A stretch of DNA of 64,000 nucleotides, from NCBI RefSeq assembly GCF_037094685.1, contig NZ_CP146614.1:3968001-4032000 (forward strand), in the 5' to 3' direction. Below are positions 1 to 64,000 of the stretch, one piece after another. The notes below the pieces were generated by a model. The model worked only from the letters and a program-made list of their open reading frames with translations, did no database searches and was not told the origin of the DNA. Every line of letters begins with the position of its first letter. The stretch's first letter is position 1. The stretch is from Massilia sp. METH4. GTDB lineage: Bacteria > Pseudomonadota > Gammaproteobacteria > Burkholderiales > Burkholderiaceae_D. The position numbers and the translations under genes are program-made.

Positions 1-73
1 CGCGCAGGTGTTCCGCGAATCGACCGGAACGTCGCCGAGCGCCTGGCGCGCCGCGCGGCGCGGTGGCCCATAG
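1..73 (+). CDS. AraC-family regulator, C-terminal fragment (cut by window edge)
   Basis: Only the last 23 codons are inside the window, read from base 2 to the TAG at 71-73. The residues read AQVFRESTGTSPSAWRAARR and then a short tail. This is the typical end of the second helix-turn-helix of an AraC/XylS DNA-binding domain, in the pattern F.QVF...TG.SP..WR. The start, the sensor domain and hence the effector lie outside the window. A GC-rich hairpin follows at 105-136 and is shared with the convergent pirin gene. Confidence 0.7.
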   Translation, partial: AQVFRESTGTSPSAWRAARRGGP

Positions 74-104
74 CCTGCCGGCTGGGTGCAACATCGTCAA
101 ACCG

Positions 105-136
105 CACGCCGCGCCGCCGCCGGGCCGCGCGGCGTG
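105..136. terminator. GC-rich hairpin between convergent genes, possible bidirectional terminator
   Basis: CACGCCGCGC (105-114) pairs exactly with GCGCGGCGTG (127-136). It lies between the stop of the AraC fragment and the stop of the convergent pirin gene. There is no strong T tract on either side, so intrinsic termination is only plausible. Confidence 0.4.
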
Positions 137-142
137 TTCGTG

Positions 143-988
143 TTACAGCACGCCCTCCGCGCGCAGCCGTGCGCCAATGCGGGCGATTTCCGCCTCGCCG
201 CGCTCCAGTGCCGCCTGGCTCGTGTGCACGGAGTAGTACCCCGTTATCAGGTCGTGCGGGTGCTTCGGCGCGGAGCCCAGCACGAAGTCGGTGTCGCCGC
301 GCGCGGTGAACACCAGTTCGCCGTTGCCTTCCTCGAACACGGCCACTTCGCGTTCCAGGGTGGTGCCCGCGGTGTCGACGGCACCGCGCCCGACCGCCAG
401 CCACGCCACGTCATGGCCCACCGGCGGCTGGTAGCGCCACGTTTCGCCGTCGCGCAGCGCCACGTGCAGGTAGTTGATCGGCGCGCGTGGCCGGATGGCG
501 CTGGTGGCGCTGCCGTACTGGCCGATCACCACGCGCGCCGGGCCGTCCGCCTGCACGTGCTCCGGGGCCAGGTAGATGCTTTGCGTGGGGCCGTTCTCGT
601 CTTCCGGCGGCAGCGCGAGCCACAGCTGGAAGCCCTTCACGCTGCCGCCGTCGGCCGGGCCGCCCTCGTGCCACACGCCGCCGCCGGCGCGCATCCATTC
701 GATGCCGCCCACGGGCAGGATGCCGCGGCTGCCGGTCGTCTCGCGGTATTCCAGCGCGCCGTCGAGGATCACGGTCACGGTGGCGATGCCCGAGTGCGGG
801 TGCATGCCCATCTTGTGTCGCGTCGATTCCAGTTCGAACAGGTCGACGAACACGAAAGGCTTGATCAGTTCTCCCAGGTCGCCGGGGCTGACGAAGCGGG
901 TCACGCCGCCGCGCCCGCGCCCGCGCGTGCGGTGCGTGATGCGGCGTTCGGTGACGGTTCGAGAGGAAAGGTCGAGGCGTGCATTCAT
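143..988 (-). CDS. Pirin family protein
   Basis: A 281-residue bicupin of the pirin family. These are non-haem-iron proteins acting as redox sensors or quercetin dioxygenases in the cytoplasm. The N-terminal cupin carries the HPHSG.ATVT signature near residues 62-71 and a second metal-site region GGGVWHEGGP near residue 105; the C-terminal cupin follows. The start at 988 (MNARLDLSS) is chosen because AGGAACC sits just upstream; the open frame extends 17 codons further without a better site. The gene is transcribed away from a LysR regulator at 1088, with about 100 bp between the two starts, so the regulator probably controls this promoter. Family assignment is firm; the substrate is unknown. 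Confidence 0.9.
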   Translation of the reverse strand: MNARLDLSSRTVTERRITHRTRGRGRGGVTRFVSPGDLGELIKPFVFVDLFELESTRHKMGMHPHSGIATVTVILDGALEYRETTGSRGILPVGGIEWMRAGGGVWHEGGPADGGSVKGFQLWLALPPEDENGPTQSIYLAPEHVQADGPARVVIGQYGSATSAIRPRAPINYLHVALRDGETWRYQPPVGHDVAWLAVGRGAVDTAGTTLEREVAVFEEGNGELVFTARGDTDFVLGSAPKHPHDLITGYYSVHTSQAALERGEAEIARIGARLRAEGVL

Positions 989-1087
989 GATGGTTCCTTG
1001 GTGAGTTGGTATGCAACGATCGTAGGCCCCACCAACCAATCTGAATAGCCGATATAATTCGATACGATCAATCCAAGGAGTAGATGG

Positions 1088-2008
1088 ATGCTGGATGCAT
1101 TGTCGCTGGACCAGTTACGCACCTTCATCGCCGCGGCGGAGGAGGGCAGTTTTTCGGCGGCCGGACGGCGCCTGCGCCGCGCGCAATCGGTGGTCAGCCA
1201 CACGCTGGCCAACCTGGAGCTGCAGGTAGGCTTTGCGCTGTTCGAGCGCACCGGCCGCTACCCCGTGCTGACGGAGCAGGGCCGCGCGCTGCTGGAAGAG
1301 GCGCGCGCCGCGGTGGGCAGCATGGATGCGTTCAAGGCGCGCGCCCGCACGCTCGCCGAGGGACTGGAGCCGGAGCTGGCCGTTGCGGTGGACGTGATGT
1401 TCCCGATCGCCACGCTCACGGCGGCCGTGCAGGCGTTCCAGCGGCAGTTCCCGTCCACGCCGCTGCGGCTATACGTGGAGGCGCTGGGCGCCGTGGTGCA
1501 GCCGCTGCTGGCGGGCCAGTGCCGCATCGCGATCATCGGCTCGCTGCCGGACGTACCAGCCGACTGCGTGTCGCAATACCTGCTCGACGTGGCCGCCGTT
1601 ACCGTGGTCGCGCCGGGCCACCCGCTCGCGCAGGTCAAGGGCGTGGTGCTGCGCAAGACCGCCGAGGAACACGTGCAGCTGGTGCTGACGGACCGCTCGT
1701 CGCTGACGCAGGGCCGCAACTTCGGCGTGGTGTCGGACAAGACGTGGCGGCTGGCCGACCTGGGCGCCAAGCACGCGTTCCTGCGCGCGGGGCTGGGCTG
1801 GGGCCACATGCCGCTGCACATGGTGGAAGGGGACCTGAAGGACGGAACCCTGGTGCGCATCGAGCTGGAGACGAGTCCCACCCGCGGGCCGGGCTTTTCG
1901 ATGCATGCCATTCACCGCAAGGATCAGCCGCCGGGGCCGGCAGGCCGCTGGTTCGTGGCTCGGCTGCAGGGCGATCAGGCGCGCGGCGGGCCGGGCGGCA
2001 GCGTGTAG
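1088..2008 (+). CDS. LysR-family transcriptional regulator, divergent from pirin
   Basis: A 306-residue LysR-type regulator. The N-terminal winged helix-turn-helix begins LDALSLDQLRTFIAAAEEGS and continues with the recognition-helix region AQSVVSHTLANLE. The substrate-binding domain runs from about residue 90 to 295. AAGGAG ends about 9 bases before the ATG. It is divergent from the pirin gene, the usual layout for a LysR gene and its target. Its 3' end overlaps the 3' end of the convergent LysR gene at 1975-2904 by 34 bp, so transcription of the two may interfere. The effector cannot be read from sequence. Confidence 0.9.
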   Translation: MLDALSLDQLRTFIAAAEEGSFSAAGRRLRRAQSVVSHTLANLELQVGFALFERTGRYPVLTEQGRALLEEARAAVGSMDAFKARARTLAEGLEPELAVAVDVMFPIATLTAAVQAFQRQFPSTPLRLYVEALGAVVQPLLAGQCRIAIIGSLPDVPADCVSQYLLDVAAVTVVAPGHPLAQVKGVVLRKTAEEHVQLVLTDRSSLTQGRNFGVVSDKTWRLADLGAKHAFLRAGLGWGHMPLHMVEGDLKDGTLVRIELETSPTRGPGFSMHAIHRKDQPPGPAGRWFVARLQGDQARGGPGGSV

Positions 2009-2904
2009 GGGCTGGCGCGGAACAGCTCGATCATCCACTCGACGAACACGCGCACCCGCGCGCTCAGGTGCCGGTTGGCGGGATACACGATGTAGATCGG
2101 CACATCCGGCCCGCGCCAGCCGTCCAGCACGGGCACGAGGGCGCCGCTGTCGACGTGGCGGCCGGAAATGAACGCGGGCGCGTGCATGATCCCGAGCCCG
2201 GCCAGCGCGGCCGACAGCAGCGCGCCGCTCTCGTTCACGGAAACGAAGTGGCGGCCCTTCACCTCCACCGTCTCGCCGTCGCGCGCCAGCACCAATGGCT
2301 GCGGCCGGTTCGAGCCGGCGAACACGTAGCGGATCAGCGTGTGGCCGTCTTCCAGGTCCGTCGGATGGGCGGGGGCGCCGTGCGCCGCCAGGTAGGCCGG
2401 GCTCGCGCAGGCGGCCTGCGGCAGGCTGCCCAGCTGGCGGGCGATCAGCGAGGGATCGGTGACGGCGCCGGCGCGGATCACGCAGTCGACGCGCTCGCCC
2501 ACGAGGTCGACGGGCCGGTCGCTGGCGCCGATGTCGATCTGCACGTCGGGGTAGCGGGCGTGGAATTCGGCCAGCGACGGGATCAGCAGCAGCGAGGCGA
2601 TCGTCGTACCCATGTCCACGCGCAGCCGGCCCCGCGGGTGGCTGCGGGCCCGCGCCAGCTCGTCTTCCACCTCGTCCCATTCTTCCAGCAGCCGCGCCAT
2701 GCGTTCGTAGTAAGCGGTGCCGTCGCTGGTGGGCGACACGCGGCGCGTGGTGCGGTTCAGCAGCTTGATGCGCAGGTGCGCCTCGAGCTGCTGCACCAGC
2801 TTGGTGACGGTATTGCGCGGCAGTTGCAGCGTGTCCGCGGCGCGGGCGAAGCTGCCCGTTTCGACCACGCGCAAGAAGGTGCGCACGGCGGTGAGGTTGT
2901 CCAT
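1975..2904 (-). CDS. LysR-family transcriptional regulator
   Basis: A LysR-type regulator of about 309 residues starting MDNLTAVRTFLRVVETGSFA. The DNA-binding domain spans residues 1-60, with LPRNTVTKLVQQLE as the recognition helix, and a LysR substrate domain follows. It resembles the large subgroup whose members often repress a neighbouring oxidoreductase. An in-frame ATG five codons upstream (2919) is an alternative start; neither has a strong ribosome site. It is divergent from the cyclic-nucleotide-binding/TrxR-like gene at 3024, with about 120 bp between them, making that gene the likeliest target. It overlaps the convergent LysR gene at its 3' end. Confidence 0.9.
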   Translation of the reverse strand: MDNLTAVRTFLRVVETGSFARAADTLQLPRNTVTKLVQQLEAHLRIKLLNRTTRRVSPTSDGTAYYERMARLLEEWDEVEDELARARSHPRGRLRVDMGTTIASLLLIPSLAEFHARYPDVQIDIGASDRPVDLVGERVDCVIRAGAVTDPSLIARQLGSLPQAACASPAYLAAHGAPAHPTDLEDGHTLIRYVFAGSNRPQPLVLARDGETVEVKGRHFVSVNESGALLSAALAGLGIMHAPAFISGRHVDSGALVPVLDGWRGPDVPIYIVYPANRHLSARVRVFVEWMIELFRASPYTLPPGPPRA

Positions 2905-3023
2905 CGGTGCCTGTTCCATCGTATCGAGAGGGCGATTATGGTTGGGATCGGCCGCGCCGGCAACGCCCAAAATCGATGGCCTTCCGCTACACTGGCAGTA
3001 TCCGAATCATTCGTGGAAGCGCC

Positions 3024-4751
3024 ATGGCCAACGAGCAGTCCGATTCTCCGCAATTTGCCCCCGAAACCAGCCGCGACGAGCAGGTGCCGTCCGTCGCCCC
3101 GTCGATCGAGCAGCGCCTGCACCAGATCTTTCCCGTGCTGAGCGAGTCCGAGGTCAAGCGCCTGATGCGCTTCGGCACCGTGCGCACGTTCGAGAACGGC
3201 GTACGGGTCCTCGAAGCCGGATTCACCCCGTTCGGCATGGTGCTGGTGCTGTCGGGCCGCCTGGCGGCGCACCGCTACGACGGGCTGGGCAACTCGGCCC
3301 TGGTCAAGGAGCACGGGCCGGGCGAGTTCACGGCCGAGGTGTCGCAGCTGGCCGGCCGGCCCTCGCTGGTGAACGTGACGGCGGTTGGCACCGTCAAAGC
3401 GCTTGTCATCCCGGCCGGGCAACTGCGCGCGCTCGTGATCGCCGAAGCCGAGCTGGGCGAGCGCATCGTGCGCGCGCTCATCCTGCGCCGCGTAAACCTG
3501 ATCGAATCGGGGTCCGGCGGGCCCGTGCTGGTGGGCCCGCCCGGCCACCCGAACGTCTTCCACCTGCAAAGCTTCCTCACGGCGAACGGCCACCCGCACA
3601 CGGTGCTCGATCCGCGCGAGGACGAGAATGCCAAGGCGCTGTGCGAGCACTACCAGCCCACCGCCGACGACTGGCCGCTCGTCGTCTGCCCGGACGGCAG
3701 CGTGAAGATGAACCCCGCCAATGCCGACATGGGGCGCTGCCTGGGCATGCTGCCCGAGCTCCCCGCCGACAAGGTGTGGGATGTGATCGTGGTGGGCGCT
3801 GGCCCGGCCGGGCTGGCCACGGCCGTGTACGCGGGTTCCGAGGGCCTTTCCGTGCTGGCGCTGGAACAGCGCGCGTTCGGCGGGCAGGCCGCGGCCAGCG
3901 CCCGCATCGAGAATTACCTGGGTTTCCCCACCGGGATCTCCGGCGGCGCGCTGGCCGGCCGCGCCTACGTGCAGGCGATGAAGTTCGGCGTGGAGGTGGC
4001 GATCCCGCTGGCGGCCGCGCGCCTGCACTGCGACGCCGCGCCGCTCGCCATCGAACTGGACGACGGCACGCGCGTGCATGGCCGCACCGTGGTGCTCTCC
4101 TGCGGCGCGCGCTACCGGCGCCCGTCGCTCGCGAACCTGAAGCAGTTCGAGGGGCGCGGCATCTATTACTGGGCCTCGCGCATCGAAGCGAACCTGTGCG
4201 CGGGCGCCGAGGTGATCCTCGTGGGCGGCGGCAATTCGGCTGGGCAGGCCGCCGTGTTCCTGTCCGCCCATGCGGCGAAGGTGCACATGCTGATCCGCGG
4301 CGATGGGCTGAAGTCCACGATGTCCACCTATCTGATCGAACGCATCCGCGCCACCGCCAACATCGAGCTGCATCCGCACACGGAGATCGTGGCGCTGGAG
4401 GGCGACGACGAAGGCCTGCAGCGGGTCCGCTGGCGCAACAATCGCTCCTTGGGCGAAAAGGAGTGCGAGGTGTGCCGCGTGTTCCTGTTCATCGGCGCCG
4501 ATCCGAATACGGACTGGCTGGGCGACTGCGGCGTCGAAGTCGATGCGCAAGGCTTCATCCGCACCGGCACCGACGTCACGGCGCCCGCCGACCGGCCGCG
4601 GGCCGCGCTGGAAACGAGCGTTCCCGGCGTGTTCGCGATCGGCGACGTGCGCGCCGGCTCCACCAAGCGGGTGGCGGCCGGCGTGGGCGAGGGCGCCCAG
4701 GTGGTGTCGCAGATCCATGGCTACCTGGCCGGGCTGCCGGCGGCGAAGTGA
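3024..4751 (+). CDS. Cyclic-nucleotide-binding domain fused to a thioredoxin-reductase-like FAD oxidoreductase
   Basis: A 575-residue fusion. Residues about 30-155 form a Crp-type cyclic-nucleotide-binding fold (IEQRLHQIFPVLSESEVKRL, then GPGEFTAEVSQLAGRPS). A thioredoxin-like linker of about 80 residues follows (LTANGHPHTVLDPRED). From about residue 255 there is a pyridine-nucleotide-disulfide reductase of TrxB type: FAD motif VIVVGAGPAGLATAVYAGSEG, NAD(P) motif VILVGGGNSAGQAAVF, and the C-terminal FAD motif VPGVFAIGDVRAGSTKRVA. The redox CxxC of true TrxB, expected just before the NAD motif, is absent; that stretch reads IYYWASRIEANLC. The start at 3024 gives MANEQSD; 39 further open codons upstream look non-coding. 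It probably senses a ligand and oxidises NAD(P)H, but its electron acceptor is unknown. Confidence 0.88.
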   Translation: MANEQSDSPQFAPETSRDEQVPSVAPSIEQRLHQIFPVLSESEVKRLMRFGTVRTFENGVRVLEAGFTPFGMVLVLSGRLAAHRYDGLGNSALVKEHGPGEFTAEVSQLAGRPSLVNVTAVGTVKALVIPAGQLRALVIAEAELGERIVRALILRRVNLIESGSGGPVLVGPPGHPNVFHLQSFLTANGHPHTVLDPREDENAKALCEHYQPTADDWPLVVCPDGSVKMNPANADMGRCLGMLPELPADKVWDVIVVGAGPAGLATAVYAGSEGLSVLALEQRAFGGQAAASARIENYLGFPTGISGGALAGRAYVQAMKFGVEVAIPLAAARLHCDAAPLAIELDDGTRVHGRTVVLSCGARYRRPSLANLKQFEGRGIYYWASRIEANLCAGAEVILVGGGNSAGQAAVFLSAHAAKVHMLIRGDGLKSTMSTYLIERIRATANIELHPHTEIVALEGDDEGLQRVRWRNNRSLGEKECEVCRVFLFIGADPNTDWLGDCGVEVDAQGFIRTGTDVTAPADRPRAALETSVPGVFAIGDVRAGSTKRVAAGVGEGAQVVSQIHGYLAGLPAAK

Positions 4752-4869
4752 CGCCGGCACGAGGTCAGGCGCGGCCGCCGCCTCGGAACATTTGCTCATT
4801 CCTCCGCGCCGTGCGGCCGGCAGACCCGATCGCGAAGCGATGGCTCTCGAGGCCGGCGCCTTCGTTTCC

Positions 4870-4885
4870 GGTAGTGCGAACTACC
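4870..4885. promoter_or_regulatory. GGTAGT-N4-ACTACC inverted repeat upstream of AraC gene
   Basis: A perfect 6-bp inverted repeat with a GCGA centre, about 97 bp before the AraC gene start at 4982 and inside the 230-bp intergenic region 4752-4981. Its size and symmetry suit a dimeric regulator of the NarL/LuxR type, such as the one encoded at 5922-6557. No second copy was noticed nearby, so the link to that regulator is a guess. Confidence 0.35.
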
Positions 4886-4981
4886 ACGAAAGGGTGATCG
4901 CTCCGTTCCCCGCACGGGATCGCCGGCGGTCGCCACACTGGGGACAATGAAACATCCCTGTCCGATCTCGCGTCCCAGCCC

Positions 4982-5950
4982 ATGAACGATTTCGCCGCCA
5001 GCGACTTGTTGCGCCCGCCCGGTACCGTGGCACGGCCCGCGGACCGCGCCTTCCGTTTCGGTCCGCACCTGCACGTGGTGCTGGCGACCTATTCGGGCGT
5101 GGAGGAAGACGTGGCGCTGGCAGCGCGGCAGGAGCCTGTGTTGCTCTGGATCGCATCGGGCGGCGCGACCGCCAGCCTGGGGCTCGTGGAGGACCCGTCG
5201 CGCCGACTCGACCTGCAGCAGGGCGATATCTGGCTTGCCGGCACGCCACGGGCGATCAGGCTGAGCCTGTCCTCATGCGACGCACCGCCGCTCAAGACGA
5301 TGTGCATCCACGTCGGCCTGCCCATGCTTGCCGGCGCGGCACGGGAAATCCACCGCAAGCCGCTCGCCGGCTTTGCTCTGCGCGATGCCGCGGGCCGGCC
5401 TGACGACACGCTGAGCAGCTTGCTCGAAGTGTTGTACACGGCGCTGAAGCGGCCGGTGCGGCCCTGCGCGCATTTCGTCGAAGGCATTGCGCAGGCCGTC
5501 GTCGCTCACCTGGTGCGCCGTTATCCGGGTACCGGGCGGGACCCGGCGATGGTGCAGGGCCTGCCGCCTCACAAGCTGCAGCGTGCGCTGCGCACGATGC
5601 GCGGTACGCTGGAGGAACCCTTCAATCTGGAACAGCTGGCGCGGCAGGCGGAACTGAGCGTGTTTCACTTCAGCCGTTCGTTCAAGGCGGCGACCGGGCT
5701 CTCGCCATCCCGGTATTTCGTGCAGCTGCGCATCGAGGAGGCGAAGCGCCTCTTGTGCGAGACCGCCGATCCGGTGATCGACGTGGCGCTGCTGCTGGGT
5801 TACCGCAGCCCCAGCCATTTCGCCCAGGTGTTCAAGGAACTGACGGGCGTGTCGCCGACCGCGTATCGCGCCGGCGCCATGGGGCACCACCGCTGGCCGA
5901 CCGGGCACGGTGCGCGTGACCTCAGTCGATACGACGGCGCATTTCTATGA
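4982..5950 (+). CDS. AraC-family transcriptional regulator
   Basis: A 322-residue AraC/XylS-type regulator. The first 200 residues form a cupin-like sensor region. The tandem helix-turn-helix domain lies at about residues 215-300: FNLEQLARQAELSVFHFSRSFK, then VIDVALLLGYRSPSHFAQVF and the closing TGVSPTAYR. The 3' end overlaps the 3' end of the convergent response-regulator gene by 29 bp. The upstream region holds a GGTAGT/ACTACC palindrome at 4870. No enzyme gene is directly divergent from it, so its targets and inducer cannot be named. Confidence 0.88.
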   Translation: MNDFAASDLLRPPGTVARPADRAFRFGPHLHVVLATYSGVEEDVALAARQEPVLLWIASGGATASLGLVEDPSRRLDLQQGDIWLAGTPRAIRLSLSSCDAPPLKTMCIHVGLPMLAGAAREIHRKPLAGFALRDAAGRPDDTLSSLLEVLYTALKRPVRPCAHFVEGIAQAVVAHLVRRYPGTGRDPAMVQGLPPHKLQRALRTMRGTLEEPFNLEQLARQAELSVFHFSRSFKAATGLSPSRYFVQLRIEEAKRLLCETADPVIDVALLLGYRSPSHFAQVFKELTGVSPTAYRAGAMGHHRWPTGHGARDLSRYDGAFL

Positions 5951-6557
5951 TGCCGCGTTCGAGCGCCAGCATGACGGCATGCGTGCGATCGTTCGCCTGC
6001 AGCTTCGCGAAGATGCTCTTCATGTGCGCCTTCACGGTTTCTTCCGTGATCGCCAACTGGGCGCCGATCAGGCGGTTGCTCTTGCCCGCCGAGGCCAGTT
6101 CCAGTACCTGCACCTCGCGGTCGGACAAGGCGTTCAGCGGCACGTTGCTGGCGACCGCCATGGCCACCGACGGCGTGATGCGCCGCCTGCCGGCGTGCAC
6201 GGCACGGATCGCGTCGACCAGTTCGTCGCCCACCACGCTTTTCAGCAGATATGCCGCCGCACCCGCCTTCAGCGCCCGGCTGGCATGCACGTCGCCGTCG
6301 AACGTCGTCAGCATGATCACGCGGGCCTGCGGTGCCTCGCTGCCGAGAAGGGCGGTCGCTTCGATGCCGCCCATCGCCGGCATCTGCAGGTCCATCACCA
6401 CGATGTCGGGCTGCAGGGCGCGGCAGGCCGCGATGGCCTCCTGCCCGTTGGCGGCCTCGCCCGCCACGTACATATCCGCTTCGTCGTCGACGAGGCCCGC
6501 CACGCCCTGCCGGAACAAGGGATGGTCATCGACGATCAATACCGCTATCGGTTTCAT
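5922..6557 (-). CDS. NarL/FixJ-family response regulator
   Basis: A 211-residue two-component response regulator. The receiver domain (residues 1-120) has the acidic pair DD in VLIVDDHPLFRQG, the phosphoacceptor aspartate in DIVVMDLQMP, the conserved threonine in MLTTFD and lysine in LLKSV. The LuxR-type helix-turn-helix (about 145-205) reads LSDREVQVLELASAGKSNRL, then EETVKAHMKSIFAKL. The start MKPIAVL at 6557 lies 52 bp after the stop of the histidine kinase gene upstream, so the two form an operon and a cognate pair. It should bind DNA as a phosphorylated dimer. Confidence 0.93.
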   Translation of the reverse strand: MKPIAVLIVDDHPLFRQGVAGLVDDEADMYVAGEAANGQEAIAACRALQPDIVVMDLQMPAMGGIEATALLGSEAPQARVIMLTTFDGDVHASRALKAGAAAYLLKSVVGDELVDAIRAVHAGRRRITPSVAMAVASNVPLNALSDREVQVLELASAGKSNRLIGAQLAITEETVKAHMKSIFAKLQANDRTHAVMLALERGIIEMRRRID

Positions 6558-6609
6558 TGCTTCCACTTTCACATCGACAGGTTGGCGGGGCCGGCGGGCC
6601 AGCCCCGCA

Positions 6610-9600
6610 TCAGACGGCCCGGTCCACCGACAGCGCCGCTCGCGCATCGGCAGGGCCGGTCGGCACCGGGCGCGGGGCGTTGCCGCTATCGGCGGCATAG
6701 GCCAGCTGCGCCGGCAGCCGGACCTGCCATGTGCATCCCTTGCCGGGTTCACTGTGCAGTTCGAGCGTGGCGCCGGCCTGGGACGCCCGTTCGGCCATGC
6801 CTGGAATGCCCCAGTGACCGGCGCGGCCCTGGCGGTGGGCCGGTTCGATGCCGCGGCCATCGTCGCGCACGCGCAGCGTGAACTGCCGCTCGCCATAATC
6901 GAGTTCGACCTCGACGCGGTTGGCGCCGGCATGCACGAATGCGTTCCGTACCGCCTCCTGGCCGATGGCCAGGAGTTCGTAGTAAGGCTGTGGCCTGAGC
7001 CTGCGCTGCCGGCCGGTGCTGGCCAGCTCGAAACGGGGCCGATGCTGTTCCGCCAGCTGTTCGCCGTGCTCGCGCAGGGCCCTGGCAAGATCGCCCGCGC
7101 TGTCTTCGCCCCGCAACCCCCTGACCTTGTCGCGCCCCTCGACCAGGGCGCCGGTGGCCATGGCCAGCGCCTTGTCCATCATCGGCCGGGTGGGTGCGTC
7201 TTCGGGTGTGCGGTTCGCCACCCGTTTGAATGCGAGGATCATCGCCTGGACCGATTGCAGCAAGGTATCGTGCAAGTCCCGGGCGATGCGCTCGCGTTCA
7301 GCCACCCGCGTTTCCATCGCCAGTGTGTGCCGCCGCAGCGCGGCACGCAGCCGCAGGCGGTGCAATGCCCAGGCAGCCAGTACCAGCAGCAGGCCGCACG
7401 ACAGCTTGAACCAGATCGTCTGGAATACCGTCGGCAGCACTTCGAAATCGATTTTCGCGCCGGCCTCGTTCCACACCCCATCCTCGTTGGCGGCGGCGAC
7501 GCGGAAGGTGTACCGGCCGGGCGGCAACTGCGTGTAGAACGCCGAGCGGCGCGTGCCCGCGTCCTGCCACGCATGGTCCACGCCTTCGAGCAGGTAGCGG
7601 AAACGGACCCGCTGCGGCAATGCCAGGCTGAGGGCGGTGTAGTCGATCCGCACGCTGTCCGGCGCCGCCGCCAGCCGCACGCCGGGCTCGAGAGGGTAAC
7701 GCTTGCCGTCGGCACCGATGCCCGTCACTTGCACGGGTGGCGGCACCGCGTTTGTCGCCAGCCTGGCAGGGTCGAAGTGGAACACGCCGCTGCCGGTGGA
7801 AGCGATCAATTCGCCCGTCGAGGTCCGCACCAGCGAAGGTAGCGGTAACAGCGGCGGCGCGGAGCCTTTCAGGCCATCGTTTTCGTCGAAGTGGCGATAG
7901 CGGGGCCGGTACTTCGGGTCGGCCCGCAGGCGCGCCAACTCGCTGGCGCCGATGCCGAACAGTCCCTGTGCCGTATGGGCCCACAGGTCGCCCGCGGGAG
8001 TGAGCACGATCCCGGTCGTTCCGGGGAACCGCTGGCCATCGTCGCCCTGCACGCGGTGGGCCCGCACGCCGTCGAAATAGGCGAGCCCCTTCTCGCCACC
8101 CAGGTAAGCCCCGCGGCCGTGGGGCACGATCTGCAGCACGCTGCCGATATCCACGCCGTCGCCGCGGCCAAACCGGGTCAGCCTGCCGTCGCGCAGGATC
8201 GCGAAGGCATCGCCGACGGCGCCGAACCATACCTGGCCATCCGTTCCGGCGGCGATGGTGTTGACGGCGAGATCCGAGAGTGCGGCGACGCCGCCGCGCT
8301 CCGTCCAGGCGCCCGCGTGCCAGCGCCACAGGCCGCGGCGGCCGAGCGCCATCCACAATCCGCCTTCCCGGTCCATCGCCAGGCTGTAGATGGCGAGGAA
8401 CGGGATGTCCCGCACCGCCGGCGGCAGCACGATGCGCGTGCGGTGCGATCCTTCCACGCGCCATAAGCCATCGCGCGCACCCGCCCAGAGCACGCCGCGC
8501 GGATCGCGATAGAGCGTGGCGACCGCATCCCGCTCGGTCGTGACCGGCGCGAATTTCCGCGGCACGGCGCGTATATCGGCGAAGTACAGGTAATCGATCC
8601 AGGCGTCGCCATGGTCTCCCGCCGCGACGGGCCGCGCTTCCGAGTAATAAGGCGGCAGCGTCATCTCGTTGACGCGGGGCGGTCGGAACTGGTCAAGGCC
8701 GCCTGTCGTCGCGGTCCACACATTGCCTTCGCGGTCCTCGAAGGCGATGTTGCCGTGCTGCCCGCTCAAGCCCTGCTGGCGGGTGAGCGACTGCAGGGCC
8801 GGCGCCTCGCCATCGGCCTGCAGACGGCCGATCCCGCCGTATTCCGGCAGCCACAGGTTGCCGCGCCGGTCGACGGTGAACCGCATCAGCTCGATCCCCG
8901 TCAGCAGGCGCTCCGCGGGCGTATCGCCGGGCTGCGCCGTGACCCGGCGGATGCGACGTGTCGTCATGTCGGAGGCCCAGATCGTGCCGTCGGGCGCCTG
9001 TTGCAGCGAGCCCCAGCCCTGCTGGTCCGTCACGCGCCGCGCCTGCCGCGCACCGGGCCCGATCGCGAAGATGCCGCCTGGCGCCAGCGTCCACAGGGCG
9101 TCGTCGCGGCCGGCCAGCAGGCTGACGATTCCACCGGGCGGCAGGCCGAGCTGCCGGCCTGCCTCGGTCCAGGTGCGGCTGTCGCCGCCCAGCCGATGCA
9201 GCCCTTTCCCCGAGGCGATCCACACCTGTCCCGCCTTGTCGCGGGCGACGTCGAAGATCCTGCCGCCCGGCAGGCCGTCGCCTTCCGTAAACGCCTGGAG
9301 CTTGTCTCCGCGCAGGAAATAGAGTTTGCCGAAGCGGGGAGCGATCCACAGCGTGCCGTCGTCCAGCACGCCGATGCGCTCGATCGCGCCGGGCAGCTCC
9401 ACGCCGGCAGGCGGCTGGTAGGGAGAAAACGTGACGCCGTCGAACCGGAACAGCCCGATCGAGCTGGCGAGCCACAGCCAGCCATCGGGCGTTTGCGCAA
9501 TCGTGTAGATGTTCGGTGGCACGCCGTCCTTGGACAGCCAGCGCGTATGCACCCACGGGATGATGGGGCGCGACTCGATGGCCGGCGCCGCGGCCGGCGC

Positions 9601-9684
9601 AGCCGAAGGGGCGGCATCGGCCGGCCCGGCAATCATGATGGCAACGCCGACGACGAGCGCCCGGCACGCGGGATGTAGCGACAC
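6610..9684 (-). CDS. Two-component sensor histidine kinase with periplasmic beta-propeller (HisKA_3)
   Basis: About 1024 residues. A signal peptide (ALVVGVAIMIAGPADA) leads into a large periplasmic two-component-regulator propeller with repeated W..S..G..R.DG.. units (about 50-660), a Y_Y_Y domain (about 690-755) and one membrane helix (near 770). The cytoplasmic part is a NarX-type HisKA_3 domain with the phospho-histidine in RIARDLHDTLLQSVQAM (near residue 803) and an HATPase domain ending in GWGIPGMAERA-like sequence. A GTG start at 9684 is preferred: AAGAAGG lies 7 bases upstream and it gives a clean signal peptide. An ATG 13 codons upstream lacks a site. A 7-bp stem (9681-9687 with 9706-9712) encloses this start. 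It pairs with the response regulator downstream. The related BT-type propeller sensors detect oligosaccharides, but the ligand here is unknown. Confidence 0.92.
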   Translation of the reverse strand: MSLHPACRALVVGVAIMIAGPADAAPSAAPAAAPAIESRPIIPWVHTRWLSKDGVPPNIYTIAQTPDGWLWLASSIGLFRFDGVTFSPYQPPAGVELPGAIERIGVLDDGTLWIAPRFGKLYFLRGDKLQAFTEGDGLPGGRIFDVARDKAGQVWIASGKGLHRLGGDSRTWTEAGRQLGLPPGGIVSLLAGRDDALWTLAPGGIFAIGPGARQARRVTDQQGWGSLQQAPDGTIWASDMTTRRIRRVTAQPGDTPAERLLTGIELMRFTVDRRGNLWLPEYGGIGRLQADGEAPALQSLTRQQGLSGQHGNIAFEDREGNVWTATTGGLDQFRPPRVNEMTLPPYYSEARPVAAGDHGDAWIDYLYFADIRAVPRKFAPVTTERDAVATLYRDPRGVLWAGARDGLWRVEGSHRTRIVLPPAVRDIPFLAIYSLAMDREGGLWMALGRRGLWRWHAGAWTERGGVAALSDLAVNTIAAGTDGQVWFGAVGDAFAILRDGRLTRFGRGDGVDIGSVLQIVPHGRGAYLGGEKGLAYFDGVRAHRVQGDDGQRFPGTTGIVLTPAGDLWAHTAQGLFGIGASELARLRADPKYRPRYRHFDENDGLKGSAPPLLPLPSLVRTSTGELIASTGSGVFHFDPARLATNAVPPPVQVTGIGADGKRYPLEPGVRLAAAPDSVRIDYTALSLALPQRVRFRYLLEGVDHAWQDAGTRRSAFYTQLPPGRYTFRVAAANEDGVWNEAGAKIDFEVLPTVFQTIWFKLSCGLLLVLAAWALHRLRLRAALRRHTLAMETRVAERERIARDLHDTLLQSVQAMILAFKRVANRTPEDAPTRPMMDKALAMATGALVEGRDKVRGLRGEDSAGDLARALREHGEQLAEQHRPRFELASTGRQRRLRPQPYYELLAIGQEAVRNAFVHAGANRVEVELDYGERQFTLRVRDDGRGIEPAHRQGRAGHWGIPGMAERASQAGATLELHSEPGKGCTWQVRLPAQLAYAADSGNAPRPVPTGPADARAALSVDRAV

Positions 9685-9766
9685 TTGGTACCTTCTTGAA
9701 ACGCACAAGTGTTCATCATACAAAATCCGTGCCCGTGTGGTAAGGCAGGCAATCGACGTATTTACG

Positions 9767-9790
9767 CTGCCGGGGCTTTTCCCCCGGCAG
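9767..9790 (-). terminator. Hairpin after SDR gene
   Basis: CTGCCGGGG (9767-9775) and CCCCGGCAG (9782-9790) form a perfect 9-bp stem with a 6-base loop, 19 bp beyond the stop of the minus-strand SDR gene at 9809. No strong T tract follows. It separates the SDR from the histidine kinase promoter. Confidence 0.5.
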
Positions 9791-9808
9791 ACGCGCGAGC
9801 GACGAGGC

Positions 9809-10558
9809 TTAGCCGATCTGCACGCTCATGCCACCGTCGGCCATGACGACCGAGCCGACGATGAAGCTGGCGCGGTCCGAGGCCAGGAAGGCGACGATCT
9901 CGGCGATTTCTTCGGGTGCCGCCGCACGGCCGATCGGCGCGTTCTTGCCGTGCTCGGCAAGGAACTCGCGGCCATCGGCGCGGAAATGGTTCAGCAGGTT
10001 GGTCACGACGTCGCCGACGCCGATCGCATTGACGCGGATACCGTGCCTGATCGCTTCCAGCGCCTGCGTGCGCGTCAGTTGCGCCAGCGCCCCCTTGGAC
10101 GCCGTGTAGGCCGAAATGCCTTCGAACGCGAAATACGAAGCATAGGAAGCGATGTTGACGATGGCCCCGGACTTCTGCTTCATCATCGCCTTCATCGCTT
10201 CACGCGAGTGCAGGAAGGCACCGGTAACGTTCGTCTCCATCTGCCAGTTCCAGTCTTCGCGGCTCATGTCGACGATGTTCTTGTAGACGATGCGGCCGGC
10301 ATTGTTGACCAGCACGTCGAGCTTGCCGAAATGCTCGATCGCCAGGGCGACCGCCTGCTCGGCCGTGCCGTCCTTCGTGACGTCGGCAACGAACGGAACC
10401 AGGCCTTCCCGCGCCAGCTCGTTCACCGCCGGGTCGATGTCCTCGGCGATCACGAGCGCGCCGCGCGCATGCAGCAGCTCGGCGATCGCGCGCCCGATAC
10501 CGCTGGCGGCGCCGGTGACGATGACGGATTTTCCTTCGACTTCGTTAATGGTACGCAT
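9809..10558 (-). CDS. SDR-family NAD(P)-dependent oxidoreductase
   Basis: A 249-residue classical short-chain dehydrogenase. The Rossmann motif TGAASGIGRA is near residue 16, NNAG near 90, the catalytic serine near 137 (IVNIASYASY) and YTASK near 150, followed by the C-terminal MADGGMSVQIG. AAAGGACATCCC lies before the ATG. A direct-repeat box (10687-10708) matching those in front of the neighbouring AKR and NTF2-like genes lies about 130 bp upstream. This suggests membership of the same AraC-controlled redox regulon. The substrate is not deducible. Confidence 0.9.
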   Translation of the reverse strand: MRTINEVEGKSVIVTGAASGIGRAIAELLHARGALVIAEDIDPAVNELAREGLVPFVADVTKDGTAEQAVALAIEHFGKLDVLVNNAGRIVYKNIVDMSREDWNWQMETNVTGAFLHSREAMKAMMKQKSGAIVNIASYASYFAFEGISAYTASKGALAQLTRTQALEAIRHGIRVNAIGVGDVVTNLLNHFRADGREFLAEHGKNAPIGRAAAPEEIAEIVAFLASDRASFIVGSVVMADGGMSVQIG

Positions 10559-10686
10559 GGGATGTCCTTTCGATAAAGAGTGGCTGCCATCGGCCGCTCC
10601 GGCGGGGATTCGCCGGAACGCCGTGTGGCGAGTGAGGTCATTCTCTCGTCGGCGGGTGGGTGGCGTCCGTCCAGGGCTTGCGCTCG

Positions 10687-10708
10687 CTGTCGCGGTTTTG
10701 CTGTTGAC
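10687..10708 (-). promoter_or_regulatory. Direct-repeat box, copy A (putative AraC operator)
   Basis: Read on the minus strand: half-site GTCAACAG, spacer CAAAAC, half-site CGCGACAG. It matches copies B, C and D (12628, 13273, 16241) in the second half and spacer. It lies 129 bp upstream of the SDR start at 10558 and is the most degenerate copy. Confidence 0.45.
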
Positions 10709-10775
10709 CGGCCGCTCGTTCGCACGGGCCGATGGGCGAGCTTCGGTCCCGTGCGCGGGCGGTGTTTTGCTGCTC

Positions 10776-11069
10776 GTGGGCGAGTGCGACGGACAGCGTG
10801 CGCCATTCGGCCAGTTCCCTGGCCTTCGCCGCCAGGGTGAGCTCCAGCAGCGCGACCGGATCCTCGCCGGCAGAGAAGCGCAAGGGTGGCTGGGCGCTGT
10901 CGGCGAGCGTCAGCAGCGCCTGCGCCAGCCTGGCGGGCTCGCCGCCCTGGCGGCCATCCATTTCGCGCGCGCCGCGGCGAGCCACCCCAGCCGTGGGATC
11001 GTAGTCGTCGATTTGCCGCCGCGCGAACGTTACGGACCCCTCGGTAAGGTATTCGGTGCGGAAGTAGGG
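10776..11069 (-). pseudogene. Remnant of an SDR gene (C-terminal third)
   Basis: The minus-strand frame reads PPYFRTEYLTEGSVTFARRQ, then IDDYDPTAG, and then GEPARLAQALLTLADSAQPP and LRFSAGEDPVALLELTL. This is the characteristic C-terminal end of the SDR subfamily with the F.T.FL...S, DPAKLA.A and PP.RF..G.DA motifs. The Rossmann fold, NNAG and YxxSK motifs are missing and there is no start or ribosome site, so this is a 5'-truncated relic. The frame runs on without homology to a stop at 10638. It sits beside an Atu4866-family gene and two operator-like boxes, so it may once have been a regulon member. Confidence 0.6.
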
Positions 11070-11178
11070 TGGACGGATAGGGGCGGAGAATCCGGCAAGC
11101 GGCGGCGAGAATCGGGCATGGCCGGGTGGCAGCGGCGGCCCTACCATTTCTCCATTCACAGCCACCAGGAGAATCACC

Positions 11179-11475
11179 ATGAAAGAAGCCACGTTGTCTG
11201 CCGCACCCGGCTCGACATCTGGAAAGCAGCAGGCTGCTGACCACCCGTACGTCGGCATGTGGGTCACGGCGGACAACTACATCCGCCACGAATTGCGGCC
11301 CGACGGCCGCTACGACGAGGCGCGCGGCCGCAGGCGCAGCGCCTACCAGGGCCGCTACTGGATCGTGGGGGATCACATCGGGTACGTCGACGATACGGGG
11401 TTCACGGCCGACGGCGATTTTCGCGACGGCGTGCTGTATCACGCGGGGATGGTGCTTTACAGGGAGGAAAGGTAA
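11179..11475 (+). CDS. Atu4866-domain protein
   Basis: A 98-residue cytoplasmic protein. From residue 23 it matches the small Atu4866 family: YVGMWVTADNYIRHEL, YDEARG, SAYQGRYWIVGDHI, YVDDTGFTADGDFRDG and the terminal LYHAGMVLYR. The structure of the family founder is a small lipocalin-like beta-barrel; no activity is established. AGGAG lies 8 bases before the ATG. It points away from the SDR remnant, with 110 bp between them. Members of this family are commonly found near or fused to SDR enzymes, consistent with the neighbourhood. Confidence 0.85.
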   Translation: MKEATLSAAPGSTSGKQQAADHPYVGMWVTADNYIRHELRPDGRYDEARGRRRSAYQGRYWIVGDHIGYVDDTGFTADGDFRDGVLYHAGMVLYREER

Positions 11476-11572
11476 GTATCGGAAGCAGCGCCGCCGGCGC
11501 TGCATGGCGGGATGCAGGTCGAGCCGTCATCCCGCCTGGCGCGCCCCGGGCCGCGCCGGTTTCATCGGGAGG

Positions 11573-12553
11573 TCACGCGTTCAAGCCTTTCATTCCTTCG
11601 GCGCTGTAGCGCTGGCCCGCGGCGATCCCCGGCGGCAGAGCGGCGCCGATCGCGGCCACTTCCACCGGCGTCAGCGTCACGTCCACGGCGCCCAGGTTCT
11701 CGCGCAGGTACGTTTCGCGCTTCGTGCCGGGGATCGGAATCACGTGCTCGCCCTGGGCCAGCAGCCACGCAAGCGCCAGCTGGGCCGGCGTGCATCCTTT
11801 TTCCGCCGCCAGCGTCCGCACCGTGTCGGCGATCTTCATGTTCGCCTGCAGATTGTCCCCGGTGAAACGGGGATTGAAGCTGCGGAAGTCGTTCGGCGCC
11901 AGCGGCGTGGCCGCATCGAACTTCCCGGTCAGGAAGCCGCGGCCCAGCGGGCTGTAGGCGCAGAACGCCGTGCCAAGTTCCGCGCAGGCGTCCAGCAAGC
12001 CCTCTTCGGGGTCGCGCGTCCACAGCGAATACTCGCTCTGCACGGCGGCGATCGGGTGCACGGCGGCGGCGCGGCGCAGCGTGGCCGGCGTCACCTCGCA
12101 CAGGCCGATGGCCCGCACCTTGCCTTCGCGGACCAGGTCGGCCAGCGTGCCGATGGTGTCCTCCAGCGCGGCGTTCGGGTCGAGGCGGTGCACGTAGTAC
12201 AGGTCGATCGTGTCGGTGCCCAGGCGCACCAGCGAGCCCTCCACGGCGCTGCGGATGTAGGCGGGCGAATTGTCGATGCGCCGCTCGTACTTGCCCGGTT
12301 CGCGCACGATGCCGAACTTGGTGGCGATGCGCAGGCGGTCGCGCTTGCCCGCCAGGAAGCGGCCCAGCAGGCGTTCGTTGTCGCCGTTGCCGTACGATTC
12401 GGCCGTGTCGAACAGCGTGACGCCGGCTTCGAAGGCTGCCTCCAGCGTGCGCAGCGACTGCGCCTCGTCCGTGGCGCCGTAGAACTCCGACATGCCCATG
12501 CAGCCCAGGCCGAGGGCGGATACCTGCATGTCTGCGATCGTGCGGTATTTCAT
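11573..12553 (-). CDS. Aldo/keto reductase
   Basis: A 326-residue NADPH-dependent aldo/keto reductase of the AKR13/YakC-like type. The catalytic tetrad is visible: Asp in LFDTAESYG, Tyr in the same motif, Lys in IATKFG and His in LYYVHRLDP. The cofactor region IPIPGTKRETYLRENL lies near the C-terminus. The start MKYRTIADM at 12553 has AGGACC upstream. An operator-like box (copy B) lies 75 bp upstream, the same spacing as for the next gene. It probably detoxifies aldehydes or ketones as part of the AraC-linked cluster. Confidence 0.93.
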   Translation of the reverse strand: MKYRTIADMQVSALGLGCMGMSEFYGATDEAQSLRTLEAAFEAGVTLFDTAESYGNGDNERLLGRFLAGKRDRLRIATKFGIVREPGKYERRIDNSPAYIRSAVEGSLVRLGTDTIDLYYVHRLDPNAALEDTIGTLADLVREGKVRAIGLCEVTPATLRRAAAVHPIAAVQSEYSLWTRDPEEGLLDACAELGTAFCAYSPLGRGFLTGKFDAATPLAPNDFRSFNPRFTGDNLQANMKIADTVRTLAAEKGCTPAQLALAWLLAQGEHVIPIPGTKRETYLRENLGAVDVTLTPVEVAAIGAALPPGIAAGQRYSAEGMKGLNA

Positions 12554-12627
12554 AGGGTCCTCCGTTGGTGTGGATGGAGAGATGATGGGCCTGCAGGAAG
12601 CCGGCGTCCGCAAGGCTTTTGCGGGGA

Positions 12628-12649
12628 CTGTCGGGGTTTTGCTGTCGGG
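12628..12649 (-). promoter_or_regulatory. Direct-repeat box, copy B (putative AraC operator)
   Basis: On the minus strand: CCCGACAG, spacer CAAAAC, CCCGACAG, an exact direct repeat of 8 bp. It lies 75 bp upstream of the aldo/keto reductase ATG. Copy C has almost the same position relative to its gene, which fits an activator site next to a promoter. Confidence 0.6.
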
Positions 12650-12653
12650 TGCC

Positions 12654-13199
12654 TCATTTGGCCTTGCGCCAGGCCGCCGCCGTGGTGGGCCGGGCCGAGT
12701 TGTGTTCCTTGTAGATCTTCCAGCCGGCCGGGGTGCAGCGCCACAGGATCGAGGTACGCGAGACCAGGTGCATCGGCTCTCCCTGCTTCGGCGTGACCTC
12801 GAACACGAATTCCAGCACGGAGTGGCTGTAGCCGGGGCCGACTGCCACCACATGGGGTTCCTCGGTGATCTTGTGATGCACGCTCCTGAACTTGGGCACA
12901 AGGCCGTACCACACCTTGCCGTAGTCGTCGGCCGTGGTGCGCACCCGCAGCTCGGGATCGAAGTCGTCGAACAGGCTCAGGTCCGTGCTGGTGAAGTCGT
13001 ACCAGCGGCCCAGGTCCTTGCGGAAGTCGAATTCGGGGTCGCCCGCGGCGCGCTCCCAGCCCGTCATGATCCAGTCGCGGTGCAGGGCGGCGGGAGCATC
13101 GTTGCCCGTCGCCGGGCAATCGGTGCGCACTTCGGCGGCGAAGGCGGGGGCAAGCAGGCAGGCGGCGGCAAGCGCCATGGCGGATCGGATGGTTTTCAT
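12654..13199 (-). CDS. Exported NTF2-like (SnoaL/DUF4440-type) protein
   Basis: A 181-residue protein with a signal peptide (MKTIRSAMALAAACLLAPAFA, cleavage near residue 21). The mature part has the alternating pattern of an NTF2-fold domain (YDFTSTDLSLFDDFDPELRV, YGKVWYG, then TSILWRCTPAGWKIYKEHNS). AGGAGGACACC precedes the ATG at 13199. A 36-codon upstream extension of the frame is rejected. No catalytic residues are recognisable; a periplasmic ligand-binding or ketosteroid-isomerase-like role is possible. It carries operator box C 74 bp upstream and belongs to the same set as the flanking reductases. Confidence 0.75.
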   Translation of the reverse strand: MKTIRSAMALAAACLLAPAFAAEVRTDCPATGNDAPAALHRDWIMTGWERAAGDPEFDFRKDLGRWYDFTSTDLSLFDDFDPELRVRTTADDYGKVWYGLVPKFRSVHHKITEEPHVVAVGPGYSHSVLEFVFEVTPKQGEPMHLVSRTSILWRCTPAGWKIYKEHNSARPTTAAAWRKAK

Positions 13200-13272
13200 G
13201 GTGTCCTCCTTGATGTCGATGGGAATATCATCGGGCAAGGAAGCGATGGCGTCCGCCGCCGCGTTGCGCCGG

Positions 13273-13294
13273 CTGTCGGGATCTTGCTCCCGGG
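13273..13294 (-). promoter_or_regulatory. Direct-repeat box, copy C (putative AraC operator)
   Basis: On the minus strand: CCCGGGAG, spacer CAAGAT, CCCGACAG. It lies 74 bp upstream of the exported NTF2-like gene and directly after the stop of the SDR gene at 13309. Confidence 0.55.
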
Positions 13295-13308
13295 AGCCGG
13301 CGCGCACC

Positions 13309-14079
13309 TCAGATCACCGCGAGCAGGCCGCCGTCGACCTGCAGCGCGATGCCCGTCACGTAGCTGGACATGTCCGAACCCAGCCACACCACTGCATCGC
13401 CGATCTCCTCGGGCTTGCCGAGGCGGCGCAGCGGCGTGCGCTGGCGGAAGCCTTCGGCCGCGTCGGCGATGCCGGCCGCCGTGCGCAGCAGGTGCGTGTC
13501 GATCGTGCCCGGCGCCACCGCGTTGACGCGGATGCCGTCCGGCCCCAGCGCGTCGGCCAGCGACTTGGCCATCAGCACCACGCCGCCCTTGCTGGTGGAG
13601 TAGGCCACCGTCATGCCGGCACCCACGATGCCGCCCATGCTGGCCATCAGCACGATGCTGCCGGCCTTGCCGTTCGCCTTCATCTGGCGCGCGGCAGCCT
13701 GGGCCGAGAACAGCGTGCCGTCCAGGTTCACGGCCATCAGGCGGCGATAGCTTTCCTCGCTCACGTCGGCGCCGTCGTCGCGCGCCGTGATGCCGGCGTT
13801 GGCGACCATTACGTCCACGCCGCCGAACGGCGCGGCCGCCGCGACGAGCGCCTCGACGTCGGCCTTGCGGCTCACGTCGGCCTGCACGAAGCGGGTGGCC
13901 ACGCCCAGCGCCTCGATCTCATGGGTGGTGGGCGTGCCCCCTTCGCGGGGCAGTTCGGCGATATCGGATACCAGCACGGCCTTCGCGCCGTGGCGGGCGG
14001 CCGAGATGGCGATGGCGCGGCCGATGCCGCTGGCGGCGCCGGTGACGATGACGACCTTGTCCTTCAACAGATTGCTCAT
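13309..14079 (-). CDS. SDR-family NAD(P)-dependent oxidoreductase
   Basis: A 256-residue classical SDR. TGAASGIGRAI is near residue 14, NAGI near 95, the catalytic serine near 147 (VLMASMGG) and YSTSK near 160. The C-terminus GIALQVDGGLLAVI fits the tetrameric 3-oxoacyl-ACP-reductase-like group. AGGAGAATGTC precedes the ATG. It is the last gene of the run AraC-dinucleotide-binding protein-ester cyclase-SDR, lying 20 bp after the ester cyclase stop. Substrate unknown. Confidence 0.92.
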   Translation of the reverse strand: MSNLLKDKVVIVTGAASGIGRAIAISAARHGAKAVLVSDIAELPREGGTPTTHEIEALGVATRFVQADVSRKADVEALVAAAAPFGGVDVMVANAGITARDDGADVSEESYRRLMAVNLDGTLFSAQAAARQMKANGKAGSIVLMASMGGIVGAGMTVAYSTSKGGVVLMAKSLADALGPDGIRVNAVAPGTIDTHLLRTAAGIADAAEGFRQRTPLRRLGKPEEIGDAVVWLGSDMSSYVTGIALQVDGGLLAVI

Positions 14080-14099
14080 GACATTCTCCTCGTGTGAGT

Positions 14100-14546
14100 T
14101 CAGGCGGCCGGGAACATGGCCGGCAGGGCGTTCAGTTGCTGCAGCAGCGAATACAGGTGGGCCACGCCCCAGTGCTCGGTGATGCGGCCGTCCTGCACGC
14201 GCATCACGTCGACCGTGTCGAATTGCACCTTGCGGCCCGTGGGCGCCAGGCCGAACAGGACGCCCTCGTGGGTGCCGTGGTAAGTCTTGTAGGTGGTCAC
14301 GCGGTCGCCCTCGACGGATTGCCAGTGGATCACGGCGTGGAAATCCGGGAAGGCCTGGCGCAGCGCCGCGTACAGCGTGCGGGCGCCCGCCTTGTCGGGC
14401 GTGCCGCCGGGCTGCGGCGTGTGGTCGACGAAGTCGTCGGCGAACAGCTCGTCGAACAGGGCGAAATTGCCGCCGCCTTGCACTTCCTCGGTATTGCGGC
14501 GCACGACGGCCTTGGCGATGGCGCCGATATCGGTCTGGGTATTCAT
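14100..14546 (-). CDS. SnoaL-like ester cyclase / NTF2-fold protein
   Basis: A 148-residue protein of the polyketide-cyclase SnoaL-like family. Visible features are FADDFVDHTPQPGG, then FPDFHAVIHWQSVEGDRV, YHGTHEG, LAPTGRKVQFDTVDVMRVQD and ITEHWGV. These family motifs put a His/Asp pair in the pocket. It has no signal peptide. It lies 26 bp downstream of the dinucleotide-binding gene and 20 bp upstream of the SDR, so it is co-transcribed. In bacterial oxidoreductase clusters such proteins are usually of unknown substrate; a hydrolase or isomerase role is only inferred. Confidence 0.85.
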   Translation of the reverse strand: MNTQTDIGAIAKAVVRRNTEEVQGGGNFALFDELFADDFVDHTPQPGGTPDKAGARTLYAALRQAFPDFHAVIHWQSVEGDRVTTYKTYHGTHEGVLFGLAPTGRKVQFDTVDVMRVQDGRITEHWGVAHLYSLLQQLNALPAMFPAA

Positions 14547-14572
14547 GTGGATGCTCCTTGCGGTGGATGGGC

Positions 14573-15187
14573 TCAGCCCAGTTTGACGAGATTGACGGCC
14601 GGCAGCACGCCGCCGGGGAATTGCTGCAGGGCGCCGCCCACTTCGAGGCTGCCCAGGTCGATGCCGGCGAAGCCCAGGCGTTCGATCAGGCCGGCCACCA
14701 CGGCCTTGGCTTCGCGGTCGTCGCCGGACTGGAATACCACGCGGCGCCCGCCGCCTTCGCGCGGGTCGCTGGCCAGCACGGCGGCCAGCAGCGTGTTGAA
14801 GGCCTTCACCACGCGGGCGCCCGGCACGAAGTCGGCGAACACCTGGCTGGAATTGCGCCCGCCCAGTTCGGCCAGGCGGTAGCCCGGCAGCAGCACGGGG
14901 TTGTTGGCGTCGATGACGATGCGGCCGGTCCAGTCGATGCCGGCCAGCGCCTCCGGCAGGCGCCCCCAGTTCACGCTGACGAACACGATGTCGGCCCGCG
15001 CGGCCTGTTGCGGCGTGCCGGCGCTGGCCCGGGGCCCGAGGGCGTCGACGACGCCGGCCAGCGATGCCGGACCGCGGCTGTTGCTGAGGATGACGTCGAT
15101 CCCGGCACGCACGAGCTGTTTCGCGATGGCCTGGCCGATGGCGCCGGCGCCGATGATGCCGACGGACTGGATGGTGGAACTGTTCAT
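14573..15187 (-). CDS. NADPH-dependent F420-reductase-like / Rossmann oxidoreductase
   Basis: A 204-residue protein of the F420-dependent NADP-oxidoreductase superfamily (COG2085). The dinucleotide-binding motif VGIIGAGAIGQAIAKQLVRAG begins at residue 8 and NSRGP follows as the NADP specificity loop. VVKAFNTL and a C-terminal helical region complete the fold. Proteobacteria lack F420, so the true acceptor is probably different. AGGAGAACACC precedes the start at 15187. It lies 83 bp after the AraC gene and probably shares its transcript. Confidence 0.85.
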   Translation of the reverse strand: MNSSTIQSVGIIGAGAIGQAIAKQLVRAGIDVILSNSRGPASLAGVVDALGPRASAGTPQQAARADIVFVSVNWGRLPEALAGIDWTGRIVIDANNPVLLPGYRLAELGGRNSSQVFADFVPGARVVKAFNTLLAAVLASDPREGGGRRVVFQSGDDREAKAVVAGLIERLGFAGIDLGSLEVGGALQQFPGGVLPAVNLVKLG

Positions 15188-15270
15188 GGTGTTCTCCTTG
15201 GACTGGTTGGAGCGCGTTTCCTGCGCTGATGGGATCAGTGTAGAGAACCGCGCTGCCGTGATAAACGCCG

Positions 15271-16188
15271 TTAACACTGCTCCACTGTTCCCGGTTCGAT
15301 GACAATCGGCCGGTCCGGCGGGGCGGCGCGCGCCAATGTGGTGCGCAGTGCCGCCGCTTCGCGCGCGGGGCTGCGGCCGAAGAAGCGCTTGAACTCGCGG
15401 CTGAACTGCGAGCAGCTTTCGTAGCCGACCAGGCGCGAGGCGCAGGCGGCGCTGACCCCGTCGCGCGCCATCAGCAGCCGCGCGTGGGCAAGGCGCGTGG
15501 ACTTCAGGTATTGCATGGGCGTGGTCAGCGTGAGCGCCTTGAAATGGGCATGGAAGGCCGTGACGCTCATGCCGGCCTCGCTGGCCAGCGTGGGCACGTC
15601 GACGGGACGGTGGTAGTCGGCATGGATGCGGCGCAGCGCCTTGCCGATGCGGCCCACGTGGCGGTGCTGGCCCAGCGCGGCATGCACCGCCCAGCCCTGC
15701 GGACCGGCCAGCACGCGGTACAGCAGCTCGCGCACGATGCCCGGACCCAGCACGCGCGTGTCAGTGGGCGAGCGCAGCGCCTTGAGCAGGCGCAGCAGCG
15801 CATCGCCCGTCTCGTCGTCGAGGGCGGTCGGCCCGGCCCCGCCTTCGCCCGGCCCGGCGCCCGGCCGGCCGGCGGGCAGCATCAATGCCAGTTCGGCCGC
15901 CACCTTCAGGTCGATGTCGACCTGCACGGCCAGCGCCGCCATGGCGCAGCCGGGCGGCACCACGGTGAGCGCCGATGGCAGCACGAGGCATTGCAACGGC
16001 GGCCCGGCCGCTTGCGCGCCGGCGCCGTGCAGCCGGCCGATGACGATGGCCGGCTCGCGGCCGGGCAGGGCCGCCAGTTCGACGCCGCGCAGGAAGCGGA
16101 TGCCGTCGAGCGCGCCGCGGACGGCGCCGGCGGCGGGGGCGCTGGCGTCGAGCAGTTCGGCGGCCCGCCGCGCGAGATCGGCATGCAT
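15271..16188 (-). CDS. AraC-family regulator with AraC_N domain, likely master of the adjacent redox regulon
   Basis: A 305-residue regulator. Residues about 1-180 match the AraC_N sensor type ([30 protein letters not shown]). The C-terminal tandem helix-turn-helix is at about 190-285: [22 protein letters not shown], then [39 protein letters not shown] precedes the ATG at 16188. This regulator type (for example YqhC of E. coli) controls aldehyde reductases, which fits the surrounding AKR and SDR genes. A direct-repeat box (copy D) lies 53 bp upstream of its own start, suggesting autoregulation and possibly control of wrbA on the other strand. Confidence 0.9.
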
Positions 16189-16240
16189 GATGATTCCTCC
16201 ATGGGTACGCCGCCAGTGTCGCCGCGAACGACGAATCGAG

Positions 16241-16262
16241 CCGTCGGGGTATTGCTCCCGGT
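16241..16262 (-). promoter_or_regulatory. Direct-repeat box, copy D (putative AraC operator)
   Basis: On the minus strand: ACCGGGAG, spacer CAATAC, CCCGACGG. It lies 53 bp upstream of the AraC start and 185 bp upstream of wrbA on the other strand. It shares spacer length and half-site sequence with copies B and C. Confidence 0.5.
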
Positions 16263-16446
16263 ATCGGCTCCTTGCTGCCGCGTTGCATGGATCGCGTGGG
16301 GGACGCTGCGCCGAATTGCAGGATCGGGCAAGCCGCCGGCGCAATCGGGCATTCCCAGCAGCCGGTGGCGCGCCGATACTGCGGGTGACGCGGCGGCGCC
16401 CATGGCGTGCCGGTCGTTTTCATCACTCACCACCCGGAGAATCGCA

Positions 16447-17049
16447 ATGCCCAAAGTCCTCGTCCTGTACTACTCGTCGTATGGTCACATCGAACGGATG
16501 GCGCAAGCCGTCGCGGAAGGCGCCCGCGCGGAAGGGGCACAGGTCGATATCCGGCGCGTGCCGGAAACGGTGCCCCAGGAAGTGGCCGCCTCGGCGCACT
16601 TCAAGCTGGACCAGGATGCGCCCCTGGCCACGGTGGCCGAACTGGAACACTACGACGCGATCATCGTGGGCGCGCCCACGCGCTATGGCCGCATGCCGTC
16701 GCAGATGGCCGCGTTCCTCGACCAGACCGGCGGCCTGTGGGCGCGTGGCGCACTGAACGGCAAGGTCGGTGCTGCGTTCACCTCGACCGCCACGCAGCAC
16801 GGCGGCCAGGAACAGACGCTGTTCTCGATCATCACCAACCTGCTGCACTTCGGCATGACCATCGTGGGCCTGCCATACAGCCACCAGGGCCAGATGGCGC
16901 TGGACGAGGTGGTGGGCGGCAGCCCGTACGGCGCCTCCACGATCGCCGGCGGCCAGGGCCAGCGGCAACCGAGCGAGATCGACCTGGCGGGCGCGCGCCA
17001 CCAGGGCGGCCTCGTGGCGCAGACGGCGGCGAAGCTGTTCCCGCGCTGA
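16447..17049 (+). CDS. wrbA: NAD(P)H:quinone oxidoreductase, type IV (WrbA)
   Basis: A 200-residue flavodoxin-like WrbA, the usual length. The FMN phosphate loop is [12 protein letters not shown]; other WrbA signatures are [20 protein letters not shown], the [13 protein letters not shown] loop and the [20 protein letters not shown] loop. It reduces quinones by two electrons using NAD(P)H, protecting against semiquinone cycling, in the cytoplasm. Starts are divergent with the AraC regulator, with 258 bp between. This fits a shared electrophile or quinone stress response. A GC hairpin at 17063 follows. Confidence 0.95.
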
Positions 17050-17062
17050 CGCGATTGTCCCT

Positions 17063-17088
17063 GCCGCGGGAACAGTGATGCCCGCGGC
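17063..17088 (+). terminator. Hairpin after wrbA
   Basis: GCCGCGGG (17063-17070) pairs with CCCGCGGC (17081-17088) around a 10-base loop, 13 bp after the wrbA stop, followed by a short T-rich stretch (TGCATTTATC). Weak intrinsic terminator candidate. Confidence 0.4.
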
Positions 17089-17151
17089 GGTGCATTTATC
17101 CACGCGTGGCGCCTGCCTATGATGGATGCATCGAAACCCAAGGAGCACATC

Positions 17152-17922
17152 ATGGAACACGATTTTCACGGCAAGGTGGTACTGGTGACGGGCGCGGGAT
17201 CCGGCATCGGCAGGGAAGCGGCGCTGCGCTTCGCGCAGGCCGGCGCGCTGGTCTACGCGGCGGACCTGAACGCGGCGGGCCTGGCCGCCACGGGCGAGCT
17301 GGCCCGCGAGGCCCGCACCGAAGTGCGCACCGCGCTGGCCAACGTGGCGCAGGAGCCCGACGTGGCGGCGCTGCTGGCGCGCATCGAGCGCGAGCAGGGC
17401 CGCCTCGACGCGGCCTTCAACAATGCCGGCATCACGGGCGGCACGCACCGCATCGAGGACTACCCGGCGGAGGATTTCGACCGCGTGGTGGGCGTCAACC
17501 TGCGCAGCGTCTTCCTCGGCATGAAGTATGAAATCCCGCTGCTGCTGCGCCAGGGCGGCACCATCGTGAACACGGCGTCCGTCGCCGCGATTACGGGCCC
17601 GGCCGGCATGAGCGCCTACGCCGCCTCGAAGCATGGCGTGCAGGGGCTGACGCGCGTGGCGGCGATGGAGAACGCGGCGCGCGGCGTGCGCGTGAACGCG
17701 ATCGCGCCCGGCTGGACCGAAACGCCGATGGTGGTGGCGAACAGCGCGCAGAATCCCGCCTTCGCGGCCCTGGCCGCGCGCGCCATCCCGGCCAAACGGG
17801 GCGCGCATCCCGGCGAGATCGCCGACGCGGCCCTGTGGCTTTCGTCACCGGCGTCCAGCTATGTGCACGGGCAACTGCTCGTCATCGACGGCGGCATGAC
17901 GATCGGCGGCTTCGAGCTGTAA
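17152..17922 (+). CDS. SDR-family oxidoreductase
   Basis: A 256-residue classical SDR: VTGAGSGIGREAA near residue 12, NNAGITGG near 89, the serine near 140 (NTASVAAI) and YAASK near 155. The tail is HGQLLVIDGGMTIGGFEL. The start at 17152 is favoured by AAGGAG 7 bases upstream; 11 more open codons precede it. It follows wrbA by about 100 bp but behind a hairpin, so it probably has its own promoter. Substrate unknown. Confidence 0.92.
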   Translation: MEHDFHGKVVLVTGAGSGIGREAALRFAQAGALVYAADLNAAGLAATGELAREARTEVRTALANVAQEPDVAALLARIEREQGRLDAAFNNAGITGGTHRIEDYPAEDFDRVVGVNLRSVFLGMKYEIPLLLRQGGTIVNTASVAAITGPAGMSAYAASKHGVQGLTRVAAMENAARGVRVNAIAPGWTETPMVVANSAQNPAFAALAARAIPAKRGAHPGEIADAALWLSSPASSYVHGQLLVIDGGMTIGGFEL

Positions 17923-18065
17923 AGGTCCGGGGCAGCGAACCGCGCTTACGCCGGGGTGCCCGGGAAGTGCGTGGCCACGAACAGCGCCACGGCCAATGGC
18001 GAAGCTGGTCGCCAACGGCCAGCCGGCCGCGTTGATCATGCGGGCGTTCGATGGCCCGCTGGCGA

Positions 18066-21000
18066 TCAGGGCTGGCTGATGCGCTTCGCCGCCTCGCGCA
18101 CGAGCGCATCGATGCTGGCCAGGTCCACCGGCTTGGTCAGATGGGCGTCCAGCCCCGCCGCGCGCGAACGCTGCCGGTCCCATTCCGTGCCCCAGCCGGT
18201 GACGGCGACCAGCATCGCGTCGGCCATGCCGTCGAGGCGGCGCAGCGCCATGGCCACGTCATGGCCGCTCTGGTCGGGAAGGCCGATATCGAGGAACACG
18301 ACCTGCGGGCTCACGCGTCCCGCGAGCGCCAGGGCCGAGGCGCCGTCGTGCGCCACGTGCACGGCGTGGCCGCGCATCTCGAGCAGCGCGGCAAGCATTT
18401 GCGCCGCATCGACGTTGTCGTCCACGACCAGCACGCGCAGCGCTTCCCCATCCATGCCGGCGACGAAGGCGGCCGAGGGCGCGGGCGCCGTCCTGGCCTC
18501 GGGCGCGTCCAGCGGCAGCGTCACGGTGAAGCGGCTGCCGTGCCCGGCGCCGGCGCTGACCACGGCCACCGTGCCGCCGTGCAGCTCCACCAGCCGTTTC
18601 ACGAGGTTCAGTCCCACGCCCAGGCCACCCTGCGCCAGGCCGCTGTGCTGCCGGACCTGGGCGTACATGTCGAAGATGACGGCCAGCATGCCGGGGTCGA
18701 TGCCCACGCCGGTGTCGGTCACCGAGAGCGCGATCGCGCCGGGCTGCACCGCGGCGGCCACGTCGATGCGCCCGTTCGGCGGCGTGTACTTGGCGGCGTT
18801 ATTGATCAGGTTGCTGAGCACCTGGGCGATGCGGTGGCGGTCCACGTGCAGCGTCACCTCTTTCCGGGGCAGGTGCACGGCGAGGCGGTGCCGGCCCGCT
18901 TGCACCTGCGGGGCGCTGATCTCGAGCGCTTCCTCCAGCACGTCGGCCAGCGGCACGGCTTCGCGGCGCAGCTCCACCTTGCCCTCCGACAGGCGCGCCA
19001 TGTCCAGCAGATCGTCGACGAGGCGCACCATGTGCGTGACCTGCCGGAGCATCATGCCCTCGACGCGGGCCGCATCGAAGCCGGCGGGGCGGGCGCGCAT
19101 CAGTTCCAGGCCGGTGCGGATGGGGGCCAGCGGATTGCGCAACTCATGCGCCAGCGTGACCAGGAATTCGCTCTGCATGCGGTTCTTGTTCGCCAGCTCG
19201 TCGGCCAGCCGCTGCAATTCCTGCTCGGCGCGTGCGCGGTCGTGCACGTCCACCACCGTGCCCACGAAGCCGGCCGGCTCGCCCGCCTCGTCATAGCGGG
19301 GCAGGGCCGCATCGGTGAACCAGCGCCAGGCGCCGTCGTGGCGGCGCAGCCGGTAGTCGAAGGAAAACGGCACTTGGTTCACGTTGGCCTCGAGGAAGGT
19401 ATCGCGCGCACGGCCGAGGTCTTCCGGGTGCACGTTCTCCAGCCACCCCATGCCCAGGTCCTGCTCCGGCGCACGGCCCGTGTATTCGTACCAGCGGCGG
19501 CTCAGGTAGGTGCACTGGCCATCCGGATCGGTCGTCCACAGCATTACGGGCGCCATGTCGACCAGCGAACGGAAATAGGTTTCGCGCTGCGCCAGCGCCT
19601 CGTGGCGCTGCCTGCGCTCGCGCGCCTGGTCGAGCTGGCGCCGCACGCGGACCAGCAGCTCGGCGGCGGCGAACGGCTTGACCAGGTAATCGTCGGCGCC
19701 GGCCTGCAGGCCTTCGACCTTCGCTTCCTCGCCGGCCCGGGCCGACAGCAGGATCACCGGCAGGCGGCGCAGCCCTTCGTCGGCGCGAATGCGCGCGAGC
19801 AGGCCGAAGCCGTCGAGCCGCGGCATCATCACGTCGCTCAGCAGCAGGTCGGGTGGATCGCGCGCGAGGAGCGTCAGCGCCGTTTCGCCGTCGGCGCACA
19901 CGCTCACCTCGGCGTGCGGGGCTAGCAGCGACTTCAGGTAGGCGCGCATGTCGTTGTTGTCGTCGGCGATCAGGATGCGTGGCAGCGGCCCGCCCGCCGG
20001 CACGGGCGCGCCGGCCGCGTAGGTTGGCTTCTCCGGTTCGTCGGGCAACCAGCGCAACGCTTCCTCGACGAACGAGGCTGCGCCCATGCCGCCGCTCGCA
20101 TCCCCGGCGCTCTCGGCTTCCACGTGTTCCTCCGGCAGGTGCGCATGGCCGAACGGAATGTCCACGTCGAAGCGCGTGCCTGCACCCAGCTTGCTCTGCA
20201 CCGAGATCGTGCCGCCGTGCAGGCGCACCAGCTCCTGGATCAGCGCCAGGCCGATGCCGGTGCCTTCGTAGGTGCGGCCCGGCGTGCCCTCGATGCGGTG
20301 GAAGCGCTCGAACACGCGCGGCAGCTCGCTTTCCGGAATGCCGCTGCCGGTGTCCACCACCGACAGCCGCGCCATGCCCGCGTGGCGGCGCAGCGTGACG
20401 GTTACGCCGCCTTGCAGCGTGAACTTGAACGCGTTCGACAGCAGGTTGAAGACGATCTTTTCCCACATGTCGCGGTCCACGTAGACGGGGGCGCCCAGCG
20501 CTTCCAGCTCCAGGCGGTATGACAGGCCGCCTTTTTCCATGGCCGATTCGAACACGCCGGCCAGGTCGGTGGTCAGTGCCGCCAGGTCGACGGGTACGTA
20601 GGTGGCCACCACGCGGCCCGCTTCGATGCGCGAGAAGTCGAGCAGCGAGTTCACGAGCTTGAGCAGGCGCAGCGAGTTGCGGTGCGTGACGTCGATGCGC
20701 CGGCGCTGGCCGGGCGAGAGGGGATCGTTTTCATCGCGCAGCGCGTCGGCGAGCGGGCCCAGGATCAAGGTGAGCGGCGTGCGGAATTCGTGCGACACAT
20801 TGGAGAAGAATGCCGTCTTGGCGCGGTCGATCTGCGCCAGTTCCTCGGCGCGGCGCTGTTCCTTCTCATAGGCGAGCACGTTGCCGACGGCCGTGTTCAC
20901 GGTGGCACCCAGCAGCTCGTAGAAATGCAGGTAATCGGCATCGAGCGCCCGCGCCGCGCTCACGCCGGCCACCAGGAAGCCGTACAGGCCGGCCTGGCCG

Positions 21001-21872
21001 GGCACCGTGATCGGCAGCACCATGGCCGTATCCGGCGCGGCCTCGTACGGCCCGCAGGGCACGGTGCCGAACCGCGCGCGCAAGCCGTCGATCCGCTGCG
21101 GCGCGCGGGTATCGGAGGCGCGCGCGAACGGCCACGGGGCATCGGCCATGTCCGTCACCGCGGGCGCCAGGCGGGGATGGGCGTCCAGCCCCGCGCCGCC
21201 GCGCAACAGCAGCTTGCCGCTGCCCGCGTCGATCTGATACAGCAGAGCGAACGGCAGGTCGAGGGCGATGCCGGGGTGTTGCGCCGCGATGTCGTGGGCG
21301 ATGTCGGCGATCGTGCGCGCATCCGTGATCGCCGCGTTCAGGTCGCGCAGCGCCTGGGTGCGGCGCGCGTTCAGCACCGCCGACGTGGTTTCCGTGATCG
21401 GGTGGAAGATGCCGCCCACTTCGCCCGTTTCGTCGCGGATCGGCGAGAACGAGAACGTCATGAACGCCTCTTCCAGGTAGCCGACGCGGTCGAGGAACAT
21501 GCGCTGGTCGCGAATGTACACGCCTTCGCCCCGATGGGCACGGTCGAACGCGTCGCCCACCACGGGGAGGGCGCTGGCCCACACTTCCTTGAACGCGCCG
21601 CCCATCGCGCGCGGATGCAGGTCGCCGCAGATGGGACGATACGCGTCGTTGTAGATCTGGATATCGTCCGGTCCCCACGCGACGAGGATCGGGAACGTCG
21701 ACGACAGGCACAGGCTGACCGACGTGCGCAGGCTCTGCGGCCAGGTGTCGAGCGGACCGAGCGGGGTCTTCGACCAATCCATGGATCGGATGAGGGCCCC
21801 CATCTCGCCGCCGCCGGCAAGCCAGCTGAGGTCGTGCGCGGCGGAAGTGGTGGGAGCTGGCGAAGGGCGCAT
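18066..21872 (-). CDS. Double hybrid sensor histidine kinase (PAS-GAF-HK-REC-PAS-HK-REC)
   Basis: 1268 residues, without membrane helices. Order: an N-terminal PAS-like region (about 20-165, DWSKTPLGPLDTWPQSL), a GAF-like domain (about 170-340), HisKA with the phospho-histidine in FFSNVSHEFRTPL (near 361) and HATPase, then a receiver with DLLLSDVMMP (near 681). A second PAS follows (FRSLVDMAPVMLWTTDPDG, near 770), then HisKA with LVTLAHELRNPLAPI (near 907) and HATPase, and a final receiver with VVFLDIGLPDQSG (near 1192). The first half resembles ETR1/BarA-like soluble sensors seen throughout this group. No output gene is adjacent, so the phosphorelay partner is elsewhere. The input signal is unknown. 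Confidence 0.93.
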   Translation of the reverse strand: MRPSPAPTTSAAHDLSWLAGGGEMGALIRSMDWSKTPLGPLDTWPQSLRTSVSLCLSSTFPILVAWGPDDIQIYNDAYRPICGDLHPRAMGGAFKEVWASALPVVGDAFDRAHRGEGVYIRDQRMFLDRVGYLEEAFMTFSFSPIRDETGEVGGIFHPITETTSAVLNARRTQALRDLNAAITDARTIADIAHDIAAQHPGIALDLPFALLYQIDAGSGKLLLRGGAGLDAHPRLAPAVTDMADAPWPFARASDTRAPQRIDGLRARFGTVPCGPYEAAPDTAMVLPITVPGQAGLYGFLVAGVSAARALDADYLHFYELLGATVNTAVGNVLAYEKEQRRAEELAQIDRAKTAFFSNVSHEFRTPLTLILGPLADALRDENDPLSPGQRRRIDVTHRNSLRLLKLVNSLLDFSRIEAGRVVATYVPVDLAALTTDLAGVFESAMEKGGLSYRLELEALGAPVYVDRDMWEKIVFNLLSNAFKFTLQGGVTVTLRRHAGMARLSVVDTGSGIPESELPRVFERFHRIEGTPGRTYEGTGIGLALIQELVRLHGGTISVQSKLGAGTRFDVDIPFGHAHLPEEHVEAESAGDASGGMGAASFVEEALRWLPDEPEKPTYAAGAPVPAGGPLPRILIADDNNDMRAYLKSLLAPHAEVSVCADGETALTLLARDPPDLLLSDVMMPRLDGFGLLARIRADEGLRRLPVILLSARAGEEAKVEGLQAGADDYLVKPFAAAELLVRVRRQLDQARERRQRHEALAQRETYFRSLVDMAPVMLWTTDPDGQCTYLSRRWYEYTGRAPEQDLGMGWLENVHPEDLGRARDTFLEANVNQVPFSFDYRLRRHDGAWRWFTDAALPRYDEAGEPAGFVGTVVDVHDRARAEQELQRLADELANKNRMQSEFLVTLAHELRNPLAPIRTGLELMRARPAGFDAARVEGMMLRQVTHMVRLVDDLLDMARLSEGKVELRREAVPLADVLEEALEISAPQVQAGRHRLAVHLPRKEVTLHVDRHRIAQVLSNLINNAAKYTPPNGRIDVAAAVQPGAIALSVTDTGVGIDPGMLAVIFDMYAQVRQHSGLAQGGLGVGLNLVKRLVELHGGTVAVVSAGAGHGSRFTVTLPLDAPEARTAPAPSAAFVAGMDGEALRVLVVDDNVDAAQMLAALLEMRGHAVHVAHDGASALALAGRVSPQVVFLDIGLPDQSGHDVAMALRRLDGMADAMLVAVTGWGTEWDRQRSRAAGLDAHLTKPVDLASIDALVREAAKRISQP

Positions 21873-22024
21873 AAAGTTCTTTACGGAAGGTAAAAAGGAC
21901 GATCGTACTGATCGTCAACATTTTATGCCAGCGAGGTCATAGCATGCCACAAGTGGCGGCCTGCCGTGCGCGCCAGCCACGGTAGCGCTGGCCTACAATC
22001 GGGTTTTGACCATTGGGGAGATCC

Positions 22025-23341
22025 ATGACCGCAGCGTCAAGCACCGTGGAGCAGGGCATCGTCGCCGCCGGCGTCGGCCGCTTCCAGTACCGCCTGTTCG
22101 TGATCTTCGGACTGGTATGGATGGCCGATGCGATGCAGGTGCTGTCGATCGGCTTTTCCGCGCCGTCGATCGCGAAGACCTTCGGCATCGCTCTGCCGCA
22201 GGCGCTGCAGAGCGGTACCTACTTCTTCGTGGGCATGCTGGTGGGCGCCTTCGCGTTCGGCCGCCTGGCGGACCGCATCGGCCGGCGCCCCGTGCTGATG
22301 GCCGCCGTGCTCGTCGATGCCTGCTGCGGCGTGGCCTCGGCCTTCGCCCCGGACTTCACCTGGCTGCTGGCGCTGCGCTTCCTCACGGGTATCGGCGTGG
22401 GCGGCACGCTGCCGGTCGACTACACGATGATGGCGGAATTCCTGCCCAGCGACCGGCGCGGGCGCTGGCTCGTGTGGCTCGAATCGTTCTGGGCGGTGGG
22501 CACGATCCTGCTGGCGATCCTGGCGCTCGTAGCCGCGAACTGGGGCGACGACGCCTGGCGGGTGATCTTCCTCGTGACGGGCATTCCCGCGCTGGTGGGC
22601 GTGGTGTTGCGCATGTCGATCCCCGAATCGCCCATGTACCTCAATCGCAGCGGCAACCCGGAAGGGGCGCGCAGGGTGCTCGAGCGCGTGGCCGCGGCCA
22701 ACGGCAGCAAGGGCCCGATCCCGCCGCTACTGCCGGACAGCTCCGCGCGCCATTCGATCTTCGCGCTGTTTTCCGCGCAGTTGCGCCGCCGCAGCATCGC
22801 CCTGTTCATCGCCTGGGGCCTGGTCTCGATCGCCTACTATGGCGTGTTCGTCTACCTGCCCGTGAAGCTGGCCGCCGAAGGGTTTGCCTTCATGCGCGGC
22901 CAGGAATTCCTGATCCTGCTGGCGCTGGTGCAGCTGCCCGGCTTCGCGCTGTCCGCCTATGGCGTGGAGCGCTGGGGCAGGAAACCCACCCTGGTGGGCT
23001 TCCTGCTGCTCTCCGCCGCAGGCTGCATGGCCTACAGCCTGGGCAGCGCGGCGGCTGTGGTGGTGGCCTCGACCCTCCTGATGAGTTTTGCGCTGCTGGG
23101 CACCTGGGGCGCGCTGTACGCGTTCACGCCCGAGGTCTACCCGACCGACCTGCGCGCCAGCGGCATGGGCACGGCAGGCGCAGTCGCCCGCTTCGGCGGC
23201 CTGTTCGCCCCCAGCATCGTGGCGCCCGTGATGGCCACGCACTTCACCGGCGCACTGGCCATGCTGGCCGCCTTCCTCGTGGCCGGCGCGGTGGCCATCC
23301 TGTGCGTGGACCTGGAGTCGCGCCACCGGGTGCTGGAGTGA
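22025..23341 (+). CDS. Major facilitator superfamily transporter (SV2/NiaP-like)
   Basis: A 438-residue inner-membrane transporter with about 12 predicted helices. The MFS A-motif is GRLADRIGRRP between helices 2 and 3, and RFLTGIGVGGTLPVDYTMMAEF fits helix 4. IPESPMYLNRSG before the central loop is typical of the sugar/aromatic-acid/niacin-like subgroup. Proton-coupled uptake of an organic acid or vitamin is likely, but the substrate cannot be read. GGGGAG lies 5 bases before the ATG. It ends 16 bp before the convergent LysR gene. Confidence 0.9.
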   Translation: MTAASSTVEQGIVAAGVGRFQYRLFVIFGLVWMADAMQVLSIGFSAPSIAKTFGIALPQALQSGTYFFVGMLVGAFAFGRLADRIGRRPVLMAAVLVDACCGVASAFAPDFTWLLALRFLTGIGVGGTLPVDYTMMAEFLPSDRRGRWLVWLESFWAVGTILLAILALVAANWGDDAWRVIFLVTGIPALVGVVLRMSIPESPMYLNRSGNPEGARRVLERVAAANGSKGPIPPLLPDSSARHSIFALFSAQLRRRSIALFIAWGLVSIAYYGVFVYLPVKLAAEGFAFMRGQEFLILLALVQLPGFALSAYGVERWGRKPTLVGFLLLSAAGCMAYSLGSAAAVVVASTLLMSFALLGTWGALYAFTPEVYPTDLRASGMGTAGAVARFGGLFAPSIVAPVMATHFTGALAMLAAFLVAGAVAILCVDLESRHRVLE

Positions 23342-23357
23342 GCGGGGGCGGGGCTCT

Positions 23358-24260
23358 TCAGCGTCGTGCCAGCACGTCCGGCGTGAAGCGCGCCACGCAG
23401 AAGTCGACGAAGCTGCGCACCTTCGGCGTCAGCTTGCGGTCGCGCTGGAACATCAGGTTCAGCGGCGAGGCGGCGGGCACGTAGTCGGGCAATACCTCGA
23501 CCAGGCGGCCGTCGCGCAGCGCGTCGCGCACCAGCTCCAGCGATTGCAGCATGATGCCCAGGCCGGCCAGCGCGGCACAGAGCAGCGGTTCGCTCTGGTT
23601 CGTCATCAGCCGCCCCGAAACCGGCACGGTTTCCTCGCCTTCGGGCCCGTTGAAGGTCCAGTGCGTGCGCAGCTGGGCGTGCAGGAAGCCGAGGCACTCG
23701 TGCGCCTGCAGGTCGCGCGGGTGCCGTATCGGCGGGTGGGCGGCCAGGTAAGCCGGCGCCGCGCACAGCACCAGCGGATAAGGGCCCAGCGTGCGCGATA
23801 CCAGGGAGCTGTCGGCCAGCCGGCCCACGCGGAACACCACGTCGTGGCCTTCGTCGACGATGTCGACGAGCTGGTTCGTGAGCGTCAGTTCCACGCTCAC
23901 CTGCGGGTGGGCGCGCAGGTAGTCGGGCAACGCGGGCGCCAGCAGGCGCGCGCCGAACGTGACCGGCGCGTTCACGCGCAGGCGGCCGCTCGGCTTGCCG
24001 TGCGCCTCGGCGGCCATGCGCTCCGTTTCCTCCAGCTCGGAAAGGATGATGCGGGCGCGCTCGTAGAACGCCTTGCCGAAATCGGTCAGGCTCTGGCGCC
24101 GCGTGGTGCGGTTCAGGAGCCGCACGTCGAGGTGCCGTTCCAGGCCCTGCACCTGCTTGCCGACCAGCTGGGCGGAAATGCCGAGCGTGTTGGCGGCGGC
24201 GGCGAAAGACCCTTCCTCGACAACGCGCACGAAGGTGCGCATGGGGGAGATCACATCCAT
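23358..24260 (-). CDS. LysR-family transcriptional regulator
   Basis: A 300-residue LysR-type regulator starting MDVISPMRTFVRVVEEGSFA. The helix-turn-helix is AANTLGISAQLVGKQVQGLE and the effector domain runs from about 90 to 292. It is divergent from the quinone-oxidoreductase gene at 24377 with about 115 bp between starts, so this gene is its likely target, as is common for LysR-MDR pairs. The open frame extends 31 codons upstream without a ribosome site. Confidence 0.9.
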   Translation of the reverse strand: MDVISPMRTFVRVVEEGSFAAAANTLGISAQLVGKQVQGLERHLDVRLLNRTTRRQSLTDFGKAFYERARIILSELEETERMAAEAHGKPSGRLRVNAPVTFGARLLAPALPDYLRAHPQVSVELTLTNQLVDIVDEGHDVVFRVGRLADSSLVSRTLGPYPLVLCAAPAYLAAHPPIRHPRDLQAHECLGFLHAQLRTHWTFNGPEGEETVPVSGRLMTNQSEPLLCAALAGLGIMLQSLELVRDALRDGRLVEVLPDYVPAASPLNLMFQRDRKLTPKVRSFVDFCVARFTPDVLARR

Positions 24261-24376
24261 TGCAAACAAAAAGTTGGGAATGAATCGCCATCCTACCCAT
24301 TTTTCGGGGGCCCGGCTTGCTTCACACTGGCTGGCATCGGCATTCCATGCCATCCATACCGAAAAGGATACGATCG

Positions 24377-25378
24377 ATGAGCAATACGACCATGCGCGCC
24401 CTCGTGCTGAACGACTACGCCACCGGCATCTTCACCGACACGCGGCTGCCGCGCCCGGTGCCGGGCGAAGGCCAGGTGCTGGTGGAGGTGCACGCCAGCG
24501 GCGTGAACCCCATTGACTACAAGATCAGGAAAGGCGTGGCGCCCTATGCAATGCCGGAACTGCCGGCCGTGCTGGGCACCGACCTGGCGGGCGTGGTGGT
24601 CGAGGTGGGGCCGGGCGTGACCGACTTCGCCATCGGCGATGAAGTGTATGGCCTGACGGGCGGCGTGCGCGGCCTGCCGGGATCGCTGGCCGAATTCACG
24701 GCCGTCGATGCGCGCCTGCTGGCACCGAAGCCGCGCAACCTGACGATGCGCGAGGCGGCGGCCCTGCCGCTGGTCTTCCTCACTGCCTGGGAAGGCATGG
24801 TGGACCGCGCCCGCGTGCAGGCCGGCCAGCGCGTGCTGGTGCAGGGCGGCGCCGGCGGCGTGGGCCACGTCGCCGTGCAGATCGCCCGTGCCTTCGGCGC
24901 CGAAGTGTATGCCACCGCGTCGGCCACCAAGCGCGCCGTCGTGGAAGGTTATGGCGCCGTGGCGATCGACTATGCATCGACCTCGGTGTCTGAGTACGTG
25001 GCCCAGCACACGGGCGGCGCGGGCTTCGACATCGTGTACGACACCGTGGGCGGCACCTCGCTCGACGATTCCTTCGCCGCCGTGAAGCGCTACGGCCACG
25101 TGGTCAGCTGCGCCGCATTCGGCACGTACAATATCGCGCCGGGCTCCTTGCGCTCGATGACGCTGACCGGCATCTTCGTGCTGCTGCCGATGCTGACGGG
25201 CGAGGGCCGTGCGCACCACGGCGACGCGCTGCACGCAGCCACGCGCCTGGTCGAGGAAGGCAAGCTCAAGCCGCTCGTCGACGAGCGCCGCTTCACGCTG
25301 GCCGAGGCCCGCGCCGCGCACGACGCGCTGGAGCAGCACACGGCCCTGGGCAAGATCGTGATCGACGTGCGCGGCTGA
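24377..25378 (+). CDS. Zinc-independent quinone oxidoreductase / MDR-family alcohol dehydrogenase
   Basis: A 333-residue medium-chain reductase. The GroES-like domain has GVNPIDYKIRKGV and LGTDLAGVVVEVGPGV (residues 30-90). The nucleotide-binding domain carries VQGGAGGVGHVAVQIARAFGA (near 155), with YDTVGG further on. No cysteine/histidine structural-zinc cluster is seen, so it fits the NADPH:quinone reductase subgroup. AAAAGGA precedes the ATG by about 9 bases. It is divergent from a LysR gene, the presumed regulator. Electrophile or quinone detoxification is likely. Confidence 0.9.
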   Translation: MSNTTMRALVLNDYATGIFTDTRLPRPVPGEGQVLVEVHASGVNPIDYKIRKGVAPYAMPELPAVLGTDLAGVVVEVGPGVTDFAIGDEVYGLTGGVRGLPGSLAEFTAVDARLLAPKPRNLTMREAAALPLVFLTAWEGMVDRARVQAGQRVLVQGGAGGVGHVAVQIARAFGAEVYATASATKRAVVEGYGAVAIDYASTSVSEYVAQHTGGAGFDIVYDTVGGTSLDDSFAAVKRYGHVVSCAAFGTYNIAPGSLRSMTLTGIFVLLPMLTGEGRAHHGDALHAATRLVEEGKLKPLVDERRFTLAEARAAHDALEQHTALGKIVIDVRG

Positions 25379-25395
25379 TTCCGCCGCGCTGGAAG

Positions 25396-25411
25396 TGGCA
25401 CGCTTCGTGCT
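25396..25411 (+). promoter_or_regulatory. Sigma-54 type -24/-12 promoter of cynS
   Basis: TGGCACGCTTCGTGCT matches the RpoN consensus TGGCACG-N4-TTGCW with one mismatch in the -12 element, and GG and GC are separated by exactly 10 bases. It lies about 65 bp upstream of the cyanase ATG. Nitrogen control of cyanate use fits sigma-54. Confidence 0.6.
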
Positions 25412-25475
25412 GGGTAATGCAATGACCGATGGCCGTGCCATCGGCGTTCGATTACCCGACACTGAAAGGACCGCC

Positions 25476-25919
25476 ATGCAACGCACCGACGTCACCGAAA
25501 TGATCATGACCGCCAAGATCCGCAAGGGCATCAGATGGTGCGACGTGGCGGAACGGGTCGGCCTGTCGAAGGAGTGGGTGACGGCCGGCTGCCTTGGCCA
25601 GATGACCTTTGACGCACGCCAGGCCGCCATCGTGGGCGAGGTGTTCGGCTTGCCCGAGGAAGCGGTGCTGGTGCTGCAGCAAACGCCGTACCGCGGCTCG
25701 CTGCCGACCGCCGTGCCCACCGATCCGCTGATCTACCGCTTCTATGAACTGGTGAACATGTATGGCACCACGTTCAAGGCGCTGATCCACGAGGAATTCG
25801 GCGACGGCATCATGTCGGCGATCGACTTCCGCATGGACCTGCAGCGCGAGCCGGATCCAGCCGGCGACCGGGTGAGCATCACGATGTCCGGCAAGTTCCT
25901 GCCTTATAAAACATACTGA
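25476..25919 (+). CDS. cynS: Cyanate hydratase (cyanase)
   Basis: 147 residues, close to the usual 150-156. It catalyses bicarbonate-dependent breakdown of cyanate to ammonia and CO2 in a homodecamer. The N-terminal helix-turn-helix-like domain is residues 1-75. The catalytic residues correspond to Arg88 and Glu91 in PLIYRFYELVNMYG and Ser114 in GIMSAIDFRMD. GAAAGGA precedes the ATG. A sigma-54 type promoter lies upstream and a strong hairpin follows the stop. No cyanate transporter or carbonic anhydrase is adjacent, although an alpha carbonic anhydrase is encoded at 57799. Confidence 0.97.
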   Translation: MQRTDVTEMIMTAKIRKGIRWCDVAERVGLSKEWVTAGCLGQMTFDARQAAIVGEVFGLPEEAVLVLQQTPYRGSLPTAVPTDPLIYRFYELVNMYGTTFKALIHEEFGDGIMSAIDFRMDLQREPDPAGDRVSITMSGKFLPYKTY

Positions 25920-25952
25920 GCACACTGCGCACCGGCACGGTGCGCAGTGTGC
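25920..25952 (+). terminator. Strong hairpin directly after cynS
   Basis: GCACACTGCGCACC and GGTGCGCAGTGTGC form a perfect 14-bp stem with a 5-base loop, starting immediately after the cynS stop. There is no T tract, so it may act as an mRNA 3' stabiliser as well as a terminator. Confidence 0.5.
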
Positions 25953-25983
25953 AATCGAGGTGCGAGGCGGGATTGTCAATGTG

Positions 25984-26003
25984 AATGATAATGCATTATC
26001 ATT
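25984..26003 (+). promoter_or_regulatory. Fur box upstream of ABC transporter operon
   Basis: AATGATAATGCATTATCATT is a perfect 20-bp palindrome. It contains the GATAAT/ATTATC repeats of the Fur consensus and lies 30 bp before the TTG start of the ABC ATPase. Iron-dependent repression of the operon is strongly suggested. Confidence 0.8.
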
Positions 26004-26033
26004 AGAGTTCACATCGACCATGCGGAGGACCGT

Positions 26034-26783
26034 TTGAACATCGCAAGTATCCCCGGCGCGCGGCATGCCGGCACCGTCCTCGAAGCCGACGGCGTCGTTG
26101 CCGGCTACGGCGGCAAGACCATCCTGCAAAAGCTCGACCTGCACGTGCGCGCCGGCGAGATCTATGCGCTGCTCGGTGCCAACGGCGCCGGCAAGACCAC
26201 CACGCTGAGCCTGTTCCTGGGCTTCGTCACCCCGGGCGCGGGTCAGGTGCGCGTGCACGGCACCGATCCCGTGGCGCAGCCGGACGAGGCGCGGCGCCAC
26301 CTCGCCTACATTCCCGAGAACGTGGCGCTGTACGAGCACCTCACGGCGCGCGAGAACGTGGCCTATCTGCTCGACCTGGCCGGGCAGGCGCATGACGCCG
26401 CCGCCATCGACGCCGCGCTGGGCGCGGCCGGCCTCGCCGCGGCGGCGTTCGACCGCCGCGTGGCCGGCTTCTCGAAGGGCATGCGGCAGAAGGTGGCGAT
26501 CGCGCTGGCGCTGGCGCGCCGGGTGCCCGCGCTGCTGCTGGACGAGCCCACCTCGGGCCTCGACCCGCAGGCCACGGCGGAATTCAACCGCCTGCTCGGC
26601 GTGCTGCGCGGGCAGGGCGTGGCGATCCTGATGGTGACGCACGACCTGCTGAGCGCGGCCGACGTGGCCGACCGCATCGGTTTCCTCGATGCCGGCCGCC
26701 TGATCGAGGAAGTGGCCGCCGCGGGCGACGACCGGTTCGACGTGCGCACGCTGCACCGCCGCTACGGCGGCCAGGCGGCATGA
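26034..26783 (+). CDS. ABC transporter ATP-binding protein
   Basis: A 249-residue nucleotide-binding subunit of an ABC-2 type exporter. Walker A GANGAGKTT (near residue 50), a Q-loop region, signature FSKGMRQKVAIALAL (near 145), Walker B ALLLDEPTSGLDP and the H-loop MVTHD are all intact. The start is TTG at 26034, placed by GGAGGA 5 bases upstream and by the Fur box 30 bp before. The gene overlaps the first permease by four bases (ATGA). Iron-regulated export or membrane-remodelling role; substrate unknown. Confidence 0.93.
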   Translation: MNIASIPGARHAGTVLEADGVVAGYGGKTILQKLDLHVRAGEIYALLGANGAGKTTTLSLFLGFVTPGAGQVRVHGTDPVAQPDEARRHLAYIPENVALYEHLTARENVAYLLDLAGQAHDAAAIDAALGAAGLAAAAFDRRVAGFSKGMRQKVAIALALARRVPALLLDEPTSGLDPQATAEFNRLLGVLRGQGVAILMVTHDLLSAADVADRIGFLDAGRLIEEVAAAGDDRFDVRTLHRRYGGQAA

Positions 26784-28237
26784 GCGCCGCCGTGCCCATC
26801 GGGCCCATCGCCCGTGTCGCGCGCATCGCCGGCGAGGAGTGGCGCGCGCTGTTCCGCGACCGCGCCGCAGTCGCCGGCGTCGTGCTGCTGACGGTGCTGA
26901 CGCTGGTGGCGGCGCTCACCGCTTACGAACACCAGCGCAATGCCGATGCCGAGCGGGCCCGCTACCAGGCCCAGGCCAACCACGAGTTCGCGGCCCAGCC
27001 GGACCGGCACCCGCACCGCATGGTGCACTACGGGCACTTCCTGTTCCGCCCCCTGAATGCACTGGCCGCGTTCGACCCGGGCATCGACGGCTTCACGGGC
27101 AACACGCTGTTCCTCGAAGGGCACCGGCAAAACAGCGCCAACTTCGGCGACGTGCGGCAAACGTCGCTGCTGCTGCGCTTCGGCCAGCTGACGCCGGCGT
27201 TCGTGCTGCAGGTGCTGGCACCGCTGCTGCTGGTGTTCTTCGGCCACGCCGCCGTGGCGCGCGAACGCGAGACGGGCACGCTGCGCGTGCTGCTCGCCCA
27301 GGGCGTGGGCAGCCGCCAGCTCGTGCTGGGCAAGCTGCTGGCGCTGGCCGGCTTTGCCGGGTTGGCGCTGCTGCCGGCGCTGGCCGCCCTGGCGTGGTTC
27401 GCGGCAGCCGGCCATGCACCGTGGCCGCTGGCCCTGGTGCTGGCCGCCGGCTACACCGCCTGGCTGCTGCTGTGGGTGCTGACGGTGGTGCTGGCGTCGA
27501 TGTGTGTCGCGCGCGGGCGCGATGCCTTGCTGGTGCTGCTGACCGCGTGGGCGGTGAGCGTGATCCTGCTGCCGCGCTGGGTGCCCGACCTGGCCAACAC
27601 CGCCGTGGCGCTGCCCACGCGCTTCGAGGATGCCATCCATGTGCAGCGCGATTACCTCGCGCTGGGCGACTCGCACAATCCGGACGACCCGAAGTTCGCC
27701 GCCTTCCGCGACGGCTTGCTCAAGCAGTATGGCGTATCGCGCGTGGAAGAATTGCCGGTCAACTTCAAGGGCCTGGTGGGCATGGAGGGCGAACGCAAGT
27801 CCAGCGAGCTGTTCAATCGCTACGCGGCCGCTGCGTTCGAACGGCAGGAACGGCAGGGCGCCATGATCGATGCTTTCGGCTGGGCCAGCCCGGCGCTGGC
27901 GCTGCGCCGCCTGTCGATGGCGGCGGCGGGCACCGACCTGGCGAGCTACCGCGGCTTCCTGGAGCAGGGGGAGCGCTATCGCTACGCGCTGATCCAGGGG
28001 CTGAACCGCATCCAGGTGGATCGGTTGGCCTATGCCGACGATATCGACGCCCGCAAGGACAATCGGGTGTCGCGCGAGCACTGGGGCCATTTCCCCGAGT
28101 TCCGCTATGAAGCGCCGCCGCTGGCCGATACGCTGGGCCGCGTGGTGCCCGCGGGAGCCGCCCTGGCGCTGTGGATCGTTGCGCTGGGCGCGCTCGTGTG
28201 GACGCTGGCCGGCCGGCTGGGGAGGGTGGCGCGATGA
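26780..28237 (+). CDS. ABC-2 type permease, DUF3526-like
   Basis: A 485-residue membrane subunit. One helix near residues 30-50 is followed by a large extracytoplasmic domain (about 55-140). A set of helices follows from about 145 to 265 (VLQVLAPLLLVFFGHAAV, LLALAGFAGLALLPALAALA, LLLWVLTVVLASM). A second soluble loop (about 275-445) and a last helix near 455-475 complete it. RERETGTLRVLLAQG is the typical loop of NatB/ABC-2 permeases. ATGA overlaps with the neighbours on both sides indicate translational coupling. Probably pairs with the next permease as a heterodimer. Confidence 0.88.
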   Translation: MSAAVPIGPIARVARIAGEEWRALFRDRAAVAGVVLLTVLTLVAALTAYEHQRNADAERARYQAQANHEFAAQPDRHPHRMVHYGHFLFRPLNALAAFDPGIDGFTGNTLFLEGHRQNSANFGDVRQTSLLLRFGQLTPAFVLQVLAPLLLVFFGHAAVARERETGTLRVLLAQGVGSRQLVLGKLLALAGFAGLALLPALAALAWFAAAGHAPWPLALVLAAGYTAWLLLWVLTVVLASMCVARGRDALLVLLTAWAVSVILLPRWVPDLANTAVALPTRFEDAIHVQRDYLALGDSHNPDDPKFAAFRDGLLKQYGVSRVEELPVNFKGLVGMEGERKSSELFNRYAAAAFERQERQGAMIDAFGWASPALALRRLSMAAAGTDLASYRGFLEQGERYRYALIQGLNRIQVDRLAYADDIDARKDNRVSREHWGHFPEFRYEAPPLADTLGRVVPAGAALALWIVALGALVWTLAGRLGRVAR

Positions 28238-29586
28238 GCTGGCTGGCCTTCGAACTGCGCCTGATCCTGCGCTCGCGCCTGTCCACCGCCGCGCTGGCAC
28301 TGCTGTTGCTGCTCGCGAGCCTGGCGGTATGGTCCGGCATGCACGAAGTGGAGCGGCAGCGGCAGACGATCGCGCGCCTGGCGCCGCTGCACGAGCAGGA
28401 CGTGGCCGCCCTGGCGGCCCGCTACCCGAACGGCAAGGATGCCGGCAACGCCGCCTACTACACGTTCTACAACACGTGGGATGCGCCGTCGGACGCCGCC
28501 TTTCTCGCCCTCGGCCTGCGCGACGTGGCGCCATATGTGCTGCGTATCCGCGCGCTGGGCCTGCAGGCCCAGCTCTACGAAGGGGAAACCTTCAATCCGG
28601 AAGTGGCACTGCCTGGCCGCTTCGACTTCGCCTTCGTGCTGATCTACCTGGCGCCCCTGTTCGCAATCGCGCTGCTGCACGACCTGGTGTCGGGCGAGCG
28701 CCAGTCGGGCCGCCTGCGGCTGCTGCAGGCGATGCCGGGTGCAGGCCGGCTGTGGCGGCGGCGCGTGGGGCTGCGCTATGCCTTGCTGTTCGCCGGCCTG
28801 GCATTGCCGGTATGCGCCGGCGCGGCGCTGTCGGGCATGGGCCTTGCCGCCACGCTGGTCGTGCTGGCGGTGGCGGCGGCCTACCTGGCATTCTGGACCG
28901 GCGTGTCGCTGCTGGTCGCCACGCGCCGTTGGCGCTCCGTCACCAATGCCACCGCGTTGATGGGCGCCTGGGCGCTGCTCACGCTCGTGCTGCCCACCCT
29001 GGCCAACGTGGCGCTGGGCCGCGCGATCCCCGTGCACCAGGGCGTGGACCTGATGCTGGCGCAGCGGCAGACGGTGCATGGGGCCTGGGAAGTGCCGCGC
29101 GCGGAAACGATGCGCAAGTTCGTGGCCACCCACCCGGAATGGAAGGATCGTGCCGAGGTGGCGGGCCGCTTCCACTGGAAGTGGTATTTCGCCTTCCACC
29201 AGGTGGGCGACGAGAGCGTGGCCGGCGCGGTGCGCGCCTACCGCGATGGATTGCAGGCGCGCCAGGGCTGGACGGAGCGGCTCGGCTGGCTGTTGCCCGG
29301 CGTGGGCGCGCAGGCCGTGCTGCACCGGCTGGCGGACACCGACCTGCCGGCGCAGCTGGCCTACCAGGACGCGATTGCGGCCTTCCACGAGCGCATCCGC
29401 AAGTTCTACTACCCCTACCTGTTCAATGACAGGCCCTTCGGCACCGCCGATTTCGACCGGCGGCCGGCGTTCGTGCCACGCGTGCCCGGCGGGGCACCGC
29501 CATGGCTTGACGCCGCGGTGTTGATGCTGCTGGCAGGCGGCGTGCTGGCGGCCGGGCTGGCGCGGCTCGGGCGCCTGCGGCAGTGA
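28234..29586 (+). CDS. ABC-2 type permease, DUF3526-like
   Basis: A 450-residue permease related to the preceding one. It has an N-terminal helix (about 12-32), an extracytoplasmic domain (YTFYNTWDAPSDAAFLALGL region), central helices (about 145-270) containing GERQSGRLRLLQAMPGAG, a second soluble domain and a C-terminal helix near 425-445. GGAGGG precedes the ATG, which overlaps the previous stop. The -35 of the following riboswitch promoter overlaps its stop codon. Confidence 0.88.
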   Translation: MSWLAFELRLILRSRLSTAALALLLLLASLAVWSGMHEVERQRQTIARLAPLHEQDVAALAARYPNGKDAGNAAYYTFYNTWDAPSDAAFLALGLRDVAPYVLRIRALGLQAQLYEGETFNPEVALPGRFDFAFVLIYLAPLFAIALLHDLVSGERQSGRLRLLQAMPGAGRLWRRRVGLRYALLFAGLALPVCAGAALSGMGLAATLVVLAVAAAYLAFWTGVSLLVATRRWRSVTNATALMGAWALLTLVLPTLANVALGRAIPVHQGVDLMLAQRQTVHGAWEVPRAETMRKFVATHPEWKDRAEVAGRFHWKWYFAFHQVGDESVAGAVRAYRDGLQARQGWTERLGWLLPGVGAQAVLHRLADTDLPAQLAYQDAIAAFHERIRKFYYPYLFNDRPFGTADFDRRPAFVPRVPGGAPPWLDAAVLMLLAGGVLAAGLARLGRLRQ

Positions 29587-29612
29587 CAAACCCGCATCGG
29601 CGCGGGTAGAAT
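29583..29612 (+). promoter_or_regulatory. Promoter for the cobalamin-riboswitch transcript
   Basis: GTGACA (29583-29588) and TAGAAT (29607-29612) are separated by 18 bp and give a sigma-70-like promoter. Transcription would begin about 10 bases before the riboswitch core. This lets the chelatase operon be expressed independently of the Fur-controlled ABC operon. Confidence 0.5.
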
Positions 29613-29624
29613 CCTCCGTTTGAC

Positions 29625-29830
29625 GCAAACGGTGTCCTCCCGCCTGCCGGCCGGAGGATGAAACGGGAAGCCGGTGCCGCGCGGGATTGCCTCCCGCGCC
29701 AGGCCGGCGCAGCCCCCGCTGCTGTATGCCCGACGACCCGGTTCCACCGCCACTGTGCCGCGCACGGGAAGGCAAGGACCGGGAAGGATGACGGCGAGCC
29801 AGAAGACCGGCCGTTTGCCCCGAAGTGCCG
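29625..29830 (+). promoter_or_regulatory. Cobalamin (AdoCbl-type) riboswitch
   Basis: The conserved blocks occur in order: GGGAAGCCGGTG (29666-29677), GCAGCCCCCGCTGCTGT (about 29708), CCACTGTG (about 29752), ACGGGAAGG, and the signature B12-box-like GCCAGAAGACC (about 29799-29809). The spacing matches the cobalamin riboswitch family. A GC-rich stretch at 29829-29855 (GGGGTGTGGTCCTGCCCC) may be the expression platform, acting on translation because no T tract follows. It should shut off the downstream chelatase-ExbB-DUF2149 genes when cobalamin is plentiful. Confidence 0.92.
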
Positions 29831-29884
29831 GGCCCGGGGTGTGGTCCTGCCCCATGTTTATCGCGGCAATTCGGCCGGACGACC

Positions 29885-32035
29885 TTGACCATAGCTCCCT
29901 TCGTGCGCGCGCTGGCCGCGCTGCTGTGCATCCTGGCCTGCGTGCACGCCGGGGCCGCGACCATGTTCGCGCTCGTGACCGAGCGCGCCGCGCCGGTGGC
30001 GATCGAAGCCGCGCACCGGCACCTGGCCGCCCATCCAAAAGACCGCATCGAACTGCGCACGCCGGCGCAATGGATGGCGCTGGACGAGCGGGAGGTGGCA
30101 CGGCTCGTCGCCGGAGCCGACACGATCCTGGCCGTTTCACTGTTCGGCGATCCGGCGCACAAGCTGAAGGCCGCGCTGGCACGCCACGCCAGGGCGCGCA
30201 CCACCGTGCTGGCCTTCAATGGCGATGCGGCCCTGAGCCTGATGAGCCGCGATGCGCGCGGCGCCATGCGCGATTTTCCGGCCGAGACACTGCGCGACCT
30301 GTCCACCGAAGCGCCGCCGGCCGCCGCCTTGCGAGCCGCCGAGGCGCATGCTGCCGCAGTGCACTGGCTCGCCGCGCGCCGCGTATGGCAGGCCGGCGGT
30401 GCCGACAACACCGCGGCACTGATCGCGCACCGGCTGCACCCCGCAACGCCGCTGGCCGCTCCGCTGCCGGAACCGACGCTGCGCGTGAAGGCGGGCGGGC
30501 GCGAACTCGTCGACGCCGCCGCCTGGGGCAACGGCGCGCAACTGGGCCTGGCGGCACGGCCGGCCGTCGTGGTGCTGGACCTGTCGAACATGGATGCGGC
30601 GGTGCCTGCCGCCGTGTGCGCGCGCATCGAAGCCGCGGGCCGGCCCTGCGTGCAGGTGCTCGCGCGCTGGGGCGGCGCATCGCGCGAGGCGCTGGAACGG
30701 TTGCCCGAGCTGGTCGCGCCGGCCCGGCCGGCCGCCCTCGTGGTGCTGCAGGATTTCGTGGTGGGCGCGGCGGAAGGGCGTGAAGCGGTGACCGAAGCGT
30801 TGGCACGCCTCGACGTGCCGGTGTTCAAGGGGATTCGCCTGTCGGACCGTACCGCGCTGCAGTGGCGCCTGTCGCCGGATGGCCTGCCGCCGGACTCGGT
30901 GCAATACCGCGTGGCGCTGCCGGAACTGCAGGGCATCGGCCAGCCGATCGTGGTGGCCGCGCTTGGCCAGGCGCAGCGCGACAGGGCGACCGGCATCGAG
31001 AACCGGCCGCCGGTGGTGCTGGAGGCGGAAACGGCGCGGCTGGCGGGGCGCGTCGCGCGCTGGCTGGCACTGCGCGACAAGCCCAATCGCGACAAGCGCG
31101 TCGCCCTGATCTACTACAACCACCCGCCGGGGCGGCAGAACATCGGCGCCGACAACCTCGACGTGCCGGCCTCGCTGTTCGACATGCTCCACGCCTTGAA
31201 GGATGCCGGCTACACCGTGGGCGACCTGCCGGCCTCGCCGGAAGCGCTGCTGGACAGGATCATGGCCCAGGGCGTGAACCTCCCGGAAGACCGCGCCGCG
31301 CTGCGCGACATGGCAGGCACCGTGCACACGGTCGGCGCGGCCGACTATGCGAAATGGTTCGCCACCCTGCCGCCGCGCGTACGGCGCGAGATGACCGGCG
31401 GCTTGCTGGGGCGGCTGCATGTGGACGTGCTGGAAGCGGAACGCGCCGGCGAATGGCAGCTGGGCCGCAAGCAGGTGGACGTGATCGTAAAGGAATTGCA
31501 GCACCTCGTGGAAGGCGCCGATCACCCGCGCCGCGAGGCTGCCATGCGCGACCTGGCGGCGCTGGGCGACGGCTATCGCGCGTGCCTGGCCGCGAAGGCC
31601 GCGCAGCGCTGTGCCTCGCTGGATGGCTTGAGCCGCAAGTTGGCCGGCTACGGCATCGAAGGCTTGAAAGGATGGGGCGCCGCGCCCGGCCACATCATGG
31701 TGGACAGCGGCCGCATGCTGGTGCCAGGGATCGTGTTCGGCAATGTGTTCATCGGCCCGCAACCGCCGCGCGGCTGGGAAGTGGACGAGGAACTGCTGCA
31801 CGCGAACACCAGCATCACGCCGCCGCACCAGTACCTGGGCTTCTACCACTGGGTGCGCGACCGCTTCGGGGCCGACGCGCTGGTGCACGTGGGCCGCCAC
31901 TCCACCTATGAATTCCTGCCCGGGAAAGCGGTGGGGCTGGCAAGCGACGACTATCCGAGCCTGATTGCCGGCGACCTTCCGGGCATCTACCCGTACATCG
32001 TCGATGGCGTGGGCGACGGCGCGGTTTGGCCGTGA
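29885..32035 (+). CDS. cobN: CobN/HmuS-like periplasmic chelatase, N-terminal part (frame broken at 32.02 kb)
   Basis: About 716 residues from a TTG start at 29885 (GGACGA just upstream; start uncertain). A signal peptide (ALAALLCILACVHAGA) predicts export. The rest matches the N-terminal half of CobN/magnesium-chelatase H proteins: KPNRDKRVALIYYNHPPGRQ, NIGADNLDVPASLFDML, and near the C-terminus HQYLGFYHWVRDRFGADALV, HVGRHSTYEFLPGK and YPYIVDGVGDG. Biosynthetic CobN is cytoplasmic. This exported form with ExbB and DUF2149 partners resembles the HmuS class described as haem dechelatases. Translation stops at 32035, where family members continue with LQAKRRG. The second half continues in another frame at 32026. 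Confidence 0.85.
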   Translation: MTIAPFVRALAALLCILACVHAGAATMFALVTERAAPVAIEAAHRHLAAHPKDRIELRTPAQWMALDEREVARLVAGADTILAVSLFGDPAHKLKAALARHARARTTVLAFNGDAALSLMSRDARGAMRDFPAETLRDLSTEAPPAAALRAAEAHAAAVHWLAARRVWQAGGADNTAALIAHRLHPATPLAAPLPEPTLRVKAGGRELVDAAAWGNGAQLGLAARPAVVVLDLSNMDAAVPAAVCARIEAAGRPCVQVLARWGGASREALERLPELVAPARPAALVVLQDFVVGAAEGREAVTEALARLDVPVFKGIRLSDRTALQWRLSPDGLPPDSVQYRVALPELQGIGQPIVVAALGQAQRDRATGIENRPPVVLEAETARLAGRVARWLALRDKPNRDKRVALIYYNHPPGRQNIGADNLDVPASLFDMLHALKDAGYTVGDLPASPEALLDRIMAQGVNLPEDRAALRDMAGTVHTVGAADYAKWFATLPPRVRREMTGGLLGRLHVDVLEAERAGEWQLGRKQVDVIVKELQHLVEGADHPRREAAMRDLAALGDGYRACLAAKAAQRCASLDGLSRKLAGYGIEGLKGWGAAPGHIMVDSGRMLVPGIVFGNVFIGPQPPRGWEVDEELLHANTSITPPHQYLGFYHWVRDRFGADALVHVGRHSTYEFLPGKAVGLASDDYPSLIAGDLPGIYPYIVDGVGDGAVWP

Positions 32036-34260
32036 TCGTCGACCACCTGACGCCGCCGCTGGCCAGCACGCCGCTGTACGACGAGCTGCTGGCGCTGCGC
32101 CAGGTCGTGGAAAGCTACGAGGCGGCCAGCTCGGAATCGCTGAAGGCGCAGGCCGCCGGCGTGATGCGGGAGCGCGTGGCGGCGCTGAACCTGAAGGCGG
32201 AGCTGGAAGCGTCGATGGCGGACGTGCTGGCCGTGCGCGGCATCGGATACGACGCGGCGGACGACGACCTGCTGGCGCACGAGATCGGCCACTATCTCAC
32301 CAAGCTGCAGGAAAAATTCATGCCGCACGGCTTGCACGTGTTCGGCCGGCCGTGGCGGCAGGAATCGATCGACCTGATGCTCGCCTCGATGAGGAAGGGC
32401 GGCATCGACAGCCCGGACGTGGCGGGCCGCCTGGCCGATTCGCCGCGCCTGGAGATGCGCGCGCTGCTGGCCGGCCTGGACGGCCGCTACATCGCGCCCG
32501 GCAAGGGCAACGATCCACTGCGCTCGCCCGAGGCGCTGCCGACCGGGCGCAATTTCCACGCCGTCGACGGCGACATCCTGCCGACGAAACTGGGTTACCA
32601 GCTGGGTGCGAACCTGGCGGGCAAGGCCATCGCCCGCGCGCCCGATGCCGCGGGCAGCGAAGGCATCATCCTGTGGGCTTCCGACGCGGTGCGCGACGAG
32701 GGGGTGATGGTGGCATTCGCGCTGGCCATGATGGGCGCCGAACCCGTGTGGAATGCGCGCGGCATCGTCACCGACGTGCGCGTCAAGCCGGGCGCGCCGC
32801 GGCGCGACGCGGTGGTGACCACGTCGGGCCTGTTCCGCGACCTGTACCCGAACCTGATCCGGCTGATCGATCGCGCCGGGCGGCTGGCGCTGGCAGCATC
32901 GGCCAACAGCCTGGTGGCGCAGGACCCGTCGCTGCGCACGGCGCTGGAAGCGGCGCTGGCGCCGTTGAACGATGCCGCCTGGGGCGACGAGCCGGTGGCG
33001 GGCAATCGCGTGGCCGGCGAATGGCTCGTGCGTTTCCGTGCGCTGGCGCGTTCCGGCCAACCGCTTGCCGATGCCGGCCGGGGCGCGGCGCAGCGCGTGT
33101 TCGGCGACGCACCCGGCGCCTACGGCACGGGCGTGAACCGGCTCACCGAGCGTTCCGGCGCCTGGCGCGAGCGGGACGAGATCGGTGCCGCCTACCGCAA
33201 CCGCATGGGCCACGCCTATGGCCTCGACGGCAGCGGCGAGGCACAGCATGCGGCGTTCGACGCCGCGCTGGACGGCATCGCCCGCACCTACCACGGCCGC
33301 GCCAGCAACCTGTACGGCCTGTTGGACAACAACGATGCCTTCGACTACCTGGGCGGCCTGTCGCTGGCCGTGGAAGGGCGCACCGGCCGCGTGCCCGACG
33401 CGCTGATCCTGCAGCATGCGCAGCCCGGTCGCGCGGACGTGGAACCGCTGGCCGGCGCATTGCTGGGCGAGCTGCGCGGCCGCTTCCTGAACCCGGCCTG
33501 GCTGAAACCGCTGATGGAGCACGGCTATGCCGGCGCGCGCACCATGGGCCAGGAATTCCTGGAAAACCTGTGGGGCTGGCAGGTCACGCGCCCCGACCTG
33601 GTGAAGAACTGGGCGTGGGATGAAGTGAAAGCGGTCTACTTCGACGACCGCCACGGCCTCGGCCTGCCGCGCTTCCTCGGCGAACGCCACAACGCGCACG
33701 TGAAGGCGCACATGCTGGCCATCTTCATGGTCGCCGCAGAGAAGGGCTACTGGAACACCGACGACGCCACCATCGGCCAGATGGGCGGCGAGCTGGCGCG
33801 GCTGGTAACCGCCAACGGCCTGCCCGGCAGCGGGCACGCCGCGCCGGACCACCCGATGTGGCAGTGGCTCGCGCCGCGACTGGACGGCGCCGATGCCGCG
33901 GCACTGGCCGTGACACTCGCGAAGGCGCGCGGCGAATTGCAGCCGGACGCCACCAACAGCCGAGCTCGTGTCATGGGGTCAGGAAGGAGTGATGCCGTGC
34001 ACGGCATCACCGCTGCAGCGGCGAGGAGCAGTGCTCCTCGAAACCCCGCCTCGCCCCCAGTGACACGGACTCGGCAAGAAGAATCCGCACGGGCCGAACC
34101 GCCGCGCGCGTATGAACTCCATGCCCAGGAGCCGGCGCCCGAGGCACCCGGCATCGCCATCATCAAACTGCTGGCCATCCTCGCCACCGCCATCGCCCTG
34201 TTCGCGCTCGGCCTGTGGCGCGGCCGCACCACATCCCCCTTATCGAGGAGTATTCCATGA
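32026..34260 (+). CDS. cobN: CobN/HmuS-like chelatase, C-terminal part with membrane anchor
   Basis: The 744-residue continuation of the chelatase in a shifted frame. Reading just before 32026 gives RRG, then LAVIVDHLTPPL, the conserved point after GDGLQAK in intact homologues. Family motifs follow: PHGLHVFGRPW, LPTGRNFHAVDGDILPTKLG, GIILWASDAVRDEGVM, the DLYPNLIRLIDRA segment, NRMGHAYG and the ENLWGWQVTRPDL region. A low-complexity linker follows (about 640-700), partly made by a palindromic DNA element. The protein ends with a membrane helix (IAIIKLLAILATAIALFALGLW). The TTG at 32026 has no ribosome site, so separate translation is doubtful. The stop overlaps the next ATG (ATGA at 34257). 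Confidence 0.85.
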   Translation: MAVIVDHLTPPLASTPLYDELLALRQVVESYEAASSESLKAQAAGVMRERVAALNLKAELEASMADVLAVRGIGYDAADDDLLAHEIGHYLTKLQEKFMPHGLHVFGRPWRQESIDLMLASMRKGGIDSPDVAGRLADSPRLEMRALLAGLDGRYIAPGKGNDPLRSPEALPTGRNFHAVDGDILPTKLGYQLGANLAGKAIARAPDAAGSEGIILWASDAVRDEGVMVAFALAMMGAEPVWNARGIVTDVRVKPGAPRRDAVVTTSGLFRDLYPNLIRLIDRAGRLALAASANSLVAQDPSLRTALEAALAPLNDAAWGDEPVAGNRVAGEWLVRFRALARSGQPLADAGRGAAQRVFGDAPGAYGTGVNRLTERSGAWRERDEIGAAYRNRMGHAYGLDGSGEAQHAAFDAALDGIARTYHGRASNLYGLLDNNDAFDYLGGLSLAVEGRTGRVPDALILQHAQPGRADVEPLAGALLGELRGRFLNPAWLKPLMEHGYAGARTMGQEFLENLWGWQVTRPDLVKNWAWDEVKAVYFDDRHGLGLPRFLGERHNAHVKAHMLAIFMVAAEKGYWNTDDATIGQMGGELARLVTANGLPGSGHAAPDHPMWQWLAPRLDGADAAALAVTLAKARGELQPDATNSRARVMGSGRSDAVHGITAAAARSSAPRNPASPPVTRTRQEESARAEPPRAYELHAQEPAPEAPGIAIIKLLAILATAIALFALGLWRGRTTSPLSRSIP
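33960..34074. repeat. Palindromic element inside the chelatase linker
   Basis: 115 bp with imperfect outer inverted ends (CCGAG..CGTGTCA at the left; TGACACGGACTCGG at the right). Inside are a perfect 22-bp palindrome at 33989-34010 (arms GTGATGCCGTG and CACGGCATCAC) and a 17-bp palindrome at 34023-34039 (GAGGAGCA, G, TGCTCCTC). It resembles intergenic REP-like elements but lies in frame within coding sequence, just before the membrane anchor. Confidence 0.6.
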
Positions 34261-34712
34261 TCGAACCCCATTCCTTCGCCTGGCTGCACGACGCGGTCAG
34301 CTGGCTGTTGACGCCCGCGCTGGCGGCGCTGTTGCTGGCCTGTGCCGTGGCCGTGGTCGAGGCGGGCATCGCGGCGGGGGAGCGCTTCCACGGCTTGCGG
34401 CGCCTGCGCGAAGGCGGCGACGTCGCGCAAGTGCAGGCCATTGCCCGCCGCCGGCTGGAGCGGGCCGACCTGCTGGCGCGCATTCCGCCGATGCTGGGAC
34501 TGATGGCCACCATCATTCCGCTCGGGCCGGGCCTTGCGGCGCTGGGCGCGGGCGATCCGGCACAGCTGGCGAGCGCCGTCACGGTCGCATTCGATGCGAC
34601 GGTGCTGGGACTCGTGGCCGGCATCGGCGGCCTCGTGATCGGCAAGCTGCGCCGCCGCTGGTACGAGGAAACGCTGGAAGCGATGGAGAACGTGCAGGAG
34701 GCGGCGGCATGA
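34257..34712 (+). CDS. MotA/TolQ/ExbB-family proton channel protein
   Basis: 151 residues with three membrane helices: one near 12-33 and two in the C-terminal half. The family core is LLARIPPMLGLMATIIPLGPGLAAL, then LASAVTVAFDATVLGLVAGIGGLVIGKL, matching the ExbB/TolQ/MotA pore helices. It overlaps the chelatase stop (ATGA) and the DUF2149 start (ATGA), so the three are translated together. It probably uses proton-motive force to power the periplasmic chelatase, as ExbB/ExbD does for TonB. GAGGAG precedes the ATG. Confidence 0.92.
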   Translation: MIEPHSFAWLHDAVSWLLTPALAALLLACAVAVVEAGIAAGERFHGLRRLREGGDVAQVQAIARRRLERADLLARIPPMLGLMATIIPLGPGLAALGAGDPAQLASAVTVAFDATVLGLVAGIGGLVIGKLRRRWYEETLEAMENVQEAAA

Positions 34713-35041
34713 GCGCGCGCCCCGGCCGCCGGCGGCTGCGCCTGTATTCCCACCTCGATGCGCGCTTCGACGGCGACGACGAAGACCCGCGCGCCAGCCT
34801 GGTGAACCTGGTCGACGTGATGCTGGTCTTCGCCTGCGGGCTGATCGCCGCGATCGCCGGCAGCCAGGGCGCGTTGAAAGCGCCCCGGCCGGTCGAAAAG
34901 GGCCGGCAGATCGAGCGGCCCGCCACCGGCATCACGCAGGCGGGCAGCGGCTACGACCGGGTGGGCGAGGTCTACCGCGATCCGAAGACCGGCAAGCTGG
35001 TGCTCGTCGAGCCGGCTGCGCCGTCAGGAGCGAAGCCGTGA
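34709..35041 (+). CDS. DUF2149-domain protein (ExbD-like partner)
   Basis: A 110-residue single-pass membrane protein. The family motif DPRASLVNLVDVMLVFACGLIAAI (helix near residues 28-47) includes the conserved aspartate of the NLVDVMLVF stretch, which resembles the ExbD/TolR/MotB proton-path residue. The C-terminal part (YDRVGEVYRDPKTGKLVLVE) is periplasmic. DUF2149 proteins are regularly linked to CobN-like and ExbB-like genes. Its 3' end overlaps the convergent PEP-CTERM gene by 18 bp. Confidence 0.9.
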   Translation: MSARPGRRRLRLYSHLDARFDGDDEDPRASLVNLVDVMLVFACGLIAAIAGSQGALKAPRPVEKGRQIERPATGITQAGSGYDRVGEVYRDPKTGKLVLVEPAAPSGAKP

Positions 35042-35866
35042 CCGCGCGCGCAGCCTTGTGCCGCCGAGGACCAGCAAGCCCGCGAACATCATCGACAGCG
35101 CGGCCGGTTCCGGCACCGGCTGGGCCGCCATGGCATTGACCCAGGTGTTGAAGCTCACGGTGCCGTACTGGCCTTCCAGCGCCGTATTGTCGTAGGCCAC
35201 GGTCATTGTCAGCGTCGTGTCCACGTCGCGCGGCGCGCCCCAGGCCGGGTCCGCGTGCACGGTCACCAGCTCATGGTCCCAGTCGAAGCCGGTCGTGTCC
35301 GGGAAATGCCCCATCATGAGGTACATCCAGCTCGCGCTCTGGAACCATTCGTTCGTCCCCGCCGCGCCCGTCACGCCGGCCTGCACGTGCAGGGTCGTGG
35401 AAAATTCCACGCGCGTGTTCGCCGACAAGGTAAAGCCCATGTCGCCGACATACATCCACGAGCCGACCTGCACGTCGCCGTGCTCGCCGGGGTTCGCGCT
35501 GGCCTCGATGGTCAGCCGTTGCGTCGCCGGCTGGCCGCGGCCGTCGAGCCGGGCCGTGATCGCACCGGCGCTTCCCAGGTCGTAGCCCAGCACGAGCGGG
35601 TCGGTGCCCGTCGCGGCCTGCTCGACGAAGCGGGAATCGTCGCCCACCGCGTAGCGAACGCTGCCGTGTGCCATGTTCACCGGGTCGACCGGGCCGGGGT
35701 TGGGCAACGGTTCGAACACGAGCGAGGGGGCGATGCCGTCTTCCGGGGCAAGGTCCACGAGCGTATAGCTCAGCTGGCCCTGCGTGACCCGGCCGGAAGC
35801 GCCGGCCAAGGCTGGCGGCTGCCAGGCGGCAAGAGCAATTGCGAGGATGGCGGCGAGGATCTTCAT
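35024..35866 (-). CDS. PEP-CTERM sorting domain protein
   Basis: A 280-residue exported protein: signal peptide MKILAAILAIALAAWQPPALA, a beta-rich mature domain without recognised family, and a C-terminal sorting signal VPEPAALSMMFAGLLVLGGT followed by a basic tail (RLRARSRLRS). The PEP motif, helix and arginine tail match substrates of exosortase EpsH, which are processed and sent to the cell surface or exopolysaccharide. The exosortase gene is not in the window. Function otherwise unknown. Confidence 0.9.
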   Translation of the reverse strand: MKILAAILAIALAAWQPPALAGASGRVTQGQLSYTLVDLAPEDGIAPSLVFEPLPNPGPVDPVNMAHGSVRYAVGDDSRFVEQAATGTDPLVLGYDLGSAGAITARLDGRGQPATQRLTIEASANPGEHGDVQVGSWMYVGDMGFTLSANTRVEFSTTLHVQAGVTGAAGTNEWFQSASWMYLMMGHFPDTTGFDWDHELVTVHADPAWGAPRDVDTTLTMTVAYDNTALEGQYGTVSFNTWVNAMAAQPVPEPAALSMMFAGLLVLGGTRLRARSRLRS

Positions 35867-36133
35867 TGGACGGTCTCCTGTGGTTTTGCCGCACAGCGTA
35901 GCAGGCGCGCCGTTGAAATTCCAGTAACAACACGAGTTCCAGTCACGTGCATCCTGCTACCGGCAGGCGTGATGAAAACGCTACGCAGCCGCCGCCAAGG
36001 CACTTCCTTTGGTGAAGCCGCGCACAGTTCGCACGTTCCGTGCACGGCATACTCGGAACCGTCGGGACACATGGACGACAGGCCCGCCAAGGAGCGGAGA
36101 CGACCTGGAATCATCAATAATGGGGAGGCAATC

Positions 36134-36316
36134 GTGAGAGGCGCAGAACTGACGCAGGCTAAAACCGTGCAGTACAAGGGCTACGAAATCTGCATGGGAT
36201 CGGTGTACAAGAACGGCGAGCCGCTGTTCCATTACTACGTGCCGCTGGGGAATGGCGACGGCGGAGTGGAGCAGGGCAAGCGCATCATCGACCAGATCGG
36301 CGAGGAAGGCGAATAA
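36134..36316 (+). CDS. Small conserved-looking cytoplasmic protein
   Basis: 60 residues from a GTG start with GGGGAGG 6 bases upstream. It reads VRGAELTQAKTVQYKGYEIC, then MGSVYKNGEPLFHYYVPLGN and a charged end. A long unsupported upstream extension of the frame is rejected. No domain recognised. A terminator at 36411 follows after a 12-bp tandem repeat. Confidence 0.55.
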   Translation: MRGAELTQAKTVQYKGYEICMGSVYKNGEPLFHYYVPLGNGDGGVEQGKRIIDQIGEEGE

Positions 36317-36357
36317 GCGCTTCCTGCCCCGGCATTCGTGCCGCGCTTTCTACTGCA

Positions 36358-36393
36358 ATCGTTACCGCTATCATTACCGCGAACATTACCGCA
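36358..36393. repeat. Three tandem 12-bp units
   Basis: ATCGTTACCGCT, ATCATTACCGCG and AACATTACCGCA follow one another without gaps. They share TTACCGC and lie between the small gene stop and the terminator at 36411. No function evident. Confidence 0.5.
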
Positions 36394-36410
36394 ATAGGCA
36401 AGGCGATCCT

Positions 36411-36443
36411 GCCGGCGCACCCGCAAGGGCCGCCGGCTTTTTT
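36411..36443 (+). terminator. Intrinsic terminator
   Basis: GCCGGCG (36411-36417) pairs with CGCCGGC (36431-36437), followed by six T residues. It is about 95 bp after the stop of the small gene and just beyond the end of the convergent hydroxylase gene. Confidence 0.75.
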
Positions 36444-36447
36444 GCGC

Positions 36448-37311
36448 CTACCTGAACACGCCCTGGCGCACCCACTTGGTGGCGACCCACTTCTCGCCGC
36501 GCAATACCGGTGCGCCGCCATGCAGGCTCGCCTCGTCGAGCTGGCCGTCGTCGTTCGCGTATTCGAAATACACGGCCGAGCCCTTGCGAGGCACGATGGA
36601 GAGCCCCAGCTTCGGGAAGATCGTGTCGCCCGCTTCCTCCACGTCGTTCAGGTAGACGATCAGCGTGGCCACGCGCTGCCCGCCGCGCTTGAGCGTGGCC
36701 GCAAAACCCGGGTTGGCGGGATCGAAATAATCATGGTGGGGCTTGTACTCCGCGCCCACGCCGTAGTGCAGCACGTGCAGCGCCTCGCCATGCGCCACCG
36801 GCTGGTTCATGATCTCGCCGATACGCCGGTTCAGGCGCTTGAGCAGCGGGTCTTCCGGCGCGTCCAGGAAGGCGCCCTGGCTGGTGCGATGGTCCTTCAC
36901 CTGGTTTTCGCCGGTCATCGGGCTCAGCGTGGCCGACGGCTCGAGCCGCGCGCGGGCCAGCGCCACCACGCCGTCGCATTCTTCCGCCGAGAACACGTCG
37001 TCCAGCACGGCGATCACGGGCTGCTCGACGCGCATCACGACGCGCACAGTGCGGTCGCTGGTGACGATCGCATTGGCACGGTGCCGTATCGTGGGCGTGC
37101 CGTAGCGGTATGGCCCCGCGACCGCCGGGCCGGCTGCCGGTTGCGCCCGCTGCAGCTGGCGCTCGCGCACGGCCCGTTCCGCATACGCCGCGTCGTAGCG
37201 CGCGGCGACCATGGCGGCCACGATGTCCTGCGTGCGGCAACCCTTGTCCAGGCTGGCGTCCAGCCAGCGCTCCCATTCCTGCGTCATGCGCGTGTACGTG
37301 TTCATGGCCAT
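36448..37311 (-). CDS. 2OG-Fe(II) oxygenase, prolyl 4-hydroxylase-like
   Basis: 287 residues. The C-terminal half (about 95-285) is a P4H alpha-subunit-like double-stranded beta-helix. The iron ligands are His and Asp in YKPHHDYFDP and the distal His in ASLHGGAPVLRGEKWVATKW, where the lysine binds 2-oxoglutarate. The N-terminal 90 residues (EWERWLDASLDKGCRTQDI) form a short helical region of a type seen in related bacterial hydroxylases. The start is at 37311 (MAMNTY) or 37305; neither has a ribosome site. It would hydroxylate prolyl or similar residues in an unknown cytoplasmic target. Confidence 0.9.
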   Translation of the reverse strand: MAMNTYTRMTQEWERWLDASLDKGCRTQDIVAAMVAARYDAAYAERAVRERQLQRAQPAAGPAVAGPYRYGTPTIRHRANAIVTSDRTVRVVMRVEQPVIAVLDDVFSAEECDGVVALARARLEPSATLSPMTGENQVKDHRTSQGAFLDAPEDPLLKRLNRRIGEIMNQPVAHGEALHVLHYGVGAEYKPHHDYFDPANPGFAATLKRGGQRVATLIVYLNDVEEAGDTIFPKLGLSIVPRKGSAVYFEYANDDGQLDEASLHGGAPVLRGEKWVATKWVRQGVFR

Positions 37312-37638
37312 GCAGTATACCGAAATGCCTATCGTTTCGTCACCGGGACGGTGGTGTCGCCGGGCGGGGCGCGGGCACGGGGGAGGACGCCGGAATGTCG
37401 ATGACCAGCACGTCCGGCACGCGCCGGCGCTCCTGCTGTTGCAAGGCCTGAGTGGCCATGGCCCGGCGCGGCGGCTCGGGGCGGGGTGGTTTCGGAAGCA
37501 TCGTTGTCCGGGCGAGAATTTTGTGGTGCAAATGCGGCCCATTGCACATTTTGCAAGCCCGGTGTGCTAATGTGCGCGAGGGGATGCGTGGGCATGCTTA
37601 TAATTCTTGAGATAAAGCTAACTTGCCTGGCGCGGTAT
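37312..37638. other. Intergenic region without a convincing gene
   Basis: 327 bp between the divergent hydroxylase and TonB-receptor starts. A 69-codon minus-strand frame (37340-37549, proline/arginine-rich) has no ribosome site. A TATAAT sequence at 37599-37604 lies 35 bp before the receptor ATG but lacks a good -35. Promoters for both genes must be here. Confidence 0.4.
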
Positions 37639-39576
37639 ATGAGACCAAACAAATACGGTCCGATCATCAAGGGTGCGTCAATCGCGGCAGCATGCCTGGT
37701 CCTGGCTTCGGGGAGTGCAAGGGCCGCGCCGCAACAGGACGACATCGCCGAACTGTCGCTCGAGCAGTTGAGCGACATCGTCATCACGTCCGTCTCCAGG
37801 CAGGAAGAGCGCCTCGGCAACGCCGCCGCCTCGATCTACATCATCACCGGTATCGACATCCGCCGCAGCGGCGCGCGCACCCTGCCCGAGGCGCTGCGGC
37901 TGGCGCCGAACCTGCAGGTGGCACGGGTGGACGCGCGCAACTACGCGATCACGGCGCGCGGCTTCAACGGCGTGCAGTCGAACAAGCTGCTGGTGCTGGT
38001 CGACGGCCGCAATGTCTACACGCCCCTGTATTCGGGTGTGGCGTGGGATGCGCTGGACGTGCTGCTCGAAGACGTGGAGCGCATCGAGGTGATCAGCGGA
38101 CCGGGCGCCACCATCTGGGGCACCAACGCCGTCAACGGCGTGATCAACGTGATCACCCGTTCGGCCAAGGATACCCAGGGTGGCCTGCTGGCGGGGTCGG
38201 CCGGCAAGGACGACCGCGACGCCAGTGCGCGCTACGGCGGCGCGCTGCCGAACGGCGGCCATTACCGCGCCTATGCGCGCGTGATGGAGGCGGACGACGC
38301 GGCCGGCGGATCGAGCCAGGTCGCCACCGGCTATACGCGCCGCCAGGCGGGATTTCGCGCCGACTGGGACCGCCCGCGCGGCGGCTTCATGCTGACCGGC
38401 GACGTGTACGACGGCGACCTGGCGCAGCGCAGCGCCGGTTCCACGCAGATCTCGGGCGCCAACCTGGTGGCGCGCTTCACGCGCCTGCTGCCGGACGATT
38501 CCCAGCTGCGCCTTCAACTGGTGCTCGATCACACGGAGCGCAACCAGCCGAACGTGATGTACGAGCGGCTCGACACGGTGGACCTGGAAGCGCAGCACAG
38601 CGTGCGCTTCGGCTTTCACGGCGTGACCTGGGGCGCCACGTACCGCCAGTCGCGCGACCGTATCGCCAATGGCCGCAACCAGGCTTACCTGCCGAACGAC
38701 CTGACCATGCGCTGGGGCAGCCTGTTCGCGCAGGACGAGGTGACGCTGGCCGACGACGTGCGGCTGATCGCCGGCGCGAGGGTCGAGCACAACCATTACA
38801 CTGGCACGGAATTCCTGCCCAGCCTGCGCCTCGCGTGGACGCCGGGCAGCCACCTGCTGTGGGGCAGCCTGGCGCGCACGGTGCGCGCACCGTCGCGCGT
38901 GGACCGCGATTACTACACGCCGCTGCGCATCGTGACGGTGGGCGGCGTGCCGCGTTACCGCTTCGGCGGCGGGCCGCAGTTCGAATCGGAAGTGGCGAAG
39001 GTGGCGGAGCTGGGATACCGCTTCACGCCGTCGCCGAGCTGGTCGTATTCCGTGACGGCGTTCTTCGCCCGCTACGACCGCTTGCGCACGCAGGAACCGA
39101 ATCCCAACGGGCCGGCGTACAGCGGGCTGACCGAATTTCGCAATATGGGCTACGGCAACACGCGCGGCCTGGAGATGTGGGCACGCTGGCAACCGACGGA
39201 CACCTGGCGCCTGAGTGGCGGACTGGTGGTGCAGGACGTGGAGACGGCGTTGCGGCCCGGCAGCCGCGACCCGAGCGGCGCGGCCGGCCTGGCGACGGCG
39301 GACCCGCGGCATTACTGGCAGCTGCGCTCCTCGCACGACCTGCCCGGCAATATGCAGCTGGACTGGACGCTGCGCAAGGTGGGCGCGCTGGAGCGCCCGG
39401 CCGTGCCGTCCTACCACGAGCTCGACGTGCAATGGCTGTGGAAGGCCACGCGCAACCTGGACGTGGCGCTGGTGGGCCAGAACCTGCTTCACAAGTCCCA
39501 CCCCGAGTTCGGAGCGGCGCCGAACCGGAGCGTGTTCGAACGTACCGCCGTGCTCAGGCTCACTTACCGTTTCTGA
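37639..39576 (+). CDS. TonB-dependent outer-membrane receptor
   Basis: 645 residues. A signal peptide (GASIAAACLVLASGSARA) precedes LSLEQLSDIVITSVSRQEER, the form found in receptors linked to YfiR genes. The plug domain (about 45-160) has IYIITGIDIRRSGARTLPEA, LVLVDGRNVYTPLYSG and VERIEVISGPGATIWGTNAV, followed by NGVINVITRSA. The rest is a beta-barrel ending in LRLTYRF with the terminal phenylalanine. The next two genes (YfiR-like and hybrid kinase) follow at 1-bp spacing, so the receptor probably works as an input to a signalling pathway. Ligand unknown. Confidence 0.93.
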   Translation: MRPNKYGPIIKGASIAAACLVLASGSARAAPQQDDIAELSLEQLSDIVITSVSRQEERLGNAAASIYIITGIDIRRSGARTLPEALRLAPNLQVARVDARNYAITARGFNGVQSNKLLVLVDGRNVYTPLYSGVAWDALDVLLEDVERIEVISGPGATIWGTNAVNGVINVITRSAKDTQGGLLAGSAGKDDRDASARYGGALPNGGHYRAYARVMEADDAAGGSSQVATGYTRRQAGFRADWDRPRGGFMLTGDVYDGDLAQRSAGSTQISGANLVARFTRLLPDDSQLRLQLVLDHTERNQPNVMYERLDTVDLEAQHSVRFGFHGVTWGATYRQSRDRIANGRNQAYLPNDLTMRWGSLFAQDEVTLADDVRLIAGARVEHNHYTGTEFLPSLRLAWTPGSHLLWGSLARTVRAPSRVDRDYYTPLRIVTVGGVPRYRFGGGPQFESEVAKVAELGYRFTPSPSWSYSVTAFFARYDRLRTQEPNPNGPAYSGLTEFRNMGYGNTRGLEMWARWQPTDTWRLSGGLVVQDVETALRPGSRDPSGAAGLATADPRHYWQLRSSHDLPGNMQLDWTLRKVGALERPAVPSYHELDVQWLWKATRNLDVALVGQNLLHKSHPEFGAAPNRSVFERTAVLRLTYRF

Positions 39577-39577
39577 C

Positions 39578-40191
39578 ATGACGCCTTTCGCGATCGACCC
39601 TTGCCGCCCGGCGGCGCGCACCTGCCGGCCCGCCTGGCCGGGCTGGCTGGCGGCCTTGCTGGCGCTGGCCCTGCTGTGCGTGGCGCTCAGCTGCGCGGCC
39701 GTGGGCCAGCCGGCGGCGCCGCTGGCGCCGAACCTGGAGCGCAGCGTGAAGGCGGCCTATCTGTTCAAGTTCCTCGGCTACGTGGAATTCCTGGCAAAGG
39801 AGAGCACGGAAGCGGGCAGCCCGCTGGTCGTGGGCGTGCTGGGCGCCGACGACGTGGCCGCCGAACTGGCGCGCATCACGGCCGGGCGCACGGTCAACGG
39901 CCGGCCGGTGGCCGTGCGCAGCCTGCGCGAGGGCGAGCCGATGGCCGGGGTGCAGATGCTGTATGCCGGCACGGCCAACGACTTGCCGAAGGTATTGCGC
40001 AGCGCCGCGCAGAACGGCGCGCTCGGCGTGGCCGACGACGAGAACGGGCTGCAGCAGGGTGCCGTCATCAATTTCCGCATCGTGGAAGACCGCGTGCGCT
40101 TCGAGGTATCGCTGCCTGCCGCCGAACGCAGCAACCTGAAACTGAGTTCGCGCCTGCTGTCGGTGGCCTGGCACGTGCAGAAGGGGAACTA

Positions 40192-40192
<1 letters not shown>
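39578..40192 (+). CDS. YfiR-family periplasmic protein
   Basis: 204 residues with an N-terminal membrane/signal segment (WLAALLALALLCVALSCAA). The YfiR/DUF4154 domain runs from about residue 50: ERSVKAAYLFKFLGYVEF, VVGVLGADDVA, GRTVNGRPVAVR, then VINFRIVEDRVRFEVSLPAAER and LKLSSRLLSVAWHV. YfiR proteins hold a membrane diguanylate cyclase or kinase in check from the periplasm. Here the partner is the CHASE8-HAMP kinase downstream, whose GTG overlaps this stop by one base. Confidence 0.92.
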
Positions 40193-42144
<1,952 letters not shown>

Positions 42145-42185
42145 CGGCCCGCGGCGCTGGAACATTGGTGTCGGCGGCAGGAGAG

Positions 42186-42239
42186 AACCTGTGTCACACA
42201 CCTTTTCCCGCCTGCGGGAAAAGGTGTGTGACACAGGTT
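42186..42239. repeat. Perfect long inverted repeat between convergent genes
   Basis: Two 26-bp arms (AACCTGTGTCACACACCTTT and onward through CCCGC, and the exact complement) around a 2-base centre. It lies 41 bp after the hybrid kinase stop and 47 bp beyond the end of the convergent reductase gene. It may be a REP-like element also serving as terminator. Confidence 0.75.
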
Positions 42240-42286
42240 TTCGGCTGCCAGCGGCCGGCCATCGAAGCGCCGGGACTTCCGGCGGC

Positions 42287-43015
42287 TCAGCCACCATACC
42301 TCTCGGTCCTCACCGCCCTAGGCGCAACTCCGGCAGCCACCAGCAACTGCGCCGCCGCCTCCACGAACCCGTTCGCCCCGCATACATAGCACACGGCCGG
42401 CACCCGCCCCAGCCGGCCCAGCACCGCGTCCACCATCGCCCGGTCGACCCGGCGCGCATGGTCGGCCCGCGCGGCACTCTCGCGCGTGACGGTGGTGACA
42501 TACCCGAAGCCCGCGTGCGCATCGGCGATGGCGCGCAACTCGTCGCGATACGCCAGGCCGTCCCAGCTGCGCGCCGAGTGCAGCAGCAGCATCGGCGCCG
42601 GCCCGCCGCACTCGCGCCAGGCGCGCGCGATCGAAACGAGGGGCACCACGCCGGAGCCGCCGCCCACGAGCAGCACCGGTCCCGGCTGGGCGGCGTGCCA
42701 CACGAAATGGCCGCCGAGCGGCCCGCGCACCTCGATCGTGTCGCCCGGCCGCGCGACGTCGTGGAAGTAGCCGGAGACTTCGCCGTCGTCCAGCAGCTCG
42801 ATCGCCAGTTCCAGCTCGGTGGCGCCCGGCGCGGAGGCGATCGAATAGCTGCGGCGGGCCTGGTAGCCGTCGGGCGCGGTCAGCCGCACGTCCACGTGCT
42901 GGCCGGCCGCGTGGGGCGCCAGCGGCGAGCGCAGGTAATAGCTGCGCATGCGCGCGGTACGTTGCTCGATGCGGGTAATGACGGCCTGTCGCCAGGCCTG
43001 GGCGCTGTCGTTCAT
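42287..43015 (-). CDS. FAD/NAD(P)-binding ferredoxin reductase-type protein
   Basis: About 242 residues of the FNR superfamily. The FAD-binding barrel has RRSYSIASAPG (near residue 55) and GEVSGYFHDVARPGDTIEVR. The NAD(P) domain has GPVLLVGGGSGVVPLVSI and closes with VCYVCGANGFVEA. No 2Fe-2S domain is present. The start at 43015 (MNDSAQ) is chosen; an ATG at 43036 overlapping the upstream stop is an alternative. Coupled to the molybdopterin protein gene upstream, it probably passes electrons between NAD(P)H and that enzyme. Confidence 0.9.
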   Translation of the reverse strand: MNDSAQAWRQAVITRIEQRTARMRSYYLRSPLAPHAAGQHVDVRLTAPDGYQARRSYSIASAPGATELELAIELLDDGEVSGYFHDVARPGDTIEVRGPLGGHFVWHAAQPGPVLLVGGGSGVVPLVSIARAWRECGGPAPMLLLHSARSWDGLAYRDELRAIADAHAGFGYVTTVTRESAARADHARRVDRAMVDAVLGRLGRVPAVCYVCGANGFVEAAAQLLVAAGVAPRAVRTERYGG

Positions 43016-43025
43016 TCGTCCGGGC

Positions 43026-43634
43026 TCACTCGTCATCGAGATAGCGTTGTTCGCGCCACGGGTCGCCGCGCATGTGGTAGCCGCGCAATTCCCAGAAGCC
43101 CGCCTCGTCGCGCTCGGTGAATTTCAGGCCCTTCACCCACTTGGCGCTCTTCCAGAAGTACAGATGCGGCACCAGCAGCCGCGCCGGGCCGCCGTGTTCG
43201 GCCGCCAGCGGCGCGCCGGCGAAGTGCGTGGCCACCATGGCCTGGCCGTTCACGAGGTCGGCGACCGGCACGTTGGTGTCGTAATCGTCGTAGGACTGCG
43301 CCAGCACGAAGCCCGTGGGCGCGGCGATGCCCGCCGCGGCCAGCAGGTCGTCGAAGGTGACGCCTTCCCACACGGTGTCGAACTTGCTCCAGGTGGTGAC
43401 GCAATGGATGTCGCCGCGCCAGGTGGTGCGGGGCAGGGCCAGGAACTCTTCCCACGTCCAGCTGGCAAGCGGGCGCGCGCCGTGGCGCAGCGTGAAGCGC
43501 CACGCCGCCAGGTTGACCACCGGGGCGGGGCCGAGCGACAGCACCGGAAAGTCATCGGTCTCGTGCTGGCCGGGCGGCAGGCGCCGCGCCGCGTCGGCGC
43601 CGGGGCGGCGGCCCGTAAATCCTCGTGTGCTCAT
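43026..43634 (-). CDS. Sulfite-oxidase-like molybdopterin-dependent oxidoreductase
   Basis: 202 residues of the oxidoreductase molybdopterin-binding fold. The molybdenum-ligating cysteine is in DIHCVTTWSKFDT (near residue 79). Other family features are VWEGVTFDDLL, the LVPHLYFWKSAKWVKGLKF segment and ENREEAGFWE-like ERDEAGFWELRGYHMRGDPW. There is no Tat or Sec signal, unlike MsrP/YedY, so it is cytoplasmic. AGGAG precedes the ATG at 43634. It forms an operon with the flavin reductase. Substrate unknown. Confidence 0.9.
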   Translation of the reverse strand: MSTRGFTGRRPGADAARRLPPGQHETDDFPVLSLGPAPVVNLAAWRFTLRHGARPLASWTWEEFLALPRTTWRGDIHCVTTWSKFDTVWEGVTFDDLLAAAGIAAPTGFVLAQSYDDYDTNVPVADLVNGQAMVATHFAGAPLAAEHGGPARLLVPHLYFWKSAKWVKGLKFTERDEAGFWELRGYHMRGDPWREQRYLDDE

Positions 43635-43791
43635 CGTCGTGCTCCTGTGTGAAGCGGAGAGTTTATCCAATCCGCGCGCCGGCTGGGCTTTGCCGGGCCC
43701 TGCCATTTGGAAGATACCCATGCGTGCAGGATAGCGACATTCCCGCAACAACATGCCGCGCGACACGAGATTACCAATAGTGATAAGCTTG

Positions 43792-43819
43792 CAATAATAT
43801 TAACTGTGCAATATTATTG
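43792..43819 (+). promoter_or_regulatory. AT-rich inverted repeat just before a ribosome site
   Basis: CAATAATATT and AATATTATTG form a perfect 10-bp inverted repeat around an 8-base centre, ending one base before TGAGGAG. It is AT-rich against a GC-rich background. It could be a dimeric operator or an mRNA hairpin controlling the gene at 43832. Confidence 0.45.
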
Positions 43820-43831
43820 AGGAGTATTGCC

Positions 43832-44131
43832 ATGAGTGGAGACATCGAGCGCCTGTCGGCGGTGCCGACGGAAGCGGTTCAGCAATCGGCGCAGGATACG
43901 GTGCGGGATGCCCTGCGGGAGGCATCGCCGGAGGCAACCGAGGACGCGGCACGGGACGCGGTGCCGCCGCCGGTCTCGGCGCCGATCCGGGCACACATCA
44001 CGCCCGACCCCGACGTGCCGCAGCCGGAGCAGGACCCGCCGACGCTGCCGCCGCCTTCCGAAAAGCCGCCGACCGAGGTGCCGCCAGTGGAAGAGCCGAC
44101 GGCACCGCCACCACCCATCCGCATGGATTGA
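43832..44131 (+). CDS. Small proline-rich hypothetical protein
   Basis: 99 residues with GAGGAG 7 bases before the ATG. The first half is acidic and helical (MSGDIERLSAVPTEAVQQSA), the second a proline/glutamate-rich tail with repeated PP.PSEKPPTEVPPVEEP-type sequence. No membrane segment and no family recognised. Converges with the small minus-strand gene at 44178. The upstream inverted repeat suggests specific regulation. Confidence 0.55.
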   Translation: MSGDIERLSAVPTEAVQQSAQDTVRDALREASPEATEDAARDAVPPPVSAPIRAHITPDPDVPQPEQDPPTLPPPSEKPPTEVPPVEEPTAPPPPIRMD

Positions 44132-44177
44132 TGGCGCGGCCGGGCGGCGTGGAGCGCGGTGGGGAGTGTTGCGGGCG

Positions 44178-44387
44178 TTACGGATTTTCCTTTGGCGGTT
44201 CGGGCGTACGTTGCGGGATCTGGCGGATTTGTTCTTCCGTTTCCTGTTCGCCCGGCGATTTTTCGCCGCTGCCGATGTCTGGCTCGTTGATCATGTGGCG
44301 GCCTTTTTCGGAGTCGTCCGTCGAGTGGGCCCGGTAGTGTTGCGACGATTGCGTCGTGGATTGGAAGCCGGTTTGCATTGCGGTCAT
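44178..44387 (-). CDS. Small hydrophilic hypothetical protein
   Basis: 69 residues, MTAMQTGFQSTTQSSQHYRA then a highly charged, proline-rich end (EQIRQIPQRTPEPPKENP). CAGGAGAAGG lies 5 bases before the ATG, the main support. Probably disordered. No homologue recognised. Confidence 0.45.
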   Translation of the reverse strand: MTAMQTGFQSTTQSSQHYRAHSTDDSEKGRHMINEPDIGSGEKSPGEQETEEQIRQIPQRTPEPPKENP

Positions 44388-44578
44388 TGCCTTCTCCTGC
44401 GAGTGGAAGATGACCAATGCTAGCAAGACTGGCAATGTTGCGGCGCAGTATTGACGCGGATGTCACAGCTGTTGCTTGTCGGATACAAGTTGGGACTATT
44501 TATACTGGCTGTCACGAGCGCGTCACTGAAGTGTTTCTATAATTGAGCGGTAAGTTCACGATTCATCTGGAGACTGTC

Positions 44579-44701
44579 ATGGGTAACTCTTTGCACAACA
44601 AAATCTATCTCGGCCGCCGCAACAGCCCGTTGCGCGTGCTCGTGGCCGGCGTCGTCGCCGGATTGGGCGTGTTCCTGCTGGCTTTCAAGGCTTTCCGCTA
44701 A
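44579..44701 (+). CDS. 40-residue single-pass membrane protein
   Basis: MGNSLHNKIYLGRRNSPLRV followed by one clear membrane helix (LVAGVVAGLGVFLLAFKAF) and a TAA stop. CTGGAG lies 7 bases before the ATG and a TATAAT -10-like element is at 44538. Basic residues before the helix predict the N-terminus inside the cell. Too short for most gene finders; function unknown. Confidence 0.6.
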   Translation: MGNSLHNKIYLGRRNSPLRVLVAGVVAGLGVFLLAFKAFR

Positions 44702-44769
44702 GCCTTGCTTGCCGGGGCCGCCCGCCCCGCGTACCATGACGGCCGCAATCGCCCTCATGGAACAGGTTA

Positions 44770-45129
44770 ATGAAAGACGAAAAACTCACCACCGACGAAT
44801 ACAATGCGCTGGACGAAGTGCGCCGTGGCATCCAGGGCAGGCCGAGCGCCTGCGTGGCCCGCAACACGAAGCGCTTGTCCGGCCTGAAGCTGCTGTCGTT
44901 TGCGCGCAACGGCCACCTGTCGCTGACGGACAAGGGCAAGGAAAAACTGTTCCTGCGCCGCTGCATCCTCGGCCTGCGTGCCCTGGCAGGCGACCCGGCC
45001 GCCAAGGTGGACGACGACGTGATTGCCTTCCTGGGCAAGAAATCCCATATCGTCGCGGCCGACGGCGGCTTTGCCGTCACCGACAAGGGGCGCGAAACGC
45101 TGGCCGATATCGAGGCGCAGGGATTGTAG
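44770..45129 (+). CDS. Hypothetical protein, winged-helix-like repeats
   Basis: 119 residues, soluble. Two segments share a pattern: LLSFARNGHLSLTDKGKEKL and IVAADGGFAVTDKGRETLAD, each like the wing and last helix of a small winged-helix unit (L.LTDKG...L). Codon use fits the genome. It follows the 40-residue membrane gene by 68 bp. A role in DNA binding is only suggested by the pattern. Confidence 0.65.
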   Translation: MKDEKLTTDEYNALDEVRRGIQGRPSACVARNTKRLSGLKLLSFARNGHLSLTDKGKEKLFLRRCILGLRALAGDPAAKVDDDVIAFLGKKSHIVAADGGFAVTDKGRETLADIEAQGL

Positions 45130-45172
45130 GACTCTATGGCTGAGCCTGTCCGGCTCGGTCATCATCCTCATA

Positions 45173-45189
45173 TTTGATCTTGAATCAAA
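45173..45189. promoter_or_regulatory. TTTGAT-N5-ATCAAA inverted repeat upstream of the Old Yellow Enzyme gene
   Basis: A perfect 6-bp inverted repeat with centre CTTGA, 84 bp before the ATG at 45273, in a short AT-rich stretch. Possible operator; no regulator gene is adjacent. Confidence 0.3.
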
Positions 45190-45272
45190 AGTAATTCGCA
45201 AGGATAGGGCTTAATCCGCAACAATACGCGCGGCATACTTCTCTCCATCGAGCACATCCATGGAGATCAGTC

Positions 45273-46454
45273 ATGCGCCAATTCATCGATACCACGTCCA
45301 CGACTCCGATCGGCATTCCCGCCAGCGGCGACCCGCTGTTCCAACCCTGCCGCCTCGGCAGCATCGAACTTCCCAATCGCATCGTCATGCCGCCGATGAC
45401 CCGCTCGCGCGCCAGCCAGCCGGGCGACGTGCCAAACGCGCTGATGGCCGAGTATTACGCACAGCGCGCCAGCGCCGGCCTGATCGTCAGTGAAGGCACG
45501 TGGATTTCCCCGCTCGGCAAGGGCTATGCGTGGACGCCCGGCATCCATACGCCGGCGCAGGTCGAAGGCTGGCGCACCGTGACGAACGCCGTGCACGCGG
45601 CCGGCGGCACGATGTTCGCGCAGCTGTGGCACGTCGGCCGGCTGAGTCACACGAGCCTGCTGAACGGGCAGGCGCCCGTGTCGTCGTCGGCGCTGCAAGC
45701 CGAGGGTGTCAATGTCTTCGTCGATACGGACGGCAAGCCCGGCTTCGTGCAGGCGTCGATGCCTCGCGCGCTGTCGATCGACGAGATCCACGCGATCGTG
45801 GACGATTACCGGCAGGCCGCCCGCAATGCGATGGAGGCGGGCTTCGACGGCGTGGAACTGCATGCCGCCAACGGCTACCTCGTCAACCAGTTCATCGATT
45901 CGAATGCCAACACCCGCACGGACGAATATGGCGGCTCCCTGGAGAACCGCCTGCGTTTCCTCGGCGAGGTCGCCCGCGCGCTGGTCGAGGGGACGGGCGA
46001 CAAGGCCCGCGTCGGCATCCGCCTGGCGCCGCTGACCACGCTGAACGGCTGCGTGGACGCCGACCCGGAGACGACGTACGTCGCCGCCGCACGGCTCCTT
46101 GGGGAGATCGGCGTGGGCTACATCCACATCGCGGAGGCGGACTGGGACGACGCGCCCGTGATGCCGGCCGACTTCAAGTGCCGCTTGCGGGCAGCGTTCC
46201 CGGGCTTGCTGATCTATGCCGGCAAATACACGGCCGAACGCGCCCGTGAAGCGCTGCGCGAAGGATGGGCCGACATGATCGCCTTCGGCCGGCCATTCGT
46301 CGCCAATCCGGATTTGCCGGAGCGGCTGCGCGCCGGTGCACCGCTGGCCGAGCATGATCGCGATACGCTGTTCGGGGGCGGGGCGCGCGGGTTGACGGAT
46401 TACCCGGTGCTCACCGCTGGCGACAGGCAGTCTTCAGCCGCAAGCCATCCTTGA
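45273..46454 (+). CDS. Old Yellow Enzyme family NADH:flavin oxidoreductase (NemA-like)
   Basis: 393 residues, with a TIM-barrel FMN enzyme from about residue 25. PNRIVMPPMTRSRAS opens the barrel; the substrate-binding pair His/Asn and the catalytic Tyr are in HAANGYLVNQFID (near residue 192). NTRTDEYGGSLENRLRF and the FMN phosphate site GWADMIAFGRPFVANPDL are also present. It reduces activated alkenes, nitroesters or maleimides with NAD(P)H. The 20-residue N-terminal extension is longer than usual. The 3' end overlaps the convergent small gene by 44 bp. Confidence 0.93.
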   Translation: MRQFIDTTSTTPIGIPASGDPLFQPCRLGSIELPNRIVMPPMTRSRASQPGDVPNALMAEYYAQRASAGLIVSEGTWISPLGKGYAWTPGIHTPAQVEGWRTVTNAVHAAGGTMFAQLWHVGRLSHTSLLNGQAPVSSSALQAEGVNVFVDTDGKPGFVQASMPRALSIDEIHAIVDDYRQAARNAMEAGFDGVELHAANGYLVNQFIDSNANTRTDEYGGSLENRLRFLGEVARALVEGTGDKARVGIRLAPLTTLNGCVDADPETTYVAAARLLGEIGVGYIHIAEADWDDAPVMPADFKCRLRAAFPGLLIYAGKYTAERAREALREGWADMIAFGRPFVANPDLPERLRAGAPLAEHDRDTLFGGGARGLTDYPVLTAGDRQSSAASHP

Positions 46455-46707
46455 GGGCGAAGTACTCGGTGCATTGTCGACCCCGGTCAGTGAAGGTGTT
46501 GACTCCGAATGAGGAGATGTAGTCCGCCTCGCCGAAGCTCACCTCGCCGTCACGGTTGAGATCCATCGCGGCGTACGCGAGGGGAGATCGATATACCATC
46601 CAGCCAAACAGGAGCCAGTAGCCGGTGAGCACCAGGACGGCCAATAAGGTGGCCTTCTTCAGCCGGCCCTCCGGCATGCGGAGGGCGATACGCAGGTCAG
46701 CCATCAT
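46411..46707 (-). CDS. Small membrane protein with an EF-hand-like loop
   Basis: 98 residues. One membrane helix (about 20-40, ATLLAVLVLTGYWLLFGWMV) is followed by a calcium-loop sequence DLNRDGEVSFGEADYI (near residues 49-64) with D-x-N-x-D-G-x-(V)-x-F-x-E spacing close to the EF-hand/dockerin loop. Two cysteines near the C-terminus may form a disulfide. Its ATG overlaps the stop of the upstream M16 gene, giving translational coupling; it is the third gene of that operon. Confidence 0.65.
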   Translation of the reverse strand: MMADLRIALRMPEGRLKKATLLAVLVLTGYWLLFGWMVYRSPLAYAAMDLNRDGEVSFGEADYISSFGVNTFTDRGRQCTEYFALKDGLRLKTACRQR

Positions 46708-48110
46708 TTGCCGGCCGGCTTGAACCCGTCCGCACTGATATCGAGCTCGGTCACCTCGCCATACTTGGCCGCCACCTTGCGGATATCGTCCGCCTTCCCG
46801 ACCAGCACCATCTGCAGGTTATTGCGCGGGAAATGCTTGTCCACCAGCTGCTTGGCCTTCACGGGCGTGAGGCCATCGACGTCGCGCATGAAGTTGTCGA
46901 TCTGCGCGCGGTCCACGCCCAGCGCGTACATGTCGCCCAAGAGGCTTGCCAGCTGTTCGCTCGTCTCGAAGCGCGGCGGGAACTGGCCCTTCACATAGGC
47001 CTTGGCCGAATCGAGGGTGGCCTTGTCGATGCCTCCGCCGTTACCCGTTCCCCACAGGCGGTTGTAGGTCTTCAGCGCCAGGTCCAGGGCGGCTTCGGTC
47101 TTGGCCGACGCCGTGAAGCTCGACATGCTGAACAGGCCCGATTGCGCCAGCGGCGCGAACGCGCTGTTGGCGCCGTAGGTGAGGCCGGAGTTCACGCGCA
47201 GCTCGTCGTTCAGCCACGACGTGAAGCGCCCGCCCAGCACCGTGTTCAGCACCTGCAGGGGCACGTAGTCGGCATCGTTGCGGGCGATGCCGGGGCCGCC
47301 GATGACGAAGGTGGTCTCGATCGCGTCGGGCTTGTTGACGAGCCACACGCGCGGCTTGTCGGCCAGCGGCTTGCCGTAGTCGGCGCGCTGCGGCGGAGGG
47401 CCATCGGCCTTCCACTGGCCGAACAGCGTCTCGATCTGCTTGCGCATGGCCGCGGGGTCGAAGTCGCCGACCACGATCACGGCCGCGTTATCGGGCCGGA
47501 AGTAACGCTGGTGGAAGCCCTGCACGTCGCCGCGCTTCAGCGCGGACAGGCTGTTCACCGTGCCGCCGGGCGGGCTGGCATATGGCGCGTCGCCATACAG
47601 CATGCTGCGGTAGTAGGTGCCGGCAACCTGGCGCGGGCTTTCCTTGGCCTGTTTCAGGCCGCTGACCTTGCGGGTCTTCAGCTTGTCCAGCTCCGTTGCT
47701 TCGAAGCTCGGTTGCTGCACGATCTCGGCGAACAGCGGCAGCAGGGCGGCCGCGTCGTTTTTCGCGAAGTTCGCCTGCACGGTCGTCTGCTCGGTCGCGC
47801 TGCCGCCTGCAAGCTGCGCACCACGGAAGTCGAACGCCTCGTCGATGGCGCTCTTGCTGTGCTTTTCGCTGCCCAGCAGGATTGCGTCGCCCGTCAGGTT
47901 CGCCAGGCCGGCCTGGGGCCCGTCGTTGACGGCGCCGGCCTTGACGACGGCGCGCACGGCGATCAGCGGCACTTCGTGGCGCTCCATCAGCATCACTGTC
48001 AGGCCGTTGGGAAGCCTGGTCGTTTCGAACTGCGGCACCTTGAATTCGGCGGCGCAGGCAACGCCGGTTGCGCCGAGCAGCGCCGTGGTGAACACCAGTT
48101 TCTTCATCAT
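46704..48110 (-). CDS. M16-family peptidase homologue, inactive subunit
   Basis: 468 residues, with a signal peptide (KLVFTTALLGATGVACA). Two M16/LuxS-like domains follow: NGLTVMLMERHEVPLIAVRAVV, the region GLANLTGDAILLGSEKHSKS where active members have HxxEH, and a C-terminal domain with YGANSAFAPLAQSG. The zinc motif is absent. Such a subunit normally pairs with an active M16 protein, encoded just upstream with a 4-base overlap, to form a periplasmic heterodimeric peptidase. Confidence 0.92.
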   Translation of the reverse strand: MMKKLVFTTALLGATGVACAAEFKVPQFETTRLPNGLTVMLMERHEVPLIAVRAVVKAGAVNDGPQAGLANLTGDAILLGSEKHSKSAIDEAFDFRGAQLAGGSATEQTTVQANFAKNDAAALLPLFAEIVQQPSFEATELDKLKTRKVSGLKQAKESPRQVAGTYYRSMLYGDAPYASPPGGTVNSLSALKRGDVQGFHQRYFRPDNAAVIVVGDFDPAAMRKQIETLFGQWKADGPPPQRADYGKPLADKPRVWLVNKPDAIETTFVIGGPGIARNDADYVPLQVLNTVLGGRFTSWLNDELRVNSGLTYGANSAFAPLAQSGLFSMSSFTASAKTEAALDLALKTYNRLWGTGNGGGIDKATLDSAKAYVKGQFPPRFETSEQLASLLGDMYALGVDRAQIDNFMRDVDGLTPVKAKQLVDKHFPRNNLQMVLVGKADDIRKVAAKYGEVTELDISADGFKPAGK

Positions 48111-49423
48111 TCCTCCTTGGCGGCCAGCATGCCGACGGTGCGCTGCGATTTCTTCAGGTAGCGGGCGGCCACGGCCTGGATGTCGGCCGCGGTGAGCTTT
48201 TCATACTCGGCCGGCGCGGCGAACAGCTTGCGCCAGTCGCCGAAGAACGTTTCGTAGTTGCCCAATTGCTGGGCCTTGCCGTTGATGGTTTCCTGCGCGC
48301 GGTACAGGTTGACGAGCTTCTTGTTCTTCACCGCCTGCAGTTCCTGCTCGCTGATACCGTTCTTCACCACGTTGTCGATCTCGTCGAGCAGCGCCTTTTC
48401 CACCTTCGCGCCGTCGACGCCGCTGGCCGCCACCGCGAACACATAGAGCAGGCCGGGATCGAAGCCGTCGGTGGCATCGGCGCCGACCGACGTGGCCAGC
48501 TGCTTTTCCACCAGGGCCTTGTACAGGCGCGAGGTCTTGCCCTCGGTGAGCACGCTTTGCAGCACGTTCAACGCGTAGTAATCGGGGCTGTCCGCGCGCG
48601 GCACCTTGTAGGCGACCATCAGGTTGGCGGAGGTGGCGGACGGCTTGGCCACGAACAGCCGCCGCTCGCCTTTCTGTTCCGGTTCCACCGTCTTCACCGC
48701 CGGCGGCACGGCGCGTTTCGGGATCGCGCCGAAGTACTTCGTGGCCAGCGTCTTCACCTGGTCGGCCTTCACGTCGCCGACGATCACGGAGACGGCGTTG
48801 TTCGGCGCATAGTAGGTGCGGAAGTAGTTCACCAGGTCCTGCTGGGTCCACGCCTTGATGTCGGATTCGAAGCCGATCACGGGCCAGGAGTAGGGATGGG
48901 CGGAAAACGCCACGCTGTTCAGGTCTTCCATCAGCATGCGCACGTTCGAGTTTTCCAGGCCCGTGCTGCGCTCGGAGAGCACCACGCCGCGCTCGCTCTC
49001 GACCATTTTCGGATCGATCGTCAGGTGCGCGATGCGGTCGCTTTCAAGCTTGAAGATGGTTTCCAGCGAGGTGGCCGGGAACCAGTCCTGGTACACCGTC
49101 ACGTCGCTGCTCGTGTAGGCGTTGTTGCTGCCCCCGGCCGCTTCCATCGTGCGGTCGAACATCTTCGGCCCGTAGTGCTTCGAGCCGTTGAACATCATGT
49201 GCTCGAAGAAGTGCGACAGGCCCGTGGTGCCGGGCGCCTCGTTGCGCGATCCCACCTTCCAGAACGTGTACATGTTCGCGTTCGGGATCGTGCTGCTTTC
49301 CAGGACGATGAACTTCATGCCGTTGGCCAGCGTGAAGGTCTTGACCTGGTCGGCCGTGAATGCGGCGTGGGCGGAACTTGCGAGGACATAGCCGGCGATG
49401 GCGGCGGCGAACTTCCACTTCAT
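48107..49423 (-). CDS. M16-family zinc metallopeptidase, active subunit
   Basis: 438 residues. The signal peptide is MKWKFAAAIAGYVLASSAHA. The inverted zinc motif HxxEH is intact in LSHFFEHMMFNGSKHY (His71, Glu74, His75), with the distal glutamate in VESERGVVLSERS. The C-terminal M16 domain has DLVNYFRTYYAPNNAVSVIVGDV. The start at 49423 follows AAGAGGCCACC; 11 upstream codons are discarded. Together with the coupled inactive subunit it should degrade small peptides or process proteins in the periplasm. Confidence 0.94.
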   Translation of the reverse strand: MKWKFAAAIAGYVLASSAHAAFTADQVKTFTLANGMKFIVLESSTIPNANMYTFWKVGSRNEAPGTTGLSHFFEHMMFNGSKHYGPKMFDRTMEAAGGSNNAYTSSDVTVYQDWFPATSLETIFKLESDRIAHLTIDPKMVESERGVVLSERSTGLENSNVRMLMEDLNSVAFSAHPYSWPVIGFESDIKAWTQQDLVNYFRTYYAPNNAVSVIVGDVKADQVKTLATKYFGAIPKRAVPPAVKTVEPEQKGERRLFVAKPSATSANLMVAYKVPRADSPDYYALNVLQSVLTEGKTSRLYKALVEKQLATSVGADATDGFDPGLLYVFAVAASGVDGAKVEKALLDEIDNVVKNGISEQELQAVKNKKLVNLYRAQETINGKAQQLGNYETFFGDWRKLFAAPAEYEKLTAADIQAVAARYLKKSQRTVGMLAAKEE

Positions 49424-49509
49424 GGTGGCCTCTTGATAAACATTGACGATGCGCAAGCATAAGCCATTGCCGTTAGAATGACCAGAATGCTACTAACCTG
49501 GAAGGCAAG

Positions 49510-50001
49510 ATGGAAACCGCAATGCACTGGTCGGCCCACGAGCTGACGATGACCGTCCTGATGACGCCGGACATGGCCAATTTCTCCGGCAACGTCCACG
49601 GCGGCACGATCCTGAAATTCCTCGACAGCGTGGCCTATGCCTGCGCCAGCCGCTATTCGGGCAGCTATGTCGTTACGCTGTCGGTGGACCAGGTGATGTT
49701 CCTGCAGCCGATCCACGTGGGCGAGCTGGTCACCTTCCTGGCGTCGGTGAACTACACGGGCAACACGTCGATGGAAGTGGGCATTCGCGTGGTGACGGAA
49801 AACATCCAGCAGCGGCTGGTGCGGCACGCCAACAGCTGCTACTTCACGATGGTGGCGGTGGACAAGGACCGCAAACCCGTTGCCGTGCCGCCGCTGGTGC
49901 CGGAAACGCCGGAGCAGATCGCCCGCTTCGAGCAGGCTAAGGCGCGCAAGGCCGCGCGGCTGGCGCTGCACGGGGCCAAGAACAAGGCGAAGGGGCAGTA
50001 G
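49510..50001 (+). CDS. Acyl-CoA thioesterase, hotdog fold (YciA-like)
   Basis: 163 residues. The hotdog domain shows MTPDMANFSGNVHGGTILKFLD near residue 18, where the catalytic aspartate and the HGG motif lie, then SVAYACASRYSGSYVVTLSVD and the beta-strand FLQPIHVGELVTF. The basic C-terminus (AKARKAARLALHGAKNKAKG) is common in this subgroup. Hydrolyses acyl-CoA in the cytoplasm. Divergent from the M16 operon with 86 bp between starts; a repeat element follows the stop. Confidence 0.92.
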   Translation: METAMHWSAHELTMTVLMTPDMANFSGNVHGGTILKFLDSVAYACASRYSGSYVVTLSVDQVMFLQPIHVGELVTFLASVNYTGNTSMEVGIRVVTENIQQRLVRHANSCYFTMVAVDKDRKPVAVPPLVPETPEQIARFEQAKARKAARLALHGAKNKAKGQ

Positions 50002-50002
50002 C

Positions 50003-50112
50003 GCAACACCGGTGACAGGCACCGCCTCCGGGAAGTGTTTCAAAAAAGGCGGTGCCTGTCACCGGTTCTCGGGAAATGTTCCAAAAAGGGCGGTGCCGGT
50101 CACCGGTGTTGC
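50003..50112. repeat. Compound palindromic repeat with two tandem units
   Basis: Outer arms GCAACACCGGTGAC and GTCACCGGTGTTGC (14 bp, exact). Inner arms GGTGACAGGCACCGCC and GGCGGTGCCTGTCACC (16 bp, exact). Two similar tandem units of about 37 bp (CGGGAAGTGTTTCAAAAAAG... and CGGGAAATGTTCCAAAAAGG...) lie inside. It starts directly after the thioesterase stop and ends 3 bp before the end of the convergent gene. Likely a REP-type element, possibly also a terminator. Confidence 0.75.
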
Positions 50113-50115
50113 AGG

Positions 50116-50361
50116 TTACTTGTACGGCGCGCCCCGCCGCGCATACGACGGCGGCGTGACGGCGCGCCGCCGCTGCGGGTACACGAGGGCGCGCACGGCG
50201 ACCTCGAAGGGCACCTGCAGCGAGGCGAGGAATTCGGCGGACTTGCGGATGCCCACCTCGGGCAGGGCGGTAACGGCCTGGTCGACGATCTCGCGCATCC
50301 TGCGGTTGGTGCGCGCATGGGCCGGTTTCAGCATGTGCTGCTTCTTGACTCTTGCGTTCAT
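50116..50361 (-). CDS. Small basic hypothetical protein
   Basis: 81 residues, MNARVKKQHMLKPAHARTNR then MREIVDQAVTALPEVGIRKS and AEFLASLQVPFEVAVRALVYP, ending in a basic tail. Helical and positively charged. GGGGTCACCACC before the ATG gives a modest ribosome site. It lies between the repeat element and the GGDEF/EAL gene, 36 bp downstream of the latter, so it may be co-transcribed. Family not recognised. Confidence 0.6.
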   Translation of the reverse strand: MNARVKKQHMLKPAHARTNRRMREIVDQAVTALPEVGIRKSAEFLASLQVPFEVAVRALVYPQRRRAVTPPSYARRGAPYK

Positions 50362-50397
50362 GGTGGTGACCCCCGTTCTGGTTAGCATTTTTTATTA

Positions 50398-53271
50398 TTA
50401 TGCCTGCAACAGTGCCAGGTTTGCTACCGGTGTCAGCCGGTGACCACGGTCGATCATCCTTTCGAAGTCCTCGGCCGGCAACGGCCGGCTGAACAGATAG
50501 CCCTGCATCTCGTGGCAGCCCTGCGCGCGCAGGAAGTCCAGCTGGGCGGGCGATTCAACGCCTTCCGCGATCACCCGCAGCTTCAGGTTGCGCGCCAGCG
50601 CGATGATGGAGACGACGATGGCCGCCTCGTCGGCATCGCTGGCGATGTCGGCCACGAACGAGCGGTCGATCTTCAGCACGTCGATGGGGAAGCGGCGCAG
50701 GTAGGAGAAACTCGAGTAGCCGGTGCCGAAATCGTCGATCGACAGCGCCACGCCCAGCGCCTTCAGCTGGTGCAGCAGGTCCACGGCCTGCGTCACGTCG
50801 TCCACGAACAGGCTTTCGGTCAGTTCCAGGTCCAGGCAGGCCGGCGGCAGGCCCGTGTCGGCCAGCACTTGCGCGATCGAGTCCACCAGGTCGGGCTGGC
50901 CGAACTGGCGCGCCGACAGGTTGACGGCCACGCGCAGCGGCGCCTCGCCGCGCAGCGCCAGCGCCCCGTTCCACGCACGGGCCTGGGCGCAGGCCGTGCG
51001 CAGCACCCAGGCGCCGATCGGCACGATGAGGCCCGTTTCCTCGGCCAGGCCGATGAAGCGCTGCGGCGGCACCATGCCCAGTTCCGGGTGCTGCCAGCGC
51101 AGCAGCGCCTCCATGCCCACGATGTGCCCGCCCGCCAGGTCGACCTGGGGCTGGTAGTGCAGCACGAATTCGCCCCGCTCCAGCGCGTTGCGCAGCGCGC
51201 CTTCGATGCGCAGCCTTTCCTCGGCCTCGTTGTTCATGGCGTCGTGGTAGAACTGCCAGCGGTTGCGGCCCAGCTTCTTGGCCGCGTACATCGCGATATC
51301 GGCATGCTCGATCAGGTGCTCGGCCGGGGTGCCGTCGCCCGCGTACACGGCCACGCCGATGCTGCAGGTGACACCGAATTCCTTGCCCACCAGCGTGATC
51401 GGCTGCGCCAGCGCGGCCATGATGCGGTCGACCACGTCGGCCTTGAGGTTCTCGTCGGCATGCTCGGCCAGGATCGCGACGAATTCGTCGCCGGACAGGC
51501 GCGCCACCGTATCGGTCTCGCGCACGGAGGCGCGCAGGCGGGCGGCGATCGTCACCAGCAGCTGGTCGCCGGCCTTGTGGCCCAGCGTGTCGTTGACGAA
51601 CTTGAAGCGGTCCAGGTCGATCAGCAGTACCCACATCGTCCGGCCGCCGCGATTGGCGTATGCGATCGCCTGCGCCAGCCGGTCCTGCAGCAGGATGCGG
51701 TTCGGCAGGCCCGTCAGCGCGTCGTGGTGGGCGATATGGCTGATATGCCGTTCCGTCAGCTTGCGCTCGGTGATCTCGCTGCCGGTGCCGCGGTAGCCGC
51801 GGAATTCGCCCTGGTCGTCGTACACGGGTTCGCCATTGGACTGGAACCAGCGTGTCACGCCGTCGTCGCCCGTGATCTCGTGTTCCAGGTTGGTGAAGGG
51901 CAGGCGGGCCAACAGGCGTTCGTGGTGCTCGCGGCCCGTCTTCGTTTCGAGGAATGCGGGATTGATCTGCCAGCGCGTGCGGCCGATATAGGCCTTGCGC
52001 TGCACCTGCGCCTTGTCGAAGAACGCGTCGGTGATATGCGTGAAGCTGAAGTTCGCATCCTGCTCCCAGTACCAGTCGGAAGACAGGGCCAGCAGCCGCC
52101 GGAAGCGGTGCTCGCTTTCCTGCAGCGCGCGCTCGGTGCGCTTGCGCGCGGCCACGTCCTCGTTCAGCCGCGCATTGCTGCGTTGCAGGTCGGCGGTGCG
52201 TTCGTCCACCAGCCACTGCACCCGGCGCGAGCGCTGTTCCAGCACGTGCACGAACGTGGCGGCCAGCACGGAGAACAGCAGCCCGCCCACCAGGGCGATC
52301 AGCGAGCCGGCGTGATTGTCCAGGAACGGGCGCGGCGCCGCCTCCACGCGCACCTGCCAGGTCTGCCCCAGCAGGTCGAAGCGCCGGGTCATGGCGTGCG
52401 GATGGCGCGGATCGAGCCACTCGGCCAGCCGGCGCGGCACCCACGCCGGCAGCGCGGCCTGCGCCGGCGCCTCCGTGCCGGCCGTGTAGACTAGGTCGTT
52501 CCCTTCGCCGGCATACACGCGCAGCAGCAACTGCGGGTCGTCCAGCAGGCCGCCGTATTGCAGGATCGTGTGCACCAGGTTCGGCGCGCGGATCAATGCC
52601 GCCGTCTGGCCGATCCAGGCGGCGCGGCGCTCCTGCGGCGTGTCGACCGGCATGCCGGCCCGGTACAGCGGCATCAGCAGCACGAAGCTGTCGCGCCGGT
52701 CGGGCTGGATGACGGCAACGAGCGGCGTGGCCGCGGGCTTGCCGGTGCGGAGCATGCGCTCCACCGTCGGCGCGGTGGCTTCCAGCGGCGCCACGTCGAG
52801 GCCGAGGGTGCCGTGGTGGGCATGCAGCGGCGCATAGAACTCCGTGACCAGGTAGCGCTCGCGCGGCGCCGCGGGCACGCTGCCGCCGCGGCGCAGCTCG
52901 GTGACGGAGAAGCCTGGGCCCATGCGGCGCTCGAAGGCCAGGCGCTCGGCGTGGTTCATCAGGTGCTGGTGCGCGAACGACACCATGAAAGGATAGCGGT
53001 GCAGCAGCGGCCGGGTGAAATCGCTGAACTGTGCCTGCGTCACGTCCGGAACGGTGCGGAACAGCTGGTTGGTGACGGTGAGCACCTCGACGGCATCGTC
53101 GAGCCCGCGGCGGATGGCGGCCACGCGCAGGTTGGCGCGCTGCTGGAAGCCTTCCGCCAGTTTCGCGTATTCGAGCGCGCCCACGGCGAGGAACAGGGCG
53201 CCCGTCACGCTCAGGCCGGCCGCCAGCGTGACGACCGCCGCGAACGATACCGGGGTGAACCTGCGTGCCAT
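50398..53271 (-). CDS. Membrane bifunctional GGDEF/EAL protein with CHASE sensor and PAS
   Basis: 957 residues. A membrane helix (about 8-32), a CHASE periplasmic sensor (about 55-290, with FMVSFAHQHLMNHAERLAFER) and a second helix (about 305-330). Then PAS (about 385-500), GGDEF with the active-site variant LSGDEFVAIL (near 589) and EAL with GMEALLRWQHPELG (near 719), DDFGTGYSSFSYL and EGVES. The EAL residues needed for hydrolysis are present; the SGDEF form can be active. Degrades and perhaps makes c-di-GMP in response to an external ligand. AGGAGACCC precedes the ATG at 53271. Confidence 0.94.
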   Translation of the reverse strand: MARRFTPVSFAAVVTLAAGLSVTGALFLAVGALEYAKLAEGFQQRANLRVAAIRRGLDDAVEVLTVTNQLFRTVPDVTQAQFSDFTRPLLHRYPFMVSFAHQHLMNHAERLAFERRMGPGFSVTELRRGGSVPAAPRERYLVTEFYAPLHAHHGTLGLDVAPLEATAPTVERMLRTGKPAATPLVAVIQPDRRDSFVLLMPLYRAGMPVDTPQERRAAWIGQTAALIRAPNLVHTILQYGGLLDDPQLLLRVYAGEGNDLVYTAGTEAPAQAALPAWVPRRLAEWLDPRHPHAMTRRFDLLGQTWQVRVEAAPRPFLDNHAGSLIALVGGLLFSVLAATFVHVLEQRSRRVQWLVDERTADLQRSNARLNEDVAARKRTERALQESEHRFRRLLALSSDWYWEQDANFSFTHITDAFFDKAQVQRKAYIGRTRWQINPAFLETKTGREHHERLLARLPFTNLEHEITGDDGVTRWFQSNGEPVYDDQGEFRGYRGTGSEITERKLTERHISHIAHHDALTGLPNRILLQDRLAQAIAYANRGGRTMWVLLIDLDRFKFVNDTLGHKAGDQLLVTIAARLRASVRETDTVARLSGDEFVAILAEHADENLKADVVDRIMAALAQPITLVGKEFGVTCSIGVAVYAGDGTPAEHLIEHADIAMYAAKKLGRNRWQFYHDAMNNEAEERLRIEGALRNALERGEFVLHYQPQVDLAGGHIVGMEALLRWQHPELGMVPPQRFIGLAEETGLIVPIGAWVLRTACAQARAWNGALALRGEAPLRVAVNLSARQFGQPDLVDSIAQVLADTGLPPACLDLELTESLFVDDVTQAVDLLHQLKALGVALSIDDFGTGYSSFSYLRRFPIDVLKIDRSFVADIASDADEAAIVVSIIALARNLKLRVIAEGVESPAQLDFLRAQGCHEMQGYLFSRPLPAEDFERMIDRGHRLTPVANLALLQA

Positions 53272-53401
53272 GGGTCTCCTGTCTGTCAACAAAATAGCGG
53301 GCGAACGGGCCCGGCCGCTAGTGTGTCACAAAAGCGCGGAGTTGCCGACCGGAATTTATATTTTGGGAATTATTTGTTGCCTTATTGCAGCGCTATCGCG
53401 A

Positions 53402-54223
53402 TCAGGTGACACCACGCTGCCGCAGCCGGCCCACCACCCAGTGCGCCAGCAGCCAGTTGAACGGCGCCAGGCCCGGCCACAGGGCGCCGCACAGGCCCAC
53501 GCGCTGGACCAGCCTTTGCGCGCGGGTGGGGCCGCCGCCGCCGGTGCGTGCCGGCCGCAGGGCGAACAGGATGCGGTTATTGCCGGCAATGCCGCGGAAC
53601 TGGCAGACATTGCCGTCGAACGCGTGGTGCAGCCGCCGATCCATTGCACCGTAGTTCGGGTCGTAGCTGAAAATGTTCGCTACCAGCAGGCCGTCCGGTC
53701 TCAATGCGCGCCGGCAATCGGCGTAGAAACTCGCGGTGCCCAGCGTGGGCGGCAGGCCGGAGGCGTCGAAGCCGTCGACCAGCAACACGTCGGCGCTGCC
53801 CGCCAGCCGCCGCATGTGGCTGGCCGCGTCCGCATGGATGACGCGGAAGCGTTCGCTGTCCGGCGGCACGGCGAAGCGCTCGCGCAGGGCGATCACGTCG
53901 GCGGAAAGTTCCAGCACCGTGATGCGCGCCTCGGGCAGGTAGCGGTGGCAGAACTTGGCCAGCGAGCCGCCGCCCAGGCCAACCATCACGATGTGCGCCG
54001 GGGCCGGCTTGAACAGCACGAAGCACATCATGGCCCGCGCATAGGCCAGTACCAGCCGGTACGGGTCGGCGAGATCCATCTGGCTCTGCACCTCGCCGGG
54101 CACGAATTCCAGCGTCAGTCGGCCCTTGCGGCGGCTGACGAAGGGCGGCTCGGCAACCGGCGGTGCGGCCCCGGGCACGGGGGCCGGCAGCTGGAGCGGC
54201 GGTGGGTCGAGCGGCGCGGGCAT
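53402..54223 (-). CDS. Spermidine-synthase-like methyltransferase-fold protein
   Basis: About 273 residues. The core (about 50-245) is a Rossmann-fold SAM/dcSAM-binding domain of the spermidine synthase family: IVMVGLGGGSLAKFCHRYLP, ARITVLELSADVI, VIHADAASHM and VLLVDGFDAS, with LVANIFSYDPNY at strand 5. It lacks the membrane helices seen in fused forms. The proline-rich N-terminus makes the start uncertain; 54223 has no ribosome site. It may act on an unknown amine or be a methyltransferase-like homologue. Divergent from the gene at 54372. Confidence 0.85.
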   Translation of the reverse strand: MPAPLDPPPLQLPAPVPGAAPPVAEPPFVSRRKGRLTLEFVPGEVQSQMDLADPYRLVLAYARAMMCFVLFKPAPAHIVMVGLGGGSLAKFCHRYLPEARITVLELSADVIALRERFAVPPDSERFRVIHADAASHMRRLAGSADVLLVDGFDASGLPPTLGTASFYADCRRALRPDGLLVANIFSYDPNYGAMDRRLHHAFDGNVCQFRGIAGNNRILFALRPARTGGGGPTRAQRLVQRVGLCGALWPGLAPFNWLLAHWVVGRLRQRGVT

Positions 54224-54371
54224 AAGTAGGGGCAGTTTGGTGTGATTGGCGCTTTCTGCTAAGCTCTCGGGCTCGCCGAAAGTGTACCCCGGCGGCGCGT
54301 TTACACGAAAACGTTTTATGGGTACATTGCCGTCACAGGCAGGGCCAGCCGGCCCGCCACGGAGAAAATTG

Positions 54372-54647
54372 ATGTTCCTTGACCACCCGACCATTACCGC
54401 GACCAACAGCTTCACGGAGCCGGACCGCATCGAGCGGCTGAACCGGGTCTATGGCTATGCGGCCGCGTTGGCCGATGCGGCGGGCAAGCAGCATTTCATC
54501 GAGAAGTTCAGCCAGCTGCACGACCACAAGGGCACGCTGATCGTCTTCTGGCACGAAGCGCCCACCGAGGAGGAAAAGGAAATCTTCGCCAGGGCGTGGG
54601 CATCCAAGGTGGGCGACGGCACCACGAACGTCGAGCACGAGATCTGA
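54372..54647 (+). CDS. Hypothetical protein
   Basis: 91 residues, soluble and acidic: MFLDHPTITATNSFTEPDRI, then IERLNRVYGYAAALADAAGK and FSQLHDHKGTLIVFWHEAPT. GGAGAAAATTG precedes the ATG. It ends one base before the GTG start of the diguanylate cyclase, so the two are an operon. No family recognised. Confidence 0.75.
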   Translation: MFLDHPTITATNSFTEPDRIERLNRVYGYAAALADAAGKQHFIEKFSQLHDHKGTLIVFWHEAPTEEEKEIFARAWASKVGDGTTNVEHEI

Positions 54648-54648
54648 C

Positions 54649-55827
54649 GTGGACGTCCGGACGCTGGTTCTCACCCTGGCGCTCGGCAACCTGGCGCTCT
54701 GCGCGGCGCTGTTCTTCCATGAAACCGACAACCGCCAGCGCGGTGGCCTGGCCACGTTCGCGCTGGCCAGCCAGTTCCAGGCGGTCGCCTGGCTGCTGCT
54801 GTATTTCCGCGGCGCGATTCCCGACCTGGTGACCGGCCCGATCGCCAACGTGGCGCTGTTCGCCGGCGTGGCCATCGAAGCCGGCGCGCTATGGGAGCGG
54901 GCCGGCCGTACCGGCTGGCGGCGAGTCGTGCTGCCCATCCTCGGCCTGGCGGTTGCCGCCTGGCTGGCCTGCTACGTGCTGGAGATCGACGCGGGTGTGC
55001 GCGTGGCGGCCGGCTCCGGCATCGTCGGCGCGTTCTACATCGCCGGCGCGGCCGCGCTGGCGGTCGGCTGGCGCAGGGCCACGATGTTGCAGCGCTTCCT
55101 GGCCGTGGCGCTGGCGGTGCTGGGCCTGGCGATCGGCGGGCGCGGCCTGCTGGCGCTGGCGTGGCCGCAGGGCTGGTACGGCGTGGGGCCGGCCCAGCTG
55201 CAGGGCGTGGGTTACGTGGCCTTCTACCTCGCCATGCTGGTCGGCGCCGCCGGCTACCTGCTGCTGGCGCGCGAAACGTTGCAGGGCGAACTGGCGCGCC
55301 TGGAACTGGTCGATGCGCTGACGGAGGTGCCGAACCGCCGCGGCTTCCAGGCGGCACTGGCGCCGTGGCTGGCGCTGGCGCGCCGCCCCGGCCTGCCGAC
55401 CGCGCTGCTGATCCTGGACCTGGACGGTTTCAGGCGCGTGAACGATCACTACGGCCACGGCGTGGGCGACAAGGTACTGAAGGCGCTGGTGGACGCCTGC
55501 CGCCGCCAGCTGCGCGACAGCGACCTGATGGGCCGCCTGGGCGGCACCGAGTTCGCGATCCAGCTGCCGCGCACGGCGCTGGCCGACGCCGTGCGGGTGG
55601 CCGAGCGCATCCGCGAGTCGATCGAGGCCCATCCCGTGAAAGTCGAGCGCGCCGTGATCTCGCTGACGGCCAGCCTGGGCGTGACGACCATCCGCGCCGA
55701 CGATACCAGCGTGAGCCTGTTCAAGCGGGCCGACGAAGCGTTGCAGGCCGCCAAGCTGCGCGGCCGCAACCTCGTGGTGGCCGCGCCGCCGCCGGTGGAG
55801 GAAGAGGGCGCCGGCACCGCCGCCTGA
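54649..55827 (+). CDS. Membrane GGDEF-domain protein (GGTEF variant)
   Basis: 392 residues from a GTG start next to the preceding stop. The first 215 residues hold about seven membrane helices without known sensor family. The GGDEF domain (about 220-375) keeps LTEVPNRRGFQAAL, LILDLDGFRRVNDHYGHGVGDKVL and ADEALQAAK, but the signature is RLGGTEFAIQL: threonine replaces the first acidic residue. That residue normally helps bind metal, so cyclase activity is uncertain. It may be a weak cyclase or a c-di-GMP/GTP-binding sensor. Confidence 0.9.
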   Translation: MDVRTLVLTLALGNLALCAALFFHETDNRQRGGLATFALASQFQAVAWLLLYFRGAIPDLVTGPIANVALFAGVAIEAGALWERAGRTGWRRVVLPILGLAVAAWLACYVLEIDAGVRVAAGSGIVGAFYIAGAAALAVGWRRATMLQRFLAVALAVLGLAIGGRGLLALAWPQGWYGVGPAQLQGVGYVAFYLAMLVGAAGYLLLARETLQGELARLELVDALTEVPNRRGFQAALAPWLALARRPGLPTALLILDLDGFRRVNDHYGHGVGDKVLKALVDACRRQLRDSDLMGRLGGTEFAIQLPRTALADAVRVAERIRESIEAHPVKVERAVISLTASLGVTTIRADDTSVSLFKRADEALQAAKLRGRNLVVAAPPPVEEEGAGTAA

Positions 55828-55942
55828 ACAGCGCGCTCTTCCCGTGTGTTCCTCGCGTTGTTCCCATTATGTACGGGGTCCTGTCATCAAGCCGTCACTT
55901 GGGCGGTCCAATATGATAGGATTTTCAATATAAACGATATAA

Positions 55943-57409
55943 ATGGAATTCCCGATGTATGCAGCGGTCGATCTCGGCTCGAACAGTTTCCGCCTGTCCA
56001 TAGGCAAACATGATGGCGACACGATCCGCGTGCTCAAGAGCATGCGGGAACCGATCCGGCTCGCCGCCGGGCTCGATGCCGCCGGCAACCTCACCGAAGC
56101 GGCCCAGCAGCGCGCCATCGCCTGCCTGCAGAACTTCGCGATCACGCTGTCGACCTACCAGCTCGACGCGGTGCGCGTGGTCGCCACCTCGACGATGCGC
56201 CAGGCACAGAACATCGCCACCTTCCTGCCACAGTGCGAGGCCGCCATCGGCTGCCCCATCGAGATCATTTCGGGCGAGGAAGAGGGGCGGCTGATCTACA
56301 TGGGCGTGGCCAGCGCGCTGGCCCAGCCGAACGAGCGGCGCCTGGTGGTCGACATCGGCGGCGGCTCCACCGAGCTCATCCTGGGTCGCGGGCTCGACAT
56401 CGAGCGCGTGGAATCGTTCAGCGTGGGCAGCGTGAAGCAGAGCCTGTCGTTCTTCATCAACGGCTATGTCGACGGCCCCTCGTACGAGGCGGCCATCCTG
56501 TCGGCGCGCAGCCATTTCGAGGATGGCGCGCCGCCCTACATGCCGCAGTACTGGAAGCGGGCCTACGGCTCTTCCGGCACGATTCGCGCGATTGCCGAGG
56601 TGATCGAGAAGAACGGCCTGGGCAAGGGCATCACGCCGGACAGCCTGGATGCGCTGAAGAAACGCTTCATCGCCCTCGGCCATGTGAACCGCATCGACCT
56701 GCCGGGCCTGCGCCCGGACCGCGCCTCGACGGTGGTCGGCGGCCTGGCGATCCTGATCGGCGTGCTGCACGAGCTCGATATCGACGAGCTGACGCCGATC
56801 GAGGCCGGCCTGCGCATGGGCGTGATGTGGGACCTGTACCAGCGCGAGATGCGGCGCGACCGGCGCGAGCAGTCGGTGCGCGATTTCGCGCGCAAGTTCC
56901 ACGTCGAGGAAACGCGCGCCACCCGCGTGGCGGACGACGCGCTGGCGCTGCTCGACCAGCTGAAGACGGCCAGCGACGCCACGCCCCGGCTGCTGTACTG
57001 GAGCGCGCTGCTGCACGAAGTGGGGCAGGCGATCTCGCAGACGGGCCACCACAAGCACGCCGCCTACATGATCGAGAATGCCGACCTGCCGGGCTTCACC
57101 ACGCGCGAGCAGCGCACCATGAGCCGCCTGCTGATGGCGCAGAAGGGCAACCTGCGCAAGGTCGAGGAATTCCTGGCCGACCCCGACTTCGCCCGCGCCG
57201 TCGTGGCGCTGCGGTTGGCCATCGTGTTCATGCACGCGCGCATCACCGTCGCCGAGGCGCAGCCGAAGCTGCGCATGAAGAACCGCATCGAGCTGGAGCT
57301 GCCGCGCGCCCTCGTCAGCGGGCATCCCACGCTGTCGTACTGGATCGAGAAGGAACAGGAGCACTGGGACGAGGTGGGCGTGGACCTGGGCTTGCGGACG
57401 GGGTCGTGA
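55943..57409 (+). CDS. ppx: Exopolyphosphatase / guanosine pentaphosphatase (Ppx/GppA)
   Basis: 488 residues. The ASKHA phosphate-binding loop AAVDLGSNSFRLSIGKHDGD is at the N-terminus. The conserved TSTMRQAQNIATF, the acidic ISGEEEGRLIYMGV and the second loop LVVDIGGGSTELILGRG follow. The C-terminal helical HD-like part (about 310-488) is degenerate. Hydrolyses polyphosphate and/or pppGpp in the cytoplasm. The start is MEFPM at 55943 or, four codons later, MYAAV. No ppk gene is in the window. Confidence 0.92.
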   Translation: MEFPMYAAVDLGSNSFRLSIGKHDGDTIRVLKSMREPIRLAAGLDAAGNLTEAAQQRAIACLQNFAITLSTYQLDAVRVVATSTMRQAQNIATFLPQCEAAIGCPIEIISGEEEGRLIYMGVASALAQPNERRLVVDIGGGSTELILGRGLDIERVESFSVGSVKQSLSFFINGYVDGPSYEAAILSARSHFEDGAPPYMPQYWKRAYGSSGTIRAIAEVIEKNGLGKGITPDSLDALKKRFIALGHVNRIDLPGLRPDRASTVVGGLAILIGVLHELDIDELTPIEAGLRMGVMWDLYQREMRRDRREQSVRDFARKFHVEETRATRVADDALALLDQLKTASDATPRLLYWSALLHEVGQAISQTGHHKHAAYMIENADLPGFTTREQRTMSRLLMAQKGNLRKVEEFLADPDFARAVVALRLAIVFMHARITVAEAQPKLRMKNRIELELPRALVSGHPTLSYWIEKEQEHWDEVGVDLGLRTGS

Positions 57410-57511
57410 CCATCCCCAGGCATCGGCTCCGGCCCATGCCGGCGGGAGTGTCTCGCCGTCGCGTGCCGCCCCATACTGCGTTCGACAGCTCCACGCTACC
57501 GGATTGCATCC

Positions 57512-57682
57512 CTTAAGGAAGCGCTGATTTATTCATGGCGGCGATCTTGGCCCTGAGAAAACGCGCCCAGCTGCGGCACAAATGGCCCGCCATACCTCGG
57601 TATGACGGACCATTTGCGTCTTGCTGGATACGTTTTTCAGGACCAATCTCATCCACCAGCAATAAATCAGCGCTTCCTTAAG
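57512..57682. mobile_element. MITE-like element with 22-bp terminal inverted repeats
   Basis: 171 bp bounded by exact 22-bp inverted repeats (57512-57533, beginning CTTAAGGAAGCGCTGA, and 57661-57682). The interior has no long reading frame but an imperfect hairpin (CAAATGGCCCGCCATACC at 57580 against GGTATGACGGACCATTTG). Size and ends suit a non-autonomous element moved by a transposase encoded elsewhere. It occupies most of the 389-bp gap 57410-57798; the rest holds no gene and must contain the cah promoter. Confidence 0.75.
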
Positions 57683-57798
57683 TCTCTCCTCATTTTGCCT
57701 TAACAAAATATTTCTGGCGATCCTGTTAACGTTGGAGCTGTCGAAACGCACGCATGGCGCGTGCCTTCGCTGGTCAACTTCAACGTATCGGGTCAATC

Positions 57799-58548
57799 AT
57801 GAAAGCAAAAATCGTTCTGCTGGCAGCCGCCCTGGCCGCCGGCATGGCAAGCGTGCACGCCGCCGACAAGGCACCGGCGCACTGGGAATACAAGGGCAAG
57901 GCGGGCACGTCGCACTGGGGCGACCTGGAGCCGGACTTCGCCGCCTGCAAGCAGGGCAAGGCGCAGTCGCCGATCGATATCCGCGGCGCGAAAACGGGCG
58001 CGCCGGCGCCGATCGGTTTCGAGTACACGGCCACCCATGCCGACATCGTCAACAACGGCCACACCGTGCAGGTGAACCTGCCCGAGGGTGGCCTGGTGCA
58101 CCTGGCCAGCGGCGACTACAAGCTCGTGCAGATGCACTTCCACACGCCGAGCGAGGAAAAGATCAACGGCAAGCGCTACCCGCTGGTGGCGCACCTGGTG
58201 CACAAGAACGCCGACGGCGAACTGGCGGTCGTGGCCGTGCTGTTCAAGCAGGGCAAGGAAAACACCGCGCTGAAATCCGTGTTCGCCGACCTGCCGGCGC
58301 ACGCGGGTGACCACCACCCCGTGACGGGCGAGCTCGACCTGCAAGCCCTGATCCCGGCCGAACACAGCTATTACGCCTACATGGGTTCGTTGACGACGCC
58401 GCCGTGCAGCGAGGGCGTGCACTGGCAGGTGATGAAGGAACCGGTCGATATCTCGAAAGCCCAGCTGGCCGCCTTCCGCAAGCTGTATCACATGAATGCG
58501 CGGCCGGTGCAGCCGCTCAATGGCCGCGTGGTGGAAGTGGCCGGTTGA
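57799..58548 (+). CDS. cah: Alpha-type carbonic anhydrase, periplasmic
   Basis: 249 residues. The signal peptide is MKAKIVLLAAALAAGMASVHA. The alpha-CA fold shows HWGDLEPDFAACKQGKAQSP and IDI. The zinc ligands are two histidines in LVQMHFHTPSEE (near residues 113-115) and one in AHLVHKN (near 134). MGSLTTPPCSEGVHWQVM carries the conserved threonine. It interconverts CO2 and bicarbonate in the periplasm. The start at 57799 gives a clean signal peptide; 15 open codons upstream are ignored. A MITE-like element lies about 115 bp upstream. Confidence 0.95.
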   Translation: MKAKIVLLAAALAAGMASVHAADKAPAHWEYKGKAGTSHWGDLEPDFAACKQGKAQSPIDIRGAKTGAPAPIGFEYTATHADIVNNGHTVQVNLPEGGLVHLASGDYKLVQMHFHTPSEEKINGKRYPLVAHLVHKNADGELAVVAVLFKQGKENTALKSVFADLPAHAGDHHPVTGELDLQALIPAEHSYYAYMGSLTTPPCSEGVHWQVMKEPVDISKAQLAAFRKLYHMNARPVQPLNGRVVEVAG

Positions 58549-58635
58549 TATCGGCTTTGCTGGACGGCAAGCGAGGATTGGCGTCCTCATCCATCAAGGA
58601 AGCCATCGCACGAACCAAGACCAGCCGCCGCGCCG

Positions 58636-58743
58636 GACCAGCGCATCATGGAAGCGATCTACGAATCGGCGCGCACGGGCAGGGCCGTGAAGCTGTCGCC
58701 GCCGGGCCGCACGCGGGCGCCCGAGCCCAAGATGGAGGGGTGA
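58636..58743 (+). pseudogene. Remnant of a Gfo/Idh/MocA-family oxidoreductase (C-terminus)
   Basis: Thirty-five codons read DQRIMEAIYESARTGRAVKL, then a short arginine/proline tail and a TGA stop. The pattern (M.AIYESARTGR.V.L) is typical of the very end of glucose-fructose oxidoreductase-like proteins. No start, ribosome site or upstream domain is present in the 87 bp after the carbonic anhydrase stop. Judged a truncated relic. Confidence 0.55.
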
Positions 58744-58843
58744 CTTCCTGCCCCGCGGTCTGGTTGCAAAATATTGACAAAGAGAATGTACCCCTGCCTT
58801 GTGGTTTTGCTTACACTATAGCCTTGTGAGCACGGAGGCAGGG

Positions 58844-59668
58844 ATGGTGGCTGGGAGCGCTGGACGGGTGAAGGGGATGGCGGCGGCGCTGGCGGCATGT
58901 GCCGGGCTCGCTGCCGTGTCCGCGCACGCCATGCAGGCGGCCGCCGCACCGAAGATCACGCTGTGCTACGAACGGGCCGACGTGCTGCCGTGGCGCACCG
59001 AGGACGGCCGCGGGCTGAACTTCGAGCTGCTCAAGCTGGTGGGCCAGCGCGAGAATATCCGCTTCGATTTCCAGAGCATGCCGTGGAAGCGCTGCCTGGC
59101 ACAACTGAAGGCCAATGCCGTCGACGGCGCGTTCGCCGTGAGCTTCAAGAGCGACCGCCGCGAGATCGGCGAATACCCGGGCGGGGCCGCGCCCGACGTC
59201 TCCAAGCGCATGCACGTTGACCGCTACGTCCTGCTGCGCCGCAAGGGCAGCAACGTGGACTGGGATGGCAAGACGCTGTCTAACGTGGACGGCGCCGTGG
59301 GCGCGCAGCTGGGCTATTCGGTCACGGACGTGCTGCGCAGCCTGAACGTGACCGTGGACGAAGGCAGCCAGCGCTCCGACGAACTGGTGCGCAAGCTGCT
59401 GGCCGGGCGCCTCGCCGCGGCGGCCGTGGGCGGCAGCGATGCGCGCACGCTGCTGGCGGGGCCGTTCGGGCCGCAGATCGAGGCGCTGCCGCGGCCGCTC
59501 ATCGAAAAGCCGTACTTCCTGCTGCTGTCGCACCAGCTGGTGGAACGCCAGCCGGAGCTGGCGCGGCGCATCTGGAATGCCGTCGAAGCGGTGCGCAACG
59601 GCGAGCAATACAGGAAGCTCGAGAAATCCGAAGTACCGGCCGCCGCCGGCAAGGGCAAGCAACCTTGA
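58844..59668 (+). CDS. Periplasmic solute-binding protein, family 3-like
   Basis: 274 residues with a signal segment (GMAAALAACAGLAAVSAHA). The mature protein resembles amino-acid-type SBP_bac_3 domains: ITLCYERADVLPWRTEDGRG, NFELLKLVGQRENIRFDFQS, MPWKRCLAQLKANAVDGAFA, then VDRYVLLRRKG. GGAGGCAGGG precedes the ATG at 58844. No ABC permease is adjacent. Instead the stop overlaps the start of a hybrid kinase, so it probably delivers a ligand signal to that kinase. Confidence 0.9.
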   Translation: MVAGSAGRVKGMAAALAACAGLAAVSAHAMQAAAAPKITLCYERADVLPWRTEDGRGLNFELLKLVGQRENIRFDFQSMPWKRCLAQLKANAVDGAFAVSFKSDRREIGEYPGGAAPDVSKRMHVDRYVLLRRKGSNVDWDGKTLSNVDGAVGAQLGYSVTDVLRSLNVTVDEGSQRSDELVRKLLAGRLAAAAVGGSDARTLLAGPFGPQIEALPRPLIEKPYFLLLSHQLVERQPELARRIWNAVEAVRNGEQYRKLEKSEVPAAAGKGKQP

Positions 59669-62600
59669 TGTCACGGGCATTGAGCGCGTTGCGCAACCTG
59701 CGGGACACCTGGCGCCGCGACATCGTGTTGCGGCTGGCGGTGTCCATCTTCCTGGCCGTCGTGCTGTCCACCGCGGCCTACACCACGTACGCCGTGCGCA
59801 CGCTGCACGCGGAAGCCGAGCTGCAATTGCGCGAGCGTTCCGAGCGGCTGGTGACCGTGCTGTCGCAGGCGCTGGCGCGGCCGCTGTTCGACATCAATGG
59901 CGCCGCGATCACCAGCGTGGTCGACGCCATGCGCGCCACGCCCGAGGTGCTGATGCTGCGCGTGCTGGCCCCGAACGGCACCGAGCTGGCCAGCTTCGCC
60001 GCCTCGAAGCCGGATGCGCGTGGCGCGATCACGGTGCACCGCGACATCCACTTCCAGGACGGCGCGCGCAATTACCTGGTGGGCGCGGTCGACCTCACGT
60101 ACTCCCGGCGTGCCACCGACGTGGCCCTGCGCCAGCAACTGGTGCAGGCGCTGACCGTGAACCTGCTGCTGGCGCTGACGATCGTCGGCTCCGTGTTCCT
60201 CGTGGCGCGCAAGACGGTGCGGCCGTTCGGCGACATCCAGAACGCGCTGGAAAAGCTCGCCCAGGGCAAGACCGACATCCAGCTCTCCGGCATCGGCCGG
60301 GCCGACCAGGTCGGCCGGCTGTCGATCGCCGTGCGCAGCTTCCGCGACACGCTCACGCGGCTGCGCTACGCCGAAACCGAGCTGCGCACGCTGAACGGCG
60401 ACCTGGAACAGAAGGTGGACGCGCGCACGCAGGACTTGAAGCGCACGATCGCGGTGGCGCGCGACAGCGAACGCAAGCTGCGTGCGATCGTGGACACGGC
60501 GCTCGACGCCGTCGTCAACATGGACCGCAACGGCCGCGTGGTGGGCTGGAACCGGCAGGCCGAGGTCATCTTCGGCTACACGCGCGACGAGGCGCTGGGC
60601 CAGCAGCTGGACACGCTGATCATTCCGCCACGCTACCGCGCCGACCACCGCAAGGGCATGGCCCGCTACGTGGCCGGCGACAGCCCGGGTGAAGTGCTGG
60701 ACCGCCGCATCGAGGTCGAGGCGCTGCGCGCCGACGGCAGCGAATTCCCCATCGAACTGTCGATCACCCGCATCGACCTGGATGCCGGCGAATTCGAGTT
60801 CTGCGGCTTCATCCGCGACATCAGCGAGCGCCGGGAGCGCGAGCAGAAGCTGGTGGCGGCCAATGTGCGGGCCGAGGCGGCCAATATCGCCAAGTCGGAA
60901 TTCCTCGCCAACATGAGCCACGAGATCCGCACGCCGATGAGTGCGATCATCGGCATGGCCTACCTGGCGCTGCGCACCGACCTCAATACCAAGCAGCACG
61001 ACTACGTGAGCAAGATCCACCGCGCCGCGCTGTCCCTGCTGGGCATCATCAACGACATCCTCGACTTTTCCAAGATCGAGGCGGGCCGGCTCGAAGTCGA
61101 ACAGGTCCCGTTCTTCCTGGACGAGGTGCTGGCCCATGTGGCCAGCGTGACCAGCCAGCGCGCGGCCGAGAAGCAGCTCGAATACCTGTTCAACGTGCCG
61201 CCGGCGATCCCGCGCCATCTGGTGGGCGACCCGCTGCGGCTGGGGCAGGTGCTGATCAATCTCGTCAACAACGCCGTCAAGTTCACGCCGGCCGGCGAGC
61301 TGGAACTGTCCTGTACGCAGCTGCCGGCCGCGGCACAGGACCGCGTTGCCCTGCGCTTCTCGGTGCGCGACACCGGCATCGGCATGCCGGAAGAACAGAT
61401 GGGCAAGCTGTTCCGTGCCTTCAACCAGGCCGACGGCTCCACGTCGCGCCAGTTCGGGGGCACCGGCCTGGGCCTGTCGATCTCGCAGCAGCTGGTGCGG
61501 CTGATGGGTGGCACGATCACGGTGAAGAGCGAGCAGGGCAAAGGGTCGGTGTTTTCGTTCGACCTGGAATTCGGCCTCTCCGGCCAGCCGGAACGCCCGC
61601 CGGTCGTGCCCGCGGCGCTGAACGATGCGCGCGTGCTGCTGGTGGACGACAGCCCGGTGGCGCTGGAGGTTCTGGGCGAGGCGGCGCGCGCGCTGCCGCT
61701 GCGGGTGCACACGGCATCGTCGGGTGCCGAGGCGCTGGCCAACGTGCTGGAGGCCGACGCGGCCGACGACCCGTATGCGCTGGTGCTGACGGACTGGCAG
61801 ATGCCGGGCATGGACGGGATCGAACTGGCCCGCCGCGTGGCCGCCGCGCCGCTGGCGCGCCAGCCGGGCATGGTGTTGCTCACCGCCTTCGGCCGCGAGG
61901 AAGTGCAGCGCGAGGCGGAGGAGGCGGGCTTCGTGGGCTACCTGTTCAAGCCCATCGGTCAATCGATGCTCGTCGATACGCTGGTTTCCCTGTTTGCGCC
62001 GCCGCGCCGCCGCGGCCAGCCCGACGACGGCGGCAAGCTCGACGTGACGGGCCGCGTGCTGCTGGTCGAGGACAATCCCGTGAACCAGCAGATCGCCGCC
62101 GAACTGATGGGCATTCAGGGCATCGCCGTGGAATTCGCCGGCAACGGCCGCGAAGCGCTGGACCGGCTGGCCCAGGTAGGGCCGGGCTACTACGACGTGG
62201 TGCTGATGGACCTGGAAATGCCCACGCTGGACGGCCATGCCACCACGCTGGAACTGCGCCGCGACCGCCGATTCGACGGCTTGCCGGTGATCGCCATGAC
62301 GGCCCACGCACTGGCCGACGTGCGCGAACGCTGCCTGGCCGAAGGCATGCAGGATTACCTGACCAAGCCGATCGACCCCGACCTGCTGTATGCCACGCTG
62401 GCGCGCTGGCTGGGCCGCGCCATGCCGCCGGTGGCGCCGCGCCCGCCGCGCGCGCCCGGCCAGGAAGAGCTGCCGCTGCTGCCGGGGATCGACACGGTGC
62501 GCGGCCTGCGCCACGTGGCCGGCAACGAAACGCTGTACCTGCAATTGCTGGACCGCTTCCGCAATTCCCAGCGCGACGCCGCGACCGACCTGGCCACCGA

Positions 62601-63057
62601 CCTGCTGCACTGCGACCGCGACAGCGCGCGCCAGCGTGCCCACACCTTGCGGGGCGTGGCCGGCAATGTCGGCGCCAACGCGGTGGAGGCGACGGCGCGC
62701 GCCATCGAGGAAATACTGGACCGGCACGAAGTGCCGGCCGCCACCCTGGTCGACGAATTGACGGACGTGCTGCGCACCGCCGTCACCGGACTCGATGCCC
62801 ACTTCGGCAGCGCGGATGGCATGCCGGCAAACGCCGCCGGCGAGGCGGCGCCCGTGGTGCCCGAGGATGCGCTGGCGCGGCTGCGCGAACTGCTGTCTGC
62901 CTACAGCGGCGACAGCAACGATTATTTTGCCGGGGCGCGCCCGGCGCTGGCGGCCGTGCTGCCGCCGGCGGCGCTGGAGCGCGTGGCCGCGCACATCGCC
63001 AGTTATGAATTCGACGCGGCCCGGCAGGTGCTCGACGCCGCCCAGGAGGCAACATGA
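59668..63057 (+). CDS. Hybrid sensor kinase with HAMP, PAS, two receivers and Hpt
   Basis: 1129 residues. Membrane helices near 22-44 and 155-177 enclose a periplasmic sensor. HAMP (about 178-235), a coiled coil, PAS (about 265-385, VDTALDAVVNMDRNGRVVGW), then HisKA with FLANMSHEIRTPMSAIIGMA (histidine near 417) and HATPase (about 520-640). Receiver 1 has VLTDWQMPGMDG (near 708), receiver 2 VLMDLEMPTLDG (near 847), and a C-terminal Hpt has RQRAHTLRGVAGN (histidine near 991). BarA/BvgS-like phosphorelay. It overlaps the binding-protein stop and the next receiver start (ATGA), so all three act together. Confidence 0.94.
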   Translation: MSRALSALRNLRDTWRRDIVLRLAVSIFLAVVLSTAAYTTYAVRTLHAEAELQLRERSERLVTVLSQALARPLFDINGAAITSVVDAMRATPEVLMLRVLAPNGTELASFAASKPDARGAITVHRDIHFQDGARNYLVGAVDLTYSRRATDVALRQQLVQALTVNLLLALTIVGSVFLVARKTVRPFGDIQNALEKLAQGKTDIQLSGIGRADQVGRLSIAVRSFRDTLTRLRYAETELRTLNGDLEQKVDARTQDLKRTIAVARDSERKLRAIVDTALDAVVNMDRNGRVVGWNRQAEVIFGYTRDEALGQQLDTLIIPPRYRADHRKGMARYVAGDSPGEVLDRRIEVEALRADGSEFPIELSITRIDLDAGEFEFCGFIRDISERREREQKLVAANVRAEAANIAKSEFLANMSHEIRTPMSAIIGMAYLALRTDLNTKQHDYVSKIHRAALSLLGIINDILDFSKIEAGRLEVEQVPFFLDEVLAHVASVTSQRAAEKQLEYLFNVPPAIPRHLVGDPLRLGQVLINLVNNAVKFTPAGELELSCTQLPAAAQDRVALRFSVRDTGIGMPEEQMGKLFRAFNQADGSTSRQFGGTGLGLSISQQLVRLMGGTITVKSEQGKGSVFSFDLEFGLSGQPERPPVVPAALNDARVLLVDDSPVALEVLGEAARALPLRVHTASSGAEALANVLEADAADDPYALVLTDWQMPGMDGIELARRVAAAPLARQPGMVLLTAFGREEVQREAEEAGFVGYLFKPIGQSMLVDTLVSLFAPPRRRGQPDDGGKLDVTGRVLLVEDNPVNQQIAAELMGIQGIAVEFAGNGREALDRLAQVGPGYYDVVLMDLEMPTLDGHATTLELRRDRRFDGLPVIAMTAHALADVRERCLAEGMQDYLTKPIDPDLLYATLARWLGRAMPPVAPRPPRAPGQEELPLLPGIDTVRGLRHVAGNETLYLQLLDRFRNSQRDAATDLATDLLHCDRDSARQRAHTLRGVAGNVGANAVEATARAIEEILDRHEVPAATLVDELTDVLRTAVTGLDAHFGSADGMPANAAGEAAPVVPEDALARLRELLSAYSGDSNDYFAGARPALAAVLPPAALERVAAHIASYEFDAARQVLDAAQEAT

Positions 63058-63524
63058 ATCCCGCCCGCCCCACCGTGCTGATCGTGGACGACACGCCCGA
63101 CAACATCATGCTGCTGGCCACGCTGCTGAAGGAGAAGTACCGGACGAAGGTCGCCACCAACGGCGCCACGGCCTTGCAGATCCTGGCAGGCGGCGACGTG
63201 GACCTGGTGCTGCTGGACGTGATGATGCCGGACATGGATGGCCTGGAAGTGTGTCGCCGCATCGTGCGCGAGCCCCGCACGGCGGACGTGCCGGTGATCT
63301 TCACCACGGCGAAGAACCAGCCGGAAGACGAAGCGCGCGGGCTGGAGGCAGGCGCCGTCGACTACATCACCCGCCCGGTCAGCCCGCCGATCCTGTTCGC
63401 CCGCATCGCCACCCACCTGGCGCTGCGCGCCGCGCGCCGCGAACTGGCGCGCCGCAACGCCGAACTCGAAGCCTTGCTGGCGAAACGTGACGGCAATGCT
63501 GCCACGAAATTTGAGATACCTTAA
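63054..63524 (+). CDS. Single-domain response regulator with C-terminal coiled coil
   Basis: 156 residues. The receiver domain has VLIVDDTPDNIMLLATLLK, the phosphoacceptor aspartate in LVLLDVMMPDMDG (near residue 60), the threonine in IFTTAKN and lysine replaced by arginine in DYITRPVSP. The last 35 residues (ARRELARRNAELEALLAKRD) form a short helix. There is no DNA-binding output. It is coupled to the hybrid kinase. The K-to-R change at the normally invariant lysine may alter phosphorylation. Confidence 0.92.
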   Translation: MNPARPTVLIVDDTPDNIMLLATLLKEKYRTKVATNGATALQILAGGDVDLVLLDVMMPDMDGLEVCRRIVREPRTADVPVIFTTAKNQPEDEARGLEAGAVDYITRPVSPPILFARIATHLALRAARRELARRNAELEALLAKRDGNAATKFEIP

Positions 63525-63537
63525 GAAAATGTAAGGG

Positions 63538-63567
63538 TTGGTGCTCTTTCGCGAGAAATGGTATATA
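63538..63567 (+). promoter_or_regulatory. Candidate promoter for the Lys/Ala-rich gene
   Basis: TTGGTG (63538-63543) and TATATA (63562-63567) with 18 bp between, in a distinctly AT-rich stretch, 35 bp before the ATG at 63602. Confidence 0.4.
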
Positions 63568-63601
63568 TTATTTATATAGTTCAACTTTTCCAGGAGCATC
63601 C

Positions 63602-64000
63602 ATGAACGCCAAGACCGACGTGATCAAGACTTCCGCCGACACCGCCACCAAACCCGCCTCGTCCACCACCGCGCCCGTCGCCGAGAAAAGTGCCGAACAG
63701 CGCGCCGCGAAAGTGGATGGCAAGGTGGAAGCCGCGCCGGCAGCCAAGCCTGCCCGCAAGACGGCGGCGGCAAAGGCGGTGACAGCCCCCACAGCCCCGG
63801 CCGCACAGCCGGCCAAGCCGGTGAAGGCAAAGGCCGCGAAGGCGCAGGGCGCGGAGGAGCCTGCGGCGCAACCTGGCGCGAAGGCAGTCGCGGAACCCGC
63901 CGCGAAGGCCCCGAAGCAGGTGAAGGCCAAGCCGGCCAAGGCCGAGGCGAAAGTCGAAGCCAAGCCGGTAGCGAAGCCGGCGGCGAAGGCCGAAGCCAAG
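63602..64000 (+). CDS. Lysine/alanine/proline-rich protein (histone H1-like tail), cut by window edge
   Basis: 133 residues are visible and the frame is still open at the edge. AGGAG lies 6 bases before the ATG. After MNAKTDVIKTSADTATKPAS the sequence is low-complexity, with repeated AKPA, AAKA and KAEAK units. This is like histone H1-type nucleoid proteins or the tails of PhaF-type granule proteins. The composition is basic and disordered. Which family it belongs to depends on the part beyond the window. Confidence 0.65.
   Translation, partial: MNAKTDVIKTSADTATKPASSTTAPVAEKSAEQRAAKVDGKVEAAPAAKPARKTAAAKAVTAPTAPAAQPAKPVKAKAAKAQGAEEPAAQPGAKAVAEPAAKAPKQVKAKPAKAEAKVEAKPVAKPAAKAEAK

Follow-up and report, generated by a model that had tools for sequence, protein, structure and literature searches.

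Genes of the locus and the break in the chelatase frame

The window (the whole 64-kb stretch of DNA that was analyzed) carries on its forward strand a cobalamin riboswitch, a CobN-like chelatase gene spread over two frames (ORFs 29825-32035 and 32026-34260), and genes for an ExbB-like and a DUF2149 protein. The features are listed below, where group A denotes the clade to which the chelatase belongs.

29613-29829, + strand: cobalamin riboswitch aptamer (RF00174; 103.1 bits, full model 1-189)
29885-32035, + strand: 5' half of the broken CobN-like gene (group A, BtuS-type; PF02514, E 4.6e-102; N-termini of relatives)
31886-31915, + strand: group-A motif HVGRHSTYEF (alignment of relatives; 78 of 80 loci)
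32018-32035, + strand: frame break, net 16-bp deletion versus relatives (uninterrupted in 17 of 17)
32026-34260, + strand: 3' half of the chelatase gene, read in the second frame (PF02514, E 1.3e-127)
33325-33348, + strand: group-A motif DNNDAFDY, aligned with HmuS LSLDHxxEF (73 of 80 loci)
33962-34075, + strand: in-frame copy of a dispersed repeat in the C-terminal linker (20 other places in the genome, G000, at 74-96% identity)
34150-34218, + strand: C-terminal hydrophobic helix, putative membrane anchor (from the sequence; same in relatives)
34257-34712, + strand: ExbB-like proton-channel subunit, ATGA-coupled (PF01618, E 3.2e-8)
34709-35041, + strand: DUF2149, an ExbD-like single-helix protein, ATGA-coupled (PF09919, E 4.1e-9)

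A covariance-model search upheld the cobalamin riboswitch claimed in the preliminary description, with a score far above the gathering score of 31.5 bits (E 1e-24). This aptamer was the sole Rfam match across the window at gathering scores and is one of three RF00174 copies in the genome. The same element lies directly upstream of the chelatase in 17 of 17 same-genus group-A loci, and a same-strand upstream B12 riboswitch was present in 71 of the 80 named group-A loci (less than 1 kb from the gene in 44, further upstream in 27); an Rfam search of eight of the named loci found one riboswitch in each. B12 control of the chelatase locus is thus supported both here and across the group.

Both chelatase halves matched the Pfam family CobN-Mg_chel, in agreement with the CobN-like identity first assigned to the gene, and nine CobN/BchH models of NCBIfam matched each half, all below their cut-offs. 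The start was inferred to be the TTG at 29885. It opens a hydrophobic, signal-peptide-like segment (29885-29959) that, like the C-terminal helix, was judged by inspection and recurs in relatives, as the preliminary description had it for the window. The repeat in the linker (about 33962-34075) matches 15 of its 20 other genomic places over at least 60 bp.

Compared with all 17 relatives examined at the junction, the gene has lost a net 16 bp near 32,020, which shifts the frame inside the invariant VGEG-QAKRR loop, at the column of HmuS Glu-577. The two ORFs overlap in a GTGA at 32032-32035. A programmed frameshift at 32026 was ruled out, because the relatives carry 16 more bases and a single open frame. 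The window copy of the chelatase is probably dead, in which case the products of the operon here would be limited to the motor and two pieces of the chelatase, and the interpretation given below concerns this strain less than the family as a whole. The unique nonsynonymous:synonymous changes (7:31 and 3:25 in the two halves) do not depart from the range seen in four intact sisters; these counts reveal no relaxation in either half, so the break would be either very recent or an assembly error. Such counts also speak for a copy that still functions, either through a sequencing or assembly error or because the overlapping ORFs give a working two-piece protein, and a precedent is described for Bacteroides thetaiotaomicron hmuS, formerly mis-assembled with a false frameshift (PMC12583661). 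We nevertheless consider a functional copy doubtful, since the deletion removes 16 bp cleanly rather than resembling a homopolymer slip, strikes an invariant loop containing a residue of the catalytic dyad, and leaves a 3' half without a visible export signal.

A motor pair that accompanies the chelatase

The preliminary description gave the chelatase its own ATGA-coupled ExbB/DUF2149 pair, and the PF01618 and PF09919 matches together with the two ATGA overlaps (34257-34260 and 34709-34712) confirm it. As in ExbB/ExbD-type motors, a MotA_ExbB channel protein is combined with a single-helix partner bearing a membrane aspartate; the DUF2149 helix spans residues 29-53, with Asp-36 invariant in 42 aligned sequences (mean pLDDT of the model 65, which is low). 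Proton transport through this putative motor would be coupled to the chelatase.

The motor pair tracks the chelatase, not TonB receptors. ExbB was found in 77 and DUF2149 in 78 of the 80 named group-A loci, and at every one of the 18 DUF2149 loci in a 398-genome sample of the phylum a CobN-like gene and an ExbB gene were adjoining or one gene off. It has been proposed for HmuU/HmuV that such proteins energize an outer-membrane receptor, which would leave ExbB and DUF2149 with no direct chelatase role. The PF01618 match does place the ORF in the ExbB family, and receptors occur near 14 of 16 phylum-sample loci and 47 of 80 group-A loci. We judge this explanation improbable, however, given the chelatase at all 18 sampled DUF2149 loci and the lack of a recognizable TonB receptor near 27 of the 68 group-A loci with full flanks. 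It is further opposed by a locus (L072) in which a complete exbB-exbD-tonB set shares the operon with a distinct exbB-DUF2149 pair, and by a DUF2149 match in the control genome of Methanosarcina acetivorans, an archaeon without an outer membrane. The TonB receptor downstream in the window (37486-39576) was rejected as a fixed partner; it belongs to the TOL_0244 family, not BtuB, and among 17 loci only the four nearest relatives (L034-L037) have a close homologue downstream.

Active-site signature and corrinoid context of group A

Group A is a well-supported clade, apart from both HmuS and cytoplasmic CobN, that spans Beta- and Gammaproteobacteria and has members in Nitrospirae and Nitrospinae MAGs. 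The His codon at 31898-31900 in HVGRHSTYEF aligns with HmuS His-538, and all 20 group-A rows retain the columns of catalytic His-538 and Glu-577, the Glu position of the window lying at the deletion. A basic residue preceding the catalytic His is common to group A and cytoplasmic CobN only, among the rows compared. Close kinship with HmuS, to whose type the preliminary description related such proteins, was not borne out, as the clade is separate and HmuS-specific residues are missing. At the site-1 heme ligand His-254, MAFFT places Asp in all 20 group-A rows and phmmer aligns Glu in L036, the HmuS motif LSLDHxxEFMGG (His-1209, Glu-1212) gives way to DNNDA[FY]DYLGG, and the methionine-rich insertion of ~120 residues is absent, the corresponding stretch, taken as the spacing between aligned pieces, being ~90 residues in L036 versus ~295 in 9d26. 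The predicted chelatase body (mean pLDDT 77) resembles CobN, ChlH, and HmuS about equally, and this model does not discriminate between the reaction directions.

Receptors aside, 38 of the 80 group-A loci are accompanied by a corrinoid gene; in the other 42 none was found within about 7 kb. The order in Methylobacillus arboreus (G095) is riboswitch-btuB-like-btuM-cobO-cobB-chelatase-exbB-DUF2149, that in G477 is riboswitch-btuM-cobB-chelatase-exbB-DUF2149-cobO, and a similar island is present in G454. Of 22 group-A genomes, 15 lack CbiC, a corrin-ring marker, and a step of B12 biosynthesis was rejected on this ground; a domain of B12-dependent MetH is encoded in all 22. In the genome of the window a cobalt-early gene set is present that includes CbiD and a CbiX-like protein (corrin-gene names were assigned by eye except for CbiC and CbiD), and this set requires no CobN. 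As had been noted for the window, CobT is absent: TIGR01651 gave no match above its cut-off in 120 genomes, this one included, and none at all in 72 same-genus genomes, the two weak hits both lying outside the genus. As far as tested, the riboswitch did not fail its model and cobT-linked homologues lacking signal peptides were not encountered. Of the cobalamin, cobalt, or corrinoid handling first suggested, a corrinoid rather than heme setting stands, and since genomes that lack corrin-ring synthesis retain the gene, the proposal narrows to the salvage of corrinoids.

Proposed role and comparison with known systems

We interpret the locus, with a probability of roughly 0.55, as a B12-repressed, proton-powered, periplasmic corrinoid-salvage machine; from the sequences we infer its export, proton drive, substrate, and reaction direction. 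When adenosylcobalamin is scarce, the riboswitch would release expression, and the chelatase (a proteobacterial BtuS) would be exported and anchored by its C-terminal helix, with the dedicated ExbB/DUF2149 proton motor replacing the CobS/CobT AAA+ ATPase of cytoplasmic CobN. The enzyme would make corrins from the surroundings usable; its likeliest action is to add cobalt to those that carry no metal or to replace a wrong metal, to be followed by uptake and, inside the cell, by amidation (CobB/CbiA) and adenosylation (CobO). Certain purple sulfur bacteria make cobalt-free corrinoids when cobalt is withheld from the culture, and cobalt corrins resist cobalt removal, according to statements in PMC6771967. 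Metal insertion or exchange is more likely than cobalt stripping, and on a more speculative reading group A would act in the periplasm as a cobalt insertase or metal exchanger, a class-I chelatase driven by the proton gradient in place of an AAA+ ATPase. It counts against the salvage role that, with CobB and CobO in the cytoplasm, a metal step in the periplasm would have to precede amidation, unlike in CobNST, and that 42 of 80 loci showed no nearby corrinoid gene besides a receptor.

An alternative is a proton-driven carrier that passes BtuB-delivered corrinoid to inner-membrane BtuM or BtuCDF, the motor performing conformational work. The presence of the gene in btuB/btuM/btuF-type clusters, its co-regulation with uptake genes, and the match of the G095 BtuM to a cobalamin transporter (PDB 8c7p) are consistent with such a carrier, which we hold to be unlikely because the catalytic His and Glu columns of a chelatase are intact in 20 of 20 group-A rows and BtuM is no general partner: one BtuM used as query gave matches in 3 of the 22 group-A genomes (G095, G477, and G454) and 0 of 17 same-genus ones. 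These counts likewise rule out a BtuM energizer as a general rule. A fourth BtuM match was seen in G141, a group-C genome. Even less probable is an HmuS-like dechelatase stripping cobalt from corrinoids, a reading favored by HmuS itself, the best studied periplasmic relative, for which dechelatase activity and partner genes of ExbB/ExbD-like type are described (PMC12583661, PMC10100974). Expression of group A is expected under B12 shortage, in corrin users often lacking corrin synthesis, where destroying corrinoids makes little sense; the resistance of cobalt corrins to demetallation and the missing HmuS-specific residues also weigh against stripping. Moreover, a Bacteroides fragilis btuS1 btuS2 double mutant is reported to have still freed porphyrin from heme (PMC6460266), so dechelation by the family is not clear-cut even in that species.

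Class-I chelatases such as CobN and ChlH are cytoplasmic ATP-motor enzymes. Group A is a large clade, often in organisms without corrin synthesis, that keeps the chelatase body, apparently relocated outside the inner membrane, and combines it under B12 control with a proton-channel protein, a putative proton-driven motor taking the place of the ATP motor of its biosynthetic relatives. The window locus thus appears to be a damaged copy of a widespread bacterial machine that processes B12-like molecules outside the inner membrane. To our knowledge, the predicted salvage step is on no known pathway chart. If the insertase proposal holds, organisms that do not make the corrin ring could, with CobB and CobO, derive B12 from early cobalt-free corrins found in their surroundings, a salvage route for which we found no description in the literature examined. 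The ExbB/DUF2149 pair, hitherto assigned to outer-membrane receptors, gains a candidate chelatase role, and this prediction extends to HmuS and to a Zur-regulated Pseudomonas operon.

The nearest known proteins form the BtuS family, a proposal that PMC6460266 credits to Rodionov 2003; it includes BtuS1 and BtuS2 of B. fragilis, the latter also named HmuS and linked to heme iron (PMC13227078). Like them, group A comprises CobN-like proteins predicted to be periplasmic and membrane-anchored, a third type beside CobN and ChlH with a predicted salvage role, and its members look like exported, anchored CobN homologues (ends judged by inspection) tied to B12 genes. They differ in being mostly riboswitch-linked, often beside cobB/cobO, with an active-site signature of their own. 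The proteobacterial clade, the motor linkage, and the salvage context appear to be new relative to the BtuS family as described in PMC6460266 and to the riboswitch-bearing hmu-like operons of Bacteroides. HmuS of B. thetaiotaomicron (PDB 9d26) shares the class-I chelatase fold, the catalytic His and Glu, the periplasmic side, and ExbB/ExbD-like partner genes, but group A belongs to another clade, lacks the equivalents of His-254, His-1209, and Glu-1212 and the methionine-rich insertion, and has a B12 riboswitch rather than a heme setting; a cobalamin riboswitch is described on some hmu-like Bacteroides operons (PMC10100974). The Zur-controlled operon PA1922-PA1925 of Pseudomonas aeruginosa is described as combining genes for a TonB receptor, a CobN-like protein, a proton-channel-type protein (annotated ExbD), and DUF2149 (PMC9431628, PMC4542158), and group C is presumably of this type, going by the operon description. 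CobN of CobNST belongs to the same Pfam family and shares the basic residue before the catalytic His. The hydrophobic N- and C-terminal segments seen by inspection in the window and its relatives do not fit a soluble cytoplasmic CobN; CobN works in the cytoplasm with ATP-driven CobS/CobT, whereas the family described here has an export-type N-terminus, a putative anchor, and proton-channel partner genes.

Operon of the window and its broken chelatase gene

The window carries a single cobalamin riboswitch, and downstream of it lie a CobN-family gene split over two frames, an ExbB-like gene and a DUF2149 gene.

29613-29829, plus strand: cobalamin riboswitch RF00174, 103.1 bits (Rfam), the sole such riboswitch in the window
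34257-34712, plus strand: ExbB-like gene, ATGA overlap with its upstream neighbor
34709-35041, plus strand: DUF2149 gene, ATGA overlap with its upstream neighbor

The chelatase has a hydrophobic N-terminus, counted from an inferred TTG start at 29885, and a C-terminal hydrophobic helix; by inspection, both recur in relatives. The covariance match, the hydrophobic ends and the two overlaps bear out the riboswitch, the signal peptide with C-terminal helix (these two by inspection), and the coupled partner genes reported in the preliminary description.

In 17 relatives, 16 of them complete loci and the other truncated at a contig end, a single frame runs across the junction of the two halves, where the window chelatase lacks a net 16 bp compared to these sequences. 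The lost bases fall in the loop VGEG-QAKRR, the Glu of which aligns with Glu-577 of HmuS, the periplasmic heme dechelatase of Bacteroides thetaiotaomicron; excerpts of PMC12583661 make this residue part of a proposed His-carboxylate dyad. Unique nonsynonymous:synonymous changes in the window numbered 7:31 (ratio 0.23) in the 5' half and 3:25 (0.12) in the 3' half. Because both values lie inside the spread seen among four intact sisters (0.15-0.33 for the 5' half, 0.12-0.56 for the 3' half), the frame break would be either recent or an error. At 33962-34075 the C-terminal linker holds, in frame, a piece of a repeat that is partly palindromic and dispersed; the family has 20 further sites in the genome, of which 15 match over at least 60 bp.

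Several neighboring features were also recorded. An ABC transporter operon (26034-29586; ATPase and two permeases with DUF3526) lies directly upstream of the riboswitch, and permease homologues occupy the upstream side of the compared loci L035, L036 and L037, not of L034. The TonB receptor at 37486-39576 belongs to the TOL_0244 family (NF053590, above cut-off), and a close homologue follows the operon only in L034-L037 among the 17 loci compared. Right after DUF2149, the minus strand encodes an exported protein (35024-35866) with a C-terminus that is PEP-CTERM-like by eye. An ARAGORN tRNA-Arg call (47246-47339) inside a minus-strand ORF that appears peptidase-like by eye (46704-48110) is probably a false positive.

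The host genome, one contig of 6.88 Mb, has two further B12 riboswitches. The one at L070 precedes anaerobic corrin genes and cbiM-type cobalt transport, and the one at L071 a btuB/ABC uptake set, with names mostly read from translations. CbiC and CbiD were confirmed by profile, and a MetH B12 domain is present. Judging from this corrin set, the host appears to use the cobalt-early route to corrin. No second CobN-like protein was detected in the genome at E ≤ 1e-20 with the 3' half as query.

Distribution of the clade and assignment of the motor

Among 120 genomes (the host and 119 relatives, 71 of these same-genus by tally), a close homologue was found in 16 same-genus relatives (77-84% identity across the 3' half, with one copy truncated at a contig end). 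Methylobacillus arboreus (G095), from another family, has one at about 62% identity. The riboswitch is directly upstream in 17/17 same-genus copies, window included. A scan of named genome contigs yielded 261 relatives, of which the best 80 were analyzed; ten of the 80 lie on contigs with the same length as one in the 120-genome set, so the two sets overlap. Taxa in the best 80 include Massilia, Duganella, Pseudoduganella, Zoogloea, Dechloromonas, Methylobacillus, Methylophaga, Pseudomonas, Azotobacter and Steroidobacter, as well as Nitrospirae and Nitrospinae MAGs. We refer to the clade of the window's chelatase as group A.

A frame longer than 2.5 kb spans the match in all of these best 80 loci, with the motif H.GRHSTYEF in 78, DNNDA[FY]DY in 73, ExbB in 77, DUF2149 in 78, and a same-strand riboswitch upstream in 71 (44 within 1 kb of the gene). 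At L115 the script took an overlapping frame, hence the motif and ExbB tests fail there; at L133 and L095 the frame stops short of the end of the protein match, a contig end truncates L146, and the L150 riboswitch scores only 23 bits. Upstream sequence is shorter than 4 kb in six of the nine loci lacking a riboswitch match. These riboswitches were scored with a model, R1, derived from 18 sequences, and Rfam riboswitches fell at the same places in 8/8 loci checked both ways. Of four further group-A loci from a phylum sample, L084 and L087 had a strong riboswitch and L085 a weak one (33.5 bits), and the match in L086 stayed under the cut-off (26.9 bits).

The proton-channel gene has been assigned in print to the receptor (excerpts of PMC10100974 and PMC4542158), and a possible effect of HmuT, U or V on HmuS is left open in excerpts of PMC13227078. 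We surveyed 398 genomes, sampled evenly across the phylum, with the Pfam DUF2149 model, which identified 18 loci in 17 genomes; the sample undercounts group A because this model barely reaches it (27.0 bits in the window). CobN-like and ExbB-like genes adjoin DUF2149 in 18/18 loci, with one gene between in L072. No TonB receptor was detected in 2 of 16 phylum-sample DUF2149 loci (one of the two close to a contig end), nor in 27 of the 68 group-A loci flanked by ~7 kb at either end (BLAST with 12 receptors, which distant ones may escape). L072 encodes exbB-DUF2149 and, further along the same operon, a complete exbB-exbD-tonB set. DUF2149 was also matched in the control genome of Methanosarcina acetivorans, an organism without an outer membrane. 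The ExbB/DUF2149 motor thus probably belongs to the chelatase; its ownership by the chelatase, claimed from the sequence beforehand, is supported by the 18 loci.

Probable corrinoid salvage and the proposed reaction

The Methylobacillus arboreus operon consists of a riboswitch, a BtuB-like receptor (TIGR01779 match, below its cut-off), BtuM (PDB 8c7p match, E 8.9e-56), CobO, CobB, chelatase, ExbB and DUF2149; its surroundings include another riboswitch, on the opposite strand, and additional BtuM and BluB genes. Two other genomes (G477 and G454) have the same gene set in other orders. CobB amidates cobyrinic or hydrogenobyrinic acid. It scores above the equivalog cut-off in 3/3 of these genomes, yet CbiC is absent from all three, which suggests that these bacteria take up early, unamidated corrins. 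Among the 80 group-A loci, the best of 261 relatives, BLAST labels (in place of locus-by-locus profiles) gave CobO in 29, CbiA/CobB in 26, BluB in 21 and BtuM in 11; receptors aside, 38 loci carry one or more corrinoid genes. CbiC is absent from 10/17 same-genus group-A genomes (one of the ten only 83% complete) and from 5/5 others (G401, G395 and the three just described), and the MetH domain is present in 22/22.

We propose that low adenosylcobalamin would release expression through the riboswitch, and that the chelatase would insert cobalt into, or correct the metal of, scavenged corrins. The proton motor would stand in for ATP, which the periplasm lacks. CobB, a CobN-like chelatase and CobO match three consecutive steps of the cobalt-late pathway; the same three would operate here, but with the metal step outside. 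Cobalt stripping would be self-defeating, since the enzyme would be made under B12 shortage in cells unable to build corrins; cobalt corrins also resist demetallation, according to excerpts of PMC6771967. Excerpts of PMC6771967 and PMC6790578 report that some purple sulfur bacteria, when deprived of cobalt, produce corrinoids free of it, and that zinc enters free corrin more than 20 times faster than cobalt does; a machine inserting cobalt or correcting metal thus has a plausible job. Corrinoid salvage with a dedicated motor is the likely role of group A, and metal insertion or exchange is a tentative choice for its reaction. To the whole statement, a B12-repressed, proton-driven periplasmic corrinoid-salvage machine most likely inserting or exchanging metal, we assign a probability of roughly 0.55.

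Relation to known chelatases

In a 34-row tree (SH-aLRT support by a quick method), group A forms one side of a branch with support of 100, apart from groups B and C, cytoplasmic CobN and ChlH/BchH. The branch of HmuS is very long and its exact position uncertain. Group B, a second riboswitch-linked type in the same genus (L050-L059, L072), has the order riboswitch, exbB, small gene, chelatase in ten same-genus loci, and the small gene is DUF2149-like in the three inspected. L072 also has a BtuF-CbiZ fusion, CbiK and DUF2162 besides its full exbB-exbD-tonB set. Group C has receptors nearby and, for 9/11 tree rows, no riboswitch in the locus. Canonical-looking cytoplasmic CobN genes were observed a few kb from cbiD in same-genus genomes (L066-L068), where no CobT match was found; this places a cobalt-late chelatase gene within a cobalt-early-looking cluster.

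Rodionov in 2003 proposed BtuS, a third kind of CobN that would serve in metalloporphyrin salvage (per excerpts of PMC6460266, where loss of both btuS1 and btuS2 impaired growth on heme iron but left porphyrin release in place). Excerpts of PMC10100974 describe hmu-like Bacteroides operons with a cobalamin riboswitch and suggest cobalamin metabolism, and those of PMC10846266 name two BtuS in Methanosarcina barkeri. Among the literature matches listed (full-text search; subscription papers outside its scope), which were consulted as excerpts, we recognized no account of the proteobacterial clade, its motor or the CobB/BtuM link, and these appear to be what is new here.

The predicted body of the Massilia phyllostachyos member (mean pLDDT 77) shows the fold of class-I chelatases and resembles CobN, ChlH and HmuS about equally. 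The residue before the catalytic His is Arg in group A, Lys in three cytoplasmic CobN rows (excerpts of PMC12583661 place Lys before His-522 of CobN) and Thr in the remaining rows, the divergent L079 excepted. The catalytic His and Glu columns are kept in 20/20 group-A rows. A close kinship with HmuS-type proteins, as suggested in the preliminary description, was not supported: group A has its own fully supported branch, and His-254, Asp-1208, His-1209 and Glu-1212 of HmuS are replaced by Asp, Asn, Asp and Asp.
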